DNA of 33,188 nucleotides from Actinomycetes bacterium (GTDB lineage: Bacteria; Actinomycetota; Acidimicrobiia; Acidimicrobiales; Bog-793), in the NCBI GenBank assembly GCA_021796545.1, contig JAKABX010000010.1, forward strand, positions 1-33,188. The letters are read 5' to 3'. The notes beneath the pieces were generated by a model that was given only the letters and a program-made list of their open reading frames with translations, ran no database searches and was not told where the DNA came from. Positions within the stretch are counted from its first letter, which is position 1. Every line of letters starts with the position of its first letter. The position numbers were made by a program, and so were the translations under genes. Shown in pieces: positions 1-33,188 of this stretch.

Positions 1-912
1 CGGCCGGCCCTCGGCCGCGACGCGGCGACGGGCGATCTCGACGTACGCGGGGTCGAGGTCGTAGCCGACGTAGCGGCGCTCGAGGCGCGACGCGGCGACG
101 AGCGCGGAGCCCGAACCCATGAAGGGGTCGAGCACGAGGTCTCCGGCGTAGGTGTAGAGGCGGATGAGCTGCTCGGGGAGCTCGACGGGGAAGGGCGCGG
201 GGTGCCCGACGCGACGCGCGCTCTCGGGCGGGATGCTCCACAGGTCGAGCGTCAGGCTCATGAAGTCCTCGGCCGTCAGCGTGCTCTCGTGCGGCAGTCC
301 CTCGGCCGCGCGCACCCGGGGCGGGCGCGCGCGGCCGAAGCGGCCCTTGCTCGCGACGACGACCCGCTCGGTGAGGTCCCGCAGGACCGGGTTGGCGGCC
401 GAGCGGAACGAGCCCCAGGCGCACGAGCCGCTCGCGCCCTCGCCCTTCTGCCAGATGATCTCGCCGCGCAGCAGGAGGCCGAGGTCGTCCTGGAGGATCC
501 GGATGACGTCGGCCGACAGGCTGCGGTAGGGCTTGCGGCCGAGGTTCGCGACGTTCACCGCGATCCGCCCACCCGGCTCGAGCTTCGCGGCGCACTCGGC
601 GAAGACGTCCCGCAGCAGCTGCAGGTACTCGAGGTAGGAGGCCGGGATGCCCTCCCGGCCGAGCTCCTCCTCGTAGGCCTTCCCCGCGAAGTACGGGGGC
701 GAGGTGACGACGAGGGCGACCGAGCCGTCCTTCACCTCGGCCATCGTGCGCGCGTCGCCGCAGACGAAGGCGTCGGCGGGCACCTCGGGCACGATCACGA
801 CGTCGTCGTCGCTCAGCTCGGGCGCGCGAAAGCGCCCGTAGAAGCCGGACGCGTCGTGGCTCTCGCGCCGCCCGACCCCGAAATTGGACGTTGTCGTGCG
901 ACGACGCGGCAT
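1..912 (-). CDS. DNA methyltransferase, beta-class (SPPY motif), 3' end cut by window edge
   Basis: The frame opens at an ATG (910-912) and runs off the left edge, giving 304 codons without a stop. The catalytic motif TSPPY is at about residues 70-74. The S-adenosylmethionine-binding motif DPFMGSGS lies near the C-terminus at about 262-269, followed by YVGYDLDPAYVEIA. Catalytic motif first and SAM motif last is the order of beta-class amino-methyltransferases. SPPY, rather than DPPY, favours N4-cytosine over N6-adenine, but this is not decisive. The enzyme would methylate a base within a short recognition sequence. No restriction endonuclease or specificity gene is seen on its upstream side, so it may be an orphan methylase; the left flank is outside the window. 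Few residues can be missing, because the fold is essentially complete at the edge. Confidence 0.88.
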   Translation of the reverse strand, partial: MPRRRTTTSNFGVGRRESHDASGFYGRFRAPELSDDDVVIVPEVPADAFVCGDARTMAEVKDGSVALVVTSPPYFAGKAYEEELGREGIPASYLEYLQLLRDVFAECAAKLEPGGRIAVNVANLGRKPYRSLSADVIRILQDDLGLLLRGEIIWQKGEGASGSCAWGSFRSAANPVLRDLTERVVVASKGRFGRARPPRVRAAEGLPHESTLTAEDFMSLTLDLWSIPPESARRVGHPAPFPVELPEQLIRLYTYAGDLVLDPFMGSGSALVAASRLERRYVGYDLDPAYVEIARRRVAAEGRP

Positions 913-1054
913 CTGACCTCCACCGCCGACGTTAGCGGGCGGTCGCGCGCCGGGCGTGGACCACCGGCGCTCGGGCGGCCGGCTTCTACACTCGGGACCC
1001 TGCCGGGCGCGCCGGGGACTGGCGCCCGCCCGGACCGTTCCGGAAGGAGGCCGG

Positions 1055-1948
1055 GTGACCCGGCGTGGCTGGTCGCTGTTCGTCGCCCTCGGGATCATCT
1101 GGGGCCTGCCCTACCTCCTCATCCGCGTCTCGGTGCGCGAGGTCAGCCCGGCGTTCCTCGTCCTGGTCCGCACCGGCGGCGCCGCACTCCTCCTCGTCCC
1201 CATCGCCGCGGCCCGCGGTCAGCTCGCGCCGGCGCTGCGGCGGTGGAGGCCGCTTCTCGCCTACACCGTCGCCGAGCTCGCCATCCCCTGGCTCCTGTTG
1301 TTCACGGCCGAGAAGCACATCTCGAGCTCACTGTCGGGCCTGCTCATCGGCACCGTGCCGCTGTTCGCCGCGGCGCTCGCCTTCGCGACCGGGAGCGACC
1401 GCGTCGACGCGAGGCGCCTGGTCGGCCTGCTCGCGGGGATCGCGGGCGTCGCCGCGATCGTCGGCTTCGACCTGCACGGGCCCCAGCTCGTCTACGTCGC
1501 CGCGCTCTTCGTCACCGCGCTCGGCTACGCGCTCGGTCCCTGGATCCTCGCCCACCACCTCGCCGTGGTGCCCCCGCTCGGCGCGGTCAGCGTCTCGTTC
1601 CTGTTCTGCGCGCTGTTGTACTCGCCGGCCGTGGCGTTCTCCCTCCCGGCGCACCTTCCCTCCGCGTCGGTGCGGTGGTCGCTCGTCGGCCTCACCCTCG
1701 TCTGCACCGTGGGCGCGTTCTTGATCCTGCCTGCGCTCATCGCCGAGGTCGGCGCCATGCGCACGACGCTCGTCACCTACGTCAACCCCGCGGTCGCGGT
1801 GCTGCTCGGCGTCGCCGTGCTCGGCGAGCGCTTCTCCGCGGTGACCGCCGTCGGCTTCCTGCTCATCGTGGGCGGCTGCCTGCTCGCCAGCCGACCCGCC
1901 GCGCTGGGAAGCGGCCCGACGCTTCCCCCCGCGCTCCCCGAGTCCTGA
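1055..1948 (+). CDS. EamA/DMT-family membrane transporter
   Basis: A 297-residue, very hydrophobic protein with about ten predicted membrane segments in two repeated halves, the usual length and layout of EamA (drug/metabolite transporter, DMT) exporters. The N-terminal helix carries the typical FVALGIIWGLPYLLIRVSV pattern. The second half ends with TYVNPAVAVLLGVAVLGERFS, a classic EamA repeat signature, followed by a final helix with GGCLLASR. The GTG start at 1055 is chosen because GGAAGGAGG lies just upstream. The open frame reaches back to 956, but that part is polar and arginine-rich and unlike the family. The substrate cannot be told; relatives export metabolites or amino acids. It is a single gene, convergent with the hemerythrin-like gene. 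Confidence 0.88.
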   Translation: MTRRGWSLFVALGIIWGLPYLLIRVSVREVSPAFLVLVRTGGAALLLVPIAAARGQLAPALRRWRPLLAYTVAELAIPWLLLFTAEKHISSSLSGLLIGTVPLFAAALAFATGSDRVDARRLVGLLAGIAGVAAIVGFDLHGPQLVYVAALFVTALGYALGPWILAHHLAVVPPLGAVSVSFLFCALLYSPAVAFSLPAHLPSASVRWSLVGLTLVCTVGAFLILPALIAEVGAMRTTLVTYVNPAVAVLLGVAVLGERFSAVTAVGFLLIVGGCLLASRPAALGSGPTLPPALPES

Positions 1949-1993
1949 CCGGCGACGGTGCCCGACTCCGGCGTCGCGTCGGTCACCGCGCGA

Positions 1994-2027
1994 GCCCCGG
2001 CCCTGGACCCGTCGCGGAAGCCGGGGC
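1994..2027. terminator. Possible hairpin between convergent genes
   Basis: An 8-bp perfect inverted repeat, GCCCCGGC (1994-2001) and GCCGGGGC (2020-2027), with an 18-base loop, lies between two convergent genes. There is no T-run and the loop is long, so the terminator role is inferred mainly from position. Confidence 0.3.
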
Positions 2028-2081
2028 CGACCGCGGCCCAGGCGCCCGATCGCCTCGCGCCCGGCGCGTGCGGCGGGTTCC

Positions 2082-2552
2082 TCAGCCCGTGGTGGCGGGG
2101 TGGGGGTGGTCGGCGTTGGCCCGGAGGTGGGCCTCGGCGACCTCGCTCCAGGACTCGTCGTCGAGGATGAGCCGGCTGGCGGGGAAGAAGTCGAACTCCT
2201 CGGTCTCGATGTGGGTCTCGAGCTCCCTCAGCCCCGCGAGGAGCGCCGGGGCGCTCTCGAGGTCGGCGCGCGTGACCCGCAGCAGCACCGCCCGGGCCGA
2301 CGCGTGGTCGGTGCCGAGACGCTCGAGATAGCCCGCGAACTCCGGGTGACGGGCGAGCTGCGCGAACAGGCCGCGCTCCTCCTTGTGCAGATGGGGGCCG
2401 AGGGCCAGCTGGAGGGCGACGAGCTCGGCGGTCGCGTCCTCACCGGCCGCCAGCCGCCGCTCGAGGGCGCCCGCCCGCTCGGTGATCTCCTCATGCTCCG
2501 CGGAGAGCTCGCCGATCGGTGTGAGCTCCCGGCAGCCGCAGTAGTCGCACAT
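2082..2552 (-). CDS. Hemerythrin HHE domain protein
   Basis: A 156-residue soluble protein. Histidine-bearing helices follow one another as in HHE cation-binding domains: LSAEHEEIT, GPHLHKEERGLF, GTDHASARAVL and LETHIETEEFDFFP. These supply the His/Glu ligands expected for a di-iron (oxygen- or nitric-oxide-responsive) centre. The N-terminus carries Cys residues in CDYCGCRE, seen in a subset of actinobacterial HHE proteins and possibly binding a metal. The ATG at 2552 is preceded by GGAGG at good spacing. An upstream ATG (2645) would add a Pro/Ala/Arg-rich stretch and is less likely. The physiological role (oxygen sensing, iron storage or nitrosative stress) is not shown by the sequence. Confidence 0.85.
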   Translation of the reverse strand: MCDYCGCRELTPIGELSAEHEEITERAGALERRLAAGEDATAELVALQLALGPHLHKEERGLFAQLARHPEFAGYLERLGTDHASARAVLLRVTRADLESAPALLAGLRELETHIETEEFDFFPASRLILDDESWSEVAEAHLRANADHPHPATTG

Positions 2553-2677
2553 CGCCCGCCTCCACCGCCTCGGCGCACCGGACACTCCGGCCCCGGGCAA
2601 GGCTGCCCGCGGCGCCGGCGGACCGGAAGGGGCCGAAGGTCCCATTCACGGCGCCAAGTGGCCACGCGCGGGCCAGC

Positions 2678-3325
2678 TCAGCCCGGCGCCCCCGGGCGCA
2701 GGAGCGCGCGCACCGAGTCGGGCAGGGGGATCCCTGCCCTGAGGTCGGGGGAGGCAAGCGGCGTGCCGGCGGCCGTGACGAGCGGGACGACCCCGGCCCA
2801 CGCGTCCCCCGCGAGGTCGCCGGGGCCGTCCTCGGGCCATTGGTCGGCGACCTTCAAGGACCACTCGGCGATCGGCAACGCGAGGACGAGCGTCCGGCGC
2901 AGCTCGGCCGGCGACGGCGGGCGGATCTCGTCCCGCCGCCCGGGAAGCAGGGCGTCCACCAGGCAGTCGAGGCCCCGGGCCTTCGCCGCACCCTCGAGGC
3001 GCGTGCAGGAGCCGAACACCACGGCCGAGCGGTAGGCGAAGGAGGACTCGAAGGCGCAGCGCGCGACAACCAGGCCGTCGAGCGCGCTGATCGCGACGCA
3101 GACCGGCACGCCGCCTGCGACCCGGCGCATCCAGCGCGAGCCGGTCGAGCCGTGGAGCAGGACGACGTCCGCGTCGCGGGCGACCGCGGTGGGCAGCACG
3201 ACAGGATGGCCGTCCTCGCCGCTGAAGCCGACGTGCGCGACCCGGGCGGTGTCGATCAGCGCGTCGAGCAGCGCGCGCTCCACGCGCTGGCGCTCGGGCA
3301 GGCGGGTGACAGCGGTGCGCGGCAC
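2678..3325 (-). CDS. Pyridoxamine 5'-phosphate oxidase-like FMN-binding protein
   Basis: A 215-residue protein resembling the flavin-nucleotide-binding split-barrel family (NimA-like pyridoxamine 5'-phosphate oxidase homologues). Typical pieces are ARVAHVGFSGEDGHPVVLPTA near the start, then ADVVLLHGSTGSRWMR, then SFAYRSAVVFGSCTRLE. A later EWSLKVADQWPEDGPGD segment is common in this subgroup. The GTG start at 3325 is chosen for the GAGGAG eight bases upstream; the longer open frame upstream is low-complexity. These proteins bind FMN or F420/haem-type cofactors and act in flavin-dependent redox reactions, but the substrate is unknown. It is divergent from the ABC ATPase gene, with about 270 bases between them. 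Confidence 0.82.
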   Translation of the reverse strand: MPRTAVTRLPERQRVERALLDALIDTARVAHVGFSGEDGHPVVLPTAVARDADVVLLHGSTGSRWMRRVAGGVPVCVAISALDGLVVARCAFESSFAYRSAVVFGSCTRLEGAAKARGLDCLVDALLPGRRDEIRPPSPAELRRTLVLALPIAEWSLKVADQWPEDGPGDLAGDAWAGVVPLVTAAGTPLASPDLRAGIPLPDSVRALLRPGAPG

Positions 3326-3593
3326 GCTTCGGGCTCCTCTCTCAACCCCGGTCCGCCGCCAGCAGCGAGGTGCCGGAGACCTCGGGGCGGGCGCGACCGT
3401 CGCCGGGCACGTGGTCGTGGTCGGGGTCTTCGGGGCGCGCCATCCTGGTCCTTGCCGCGGGTCGTCACCGCCATTGTCCTGTGGTCGGGGAGCCGGGGCA
3501 ACGCCGGGCACCTGGTCCGGGTCCCCCACGGTGTGGGAGGATGCCTCAACCGCTGGTGGCCGCAGCGCGGCCTTGAGTTGTGGGGGAGCACGA
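3326..3593. other. Divergent intergenic region, no gene seen
   Basis: This 268-base stretch separates the divergent FMN-binding protein and ABC ATPase genes and must hold both promoters. I found no confident -35/-10 pair, operator palindrome or small gene. Frames that cross it are arginine- and proline-rich with no recognisable protein. Confidence 0.5.
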
Positions 3594-4763
<1,170 letters not shown>

Positions 4764-4778
4764 CCGCCCCGCCCGCGC

Positions 4779-5801
<1,023 letters not shown>

Positions 5802-5802
<1 letters not shown>

Positions 5803-6950
5803 CAGCGCGGGGCCGCGGCGAAGCGCGCCAGCGTGAAGCGGCGGGCCTCCTCGGGCAGCTCGCCGTCGGTGACAAAGGACGCGAGCGCATCCGCGCTCAC
5901 CGGGGTGAGGAGCACGCCGTTGCGGTAGTGGCCGGTCGCACAGAGCAGGCCGGGCAGCGGGGTGGGGCCGAGGATCGGCGCGTTGTCCGGGGTCCCCGGG
6001 CGCAGACCGGCGTTCACCTCGACGAGCTCGACCTCGGCGACGAGGGGCACGAGACCGGTCGCCGCCCGCAGGAGCTCGTAGCAGGCGCCGGCGGTGACGC
6101 TCTGGTCGAAGCCCTTCTCCTCGGCCGTCGCCCCGATGACGAGCTCGCCGTCGTCGCGGGGGACGAGGTAGACGGGGCGGCCGCGCGCGATCCCGCGCAC
6201 GGTGCGGGTGAGCAGGGGGCGGTAGGTGTCCGGGACGTGGCAGCGCACGATCTGGCCCTTGACCGGGCGCACCGGGACGCGCGCCTCCTCAGGCACGCCG
6301 GCGAGCGTCCCGCTCGCCGCCCCCGCCGCGAGGACGACGACGTCGGCCTCGAGAAGCTCGCCGTCATCGAGCGCGACGCCGCGTGCCGCGTCGTCGGCGA
6401 CGACGAGGGCCCGGGCCGCGACGCGCCGAAGCACGACGCCGGCCCGCTCGCACGCGACGAGCAGGGCCGCGACGACGCGGCGGTTGTCGACGGAGTGGTC
6501 GCCGGCGACGAGGATCCCGCCGCCGACACCGGGGGCGAGGAGCGGCTCGAGCTCCCGGCACGCGCGGGCGCCGAGCACCTCGACCTCGAGGCCGAGCGAG
6601 CGCTGGTAGTCGGCGAGCTCCTCGAGGACCACGCGGTCGTCCGCGTCGAAGGCGACGGCGAGGGTGCCCGATCGGCGGTAGCCGATGGGCATGCCGGCCG
6701 CCTCCTCGAGCGCGGCCGCGAAGTCCGGCCAGCGGCCCGCCGCGACGAGGTTGAGGGCGAGAAGGGGCTCCTCGCCGTAGTGGACCTCGGTCACCGGGGC
6801 GAGCATGCCCGCCGCGACCCGGGAGGCACCGCTTCCTGGCGCGGCGTCCACCACCGCGACCGTCATCTTTCGCGCGCTCAGCCGCCACGCGACGGCGAGC
6901 CCGAGAAGGCCGCCGCCCACGACGGCGACGTCCACGCGCTCGGTCGACAT
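5802..6950 (-). CDS. thiO: Glycine oxidase ThiO
   Basis: A 382-residue FAD-dependent oxidoreductase of the DAO family that oxidises glycine to dehydroglycine (iminoacetate) for thiazole synthesis. The Rossmann FAD motif VAVVGGGLLGLAVAWRLS is at the N-terminus. Later come VPVRPVKGQIVRC, the family segment YLVPRDDGELVIGATAEEKGFD, and the C-terminal FAD-binding NAGLRPGTPDNAPILG with TGHYRNGVLLTP. The ATG at 6950 lies a few bases after a TPP riboswitch and is preceded by GGAGGGAGAGG. Use of ThiO rather than ThiH points to oxygen-dependent thiazole synthesis. It is the first gene of the thiO-thiS-thiG unit. Confidence 0.95.
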
Positions 6951-6956
6951 CACCTC

Positions 6957-7040
6957 TCCCTCCGCCGGCATTACCCGGATCAGGTCTCCGGTCGGCGGCC
7001 GCCCCAGCCGCCCTCTCAGCCCGGTGCACCGGACTCCCGT
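6957..7040 (-). promoter_or_regulatory. TPP riboswitch (THI element)
   Basis: On the minus strand the conserved THI-box pieces appear in order: a GTGCACCGG segment, then GCTGAGAGG, a GC-rich P3-type arm, ACCTGATCCGGGTAATGCC, and a closing GGCGGAGGGA. These match the thiamine-pyrophosphate aptamer core (CUGAGA and ACCUGAUC...AAUGCC). The end of the aptamer is only about six bases from the thiO start codon and runs into its ribosome-binding site. Control is therefore most likely at translation initiation: TPP binding would hide GAGAGG. It serves thiO-thiS-thiG only; thiE points the other way. Confidence 0.94.
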
Positions 7041-7084
7041 GGCCGCCCGCTCCTCCAGGCGCCGAGAAGGCAGGATAGGCGACG

Positions 7085-7786
7085 ATGACCGACGAGGACA
7101 GCGCCCGGCGCGCGCGGCTCGCGCAGGCGCGCCTCTACCTCTGCACCGACGCCCGCGCCACCCAGGGCGACCTCGCTGACTTCGCCGAGGCGGTCCTCGC
7201 CGGTGGCGTCGACATCCTCCAGCTGCGCGACAAGACACTCGAGGCCCGCCCCCAGCTCGCCGCCCTCGAGGTGCTCGCCGAAGCCTGCCGCCGCCACGGC
7301 GCGCTGCTCGCCGTCAACGACCGCGCGGACCTCGCCGCGGCGGCGCTCCCCGACGTGCTCCACCTCGGCCAGGACGACCTCCCCGTGCGCGTCGCGCGCG
7401 CCATCCTCGGCGACGGCGTCCTCATCGGCCGCTCGACCCACGACGAGGACCAGGTCGACGCCGCGCGCGTGGAGGTGGGGAGCGACTACTTCTGCGTCGG
7501 GCCGTGCTGGCCGACCCCGACCAAGCCCGGCCGCCCCGCGCCGGGCCTCGCGCTCGTGCGCTACGCGGCCCGGCACGTCGGGGGCAAGCCCTTCTTCGCG
7601 ATCGGCGGCATCTCGGCCGGCAACCTCGACGCGGTGCTCGCGGCCGGTGCGCGCCGCATCGTCGTCGTCCGCGCGCTGACCGAGGCCGACGACCCCGCCG
7701 ACGCCGCAGCAACGCTCGCCCGGCGCCTCACGGCCGCGGCCCGCGACGACGAGCGGGAGGGCACGCCGGCGCCTCCCGGCGCGTAA
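7085..7786 (+). CDS. thiE: Thiamine-phosphate synthase ThiE
   Basis: A 233-residue TIM-barrel enzyme that joins hydroxymethylpyrimidine diphosphate and thiazole phosphate to give thiamine phosphate. The family motifs are all visible: [61 protein letters not shown] and PFFAIGGIS. The polar C-terminal tail of about 20 residues is extra. The ATG at 7085 is 45 bases from the riboswitch boundary on the opposite strand. The gene is divergent from thiO and shares a 134-base spacer with it; no riboswitch is seen on its own strand. No thiC or thiD is present in the window. Confidence 0.94.
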
Positions 7787-7806
7787 CATCTCGGCGGAGG
7801 TCGGCG

Positions 7807-8193
7807 ATGGCGGAGCTGGCGTGGGTGGGCGACGAGCTCGTGTGCTCGCTCAGCGCGGTCGAGAAGCTCGAGTCGCTCCACGGCGACGTCCATATCGCCG
7901 CCTCGGCCGTGACGGCCGTCGAGCTGGTCGACGACGCTCTCGACGCCGTGCCGGCGCTGAAGCTCCCCGGCGCCCGCGTCCCGGGTTGGATGGCCGTCGG
8001 GACCTTCTACACCGGCATCGGCCCCGACCGGCGCAAGGTCTTCGCCGCGATCCACCACGAAACGCCCCGCGGCGTCAGGGTGCGACTCTCGGACGGCGAG
8101 TTCGACGAGCTCGTCGTCGGCGCGAGAGAACCCGAGGCCCTCGTCGCGGCGCTTCGCCGCGAGCAGGCACCTCCCTCCGCACCGAACCGGTAG
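7807..8193 (+). CDS. Small PH-like domain protein, conserved hypothetical
   Basis: A 128-residue soluble protein beginning AELAWVGDELVCSLSAVEKLESL, then a string of beta strands (VHIAASAVTAVELVDD, GWMAVGTFYTGIG, KVFAAIHHE, VRVRLSD), and ending with a helix (PEALVAALRREQ). This pattern resembles the small bacterial pleckstrin-homology-like proteins common in actinobacteria, whose function is unknown. The ATG at 7807 follows a GGAGGTCGGCG ribosome-binding site. It lies between thiE and the histidine phosphatase on the same strand, with gaps of 20 and 9 bases, so the three may be co-transcribed. Confidence 0.72.
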   Translation: MAELAWVGDELVCSLSAVEKLESLHGDVHIAASAVTAVELVDDALDAVPALKLPGARVPGWMAVGTFYTGIGPDRRKVFAAIHHETPRGVRVRLSDGEFDELVVGAREPEALVAALRREQAPPSAPNR

Positions 8194-8202
8194 TCTCCGG
8201 CC

Positions 8203-8880
8203 GTGCGCGACGCCGAGCCCCACGCGCCCCGCACCTACCGCCAGCTCCGCTTCAGCCGCCCCCCGGGCGCGACGGAGATCCTCCTCGTCCGCCACGGCGA
8301 GTCCGCGCACGCCGACGCGGCGCGCCCGTTCCCTCTCGTGGCGGGACGCGGGGACCCCGAGCTCTCGCCCGAGGGCCGTGCCCAGGCCGAGCGCCTCGCC
8401 GAGCGCCTCGCCGGGGCCGGCGTCGAGGCCGTCTACGTCACCCCGCTGCGCCGCACCCTCGAGACCGCCGCGCCGCTCCTGCGGCGCCTCTCGCTCACCC
8501 CCCTGGTCGAGGAGGACCTGATCGAGGTCCACATGGGCGAGTGGGAGGGCGGCCTCTACCGCCAGAAGATCACCGAGCGCGATCCGCTCGCGCTGCGGAT
8601 CTTCGCCGAGGAGCGCTGGGACGTCATCCCCGGCGCCGAGACCAACGCGTCGCTGTTCGCCCGTGTCGTCGCGGCGATCTCGCGGATCGCCCGGCGCCAC
8701 CCCGACGGGCGCGTCGTCGCCGTCGCGCACGCGGTGTCGATCGCCGCCGTGCTCGCCCACGCGACGCGCTCCTCCCCCTTCGCGTTCGTCGGCGCCGAGA
8801 ACGCCTCGATCTCGGGCCTCGTCGTCGCCGGGGACCGGTGGACGCTGCGGCGCTTCAACGACACCGCGCACCTCGACTAG
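8203..8880 (+). CDS. Histidine phosphatase family (phosphoglycerate-mutase-like) protein
   Basis: A 225-residue enzyme of the histidine phosphatase superfamily. The catalytic RHG motif is in EILLVRHGESAHAD at about residues 25-38. A second conserved Arg is in VTPLRRTLETA, the acidic residue in DLIEVHMGEWEGG, and the second catalytic His in VVAVAHAVSIAAVL. The insertion after the first motif and the GAENASISGL near the end resemble actinobacterial phosphatases of unknown substrate. The GTG at 8203 is the only reasonable start near the conserved N-terminus and follows the upstream stop by nine bases. It is a phosphohydrolase or mutase; substrate unknown. Confidence 0.87.
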   Translation: MRDAEPHAPRTYRQLRFSRPPGATEILLVRHGESAHADAARPFPLVAGRGDPELSPEGRAQAERLAERLAGAGVEAVYVTPLRRTLETAAPLLRRLSLTPLVEEDLIEVHMGEWEGGLYRQKITERDPLALRIFAEERWDVIPGAETNASLFARVVAAISRIARRHPDGRVVAVAHAVSIAAVLAHATRSSPFAFVGAENASISGLVVAGDRWTLRRFNDTAHLD

Positions 8881-8883
8881 CGC

Positions 8884-10467
8884 TCAGCGCGCCGCCGGCG
8901 CGCTCTCCTGCGGTGCGGGGGTCGGCGCCCCCGGAGGGGACCCGTCCAAGAGGCGCGCGTCCTCAGCCGGCGCGAGGGGGAGCTCGACGATGAAGTCGGC
9001 GCCCTCGCCCGGCGCCGTTACGACCCTCGCCCGCCCGCCGTGGCGCTGTGCGATCGAGGCAACGATGGACAGGCCGAGCCCCGAGCCACCGCTGCCCCGG
9101 GCGCGGGAGGGGTCGGCGCGGAAGAAGCGCTCGAAGACCCGCGCCGCGTCCGCGGGGCGAAGCCCGGGTCCCTCGTCGCGCACCGAGAGCCGCGCGACCG
9201 CCCCGCTCGCGCCGACCGCGACGGTGACCGGCGTCCCGGGGGGCGTGTGGCGCAGCGCGTTCTGCACGAGGTTGGCGACGACCTGACGGAGCCGCTCCTC
9301 GTCGCCGAGGACGACGACCGGTGCGGGCGCGTCGGCGGTGATCTCGCGCTCGGGCGCGACGACCTGGGCGTCGGCGGCCGCGTCGATCGCGAGCGCCGCG
9401 AGGTCGACTCGCTCGTGGCGCAGGGGGCGACCCTGGTCGAGGCGGGCGAGCAGGAGGAGGTCCTCGACGAGGCCGCCCATGCGCTGGGACTCCTCCTCGA
9501 TGCGGCGCATCGCGAGCGCGACGTCATCGGGATGGGCGGCCGCGCCGCGTCGGAACAGCTCCGCGTAGCCCCTGATCGAGGTGACGGGCGTGCGCAGCTC
9601 GTGCGAGGCGTCCGCGAGGAAGCGCCGCAGGCGCTCCTCGGACGCCTCGCGCTCGTGGTAGCCGTGCTCGATCGTCTGGAGCATGGCGTTCAGCGCACGC
9701 CCGAGGCGGCCGACCTCGGTCGTCTCGTCCTCACGCGCGACCCGGCGGGAGAGGTCGCCCGCCGCGATCTTCCCGGCGGTCTCCTCGATGTCGAGCAGTG
9801 GGCGCAGGCCCACGCGCACGACGCCGTAGCCGAGGAAGACGAGCGCGACGAGCACCGCGACCGAGACGAGGATCTCGGCCGCGAGCAGGCGCGCGAGGGT
9901 TCCCTGCAGACCGTCCAGCGGGGTCGCGACGAGCGCGACCGCGGTGAAGTAGGTGTCGGGGAGGCAGAAGGCGCCGAGGGTCCCCAAGACGCTCTGGCAC
10001 ATCGTCACCGGGCGCGGGGTGACGAGATAGGTGCCCGACGCCCCCGAGAGCTTGCCGGGGACCGTGAAGGTCGAGCCGATGCGGGCGGTCGCGAGGGTGT
10101 GCTGGTCGACGAGCAGCCGGAAGCTCGACGGCAGCGACTCGACGTAGCGCCCGCTCGTCTGGACGACCTCGATCGCGATGTTGAGCGGCAGGCGCGAGCC
10201 GGCCCCGCCGTTCGCGGTGCCGTCGGGCCCCGGCCCGCCGGGGTAGCGCGCGAAGAGGCGGACCGAGTTCGTCGCCGCGGAGACGAGCTGGGTGTTCGCC
10301 TGGTTCAGCAGGTAGGCGCGCACGGGGAAGTAGATGGCGAGGTCTGCGACGAACAGACCCGCGGCCGCGATGCCGATCAGGCCGAGCAGCAGGCGCGCCC
10401 GCAGCGACAGGCGCCGCCCGACGCGGGGGGCCGCGAGAACCACCGCGGCACGCCGCAGGACGCGCAT
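8884..10467 (-). CDS. Two-component sensor histidine kinase (HAMP, HisKA, HATPase)
   Basis: A 527-residue inner-membrane kinase. A first membrane helix is at about residues 26-48 and a second at about 196-216. Between them is an extracytoplasmic sensor of about 145 residues with two cysteines (about 157 and 168) that could form a disulfide. A HAMP linker (RPLLDIEETAGKIAAGDLSRRV) precedes the phosphoacceptor segment [15 protein letters not shown] with His at about 289. ATP-binding boxes follow: NLVQNALRHT (N), VRDEGPGL (G1), FERFFRAD (F) and GSGLGLSIV (G2). The ATG at 10467 lies just after the response-regulator stop, so the two form an operon with the regulator first. The signal sensed is unknown. 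It resembles the TrcS/CutS-like OmpR-partner kinases of actinobacteria. Confidence 0.93.
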   Translation of the reverse strand: MRVLRRAAVVLAAPRVGRRLSLRARLLLGLIGIAAAGLFVADLAIYFPVRAYLLNQANTQLVSAATNSVRLFARYPGGPGPDGTANGGAGSRLPLNIAIEVVQTSGRYVESLPSSFRLLVDQHTLATARIGSTFTVPGKLSGASGTYLVTPRPVTMCQSVLGTLGAFCLPDTYFTAVALVATPLDGLQGTLARLLAAEILVSVAVLVALVFLGYGVVRVGLRPLLDIEETAGKIAAGDLSRRVAREDETTEVGRLGRALNAMLQTIEHGYHEREASEERLRRFLADASHELRTPVTSIRGYAELFRRGAAAHPDDVALAMRRIEEESQRMGGLVEDLLLLARLDQGRPLRHERVDLAALAIDAAADAQVVAPEREITADAPAPVVVLGDEERLRQVVANLVQNALRHTPPGTPVTVAVGASGAVARLSVRDEGPGLRPADAARVFERFFRADPSRARGSGGSGLGLSIVASIAQRHGGRARVVTAPGEGADFIVELPLAPAEDARLLDGSPPGAPTPAPQESAPAAR

Positions 10468-10473
10468 CTCGGC

Positions 10474-11190
10474 CTACACGCCGACGGGGACCCGCAGGCT
10501 GTAGCCGGCACCCCGCAGCGTGTGGATCAGCGGCGGCCCGAGGGTGTCGATCTTCTTGCGGAGGTAGCTGATGTAGGTCTCGACGACGTTGGCGTCGCCG
10601 CCGAAGTCGTACTCCCAGACATGGTCGAGGATCTGGGCCTTGGACAGCACGCGACGCGGGTTCATCATCAGGTAGCGGAGCAGCTTGAACTCGGTCGGGG
10701 TGAGCTCGACGGGGTGTGCGCCCCGAAAGACCTCACGGGTCTCCTCGTCGAGCTCGAGGTCCGCGAAGACCAGCTTGGAGGAGACCTCGGCGTCGGCGAC
10801 CCGGCGCAGCACCGCCCGGACCCGGGCGAGCAGTTCCTCGAGGGAGAAGGGCTTGGTGACGTAGTCGTCCCCGCCGAGGGTGAGGCCGCGCACCTTGTCC
10901 TCGGTCGCGTCCCGGGCGGTGAGGAACAGGATCGGGATCCGCCGGCCCTCCTGGCGCAGTCGCCGGGCGACCTCGAAGCCGTCGAGGTCGGGCAGCATGA
11001 CGTCGAGGACGAGCAGGTGGGGGCGCCAGGAGACGGCCTGGTCGAGGGCCGTGCGCCCCGTGCCGGCGGTCTCGACCTCGAAGCCCTCGTAGCGCAGCGC
11101 GGTCGCGACGAGGTCGGTGATGTTCGCCTCGTCGTCGACGACGAGGATCCGGTGCGCGTTCGACTCCACGCCGCGATCATTCTCCCACAT
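10474..11190 (-). CDS. OmpR-family response regulator
   Basis: A 238-residue DNA-binding regulator. The receiver domain opens with [11 protein letters not shown], has the phosphoacceptor Asp in LLVLDVMLPDLDG (about residue 63), and the conserved Thr and Lys in LFLTARD and [14 protein letters not shown]. The C-terminal winged helix has ELTPTEFKLLRYLMMNPRRVLSK, VWEYDFGGDANVVETYISYLRKK and a closing LIHTLRGAGYSLR. The ATG at 11190 is used here; a GTG at 11169 would give a start right before the receiver and is a real alternative. It is partner to the downstream kinase gene six bases away. Confidence 0.93.
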   Translation of the reverse strand: MWENDRGVESNAHRILVVDDEANITDLVATALRYEGFEVETAGTGRTALDQAVSWRPHLLVLDVMLPDLDGFEVARRLRQEGRRIPILFLTARDATEDKVRGLTLGGDDYVTKPFSLEELLARVRAVLRRVADAEVSSKLVFADLELDEETREVFRGAHPVELTPTEFKLLRYLMMNPRRVLSKAQILDHVWEYDFGGDANVVETYISYLRKKIDTLGPPLIHTLRGAGYSLRVPVGV

Positions 11191-11367
11191 GCTGAGAGTC
11201 TGCTGTGCACATCCTGTCACCGGGCACTGCGCCCCTCCGGATCGGCGACGGTCTCCGTGCACCGGCGCGCCGCGGAACCGGTCCCGCCGCGCCGGCGTTG
11301 GGGCGCCGCCCCGGTCGGGCCGGAGTGACGGCGCGCACCACGGCCACGCGCACCCGGCGCGTCGCGT

Positions 11368-11901
11368 TCAGGGCCGGGCGCGCAGGCGCTCGAGCGACTC
11401 GACGAGGCGCTGGAAGAGCTTGATGAAGACCTCCTGCTCGTCGAGGTCGAGGGGGGCGAGCAGGATCCGGTTCATCGCGGCGGTGCGCTCGACGAGGCCC
11501 GCGTGCGCCTCGGCGCCCGCAGGCGAGAGCCGTAGCAGCTTGCGCCGGCGGTCCGCGGAGTCCCGCACGCAGTCGACGTAGCCCTTGCGCGCGAGGCGCT
11601 CCACGACCTCGGCGACCGTCGAGCGGTCGGTCGAGGCGAGCTCGCCGAGGGTCCGCTGGTCGATACCGGGCGACCCCGCCAGCACGTTGAGCACGCAGAA
11701 CTGGACAGAGGTCACGTCCTCGGAGACCGTCGCGGCCCACAGCAGCGAGACGCCCTGCACCAGGCGGCGCGCGAGGTGACCGGCCCGGCGGTCGAGGGCG
11801 GCCGGCTTGGCCCTCGGTGTCTGCGCGGGGACGACCGCTGTGGTCGCGGCCCCGGCCGGCGCGCTGGGCGGTGGTGCGCCGGCACGTGTCACTGCCACCA
11901 T
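11368..11901 (-). CDS. MarR-family transcriptional regulator
   Basis: A 177-residue regulator. After a 40-residue Ala/Pro-rich head comes a MarR winged helix-turn-helix: SVQFCVLNVLAGSPGIDQRTLGELASTDRSTVAEVVERLARKGYV, then the wing DSADRRRKLLRLSPAG with its conserved D-x-R-R. Dimerisation helices follow to the end (PLDLDEQEVFIKLFQRLVESL). MarR proteins are usually repressors relieved by small phenolic or oxidative ligands. The ATG at 11901 has no clear ribosome-binding site; an upstream ATG at 11949 adds Arg/Ala-rich sequence. No obvious target gene is adjacent. Confidence 0.87.
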   Translation of the reverse strand: MVAVTRAGAPPPSAPAGAATTAVVPAQTPRAKPAALDRRAGHLARRLVQGVSLLWAATVSEDVTSVQFCVLNVLAGSPGIDQRTLGELASTDRSTVAEVVERLARKGYVDCVRDSADRRRKLLRLSPAGAEAHAGLVERTAAMNRILLAPLDLDEQEVFIKLFQRLVESLERLRARP

Positions 11902-11991
11902 TATGCGCCCACGCGCCCGACGGGCGGCACACGCCGTGCAGCGGCGCACCGACGGGTTGGTCCGCCCCGGGGCGCGCCTTTCGATCCGCGG

Positions 11992-12714
11992 CTAGGCGGT
12001 GATCCCCGGCAGGACGAGCGTCCAGAAGTGGTCGAGTTGCTGGCGCGCATCCTGGCGGCCGCCGATGTGCTCGCTCACGAAGTGGGCCCCCTGGAAGAAG
12101 GAGACGACCATCTGGGCGACCTGGCGTGGGTCGACCTCGGGGCGCAGCTCCTTCTGGCGCTTGGCGGCGCGCAGCAGGGTGCCTGCACGCTCCATCCACT
12201 CGCCGAAGGGCTCGGGGAGCTCGGCGTCGATGAGGTTGCGCTCACCGACAAGGCGCGCGCCCGCCCGCCAGACGGGGTCGCTGCGCTGCAGGTCGGCGGC
12301 GCGCCGGCTCAGCGCGACCAGCGCCTCGAGGCGGGTCGTCGGGGCCTTTTGCACCTCGTTGCCGAGCGCGGCGAATGCGGCGAAGTAGCGGTCGACGATC
12401 TCGGCGGCGACCGCCTCCTTGGTCGGGAAGTAGAAGTAGAGGGCGCCCTTGGTGTAGCCGAGACCTTCGACGACGTCGGTGAGGTTCACCCCGCAGTAGC
12501 CGCGCGCGGCGAACGCCTCCGACGCCGCCCGCAAGATGAGCTCCCGGGTGCTGATCTCCCCCCGCTCGCCGCGACGCGGACGTCCGATCGGACGCGAGCG
12601 ACCGGCGGGCGCGCCCGCCGCCGTCGCGCTCGAGGGGCGGGCCGTCGCCCGGCCGCCCTGGGTCTCCCTGCGCCGGCCCGGACGGCCAGCGGGTGTGTTT
12701 CGTGCTACAGCCAT
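11992..12714 (-). CDS. TetR-family regulator of the gamma-butyrolactone receptor (ScbR/ArpA) type
   Basis: A 240-residue regulator. The N-terminal 50 residues are basic and disordered, with two GRP-R motifs (GRPGRRR, GRPRRGERG) that recall AT-hooks. The TetR helix-turn-helix follows at about residues 56-102 (LTDVVEGLGYTKGALYFYFPTKEA). The ligand domain resembles butyrolactone receptors: a RAGARL segment, PFGEWMERAGTLL with a Trp (about residue 173) matching the ligand-contacting Trp of ArpA, ELRPEVDPRQVAQMVVSFFQGAHFVSE, and a closing WTLVLPGI. A palindrome resembling the operator of such receptors lies about 50 bases upstream, suggesting autoregulation. No AfsA/ScbA-type butyrolactone synthase is seen in the window. 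The subfamily assignment rests on residue pattern only. Confidence 0.82.
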   Translation of the reverse strand: MAVARNTPAGRPGRRRETQGGRATARPSSATAAGAPAGRSRPIGRPRRGERGEISTRELILRAASEAFAARGYCGVNLTDVVEGLGYTKGALYFYFPTKEAVAAEIVDRYFAAFAALGNEVQKAPTTRLEALVALSRRAADLQRSDPVWRAGARLVGERNLIDAELPEPFGEWMERAGTLLRAAKRQKELRPEVDPRQVAQMVVSFFQGAHFVSEHIGGRQDARQQLDHFWTLVLPGITA

Positions 12715-12766
12715 GAAGGCATGTTAGGAGGGTTACGTCGCGATGTCTAATCACCCCGCTCAAAGG

Positions 12767-12790
12767 TTCATACCACGCCTTCGGTATCAC
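12767..12790. promoter_or_regulatory. ARE-like palindromic operator upstream of the ScbR-type regulator
   Basis: The core is ATACC (12770-12774), an 8-base spacer, then GGTAT (12783-12787), with the right arm extending to TCGGTAT. This matches the core and exact spacing of the ArpA/ScbR consensus, whose half-site is GGTCGGTATGT. The outer positions match poorly. It sits 53-76 bases before the regulator's ATG, a natural place for autoregulation. Binding is inferred. Confidence 0.55.
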
Positions 12791-13022
12791 GGATCGAAAC
12801 AGCGGCCAAAACAGCGGACTTTCCGGCTACGGAGCAATCAGGAGCGCCGGCACGCGCTGCGCTCGCGCGTCGGGAGCCCTTCGCTCTGGAAGACAGAGGG
12901 GAACGCCCTGACCGCAGGCCTCGCCCCTGACGCTTTCAAAGCCAGCGCAGATACTTGCGTGTGCAATAATCCGTGCACGATTGATCGCAACCCACGCGGT
13001 GCGCGTCGCGGCCGTCGGGCGG
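12791..13022. other. AT-richer intergenic region with repeats, no gene seen
   Basis: This stretch between the ScbR-type gene and the 3' end of the protease gene is visibly less GC-rich than its surroundings. It holds two direct copies of AAACAGCGG (12797-12805 and 12809-12817), 12 bases apart. It also holds a nested inverted repeat: TTGCG (12955-12959) with CGCAA (12986-12990), enclosing GTGCA (12961-12965) and TGCAC (12974-12978). The nested repeat could be a regulator site or promoter region. No protein or RNA gene is recognised. Confidence 0.45.
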
Positions 13023-14039
13023 CTAGCGCTCGAGGAGGAGCCGACCCCCGGCGTAGTCGACGATCGCGGTGCCGGCCGAGGAGAGCACGTCCGCGCCGAG
13101 GAGGCCGGCCGCGTCGATCCCGCCGGCGGGGAGGACCGCGAGCGTGCGGCTCGAGAGGACGACCCCCCCGAGCGACCACCGCCCGCTGCGGACCTGTGCG
13201 ACGCGCACGGGGCACCCGAAGGCGGCGAGCACGAGGTCGCCGGGCGCCGCCGCGAGCGACGCCCGGCGCGCGAGCGACGACGAGACCGCCGAGAGCGCCG
13301 CGCCGGTGTCGACGACGAGATCCGCGGCGTGCCCGGCGAAGTCCACCCGCACCTCGGCGACCACCGCCTGGCCGGCGCGGACGAGAGACAGCCGGGCGCG
13401 CAGGCGGACCTCGCGGGCGCGCAGGCGCGCCGACGTCCCCCCGCGCGCGCCGGCGCGCGGGGAGGAGGCGAGGACGAGACGCCCTCGGGCGTAGTCGATT
13501 GCGATCTCGCCGAAGCGGCTCAGCTCATCCGAGCCGACGATCCCGTCGATCCGCACGGGAAGGCGCGGCAGCGCACCGACGAGCACGGTGCCGGGGCCGA
13601 GGGCCGCACCCCCGAGCGACCAGGCGGCAACCGCGCTCGGCACGACGCGCGCGCGGCACTTCAGCCCCGCGGCAAACCCGCTCGGCCCGCTCGCCACCAG
13701 GCCGAGGCGGTGTGCGAGCGCGGGGGTGACGAGCGAGCGGGCGGCGCCCGTGTCGATCAGGAACGGGTACGGACCGCGCCGCCCAAAACAGACCGGCGCG
13801 ACGACGACCGGGCCGTGCAGGATCCTCACGCTGCGCACGGCCAGGCTCTGCGGGTAGCGGGCGCGGATCCCGCAGGCCCGGGCTTGGACGGCGGCGACAC
13901 GTGGGGCGGGGGTGGACGCCGGGGAAGGAGCGCGCGCGCCGCTCGGGGAGGCGCCCGCCAGGACACCGGCCGTGACGAGGCCGATCAGGGCGGTGCCGCG
14001 CCGGCGCGTTGCCGGCGCGCGGCGCCAGGGCCGAGGCAC
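13023..14039 (-). CDS. Secreted protein with two fused retropepsin-like aspartyl protease domains
   Basis: A 338-residue protein. The N-terminus is basic, then hydrophobic (GTALIGLVTAGVLAGASPSGARA), a likely signal peptide. Two similar lobes follow. Lobe one has the active-site motif FLIDTGAARSLV (Asp at about 96) and ends DGIVGSDELSRFGEIAIDYARGRLVL. Lobe two has LVVDTGAALSAV (Asp at about 244) and ends AGLLGADVLSSAGTAIVDYAGGRLLLE. Each lobe thus carries D-T-G and a late hydrophobic-Gly flap-type motif, as in single-domain retropepsin-like proteins that dimerise. Here both halves are in one chain, as in pepsin. The gene begins 15 bases after dnaB on the same strand and may share its transcript. 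Substrate unknown. Confidence 0.75.
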   Translation of the reverse strand: MPRPWRRAPATRRRGTALIGLVTAGVLAGASPSGARAPSPASTPAPRVAAVQARACGIRARYPQSLAVRSVRILHGPVVVAPVCFGRRGPYPFLIDTGAARSLVTPALAHRLGLVASGPSGFAAGLKCRARVVPSAVAAWSLGGAALGPGTVLVGALPRLPVRIDGIVGSDELSRFGEIAIDYARGRLVLASSPRAGARGGTSARLRAREVRLRARLSLVRAGQAVVAEVRVDFAGHAADLVVDTGAALSAVSSSLARRASLAAAPGDLVLAAFGCPVRVAQVRSGRWSLGGVVLSSRTLAVLPAGGIDAAGLLGADVLSSAGTAIVDYAGGRLLLER

Positions 14040-14054
14040 GGACGCTTCGGCGGC

Positions 14055-15425
14055 TCAGACCCGCGCCATGTTGGCGAAGCGGGCGTAGTTGGCGACGAAG
14101 GCCAGCTGGACCATCCCGGTCGGGCCGTTGCGGTGCTTGGCGACGAGGATCTCCGCCGTGCCGCGGTCGCTCGAGTCGGCGTTGTAGACCTCGTCGCGGT
14201 AGACGAACATCACGACGTCGGCGTCCTGCTCGATGGCGCCGCTCTCGCGCAGGTCCGCGAGCATCGGGCGCTTGTCCGCGCGGCTCTCGAGGGTGCGCGA
14301 GAGCTGGCTGAGTGCGACGACGGGGATCTCGAGCTCGCGGGCGAGGAGCTTCAGGCCGCGGCTGATCTCGGAGATCTCGACCTGGCGGTTCTCCGCGCTG
14401 TTGCGGCCGGTCATCAGCTGGAGGTAGTCGACGACCACGAGACCGAGGCCGTCACGGCTCTTCATCCGCCGCGACTTGGCGCGGATGTCCATCACCGTGA
14501 CGTTCGGGTTGTCGTCGATGTGCAGCGGCGCCGAGCCGAGGCGGCCGATCGCGTGGGAGATCTTGCCCCAGTCGTCCTCGTGCAGGCGCCCGTTGCGCAT
14601 CCGCGAGGCGTCGACGCGCGCCTCGGCGCACAGCACGCGCTGGGCGATCTCGAGATGGCTCATCTCGAGGGAGAAGAAGAGCACCGGCGTGCCGGCGGCC
14701 GCGGCGTTGGCACCGATGCCGAGTGCGAACGCGGTCTTGCCCATCGAGGGACGGGCGCCGACGACGACGAGGTTGGAGGGCTGCAGTCCGGCCGTCAGCT
14801 CGTCGAGATCGTGATAGCCGGTCGGAACCCCCGTGATCGACTCGCCACGGTCATAGAGCTCCTCGAGGCGGTCGAGGCTCCGGCTGAGCAGCTCCTGCAG
14901 CGGTGCGATCGAGTCGGCGGTGCGCCGCTGCGCGACCTCGAAGACCATCGCCTCGGCACGGTCGACAGCGGCGGTCACGTCGTCGGGCAGGCTGTAGCCG
15001 AGCTCGGAGATCTCGGCCGCGACGCCGATGAGACGCCGGAGCAGCGCATGCTCCTCGACGATCTCGGCATAGCGCCCCGCGCTCGTGATCGCCGGCGTGT
15101 TCGCCTGCAGAGCGACGAGGGCGGCCGGCCCGCCGACCTCCTCCATCACGCCGGCACGGCGCAGCTCCTCGGCGACGGTGACAGCGTCCGCCGGGTCGCC
15201 GGACGCGTACAGGGAGGTGATCGCCTCGAAGATCTGCCCGTGCGAGGGCTTGTAGAAGTCCGCTGCGCTGCAGCGCTCGAGCGCGATCGCGATGGCGTCG
15301 CGCGAGAGCAGCATCGCGCCGAGGAGGGACTCCTCGGCCTCGAGGTTGTGGGGGGGCACGCGTGCGGTGGCGCCCTCAGGGGCGCTGCGCACGCGTCGGC
15401 GGGCATCGTCGAGCGGCTGGAGCAT
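14055..15425 (-). CDS. dnaB: Replicative DNA helicase DnaB
   Basis: A 456-residue hexameric helicase that unwinds DNA at the replication fork. The N-terminal primase-interacting domain begins VPPHNLEAEESLLGAMLL. The RecA-like domain starts with TGVPTGYHDLDELTAGLQP, then Walker A GARPSMGKTA (about 223-232). Further conserved segments are FFSLEMSHLEIAQRVLCAEA, the Walker B strand LGLVVVDYLQLM, PVVALSQLSR and DLRESGAIEQDADVVMFVYRDE. The Walker A site is uninterrupted, so the intein often found there in mycobacterial DnaB is absent. The ATG at 15425 is used; a GTG at 15434 is equally possible, and neither has a strong ribosome-binding site. It follows rplI after a 330-base gap containing a strong hairpin, so it probably has its own promoter. 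Confidence 0.97.
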   Translation of the reverse strand: MLQPLDDARRRVRSAPEGATARVPPHNLEAEESLLGAMLLSRDAIAIALERCSAADFYKPSHGQIFEAITSLYASGDPADAVTVAEELRRAGVMEEVGGPAALVALQANTPAITSAGRYAEIVEEHALLRRLIGVAAEISELGYSLPDDVTAAVDRAEAMVFEVAQRRTADSIAPLQELLSRSLDRLEELYDRGESITGVPTGYHDLDELTAGLQPSNLVVVGARPSMGKTAFALGIGANAAAAGTPVLFFSLEMSHLEIAQRVLCAEARVDASRMRNGRLHEDDWGKISHAIGRLGSAPLHIDDNPNVTVMDIRAKSRRMKSRDGLGLVVVDYLQLMTGRNSAENRQVEISEISRGLKLLARELEIPVVALSQLSRTLESRADKRPMLADLRESGAIEQDADVVMFVYRDEVYNADSSDRGTAEILVAKHRNGPTGMVQLAFVANYARFANMARV

Positions 15426-15755
15426 GGCACCCACGAGCCTCGCGGCCCGCGCCTCTGGATCGCTAGAAGCCAAAGCTGGGTCTTCTCTGTGGACGGCGGG
15501 GCGGCGCCGGTGGACGACGGGGCGGCCTTCCTGCTCGAAGGTGTGGGAAACGCCGTGCGCGCCACTGCAGGCGCCGGGCTCCACCAGAGGAAGACGGTCC
15601 CTCGCTCAGGTGGCCCACGCCGCGAGGATCGCAGAGGGGTGTGTCATCGGCGACGGGCACCTTCGGAGGCGACGCCCGGTCGCGCCACCGCCGGCGGCAA
15701 GGCCGCCGGCGGTGCCAGGTCTTCTGCCCTGCGCCCGGCGACCGGGCGGAGGCGG
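15426..15755. other. Intergenic region between rplI and dnaB
   Basis: This 330-base stretch carries the strong hairpin at 15686-15714 near rplI and then about 260 bases leading to dnaB, where a dnaB promoter is expected. No confident -35/-10 pair is seen. Frames crossing it show no recognisable protein. Confidence 0.5.
15686..15714 (-). terminator. Strong hairpin downstream of rplI
   Basis: A perfect 13-bp inverted repeat, CACCGCCGGCGGC (15686-15698) and GCCGCCGGCGGTG (15702-15714), with a 3-base loop, starts about 40 bases after the rplI stop. There is no T-tract, as is common for hairpin terminators in GC-rich actinobacteria. It probably ends or attenuates the rpsF-ssb-rpsR-rplI transcript before dnaB. 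Confidence 0.7.
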
Positions 15756-16208
15756 TCAGCCGCCGACCACCTCGACGGTGAGCGCGAACTCGACCTCGGG
15801 ATGGAGCCGGACGCGGACCTCGTGGGTGCCGAGGGTCTTGATCGGCTCGAAGCTGAGGAAGCGGTGCCGGTCAAGCTCGATGCCCGACTGCTTGGCGACA
15901 GCCTCGACGACGTCGCCGGGAGTCACCGACCCGAAGAGCCGGCCTCCTCGCCCGGCGCGTGCCGCAATCGAGATGACGAGCGGGACGAGCTTGGTCGCGA
16001 CCGACTCGGCCGCCTCGCGGTCGCGCGCGTCCTTCACGTCGCGTGCGCGGCGCATCGCGTTGGCCTGCTGGGCGACGCCTGAGTTCGCGCGGATCGCGAA
16101 CCCGCCGGGGATGAGGTGGTTGCGGGCGAAGCCGTCGGCAACCTCGACGATGTCTCCACGCTTGCCGATCCCGCCGACGTCGGCGCGCAGGACGAGCTTG
16201 GTCGTCAC
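15756..16208 (-). CDS. rplI: 50S ribosomal protein L9
   Basis: A 150-residue protein of normal L9 length. The N-terminal RNA-binding domain begins [34 protein letters not shown], with the L9 signature G-x-x-x-N-x-L-I-P. The connecting helix ([25 protein letters not shown]) and the C-terminal domain ([25 protein letters not shown], ending FALTVEVV) complete it. L9 binds 23S rRNA near the L1 stalk and helps maintain the reading frame. The ATG overlaps the rpsR stop as ATGA, so the two are translationally coupled. Confidence 0.97.
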
Positions 16209-16633
16209 TCCTGCTCACCCCCGTCCTCGCGGACCGCCACGGCGACGAGGTCGCCCTCGGCCTCCTCGGGGGCCTCCGGTGCAGCGCCGGCGGCCTCGGG
16301 CCGGGGGCCTGCGGACATCCCGCGTCCGCCGCGGCCCGGGCGCGGTCCGGTCCGCTCGGAGGTGGTGCGCTGGGTGTAGGGCAGGAGCGCGAGCTCCCGG
16401 GCCGTCTTGATCGCGACGGCGACGGCGCGCTGGTGCTGCGCGCAGTTGCCCGAGACGCGACGGGCGCGGATCTTGCCGCGGTCGGACATGAACTTCTTCA
16501 GGAGGTTCACGTCCTTGTAGTCGACATAGTCCATGCTGTCCTTGCAGAAGATGCAGATCTTCTTCTTCGTCCGCCGCGCCGTTTCCTTCGGCGCCCGACG
16601 GCTCGAGCGGTCCCTGTCGTTGCTCCGTGCCAT
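16205..16633 (-). CDS. rpsR: 30S ribosomal protein S18 with long C-terminal extension
   Basis: A 142-residue protein, against about 75-90 for usual S18. The core runs from about residue 22 to 87: [33 protein letters not shown], then [32 protein letters not shown]. The CxxC and the later Cys/His make it the zinc-binding (C+) form. After the core come about 55 more residues: a Gly/Arg-rich part ([10 protein letters not shown]), then an Ala/Pro/Glu-rich acidic part ending DGGEQE. The ATG at 16633 overlaps the ssb stop by one base (TGATG); the gene overlaps rplI by four. The tail has the same codon bias as the core and no frameshift is evident. Confidence 0.96.
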
Positions 16634-17085
16634 CAGAAGGGCTCCTCGTCCTCGCTGTAGGCCGCCGGTGCCGGGGCGGCCGCACGCGTCGGCGCCGGGC
16701 TGTTCTCCCCAGCCGGGCCACGACGCTCGTTCTTCACGACCTGCGCGCTCGCCCACCGAAGGCTCGGTCCGAGCTCGTCGGCGACGATCTCGATCTTCGA
16801 GCGGCGCTCGCCCTCGGGCGTCTCCCAGCTGCGCTGCTCGAGACGGCCGCTCACGATGACCCGGGTCCCCCGCGAGAGGGACTCGCTCACGTTCTCCGCC
16901 ATCTCACGCCAGCACACGACGTCGAAGAACGAGGTCGCCTCCTCCCACTCCTGGGTCTGGCGGTTCTGCCACCGGCGGTTGACCGCGAGCCCGAAGGTCG
17001 CGGTCGCCTGCCCGCTCGGGGTGAAGCGGAGCTCGGGGTCACGGGTGACATTGCCCACGATCACGACGGTGTTGCCATTGGACAT
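16633..17085 (-). CDS. ssb: Single-stranded DNA-binding protein
   Basis: A 150-residue SSB. The OB fold begins [35 protein letters not shown] and continues through [17 protein letters not shown] and [21 protein letters not shown] to [17 protein letters not shown] flexible Pro/Ala linker leads to the acidic tip EDEEPF, the partner-recruiting tail of bacterial SSB (DDDIPF in E. coli). The protein coats single-stranded DNA in replication and repair. It lies 18 bases after rpsF and is coupled to rpsR by a one-base overlap. Confidence 0.97.
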
Positions 17086-17103
17086 CTCGCTCGTCTCCTT
17101 CGC

Positions 17104-17457
17104 TTACTGGCCAGGCGCGCTGGCCGCCGCCTCGGGCTGAGAAGCCGACACCCGGCCGCGCCCGGCGGCGTGGTCCGGCTGGCGGATGACCCGGTGGCGG
17201 AGCACCTCATCGGAAAGGGAGAGCATCCGGTCGACCTCGAGCACGACCGCGGGCTCGGCGACCGCCTCGACGAAGACGTAGTAGCCCTCGCTGCGGTGCT
17301 TGAGCTCGTAGGCGAAGGCCCGACGCCCCCACCGGTCGATGCGGCCGGGCACGCCCCCGCGGCTGCGGATGTGCTCGACCACCCGGTCGATGAAGCTCCG
17401 GATGTCGTTCTCCTCGAGGCTGGCGTCGAAGATCACGACGATTTCATAGGGCCGCAA
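17104..17457 (-). CDS. rpsF: 30S ribosomal protein S6
   Basis: A 117-residue S6 protein, which pairs with S18 on the 30S platform. Conserved segments are RPYEIVVIFDASLEEN at the start, VVEHIRSRGGVPGRIDRWGRRAFAYELKHRSEGYYVFVEA, and EVDRMLSLSDEVLRHRVIR. The start is taken as TTG at 17457: a near-perfect GGAGGTGA ribosome-binding site (around 17463-17470) sits eight bases before it, and the protein then begins right at the family N-terminus. A GTG at 17466 lies inside that site and is too close. It is the first gene of rpsF-ssb-rpsR-rplI. The C-terminal 25 residues are low-complexity. Confidence 0.96.
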   Translation of the reverse strand: MRPYEIVVIFDASLEENDIRSFIDRVVEHIRSRGGVPGRIDRWGRRAFAYELKHRSEGYYVFVEAVAEPAVVLEVDRMLSLSDEVLRHRVIRQPDHAAGRGRVSASQPEAAASAPGQ

Positions 17458-17832
17458 GCGGCTCACCTCCTCTGGACCCGGCGCACTGCGCTCGGGGCCC
17501 CGGTGCGACCGGGGCAGGGGTCGATAACCATCAGATGATAGACGACGTCGGCGTTCCCAGATCCCAGAGCACGGGACCTGCGGCCATCGTCGCACGGGGC
17601 TGTGACTCCCGTGGCGCTCGCGTCCCGGGCACGGGCGCCGCCCCGACCCGCGGCGCGACCGCGTCGGGGCCGTGGCGCGTGAGGCGTGGGCCGACTGGCG
17701 CCCGGTTTTCTTCGCGAGGCTTTGCCTTCATCTCACCGCCCTTTCATGTTCGCCTGCTTTCTTGGTCACCGGGCCCCCAGGGGGGGTGACCCGCTGGCCG
17801 TGCCAGCCAAGAAGAAGCGGAAAGGACGACCC
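17458..17832. other. Divergent promoter region of rpsF and the secreted-protein gene
   Basis: This is a 375-base divergent spacer. On the minus strand TATCAT (17540-17535) is a plausible -10 for rpsF, about 80 bases before its start, but no good -35 is at the right distance. Near the plus-strand gene is a hairpin: GGTCACC (17764-17770) pairs with GGTGACC (17785-17791) around a C/G-rich centre. It lies in the probable leader of the secreted-protein gene and could be structural or a regulator site. No gene is seen. Confidence 0.4.
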
Positions 17833-18546
17833 ATGCGTGCGACGACCCGTCTCCGCACCGTCGCGGCCACCACCGCGCTCGTTGCCGCCGCAGCCCTTGC
17901 GACCCCTGCGGTCGCGGCGGCCTCGGTGACGCCGGAGGGATTCGCGACGGCCCAGCAGAATCTCGAACACCAGCTCAGCGCCCGCCTCGACCAGCTCCGC
18001 CAGCTGTCCGCGGACGTCACGAAGGCGACCACGCTCACCACGGGGGACGCCAGCACCCTCGCGGCGCGCCTCGCCGCGGCGACGACGAGCATGACCACGC
18101 TGGCGGCACAGGTGCCCACCGACACGACGCTCGCCGAGTTGCGCGCGGCTCGCGTGACGATGATCCGGGACAACCGCGTCTATGCGGTCCTCACGCCCCA
18201 GGTCTTCGAGGTCATCGAGGCGGACGCCGTCCAGAGCCAGGTGCAGACGCTCCAGGCCGACGAGCCCGCGCTCCAGTCGGCGGTCGAGAACCTCGTCGGC
18301 CAGGTCGGCTACCGCGCCGCGACGGCCCGCGACCAAGCCTTTGTCGTCGCGGTCGATCGCGCGTCGGCGCTCGCGTCCCGGGTGTCGCTCACCGTGCTCG
18401 CCCAGACGCCCCGGGACTTCCCCCGTGACGTCTCCGTCTTCCTGCACGCGAACCGCCAGCTCCTGAACGCCGAGATCGCGCTCGCACACGCCTCCTACAA
18501 CCAGAGCCTCGTCGGTCTGGCCTCGGGCGGCTACACGGGCTCCTGA
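17833..18546 (+). CDS. Secreted alpha-helical protein of unknown function
   Basis: A 237-residue protein with a clear Sec signal peptide: basic MRATTRLR, hydrophobic core VAATTALVAAAALA, then a likely cleavage after ATPAVA or AAA near residue 29. The mature part is Ala/Gln/Leu/Thr-rich and almost wholly helical with heptad-like spacing (LEHQLSARLDQLRQLSADVTKA; VQSQVQTLQADEPALQSAVENLVGQV), suggesting coiled coils. It has no cysteines and no catalytic motif that I recognise. The ATG at 17833 is preceded by GGAAAGGA at good spacing. It lies 66 bases before an MprA-like response regulator gene on the same strand and could be a target or ligand-side partner of that system. The family is not recognised. 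Confidence 0.8.
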   Translation: MRATTRLRTVAATTALVAAAALATPAVAAASVTPEGFATAQQNLEHQLSARLDQLRQLSADVTKATTLTTGDASTLAARLAAATTSMTTLAAQVPTDTTLAELRAARVTMIRDNRVYAVLTPQVFEVIEADAVQSQVQTLQADEPALQSAVENLVGQVGYRAATARDQAFVVAVDRASALASRVSLTVLAQTPRDFPRDVSVFLHANRQLLNAEIALAHASYNQSLVGLASGGYTGS

Positions 18547-18612
18547 CGGACGGCACCGCTAGGCTTCAACGGTCCCGGCACAGAGCACCGGCACACGCGG
18601 GAACGAACGCCA

Positions 18613-19299
18613 ATGGGTGAGCGCCGCCCACGGATCCTGGTGGTGGACGACGAGGACGACGTCCGGCGCGCGCTCTCCCGGGCGCTGATCCTCCACGGCT
18701 ACAGCACCGAGGTGGCGCCCGACGGGGCCGACGCGCTCCGCCGGCTCGCCACCGAGGCGCCCGACGCGGTCGTGCTCGACGTCGCAATGGCGGGCCTCGA
18801 CGGCCTCGAGGTCTGCCGCCGCCTGCGCGAGGCGGGCGACAGGACGCCGGTGCTCATGCTGACGGCCCGCGACGCGGTCGAGGACCGCGTCGCGGGCCTC
18901 GACGCCGGCGCCGACGACTACCTCGTGAAGCCGTTCGCGCTCGAGGAGCTGCTCGCCCGGGTCCGGGCGCTGCTGCGGCGCGCGGGCCCGGGGGAGACGG
19001 GAACGGTCCTGCGCTTCGGCGACCTCGCACTGGAGCCCACGACCCGCCTCGTCCAGCGCAGCGGGCGACCGATCGAGCTCACGCGGACCGAATTCCTCCT
19101 CCTCGAGCTCTTCCTCCGCCACCCCGGCCAGGTCCTCACCCGCGAGGTGATCTCCGCGGCCGTCTGGGGATACGACTTCGGCCCCACCTCCAACTCGCTC
19201 GACGTCTACGTCGGCTATCTGCGACGCAAGACCGAAGCCGCCGGTGAGGACCGCCTGATCCAGACCGTCCGGGGCGTCGGCTACGTCCTGCGCCGGTGA
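18613..19299 (+). CDS. OmpR-family response regulator, MprA-like
   Basis: A 228-residue regulator. The receiver begins [19 protein letters not shown], has its phosphoacceptor Asp in [16 protein letters not shown] (about residue 56), and LMLTARD and [20 protein letters not shown]. The winged-helix effector shows [53 protein letters not shown] and [12 protein letters not shown]. The pattern is close to mycobacterial MprA, a cell-envelope-stress regulator. Its stop overlaps the start of the kinase gene as GTGA, so the pair is translationally coupled. Confidence 0.94.
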
Positions 19300-20813
19300 C
19301 GGGGCCCGCGCCGGGTCCGCGCCGGGTCCGCGGTGGCTGGCTCGGGCGCGGGCGCGGCCCGGCGCGCATCGAGGTCCGCTCGCGCATCGCGCTGATCGCG
19401 GCGAGCGCCGTCGCCATCGCCGTCCTGCTCGTCTCGGCGAGCGCCTACCTCGTGGTGCGCCACGACCTCGTGAGCGGGATTGACTCACGCCTCGGCGCGG
19501 TGGCGGCAAACCTCGAAAGCCAGCGCCTCCACAAGGGTCTCGCCGCCGCGCTGGCCGAGCTCTTCCACCCGCCGACCACGGTCGTGCCCGGTCCGGTCGA
19601 CCAGGTCGTCGCCGCCGACGGGATCGTGCTCGCGCGCACGCGCACTGCGCTCGCACTGCCGAGCGCGCCGGCGGACGCGCTGGCCGCGGGACGGCAGCGC
19701 CCGTCTCTCTCGAGCGCGGTGGTCGGGGGGACGCCGGTGCGCCTGCTCGTCACCGGTTTCGGCCGGGGGCTCGCCCTCGAGGTCGCCGAGCCGGTGGCGG
19801 GCGTCGACGCCGAGCTCGGCCGCCTCGCAGCCGTCCTCGGCGTCACGGCGGGCGCGGGGATCCTCCTCGCCCTCGGCCTCGGCGCGGCGGTGGCGGGAAT
19901 CGCGCTCGCCCCCGTCAGACGACTGACGGGCGCGGCGGAGGAGCTCGCCGCGACGACCGACCTCTCGCGGCGGATCCCCGTCGAGGGTCGCGACGAGCTG
20001 AGCCGCCTCGCGTCGAGCGTCAACGCCCTCCTCGCGGCGCTCCAGGGCGCGCAGCGCGCCCAGCGCCAGCTGGTCGCCGATGCCTCACACGAGCTGCGCA
20101 CGCCGCTCACGAGCCTGCGGACCAATGTGGAGATCCTCACCGGTCGCGCCCCCATGGACGCGCAGACCCGCCGCCAGCTCGTCGAGGACGTCACCGCTCA
20201 GTTCGACGGGCTCGCCCACCTTGTCGGCGATCTCATCGAGCTCGCCCGCCTGGAGGCCCCGGAGACCGCCGAGCGCGCCCCGGTCCTCGTCGCTCTCGAC
20301 GTCGTGGTCGACGACGTCCTCACCGAGATGCGCCGCCTGCACCGCGGGGTCCGAATCGAGCAGGACCTCGGGCCCGCGTTCGTCCGCGGTGTCCCGGCCG
20401 ACCTCGAGCGCGTCGTCGCGAACCTTGTCGACAACGCCGCGAAGTGGAGCCCCCCGAACGGGGTCGTGACCGTCCACGTCTCCGACGGCCCTGTCGTCAC
20501 CCTCGCCGTCTCCGACCAGGGCCCGGGCATCGATCCGGCTGACGCGCCCCATGTCTTCGACCGCTTCTTCCGTGGCACGGGCGGCCACCGCGTCCCGGGG
20601 TCGGGGCTCGGTCTCGCGATCGTCCGCCGCATCGTCGAGGTCCACGGCGGCCGGGTCGTCGCCGAGACCGGCCAAGTTGGCGGCGCGCGCCTTGTGGTGC
20701 GCCTGCCGCCGGCTCGAGCCGCGGCCGCGGGGCGCGGGCCCGACGCCCCCCGACAACGTGGCGGACCCGGCCGGTTCGCCCCGTCCCGAGGAAGAACCGA
20801 GAAACAACCCTGA
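19296..20813 (+). CDS. Sensor histidine kinase, MprB-like
   Basis: A 505-residue membrane kinase. The first membrane helix is at about residues 31-54 and the second at about 179-204, with a periplasmic-side sensor of about 125 residues between. The HAMP segment ([24 protein letters not shown]) leads to [20 protein letters not shown] with the phosphoacceptor His at about 265. The catalytic domain has [17 protein letters not shown] (N box), [10 protein letters not shown] (G1), VFDRFFRG (F) and [18 protein letters not shown] (G2). A 40-residue Arg/Pro/Gly tail follows and is probably disordered. The GTG start shares bases with the regulator stop. Envelope stress is a reasonable signal by analogy with MprB, not shown here. 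Confidence 0.93.
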
Positions 20814-20816
20814 GAG

Positions 20817-21173
20817 GCACGACACACACGTCGCTCACGTGCTGCGACGCACGGTTTGCCGCCAAAGACGAGATGAGAACGCGCCGCTTTCGCCTTTCCG
20901 GCGTCGATGCGAGCGCGCCGGGGGCCCTGGCGTTCGTGATCCTGGATCGGCGCCCGAAGCGGGGACACTTCGACGCTCGCGTCGCTCCGCAGAGCTCGAA
21001 GCGCCGCGGCCGCGTCCGTGCTCTGGGGTGGGAAACCACGCCCGTGAAGCCGTGCGTCCGAGCCGTGCCGCCAGGACGGCGAAAGGGCGGACGCGCCCCT
21101 CGGACGGCTCTTCTGGTTCCTACCACATCGTGTCCCCCCTGAAGGGCAGGCGAAGCCGGTTACAGCTCTCGGA
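20817..21173. other. Intergenic region after the MprAB-like pair, no gene seen
   Basis: This stretch of about 360 bases lies between the kinase gene and the amino-sugar operon promoter. It has lower third-position GC bias than the genes, and its frames show no recognisable protein. The candidate terminator hairpin at 21055-21106 is the only structure I can support. Confidence 0.5.
21055..21106 (+). terminator. Possible terminator hairpin upstream of the amino-sugar operon
   Basis: CGTCCGAG (21055-21062) pairs with CTCGGACG (21099-21106). The enclosed stretch can form a further GCCGT/ACGGC stem. The downstream bases are pyrimidine-rich (GCTCTTCTGGTTCC). It could end readthrough from the two-component genes, about 240 bases earlier. 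Confidence 0.35.
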
Positions 21174-21202
21174 TTGACATCCGGTGAGACCTGCGGTAGA
21201 TC
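21174..21202 (+). promoter_or_regulatory. Promoter of the amino-sugar operon
   Basis: A consensus -35 hexamer TTGACA (21174-21179) is followed after exactly 17 bases by TAGATC (21197-21202), a weak -10. Transcription would begin about 21209, right at the operator palindrome. The -35 match and position support it; the -10 is poor. Confidence 0.6.
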
Positions 21203-21208
21203 GATAGC

Positions 21209-21224
21209 ACTGGTAGTGACCAGT
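21209..21224. promoter_or_regulatory. DasR/NagR-type operator (dre-like)
   Basis: ACTGGTAGTGACCAGT is a perfect 6-bp inverted repeat with a 4-base centre. The DasR-responsive element and the Bacillus NagR site have arms and spacing of this kind (consensus ACTGGTCTAGACCAGT); 13 of 16 bases agree, with all arm bases identical. It overlaps the expected transcription start, so binding of the GntR protein encoded at 22049 should repress the operon. A single half-site, GTGACCAGT, also lies just before nagA around 24899-24907. Confidence 0.8.
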
Positions 21225-21266
21225 TCGCGTCGCCCGGGCGCGGGGACGCAGGAGGTGGCGAGACCG

Positions 21267-21329
21267 GTGTGCGTCATCGAGGTCGGCTCTCCCGCCATGC
21301 GGGACGCGGCGACGGGGGCGGGGCGGTGA
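21267..21329 (+). CDS. Possible 20-residue leader peptide upstream of nanE
   Basis: A short frame starts at GTG 21267 (reading CVIEVGSPAMRDAATGAGR after the start) and stops at TGA 21327, four bases before the nanE GTG. The strong ribosome-binding sequence AGGAGG (21250-21255) lies 11 bases upstream, slightly far, and has no better start to serve. Such a frame could couple translation into nanE. There is no homology evidence; it may be chance. Confidence 0.25.
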   Translation: MCVIEVGSPAMRDAATGAGR

Positions 21330-21333
21330 CCGC

Positions 21334-22062
21334 GTGAGCGCGGCGACGCCAATCCAGGGCGGGGGCGACCTTCTGCGCCAACTCGAGGCGAGGCTCGTCG
21401 TCTCCTGCCAGGCGCCCCCCGGCCATCCCCTCGCCGAGGCATCCTCCATCGCCGCCCTCTGCCGCTGCGCGGACCAGGGCGGGGCGTCGGGGTTGCGCGT
21501 GAACGGGACCGACGGGGTCACCGTCGCTCGCACGGTCAGCGCGCTCCCGGTCATCGGCCTGCAGAAGCGGTGGTCCAGCAGGCGATCCCTCGCCAACGGC
21601 CGCCCCGCGATCACCCCCTCGGTCGAGGACGCCGCCGCCCTCGCGGCGGCCGGCGCGCAGATCATCGCCATCGAGGCCACCCGCGAGTTGCACGGCGACC
21701 GGCTGGCGGCCCACGTCCGCGCCGTGCGCGCGGCCGTCGCCAATCTGATCCTCGCCGACGTCTCGACCCTCGAGGAGGGCCTGGCTGCGCAGGCTGCCGG
21801 CGCGGACCTCGTCGGAACGACGCTCTCGGGCTACACCGCCGACTCGCCCCCCCGGCCCGGTCCCGACCTCGCGCTCGTCGAGGCGCTCGCAACACGCGGG
21901 GTCCGCACCGTCGCCGAGGGCCGCATCTCGACGCCGGGACAGGGCCGCGCCGCGCTCGACGCCGGGGCGCTGTTCATCGTGGTGGGCGGCGCGATCACCG
22001 ACCCGCGGGCACGCACCGCCCTTTTCGCCGCGGCGCTCGGAGCGGGCCGTGACGGCGGGTGA
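21334..22062 (+). CDS. nanE: N-acetylmannosamine-6-phosphate 2-epimerase
   Basis: A 242-residue TIM-barrel enzyme interconverting ManNAc-6-phosphate and GlcNAc-6-phosphate. Family segments are LVVSCQAPPGHPLAEA, CADQGGASGLRVNG, LPVIGLQKRW with the catalytic Lys, AITPSVEDAAALAAAGAQIIAIEAT, LILADVSTLEEGLAAQAAGADLVGTTLSGYT, TVAEGRISTP with the catalytic Glu, and ALFIVVGGAITDP. The usual acidic residue after the Lys-Arg pair is replaced by Trp. The GTG at 21334 is the only in-frame start near the conserved N-terminus. First main gene of an operon whose members overlap or nearly touch; the GntR gene starts 14 bases before its end. Confidence 0.9.
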   Translation: MSAATPIQGGGDLLRQLEARLVVSCQAPPGHPLAEASSIAALCRCADQGGASGLRVNGTDGVTVARTVSALPVIGLQKRWSSRRSLANGRPAITPSVEDAAALAAAGAQIIAIEATRELHGDRLAAHVRAVRAAVANLILADVSTLEEGLAAQAAGADLVGTTLSGYTADSPPRPGPDLALVEALATRGVRTVAEGRISTPGQGRAALDAGALFIVVGGAITDPRARTALFAAALGAGRDGG

Positions 22063-22828
22063 CCGACGGGCGCGCCGACGCGGACACGGGGACCTCGGAC
22101 CGAGCACGGCGCCGAGCCGGCACAGGACGACCAAGCACGAGGAGCTCCGCCACGCGCTCACCCGCCTGTTGGACTCCGGCATGCAGGCGCACGAGCCCCT
22201 GCCGTCCGAACGTGAGCTCATGGACCGCTTCGAGGTGAGCCGCGTGACCGTCCGCCACGCCCTCGCCGATCTCGTCCAACGCGGGCGGGTCTACCGCGTG
22301 CACGGCGCAGGGACCTTCGTCGCCGAGCCGGTGGTCCGCAAAGAGATGACGCTCTCCTCCTTCAGCGAGGACATGGCCGCACGCGGTCTTGTCGCGAGCT
22401 CTCGCATCCTCGCCGTCGGTCGGGAGGTCGCCGGTGCGGCCGTCGGCCAGCAGCTCCAACTGAGCCCGGCCGAGGAGGTCGTGCACCTCACGCGGCTGCG
22501 ACTGGCGAACAGCGAGCCGATGTGCCTCGAGGACACGCATCTCCCCGTTGAAATTGCCGGGGACGTCGTCACCAAATTGCACGAGAAGTCCTCCCTCTAC
22601 GAGCTGCTGCACACGCACGCCGGCGTCCGGGTCGTTCGTGCGGAGCAGCAACTCAGACCGACGGTGCTCTCCCGCGAGGAGGCCGCTCTCCTCGACGTCC
22701 CCCCGCTGTCACCGGCGCTGCTCACCACCCGAGTCACCTTCGACGAACGCGGACGTCGGGTGGAGTACGCGAAGTCCCTCTACCGCGGCGATCGTTACAG
22801 CATCGAGGTCAACTTGTGGCGCATCTAG
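22049..22828 (+). CDS. GntR-family (HutC type) regulator, NagR/DasR-like
   Basis: A 259-residue regulator. The winged helix-turn-helix is at about residues 28-92 (PLPSERELMDRFEVSRVTVRHALADLVQRGRVYRVHGAGTFV). A UTRA effector domain covers about 100-255. Its segments match Bacillus NagR closely in pattern: TLSSFSEDMAARG, THLTRLRLAN-like LTRLRLANSEPMCLEDTHLP, SSLYELL, and EYAKSLYRGDRYSIEV. NagR/DasR proteins bind glucosamine- or GlcNAc-6-phosphate and release operators such as the palindrome at 21209. The GTG start lies inside the end of nanE, and the gene overlaps the ROK kinase start. It most likely represses its own operon until amino-sugar phosphate accumulates. Confidence 0.9.
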   Translation: MTAGDRRARRRGHGDLGPSTAPSRHRTTKHEELRHALTRLLDSGMQAHEPLPSERELMDRFEVSRVTVRHALADLVQRGRVYRVHGAGTFVAEPVVRKEMTLSSFSEDMAARGLVASSRILAVGREVAGAAVGQQLQLSPAEEVVHLTRLRLANSEPMCLEDTHLPVEIAGDVVTKLHEKSSLYELLHTHAGVRVVRAEQQLRPTVLSREEAALLDVPPLSPALLTTRVTFDERGRRVEYAKSLYRGDRYSIEVNLWRI

Positions 22829-23865
22829 AGGGGACCGATGCGGCGGCGATCGGCGTCGACCTCGGGGGCACCAAGGTCGCGGCGGTGCTGCTCTCCGCAG
22901 ACGGCGCTTGCGTCGCTGACGCCGAGATCCCGACCGCCGCCGCGCGCGGCGTCGACGCGGTGGCGTCCGACATCTTCGGACTCGTCGCCGACCTCGGGCG
23001 ACTGGCCGCGGCGCGTGGGCTCGAGGTGCAAGGAGTTGGCCTTGTCTCCGCAGGCATCGTCGATCCCGAGCGCGGCGTCCTGGTGGCGGTCACCGACACC
23101 CTGGCGGGCCTCGCCGGCTGGCACGCCGGCGAGCAGCTCGCGTCAGGGACGGGGCTCGCCGTCAAGGTCCTCAACGACGTCCAGGGCATGGCGCTCGCCG
23201 AGCAGCGTCTCGGCGCGGGCGTCGGCGCCGCCTGCGCCCTGTACGTCGCGGCCGGCACCGGGATCGGCGGGGCGCTCACCCGGGACGGCGCGCTCGTCCT
23301 CGGCGCGCACGGCTTCGCGGGTGACCTCGGCCACATCGTGGTCGACCTCGAGCCCGGCGCGCCGCGCTGTGCCTGTGGACGCGTTGGGCATCTCGAGGCC
23401 TACGCCTCGGGCCCCGCGATCGCCGCGGCGTACGCTGCGGCGACCGGTGGCAGGCCCGGCCAGGATCTGCGCATCGTCGCCGAGCGCGCAGCGGCGGGCG
23501 AGACGCCGGCGCGCGGGGTGCTCGCCAGCGCCGCCCGGGTGTTCGGGCGCGGCGTGGGCGGGCTCGTCAACGTCGTCGACCCCGACAAGGTGGTCTTCGG
23601 CGGTGGGATGGCGGCGCTCGACCCCGCGCTGTTCTGGGACGGGGTCTTTGCGGCCCTCAATGCCGAAGTGCGCGGCCCCGTGCGCCCCGAACTGTCCCTG
23701 GCCGCGCTCGGCACCCGCGCCGCCGCCGTCGGTGCCGCTCTCGTCGGCTTGGAGGCCGGCGGGCACCCCGTGGCGGGTGCCACGCGCCAGCGAGAGGGCT
23801 ACGACCCAGGCGCGCGCCCGGCGGAGCCGGCGCCGCCGGAGCATCGAGAAAGGGCGACAAGATGA
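22816..23865 (+). CDS. ROK-family sugar kinase (ManNAc/GlcNAc kinase candidate)
   Basis: A 349-residue kinase. The phosphate-binding motif is GVDLGGTKVAAVLL at about residues 13-26, the catalytic Asp in VLNDVQGMALAEQ at about 121, then LYVAAGTGIGGALTRDGALVLGAHGFAGDLGHIVVD. The ROK zinc motif is CACGRVGHLE (185-194): the usual CxCGxxGCxE has His at about 192 in place of the third Cys, with the other ligand His at about 173. C-terminal GGLVNVVDPDKVVFGGGM is typical of ROK kinases; the last 30 residues are extra. Next to nanE and nagA it most likely phosphorylates ManNAc or GlcNAc at C6. It starts at GTG within the end of the GntR gene. Glucokinase activity cannot be ruled out. Confidence 0.88.
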   Translation: MAHLEGTDAAAIGVDLGGTKVAAVLLSADGACVADAEIPTAAARGVDAVASDIFGLVADLGRLAAARGLEVQGVGLVSAGIVDPERGVLVAVTDTLAGLAGWHAGEQLASGTGLAVKVLNDVQGMALAEQRLGAGVGAACALYVAAGTGIGGALTRDGALVLGAHGFAGDLGHIVVDLEPGAPRCACGRVGHLEAYASGPAIAAAYAAATGGRPGQDLRIVAERAAAGETPARGVLASAARVFGRGVGGLVNVVDPDKVVFGGGMAALDPALFWDGVFAALNAEVRGPVRPELSLAALGTRAAAVGAALVGLEAGGHPVAGATRQREGYDPGARPAEPAPPEHRERATR

Positions 23866-24902
23866 CCACTCGACACCCCGGGACCGCGCTCGCACAGGAC
23901 ATGGCCGAGCAGCCCGATGCCCTGGCCGGGCTGCTCGCGCGCCGCGGGGAGATCGCGCAGGCCCTCGCGGCGCGCCGAAGGGCGCCGCTCGCGGGCGTGC
24001 TGCTCGTCGCGCGGGGCTCGTCGGACAACGCGGCGACCTATGGCCGCTACGTCCTCGAGGCCGCGACCGGCCGGCCGGCCGCACTGTCGGCGAACAGCCT
24101 GTTCACGCGCTATGGCTGCGCGACGGACCTCGCCGGCTGGCTCGTCGTCGGCATCAGCCAGTCCGGGGCGACCCCCGAGATCGCCGAGGTCGTCGCCCGC
24201 ACGGCTGTCCTCGGGGCCTTCACGGTCGCGCTCACCAACGACCCGGCCTCGCCCCTTGCGGAGGCGGCGGACGCCGTCGTCAGCCTCGGCGCCGGCGTCG
24301 AGCGGGCCGTGCCGGCGACCAAGACCTATACGACGACGCTCCTTGCGCTCGCGCTGCTCGCCGAGGTCCTCGGCGCCGCGCCGTGGCCCGCGGGCACCCT
24401 CGAGGGGATTCCCGACGCCGTCGCCGCGCTGCTTGAGGATCGCGGGGGCCTCGATCGGGCGGTCGCACAGCTCGGGTCGGCAGGGTCCAGCGTCCACCTC
24501 GGCGGCGGCTACCTCTACTGCGCGGCGCTCGAGTCCGCCCTCAAGATGCGCGAGACGGCGCTGTCCCCGGTGGACGGCTACGCGGACCTCGACTTCCTGC
24601 ACGGACCGATCGCCGCGGTCGACCACCGGACGGCCGCTGTCTGCCACGTCGGAACCGGACCGACGCGCTCCGACGCATTGGCGCTCATCGCACGCCTCAC
24701 GGAGAAGGGCGCGACGGTCGTCGGCGTCGGCAACGGCCTTTCGGGCCTTGCGCTCGCACCGCTCGCGCTGCCCGCGTTCCCCGAGTCGCTCGCGGCGATC
24801 CCGCACGCGATCCGGGGCCAGCAGGTCGCCGTCGGCGTCGCGCTCGCCCGCGGGCTCGACCCCGACTCGCCCGCCGGGCTGACGAAGGTGACCCGAACGT
24901 GA
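23862..24902 (+). CDS. SIS-domain sugar-phosphate deaminase/isomerase (NagB-II / GlmS-like)
   Basis: A 346-residue protein with two SIS domains like the isomerase half of GlmS, without the glutaminase half. Landmarks are VLLVARGSSDNAATYGRY, VVGISQSGATPEI, AVPATKTYTTTLLAL, ALESALKMRETALSPVDGYADLDFLHGP with the catalytic Glu and His, and the closing PAGLTKVTRT with the terminal Lys. This pattern fits GlcN-6-phosphate deaminases of the NagB-II/AgaS group, which convert GlcN-6-phosphate to fructose 6-phosphate and ammonia. No classic NagB is present, so this is the expected last step. The ATG overlaps the kinase stop (ATGA), with AAAGGG upstream. Confidence 0.9.
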   Translation: MTTRHPGTALAQDMAEQPDALAGLLARRGEIAQALAARRRAPLAGVLLVARGSSDNAATYGRYVLEAATGRPAALSANSLFTRYGCATDLAGWLVVGISQSGATPEIAEVVARTAVLGAFTVALTNDPASPLAEAADAVVSLGAGVERAVPATKTYTTTLLALALLAEVLGAAPWPAGTLEGIPDAVAALLEDRGGLDRAVAQLGSAGSSVHLGGGYLYCAALESALKMRETALSPVDGYADLDFLHGPIAAVDHRTAAVCHVGTGPTRSDALALIARLTEKGATVVGVGNGLSGLALAPLALPAFPESLAAIPHAIRGQQVAVGVALARGLDPDSPAGLTKVTRT

Positions 24903-24927
24903 CCAGTCCGCACGCCACGGGCAGCTC

Positions 24928-26088
24928 TTGCACGCAGACACCCATGTGCTGCTGAGCGGCTGGGGGGTCCTGACCCCGGACGCGACCGTGTCGCGGGGGT
25001 GGGTGCAGATTCGGGGCCAGCGGATCACCGGGGTCGGCGCCGGGACGCCGGCGCGCCCCGCCGAGGGCGAGGAGCACCTGGTTCTCACCGGGTGCACCGT
25101 CGTGCCCGGTTTCATCGACCTCCACGTGCACGGGGGCGGCGCGAGCTTCGTGCAGGGCGCCCCCGCCGCGGTGCCCCGCGCCCGCACCTTTCACCGCCGG
25201 GGCGGAACGACCCGCAGCCCCGCGAGCCTGGTCAGCACGCCCGTCGACGCGCTCGTCGACGCCCTCGCCTCCCTCGCCGAGGACGGCGTGGTCGAGGGCA
25301 TCCATCTGGAGGACCCCTTCCTCGCCCCGGGCCGCTGCGGAGCGCACGACCCGCGCTCGCTGCGCCCACCCGAGCGGGCCCTGCTCGAGCGCCTGCTCGA
25401 CGCCGGACGTGGACAGGTCCGCATGGTGACGCTCGCGCCCGAGCTCCCTGGCGCGATCGACCGCGTCCGCCGGCTCGTCGACGTCGGGGTCATCGCGGCG
25501 ATCGGGCACTCCGATGCCGACGACGCAAGGGCGCAGACGGCCATCGACGCCGGCGCCACGGTCGCGACGCACCTGTTCAACGCGATGCGGCCCTTGCAGC
25601 ACCGCGGGCCCGGCATCGCCGGCGCGGCGCTCGAGCGCGAAGAGGTCGCCTGCGCGCTCATCGTCGACGGCCACCACCTCGCGGACGCGACGGCCCGGCT
25701 CGCGTTCGCCGCGGCACCGAGACGCCGTGCCCTCGTGACCGCCGCGGTCGCCGCGGCGGGAACTGCGGAGGGGCGGTCCCGCCTCGGCCCCGTCGAGGTC
25801 GAGGTGGCGCCGGGCGCGCCTAGCGAGGGCACCCCGACCATCGCGGGCAGCACCGTCACCAGCGCCGCGGCGCTGCGTCACGCGGTGCGCGCAAGACTCC
25901 CGCTCGCGCAGGCGAGCGCCGCGGCGAGCACCCTTCCAGCCACCCTCCTCAACCGGGCATCCGGCCTCGGGACGATCGCCGTCGACACACTCGCCGACCT
26001 CGTCGTGCTCGACGCCGATCTCGAGGTCGAGGTGGTCTTCGTGGCCGGCGAGCGCGTCGCGCCGCCCGCGGCCCGCGTTGCCCGGTGA
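24928..26088 (+). CDS. nagA: N-acetylglucosamine-6-phosphate deacetylase with catalytic Asp replaced
   Basis: A 386-residue amidohydrolase matching NagA, which removes acetate from GlcNAc-6-phosphate. Seen in order: VVPGFIDLHVHGGG (H66, H68), GIHLEDPFLAPGRCGAH (metal-binding E128; family has HLEGPF), AIGHSDAD (H193), ATHLFNAMRPLQHRGPG (H214), CALIVDGHHL, IAGSTVTSAAALRHAV and TLADLVVLDADLEV. At the active-site strand the family reads LVTDA; here it is LVTAA, with Ala at 272 (GCC at 25741-25743) where the general-base Asp is expected. The TTG at 24928 is used; GTG at 24946 is an alternative. It follows the SIS gene after 25 bases and is the last operon gene. Deacetylase activity is doubtful. 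Confidence 0.85.
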   Translation: MHADTHVLLSGWGVLTPDATVSRGWVQIRGQRITGVGAGTPARPAEGEEHLVLTGCTVVPGFIDLHVHGGGASFVQGAPAAVPRARTFHRRGGTTRSPASLVSTPVDALVDALASLAEDGVVEGIHLEDPFLAPGRCGAHDPRSLRPPERALLERLLDAGRGQVRMVTLAPELPGAIDRVRRLVDVGVIAAIGHSDADDARAQTAIDAGATVATHLFNAMRPLQHRGPGIAGAALEREEVACALIVDGHHLADATARLAFAAAPRRRALVTAAVAAAGTAEGRSRLGPVEVEVAPGAPSEGTPTIAGSTVTSAAALRHAVRARLPLAQASAAASTLPATLLNRASGLGTIAVDTLADLVVLDADLEVEVVFVAGERVAPPAARVAR

Positions 26089-26097
26089 GGTGTGCCG

Positions 26098-26514
26098 TCA
26101 GGCCCGGGGCCGCTTGAGGGCGCCCGAGCCGTTGAACATCCGCACGAGGTGGTTCCAGTTGCACCCCGTGCAGACCTCGACGACGTAGAAGGCGACATCC
26201 TGGCGCGCGCGGGCGAGCGCGCGCAGCTCGCGCTCGGTCTCGAGCGCCCGCCCGCTCGCGGGCAGGCGGGGGCCGAACGCGAAGTACACGTGGACGAGCG
26301 GCTCGTCCCCGCAGATCGGGCACGTCTCCTGCGTGGGCCGCCCGAGGTGGCGGGCGACGCGCAGCAGCTCGGGCTGGGCGTCGCAGATGTCGAGGCGCGA
26401 CAGGCGGCCCCGACGGTGCTCCCGCACGATCGAGTCGCGCGCGAGCCGGTACTCGATCTGCCCGAGTCCGTTCAGCGGGAGTCTCCCGGCCGAGAAGAGC
26501 GGTCCGCTCGTCAT
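26098..26514 (-). CDS. DUF5318 zinc-ribbon protein
   Basis: A 138-residue protein with two Cys pairs, ETCPICGDE (65, 68) and EVCTGCNWNH (115, 118), a zinc ribbon. The body QIEYRLARDSIVREHRRGRLSRLDICDAQPELLRVARHLG and the HVYFAFGP segment match the actinobacterial DUF5318 family (Rv0049-like), of unknown function. In mycobacteria the homologue lies beside padR-ino1 and ponA1. Here it is divergent from padR, 114 bases away, and convergent with nagA, only nine bases away. The ATG at 26514 is the natural start. The neighbouring gene order supports the assignment. Confidence 0.85.
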   Translation of the reverse strand: MTSGPLFSAGRLPLNGLGQIEYRLARDSIVREHRRGRLSRLDICDAQPELLRVARHLGRPTQETCPICGDEPLVHVYFAFGPRLPASGRALETERELRALARARQDVAFYVVEVCTGCNWNHLVRMFNGSGALKRPRA

Positions 26515-26607
26515 CGCAGGCAGGCTACCTGCCGCCCGCGGCGGCCGTCTCGCCACTCCCCGCGCCGGCGCGCGCCGGGCCGCGGTTGCGATCGGGGTGG
26601 CGTGACA

Positions 26608-26620
26608 TATCGCCTCGATA
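26608..26620. promoter_or_regulatory. Inverted repeat before padR, candidate operator
   Basis: TATCG-CCT-CGATA is a perfect 5-bp inverted repeat ending eight bases before the padR ATG. It is followed by a near repeat (CATCGCC) of its left part (TATCGCC). No ribosome-binding site precedes the ATG, so the transcript may be leaderless and the repeat would then lie in the promoter. An autoregulatory PadR site is inferred. Confidence 0.4.
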
Positions 26621-26628
26621 CATCGCCT

Positions 26629-27327
26629 ATGATCCTGCCCGTGCTCGAACTCGCGCTGCTCGGCCTGCTGAAAGAGCGGCCGATGCACGGCTACGACCTC
26701 CGTAAGAGGCTGCGCGAGGACGTCGGGCTGCTCGCGAACCTCTCCTTCGGCTCGCTCTACCCCGCGCTCGCGCGCCTCGAGGCCTCCGGCGCCGTCCGCG
26801 CGCTCGCCGCGCCGGGTGACGCGGCCGAGCTTGCGTACCTGCCCTTCACGGGCTCGCTCGGCGGTGAGCGCGCGGCGCTCGTCGCGCGCCGTGCGACCGC
26901 CAAGGCCGCGGCCAAGCTCGGTGGGCACGGGACGCGGGCCCGCAAGGTCTACGAGATCACCGCCCGCGGCGAAGAGCTGTTCGAGCAGCTGCTCGAGGCG
27001 GGCGACGGTGCGGGCGAGGACGCCCGCAGCTTCTCGCTCCGCCTCGCCTTCGCCCGCCACCTGAGCCCCCCGGCGCGCGTCCGCCTCCTCGAGCGCCGCC
27101 GGCTCCAGCTCGCCGAGCGGGCGCAGCGCGCCGCCCGCTCGCTCGACGCGCCGACGCGCCCGCTCGATGCCTACGAGCGGGCGATCGCCGGGCACGCCCG
27201 GGACCTCGCCCTCCTCGACCTCGAGTGGGTCGAGGAGCTCCTCGAGACCGAGCAGCGCGCGCTCACCGCCGCCGGCGGCGAGCGGACCAGCCCTCGCAAC
27301 AGGACAGGAAGGACCCTCAGCACATGA
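26629..27327 (+). CDS. PadR-family transcriptional regulator
   Basis: A 232-residue regulator. The winged helix begins [52 protein letters not shown], the PadR signature. A family-typical wing insertion of about 50 residues follows, then [20 protein letters not shown]. The C-terminal dimerisation helices ([24 protein letters not shown] and later) complete it. It resembles Rv0047c of M. tuberculosis, which also adjoins ino1. Its stop overlaps the ino1 ATG (ATGA), so the two are translated together and the regulator plausibly controls inositol synthesis. The ATG at 26629 is chosen since the PadR domain begins there. Confidence 0.92.
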
Positions 27328-28403
27328 GCGCTTCGCGCAGGATCAAGGTCGCCATCGCGGGCGTGGGCAACTGCGCCAGCTCACTCGTCCAGGGCGTCGA
27401 GTACTACCGCTCGGCCGACCCGGACGTCCGCGTCCCCGGACTCATGCACGTCGTGCTCGGCGGCTACCACGTCGGCGACATCGACTTCGTCGCGGCCTTC
27501 GACGTCGACGCCACCAAGGTCGGCCTCGACCTCTCCAAGGCGATCGCGGCGGGCAAGAACAACACGATCCGCTTCGCGGACGTGCCCGAGCTCGGTGTCA
27601 CCGTGCAGCGCGGCCCGACCTTCGACGGGCTCGGCCGGTACTACCGCGAGGTCCTCGAGGAGTCCCCGGCCGAGCCGGTCGACGTCGCCGAGGCGCTGCG
27701 CCGCAGCGGCGCCGAGGTGCTCGTCTCCTACCTCCCCGTCGGCTCGGAGGAGGCCCAGAAGCACTACGCGACCGCCGCGCTCGAAGCGGGCGTCGCCTTC
27801 GTCAACGCGATCCCCGTCTTCATCGCGAGCGACCCCGAGTGGGCCGAGCGCTTCCGCGCCGCCGGGGTCCCCATCGTCGGTGACGACATCAAGAGCCAGG
27901 TCGGGGCGACGATCGTGCACCGGATGCTCGCGCGCCTGTTCGAGGACCGCGGCAGCGTGCTCGACCGCACCTACCAGCTCAACGTCGGCGGGAACATGGA
28001 CTTCCGCAACATGCTCGAGCGCGACCGCCTCGAGTCGAAGAAGGTCTCCAAGACCCGCGCCGTCACGAGCCAGATCGACCGCCAGATCGCCGCGGAGTCC
28101 GTCCACATCGGGCCCTCGGACCACGTCGCCTGGCTCGAGGACCGCAAGTGGGCCTACATCCGCCTCGAGGGCCGCAACTTCGGCGACGTGCCCCTCAACA
28201 TCGAGCTCAAGCTCGAGGTCTGGGACTCCCCGAACTCCGCCGGGGTCATCATCGACGCTCTGCGCTGTGCCAAGCTCGGCCTCGATCGGGGCATCGGCGG
28301 CCCGCTGTCCGGTCCGTGCGCCTACTTCATGAAGTCGCCGCCCGTGCAGTACCACGACGACGAGGCACGCGACCTCGTCGAGCGCTTCGCGGCCGGCGCG
28401 TAG
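27324..28403 (+). CDS. ino1: Inositol-3-phosphate synthase
   Basis: A 359-residue enzyme converting glucose 6-phosphate to 1L-myo-inositol 3-phosphate with internal NAD recycling, the source of inositol for phosphatidylinositol and mycothiol in actinobacteria. NAD-binding [23 protein letters not shown] is at the N-terminus. Other conserved segments are [47 protein letters not shown], the catalytic-region [30 protein letters not shown] and [25 protein letters not shown]. Length agrees with mycobacterial Ino1. GGAAGGA lies upstream of the ATG, which overlaps the padR stop. A strong hairpin follows it. Confidence 0.97.
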
Positions 28404-28418
28404 CCCGCAGCCCAACCC

Positions 28419-28464
28419 CGCCAGACCGCCACCCGCGCCCCATGGCGGGTGCGGCGGTCTGGCG
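28419..28464. terminator. Bidirectional terminator between ino1 and the CCA-adding enzyme gene
   Basis: CGCCAGACCGCC (28419-28430) plus ACCCGC pairs with GCGGGT plus GGCGGTCTGGCG (28453-28464). The stem is of 12 and 6 bp with a two-base bulge and an 8-base loop. It lies between the stops of two convergent genes, 15 bases after ino1 and 11 before the other stop, so it can serve both. Confidence 0.8.
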
Positions 28465-28475
28465 CGTCCGGGGCC

Positions 28476-29888
28476 TCAGGCCTCGGGCTGTGCCTCCCAC
28501 CACCCGTGCAGCCGGCGGCGCGCCTCATCGGTGCCGATCAGGCCCTCCTCGAGGCGGATCTCGAGCAGGAACGCGAGCGCCCGGCCGACCATCGGACCGG
28601 GCCGAAGGCCGAGCTCGACCATCACGTCGTTGCCGTCGAGCTCGGGGCGGATCGCGCTCAGCTCCTCCTGCTCGCGCAGTACGGCGAGGCGCTCCTCGAG
28701 CTCGTCCATTCTCCGCTCGAGCTGGCGGGCCTTGTGGACGTTGCGCGTCGTGCAGTCCGCCCGCGTCAGCGCGTTGAGCGGATCGAGCAGCTCCCCCGCG
28801 TCGCGCGCGTAGCGGCGGACCGCCGAGTCCGTCCAGCCGAGGCGGTAGGTGTGGAAGCGCAGGTGCAGCTCGATCAGGCGCGCGACGGCGTCGATCTCGG
28901 CGCTCGGGTAGCGCAGGGCCTCGAGGCGCGCGCGGGCGAGGCGCGCGCCGACGACGTCGTGGTGGTGGAAGGAGACCCCCTCGGGACCGTAGGCGCGCGT
29001 GCGCGGCTTGCCGATGTCGTGCAACAGGGCGGCCAGTCGCAGCACCTTGTCCGGGCGCGTCTTGCCGACGACCGCGATGGTGTGGGCGAGCACGTCCTTG
29101 TGACGGTGGATCGGGTCCTGTTCCAGCTGGAGCGCGGGAAGCTCGGGGAGGAAGTGCGCGGCGAGCCCCGTCCTCACGACGAACCACAGCCCGGCCGCGG
29201 GGTCGGGGAGCACGAGGAGCTTGTCGAGCTCGTCGCGGATCCGCTCGGCCGAGACGATCACGATCCGGCTCGCCATCTGCTCGGCGGCGCGCACGAGCGC
29301 CGGGTCCGGCTCCAGCGCGTAGCCGGCGACAAAGCGTGCCGCGCGCAGCATCCGCAGCGGGTCGTCCGCGAAGGAGACCTCCGGCGACAAGGGCGTGCGC
29401 AGCCGCCGGCGCGCGAGGTCGCCGAGACCGTCGTGGGGGTCGAGGAGCTCGAGCTCGGGAAGCTTGAGCGCCATCGCGTTGACCGTGAAGTCGCGGCGTG
29501 CGAGGTCCTCATTGATGTCGTCGCCGAAGGCGACCTCGGGCTTGCGCGAGTCGGGGGCGTAGGCCTCGGCCCGGTGGGTCGTGATCTCGTAGCGCCGGCC
29601 GCCGACGAGGCAGCCGATCGTCCCGAAGGCCTTGCCCTGGGTCCAGACCGCCTCGGCGAGGGGGCGCACGACCGCCTCGATCTGCTCGGGTCGCGCGTCG
29701 GTGGTGAAGTCGAGATCCGCGTCCGGCGCGACGCCCTCGCTGCCCCCCGGACGGCCGACGAGCGCGTCGCGCACGCTCCCCCCGACGAGGTAGAGGCGGT
29801 GTCCCTTCGCGCCGAAGGCGGCGGCGAGAGGCGACACCTCCTCGACGACCGCGCGCAGGCGCTCGGGGACCGCGGGCTCGCTCACCAT
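28476..29888 (-). CDS. CCA-adding tRNA nucleotidyltransferase / poly(A) polymerase family
   Basis: A 470-residue class II nucleotidyltransferase with an HD domain, matching mycobacterial PcnA (Rv3907c). The catalytic head has HRLYLVGGSVRDALVG (GGSVRD at 36-41) and DADLDFTTDARPEQI with the metal-binding Asp residues. Next come RRDFTVNAMALKLP and DDPLRMLRAARFVAGYAL. The HD phosphohydrolase part has LAHTIAVVGKT, LLHDIGKPRTR and HHHDVVGA. It adds or repairs the CCA end of tRNAs. The ATG at 29888 (or GTG at 29885) starts the conserved region; there is no clear ribosome-binding site. Assignment to CCA-adding over polyadenylating activity rests on the actinobacterial family. Confidence 0.93.
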   Translation of the reverse strand: MVSEPAVPERLRAVVEEVSPLAAAFGAKGHRLYLVGGSVRDALVGRPGGSEGVAPDADLDFTTDARPEQIEAVVRPLAEAVWTQGKAFGTIGCLVGGRRYEITTHRAEAYAPDSRKPEVAFGDDINEDLARRDFTVNAMALKLPELELLDPHDGLGDLARRRLRTPLSPEVSFADDPLRMLRAARFVAGYALEPDPALVRAAEQMASRIVIVSAERIRDELDKLLVLPDPAAGLWFVVRTGLAAHFLPELPALQLEQDPIHRHKDVLAHTIAVVGKTRPDKVLRLAALLHDIGKPRTRAYGPEGVSFHHHDVVGARLARARLEALRYPSAEIDAVARLIELHLRFHTYRLGWTDSAVRRYARDAGELLDPLNALTRADCTTRNVHKARQLERRMDELEERLAVLREQEELSAIRPELDGNDVMVELGLRPGPMVGRALAFLLEIRLEEGLIGTDEARRRLHGWWEAQPEA

Positions 29889-30596
29889 CCGGGTGAGGGT
29901 AACGCCCGAACGGCCCCCCTCGTGAGGTGCACCGCGTTGGCGAGCATTGCGCAGCGCGCGGCCGGACCGGGGCGCGCCGGGACCGGGGAGCGCCGGGGAG
30001 GCGATCCCGTGCACGGGTTCGCCCGCCTGGCGCGTCCGGGCGCGAGGTGGTCGTCGCGGTCCTCGACGCCAACCTGCCGCCCGGGGCGCCGCTGCGCCGG
30101 TCGGGCGGAGCTGTGGCCCGCCGGTTGCTCGTGGGGAGCCGGGTCCTCCGCCGGGCCTTCTCCCCGGCGGTTCCTTGGCAGCGCGCCGCCTCGATCCCGG
30201 CCTTTGGCCCCCTGTAGCGGATCCGTCGCCGCAGGGCGCAAGGAGGGTGCGCCGGCGCGGCGTCGAGGTGGGCGACCGCTCGGGATCCGACCCTCCCCAG
30301 GCCGCGGGCCCGAGGTGCGCGGGCGCGAACCCCTCACCGCACCGGGTCGGCGGCACAGCCGGTCTTCCGGCCCCTGCGGGGACCGGGCCCCGAGCCGACG
30401 GGGAGCCCGGCACGTCACCCCCGACCTCGGCGACGCGACCGGCCGTGGCCCGCGACCGGCGCGCCGGGCCGAGAGGCCGGGGACGGCGCGGGACACGCGA
30501 CCGCGACCGCCCTGTCGGCGCGTCCCGCAGGCGCCCGCACGGGCGCGGCGAACGACGCGCGCCGGCGAGCGGCCGCGGCGGTGCGTGTCGGGGCGC
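29889..30596. other. 708-base intergenic stretch, no gene recognised
   Basis: This GC-rich stretch lies between the end of the exporter gene and the start of the CCA-adding enzyme gene, both on the minus strand. Frames through it are open because stop codons are rare at this GC content, but they are Pro/Arg/Gly-rich with no recognisable protein. One hairpin stands out: CCGCCGGG (30148-30155) with CCCGGCGG (30163-30170) and a 7-base loop, about 430 bases past the exporter stop. A promoter for the CCA-adding enzyme gene is expected near 29900 but was not located. A decayed gene cannot be excluded. Confidence 0.5.
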
Positions 30597-32084
30597 TCAG
30601 CCCCCGAGCGCGAACGGCTCGGCCGGGACCTCGTGGCGGCCGGCGCGCACGAGGGCGACCGTCGTGACGACCGCGAGGCCGATGATGACCGCGCTGTAGG
30701 TGAAGGCGGTCGTGTAGCCATGCACCAGCCCGGCCGCGACGGCCGAACGGCCGTGGGCGACGAGATAGGTGGCGGTCGCCGAGGCCGCGATCGTGTTCAA
30801 AAGCGCGGTCCCGAGCGACCCGCCGACCTGCTGGGTCGTGTTGACGAGCGCGCTCGCCACCCCGGCGTCGTTCGGGGCGACACCGACGAGGGCGGTGCTC
30901 GAAAGGGGCACGAAGGCAAGGCCCATACCGATGCTGACGACGATCTCCGCCGGCAGGACGTGGGCGGCGTAGCCGGTGTGCACGCCGACCTGGGTGAACC
31001 AACCGAGCCCGAGCGCCGCCATGGCGATGCCGATCGCCACGATCCCCCGCGGGCCAAAGCGCGGCAGGAGGCGGCTCGCCAGGCCGGCGCCGATCACGAT
31101 GCCGCCGGAGAAGGGAAGGAAGGCGAAGCCGCTCTTCAGCGGCGAGTAGCCGAGCGTGCCCTGCAGGTAGTACGTGAGGAACAGAAAGACGCCGAACAGC
31201 GCGATCCCGACGAGCATCGAGGCCAGGAAGGCGCCCCCGCGGTTGCGGTCGAGGATCACCCGCATCGGCAACAGGGGGTGCGCCGAGCGCAGCTCGACGG
31301 CGACGAAGATCGCCAGCATGACAGCCGCCGCGGCGATCAGCCCGATCGTGATCGACGCGGACCAGCCGTCGGTCTCGGCGCGGGTGAAGCCGTAGACGAG
31401 GGCGAGGAGACCGAGCGTGACGCTGAGCGCGCCGGGGACGTCGTAGCCGCCGCGGTGCTCGGCCTTGCTCTCGCGCACCTCACGGCTCGCCAGGACGGCG
31501 GTCACCGCCGCGATGGGCGCGTTGATCAGCAGCGTCCAGCGCCAGCTCGCATAGGAGGTCAGCACCCCGCCGAGGATCAGCCCGATCGCCGCGCCGCCCC
31601 CGGCGATCGCGCCGTAGACGCCGAAGGCGCGGGCGCGCTCGCGCGCCTCGGTGAAGGTGACGGTGATCAGCGACAGAGCCGCCGGCGCCATGACGGCGGC
31701 GAAGGCACCCTGCAGGGCCCGTGCGCCGAAGAGCATGGCGCCGTCCTGGGAGAGCCCGCCGAGGGCCGAGGCCGCCGCGAAACCGAGCAGGCTGACGATG
31801 AACATCTTCTTGCGCCCGAGGTAGTCGGCGATCCGGCCGCCGAGCAGCAGCAGACCCCCGAAGGCGAGCGTGTAGGCCGTGATCACCCACTGGCGGTTGG
31901 CGGTCGAGATCCCGAGCGCCCGCTGGGCGGACGGCAGGGCGATCGTGACGACCGTGCTGTCGAGCACGATCATCAGCTGGGCAATGGCGATCACTGCGAG
32001 CGCCTTGAACCGGCGCGGGTCGGGTGCCACCGGGGGGCCGGCGCGCTCGCCGAGCGCGAGGGCGTCGCTCGTCAGAGAGCTCAT
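30597..32084 (-). CDS. DHA2-type (EmrB/QacA) multidrug efflux MFS transporter
   Basis: A 495-residue membrane protein with about 14 predicted helices, the DHA2 layout. The first helix has AIAQLMIVLDSTVVTIALPSAQ, with the membrane Asp typical of this family. Motif A follows in LGGRIADYLGRKKMFI and motif C in GAAIGLILGGVLTSYASWRWTLLIN. Later come LFLTYYLQGTLGYSPLKSGFAFLP and DAGVASALVNTTQQVGGSLGTALLNT, both DHA2 hallmarks. It uses the proton gradient to export drugs or toxic metabolites. The ATG at 32084 has AAAGGAG seven bases upstream. The divergent TetR gene is its likely repressor, and a palindrome lies within its promoter. Confidence 0.94.
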   Translation of the reverse strand: MSSLTSDALALGERAGPPVAPDPRRFKALAVIAIAQLMIVLDSTVVTIALPSAQRALGISTANRQWVITAYTLAFGGLLLLGGRIADYLGRKKMFIVSLLGFAAASALGGLSQDGAMLFGARALQGAFAAVMAPAALSLITVTFTEARERARAFGVYGAIAGGGAAIGLILGGVLTSYASWRWTLLINAPIAAVTAVLASREVRESKAEHRGGYDVPGALSVTLGLLALVYGFTRAETDGWSASITIGLIAAAAVMLAIFVAVELRSAHPLLPMRVILDRNRGGAFLASMLVGIALFGVFLFLTYYLQGTLGYSPLKSGFAFLPFSGGIVIGAGLASRLLPRFGPRGIVAIGIAMAALGLGWFTQVGVHTGYAAHVLPAEIVVSIGMGLAFVPLSSTALVGVAPNDAGVASALVNTTQQVGGSLGTALLNTIAASATATYLVAHGRSAVAAGLVHGYTTAFTYSAVIIGLAVVTTVALVRAGRHEVPAEPFALGG

Positions 32085-32155
32085 GCTGCTCCTTTTGGCC
32101 GGCTCGCGCGGTCGCGGCGAGGGGACGTAGAATCGGAATGTCTGCTCCGGATGGC

Positions 32156-32185
32156 AGGATACGGAACCTCGGTTCCGGTTGTCAA
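32156..32185 (-). promoter_or_regulatory. Promoter of the efflux gene with embedded operator
   Basis: On the minus strand a consensus TTGACA (32185-32180) and TATCCT (32161-32156) are separated by 18 bases. The spacer contains a perfect 7-bp inverted repeat, CGGAACC (32162-32168) and GGTTCCG (32171-32177), with a 2-base centre. A TetR dimer bound there would block RNA polymerase directly. Confidence 0.72.
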
Positions 32186-32211
32186 GAGAATGAGTGGTTA
32201 GCGTTTCTCCC

Positions 32212-32814
32212 ATGTCCGCCGACGCTGGAACCCCCCCGGCCGCCCGACCGCTGCGCGCCGACGCGCTGCGGAACCGCCGGCGGGTGATCGAGGCGGCGAC
32301 CGAGGCCTTCGCCCGCTCGGGGATCGCCGTCCCGATGGACGAGATCGCCGAGAGCGCCGGCGTCGGCGTCGGCACCCTCTACCGGCACTTCCCGACCAAA
32401 GAGGCGCTGTTCGCCGCCGTGGTCCGCCACCACCTCGAGGTCCTCGTCGACGAGGCCCGCCGCCTTCAGGGTGCCGACGACCCCGGGTCGGCGTTGTTCG
32501 CCTTCTTCGGACGCATGGTCGAGGAGGCTTCCTCCAAACAAGACGTCGTCGAAGCCCTCAACCAGGCGGGCGTCGACTTCAAGTCGGCCTCCGGCGACCT
32601 GAAGAAGGAGTTCTCGGCCGCGGTGGCCGCCCTCGTCCAGCGTGCCCGGGAGGCCGCGGCGATCCGCGCCGACGTGGAGGACCAAGAGGTGCTGTCGCTG
32701 TTGGCGGGCGCGTGCATGGCAACCGCGCATCTCGGCACGGGAGCCGAGTGCCGCCAGCGGGTCGTCCAGGTGATCTGCGACGGCCTGAGGTCGCCCACAG
32801 CCGCGACGCCCTGA
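32212..32814 (+). CDS. TetR-family repressor, divergent from the efflux gene
   Basis: A 200-residue regulator. The helix-turn-helix domain is at about residues 18-65: LRNRRRVIEAATEAFARSG, PMDEIAESAGVGVGTLYRHFPTKEALFAAVV. The ligand domain is all-helical, with a TetR C-terminal pattern seen in AcrR-like drug regulators (LLAGACMATAHLG). Divergence from a DHA2 exporter and the palindrome between them mark it as the local repressor, presumably released by an exported drug. The ATG at 32212 is used; a GTG 18 bases upstream is possible. No strong ribosome-binding site is seen. Confidence 0.92.
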   Translation: MSADAGTPPAARPLRADALRNRRRVIEAATEAFARSGIAVPMDEIAESAGVGVGTLYRHFPTKEALFAAVVRHHLEVLVDEARRLQGADDPGSALFAFFGRMVEEASSKQDVVEALNQAGVDFKSASGDLKKEFSAAVAALVQRAREAAAIRADVEDQEVLSLLAGACMATAHLGTGAECRQRVVQVICDGLRSPTAATP

Positions 32815-33094
32815 GGCGGACCCCCGGTCCCAAGCCGCCAGCCTCCCGACCACGCGCCGGAGCGGACGCCACCGCGGTGGGGTCCCTTGCGGCGCCGTCG
32901 CAAAGGACCGAGGGGGCGACCGGCGCCGTCGGCAGCGGTTCCCCGCCCGCTCGCCGATCGCCTTCGGGGACCGGGGCCGTCGCCGCCGCGCGGTCCGGGG
33001 GCCGGTCCGGGAACGGCACCTCCCCGCAGGGTCGGCGCCCGGAGCCGAGGGGCGTCGGCGGACGCGCGGCCCGAGACGGCGCCGCATCGGGGGC
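32815..33094. other. Intergenic stretch after the TetR gene
   Basis: About 280 GC-rich bases separate the TetR gene from a convergent frame at the window edge. The palindrome CCACCGCGGTGG (32869-32880) is the only regular structure noticed. No gene is recognised. Confidence 0.4.
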
Positions 33095-33188
33095 TCAGCG
33101 CGCGCCGACCTCCCCATGACGACGCGCGGCGGCCGCGATGACGGCGAGCGCGCGCTCGTCCGCCCCGCGGGAGTCCGCCACGCTCGGG
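33095..33188 (-). CDS. C-terminal end of an unidentified protein (partial)
   Basis: A minus-strand frame enters from the right edge and stops at TGA 33095-33097. Its last residues include ADERALAVIAAAARRHGEVGAR, an amphipathic helix such as often ends a protein. It is too short to identify; codon bias is consistent with coding but not proof. Confidence 0.35.
   Translation of the reverse strand, partial: PSVADSRGADERALAVIAAAARRHGEVGAR

Follow-up and report, generated by a model that had tools for sequence, protein, structure and literature searches.

Repressors of the ScbR/ArpA kind are used by Streptomyces to sense its own antibiotic-triggering hormones. To our knowledge, work on hormone control of the ScbR/AfsA type has been confined almost entirely to Streptomyces and related bacteria. 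The window examined here (the whole stretch of 33,188 nucleotides that was analyzed) comes from a member of the Acidimicrobiia and holds a gene resembling such a receptor. Is this protein a hormone receptor, is the palindrome upstream of it the receptor's operator, and where could a ligand originate? In the portion of a 2016 review that was available, no quorum-sensing reports were given as available for Acidimicrobiia (PMC4748050), and among open-licence full texts no other paper was found that joins this class with butyrolactones. Receptor, operator and, in two congeners, synthase are described together here in a class for which no report was found.

Identity and fold of the receptor

The gene (positions 11,992–12,714, minus strand) encodes a TetR-type repressor of 240 residues. 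A reading made from the sequence alone (hereafter, the sequence-only reading) had assigned it ScbR/ArpA features, and this was borne out: TKGALYF (residues 88–94), W173 and LPGI (residues 235–238) are all present, and the NCBIfam model NF041196 (ScbR family autoregulator-binding transcription factor) matched at 171.3 bits, above its cut-off of 150. The runner-up NCBIfam model reached 57.9 bits, far under its cut-off of 247. Three Pfam models exceeded their cut-offs: TetR_N (PF00440, 46.8 bits), which marks the helix-turn-helix DNA-binding domain (residues 60–106; 12,397–12,537, minus strand), TetR_C_45 (PF21935, 49.6 bits), which marks the ligand-binding domain (residues 127–238; 12,001–12,336, minus strand), and TetR_C_13.

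A sequence search of the PDB returned 6srn/7ky1 as the best match (134.8 bits); CprB scored 80.3 bits. These two entries were taken as MmfR: across the full 214 residues, 6srn differs at two positions from the product of the receptor gene in a methylenomycin-type cassette carried by a Streptomyces anthocyanicus plasmid (L096, NZ_CP109103.1). The cassette was identified as mmfR-mmfLHP from its gene order and from the accessible part of PMC13307308. An AlphaFold model of the receptor, calculated from nine input sequences, had a mean pLDDT of 80.8. In a fold search, this predicted structure was placed closest to 7ky1 (Z 24.2, rmsd 2.8, 188 residues) and 6srn (Z 23.9, rmsd 2.2, 186 residues), followed by CprB (Z 21.2), AvaR1 (Z 20.1) and TylP (Z 19.1). 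The nearest solved relative of the receptor is therefore MmfR, the methylenomycin-furan receptor of SCP1-type Streptomyces plasmids (40–41% identity), and not ArpA or ScbR. With the Streptomyces receptors ArpA, ScbR, CprB, AvaR1 and TylP the protein shares its fold, the family model that also describes ScbR, and the conserved Trp, but identity is 35% to CprB and 31% to AvaR1. Family model, fold, conserved Trp, operator and tree all make the protein a member of the ScbR/ArpA family.

The protein begins with a basic extension (codons 1–54; 12,553–12,714, minus strand) that has a net charge of +10, contains two GRP motifs and is predicted to be disordered (pLDDT below 50 for most of residues 1–52 in the model). 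The ATG of codon 1 is the sole ATG, GTG or TTG upstream of codon 61 in the frame; so far as start codons show, the extension is real. It had been called unusual, which holds in comparison with MmfR but not with the congeners' receptors: in both congeners the first receptor carries a 64-residue tail (net charge +11 in one, +10 in the other), and in the remaining copies, whose start codons were in part assigned by hand, the tail is shorter (22–45 residues). The tail is a lineage trait of low complexity; that it makes additional DNA contacts is a guess.

The probable operator

As the sequence-only reading had proposed, an ARE-like palindrome, ATACCACGCCTTCGGTAT (ATACC-N8-GGTAT), lies at 12,770–12,787, 55 bp upstream of the receptor ATG. 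Its frame fits the 22-bp ArpA/CprB consensus ACATACGGGACGCCCCGTTTAT (ATAC-N10-GTTT), as given in the part of PMC4150764 that was available. From base composition, 0.003 exact motifs are expected per window and 0.16 per genome; the genome that contains the window has 2.

The spacing of the half-sites was examined in 44 distinct receptor genes gathered by protein similarity, the window's included, using at most 600 bp upstream of the domain (one of these regions was just 4 bases long). The exact motif occurred upstream of 8 of them, every time with a spacer of 8; spacers of 2–7 and 9–16 yielded none in the same 44 regions, and two control motifs yielded none at any spacer from 2 to 16. Shuffled upstream regions contained a mean of 0.004 exact motifs. 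In six whole genomes there were 8 exact sites, 5 of which lie in receptor/synthase cassettes (the window's own genome, G000; the congeners G001 and G002; and G425 and G513, from another class of the same phylum). The binomial chance of this outcome, allowing 4 kb per receptor locus, is 3e-13. The other three are found on G000 C106, G001 C150 and G513 C86. No exact operator was present in the whole genome of G009, a receptor-bearing member of the same family, or upstream of the second receptors of the two congeners.

The operators of the window and of the two congeners have the half-sites alone in common; their 8 central bases are unrelated. The same format recurs in the methylenomycin cassette, with ATACCTGCGGGAAGGTAT in the mmfL-mmfR gap and ATACCCTCGGGAAGGTAT ahead of the mmyR-type gene (NZ_CP109103.1). 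According to the sections of PMC5625687 and PMC13307308 that were accessible, which name the sites but do not spell out their sequence, MmfR and MmyR act on sites called MARE. The spacing test and its controls, together with conservation in the congeners, led to the rejection of a chance palindrome, and the motif at 12,770–12,787 is, from these comparisons, very probably the receptor's operator.

The search for further ARE-like sites in the same genome had a divided outcome. Two exact sites do exist, but the second lies inside an aminotransferase gene; a regulon in this genome was rejected on that account. One-mismatch sites were regarded as noise because 2 were found against about 7.6 expected. 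Elsewhere, the exact site on G001 C150 (L118:1501–1518) lies roughly 0.3 kb ahead of a frame that encodes a PF04198 sugar-binding domain and could be either a regulatory target or a chance occurrence.

A scan for promoters found one sigma-70-like match, TAGACA-17-TAACAT (12,721–12,749, minus strand), where shuffled sequences gave a mean of 0.0. Going by its match to the consensus, this candidate promoter ends 7 bp before the start codon and would produce a nearly leaderless mRNA. Simple occlusion by the operator is not evident, because this sole promoter-like site lies between operator and gene. In the congeners, the right half of the operator, as read by eye, continues into the −10-like hexamer TATGCT immediately before the synthase.

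The ligand pocket

Roles of pocket residues in AvaR1 were taken from the available text of PMC7347384, in which the numbering of the threonines varies (107/108 and 161/162). Aligned with AvaR1, the receptor keeps Trp127, Val158 and Phe161 as W173, V204 and F207; the codon of Trp173, the equivalent of the ligand-wall Trp127, is at 12,196–12,198 (minus strand). In place of the lactone-side residues Gln64, Thr108, Thr162 and Gln165, the receptor has Tyr110, Val156, Gln208 and His211, a difference from AvaR1 that counts against the gamma-butyrolactone ligand first suggested for this protein. The features of a furan receptor of the MmfR type (Tyr85 and the bulky Leu150/Leu151 at the pocket base) are likewise absent: MmfR Tyr85, Gln130, Leu150 and Leu151 align with F111, V156, R176 and A177. 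Neither set of contacts is matched, and the pocket therefore does not name a ligand class; a classical butyrolactone seems the less likely guess. At the position of R176 (His130 in AvaR1), the 10 aligned receptors of the clade have Arg (7), Lys (2) or His (1), and the Arg or Lys could pair with an acidic group.

Occurrence of AfsA-family synthases

Family models were run over several genome sets. PF03756 (AfsA) was detected in 18 of 396 genomes of the phylum, which served as a positive control, and in none of 14 control genomes. None of 296 genomes of the class exceeded the cut-off (one weak match fell below it), and among 60 relatives it was present in two, both of them congeners (G001 and G002). 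NF041196 exceeded its cut-off in 4 of 35 genomes of the family and in a single one of the 296 sampled from the class, namely the window's own.

In both congeners (L012 in G001, L013 in G002), the first receptor is divergent from an AfsA-family gene, and the exact operator lies between the two. The two synthases matched PF03756 at 110.9 and 106.3 bits (cut-off 24), each with two AfsA hotdog stretches. They scored 179 and 183 bits against the NCBIfam ScbA/BarX equivalog, whose cut-off is 200, and are for this reason called AfsA-family rather than ScbA. On its far side, the first receptor is followed by a CrtI/CrtO-like FAD oxidoreductase and then by a second receptor that falls below the NF041196 cut-off. 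This arrangement, in which a divergent receptor/synthase pair is accompanied by a second TetR gene, parallels mmfR-mmfL plus mmyR. It differs in that inspection by eye of the genes beside the congeners' synthase, part of which were also searched against families, revealed neither a HAD phosphatase nor an acyl-CoA dehydrogenase (the MmfP and MmfH kinds). The oxidoreductase between the two receptors (L012:2955–4505 and L013:2081–3631; the G001 copy reaches 236 bits for CrtO against a cut-off of 1000) may be an enzyme that tailors the signal.

The window locus differs from the MmfR system in that it has no synthase. Searched by tblastn with the AfsA proteins of both congeners, the window gave nothing better than E 0.77, and an afsA remnant was rejected on this basis; the congeners' oxidoreductase gave nothing real there. 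An AfsA neighbor is usual in the family but not required. Receptors without an adjacent synthase are known, for example CprB, so the missing neighbor does not exclude family membership. The search of the genome for AfsA homologues came back empty: neither PF03756 nor a profile of four clade synthases found one in the assembly, which is 68% complete (1.78 Mb, versus 3.6–3.8 Mb in the congeners). Around the receptor, 12 kb of sequence on one side and 20 kb on the other are assembled, and no synthase lies there. In G009 (92% complete), the receptor is present and neither PF03756 nor the clade profile found a synthase. The original remark that no synthase is nearby thus stands for the window, where tblastn values were at least E 0.77, but not for the lineage, as both congeners carry an AfsA-family gene beside the receptor and the lineage therefore has a candidate ligand source.

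Phylogenetic analysis

In the receptor tree, the window's protein groups with those of G009, G001 (three copies) and G002 (two copies) with support of 98/89, and this group joins the receptors of G425 and G513 with support of 99/94. The proposed phylogenetic check thus came out in favor of the assignment, as the receptor falls among AfsA-linked receptors. Its place inside the clade is weakly supported (92/63 and 95/78), and the backbone does not order the clade, MmfR (which lies outside it), AvaR1 and CprB; the bootstrap had not fully settled. A fused frame of 720 residues (L072) was left out, and L031/L032 together with nine distant entries came from a second search. In the synthase tree, from which frames with fewer than 200 matched residues were omitted, the G001 and G002 proteins form a lone long branch outside the Streptomyces clades, and their relation to those of G425 and G513 is not settled. 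A strictly Streptomyces-derived gene was rejected, since the receptor and the congeners' synthase both fall outside the Streptomyces clades. Co-inheritance of synthase and receptor was also set aside, given the position of G001 and G002 relative to G425 and G513 in the synthase tree.

The G425 and G513 receptors are 43–49% identical to that of the window and have an exact or near-exact operator, but they keep the synthase alongside. On G425 C59 (L106:799–6636), the exact operator (6619–6636) lies between the clade receptor and a leftward run of genes for LytB/IspH, a terpene synthase, an SrpI-like encapsulin shell protein with a cyclic-nucleotide-binding domain, and a polyprenyl synthetase; this terpene-encapsulin operon is possibly under hormone control. 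On G513 C254 (L119:1501–1518), the exact operator separates the end of afsA from an electron-transfer-flavoprotein gene.

A proposed circuit and its alternatives

The protein is probably an autoregulated, hormone-released repressor of the MmfR/ScbR type that belongs to an AfsA-type circuit of Acidimicrobiales and stands solo at the window locus. By analogy with MmfR, a receptor dimer would bind the palindrome upstream of its own gene and hold the promoter low until a small AfsA-derived autoregulator, bound in the pocket around Trp173, caused its release. In the congeners, where the operator lies between receptor and synthase, one release event would raise both receptor and signal, creating a positive loop. 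In the window's genome, the receptor would act alone, at a place where the examined congener has none, and its ligand would be supplied either by a synthase encoded in the third of the genome that the assembly lacks, or by other cells. The first of these sources, a true receptor whose synthase cassette is missing from the assembly, is plausible without being quite probable. The incompleteness of the assembly agrees with it, as do the three receptors of G001, in light of which the window's receptor could be an additional copy, but the synthase-free sequence around the receptor and the nearly complete G009, likewise with a receptor and no synthase, speak against it. A more specific version holds that the lineage's hormone is AfsA-derived but differs from classical gamma-butyrolactones, butenolides and methylenomycin furans alike, and that some members, those of the window and G009 among them, dropped the synthase and listen to their neighbors' hormone; this version is rather doubtful.

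The receptor could instead be a pseudo-receptor of the MmyR/ScbR2 type, which kept the operator, lost the hormone and now answers to another metabolite or to none. The solo position and the altered lactone- and furan-contact positions would suit such a protein, and the lineage does make copies of this sort: the congeners' second receptor is more altered still (Leu and Glu at AvaR1 positions 161 and 165). The window receptor nevertheless retains Trp173, Val204, Phe207 and the AGARL helix motif, whereas Glu takes the place of the Trp in the methylenomycin cassette's MmyR-type protein, and it passes the NF041196 cut-off that the congeners' second receptors miss; a pseudo-receptor is distinctly unlikely. 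An ordinary regulator of efflux or metabolism beside an accidental palindrome would fit the common occurrence of TetR regulators and of chance copies of the motif such as that in the aminotransferase gene. That reading is contradicted by family model, tree, fold, spacing test and congener conservation, and is very improbable. Three short pieces of DNA, for the receptor, the operator and a congener's synthase, would allow a direct test of the hormone-released repressor, which we prefer. A receptor that has been kept without its synthase also offers a concrete case in which a bacterium may be sensing the hormones of other species.

Genomic context of the window

The window's genome is that of a member of the Acidimicrobiales, an order that has received little study. 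Contamination of the bin was rejected: the dnaB, rplI and rpsR products of the contig are 82–90% identical to those of G002 and occur in the same order. The order rpsF-ssb-rpsR-rplI-dnaB-aspartyl protease is kept in G002, where the protease is followed by response-regulator-like genes (translations read by eye) and not by a receptor. G001 and G009 gave no match to the aspartyl protease, and the comparison of the locus is with one congener, G002; on gene order, the receptor seems to sit at a break.

The protease itself (13,023–14,039) is retropepsin-like, with two stretches of PF13650; it adjoins dnaB, a position kept in G002. Elsewhere in the window, the segment 4,779–7,786 encodes ThiG, a small ThiS-like frame (recognized by eye) and a DAO-family oxidase (ThiO by position); its gene for a thiamine monophosphate synthase runs on the opposite strand.
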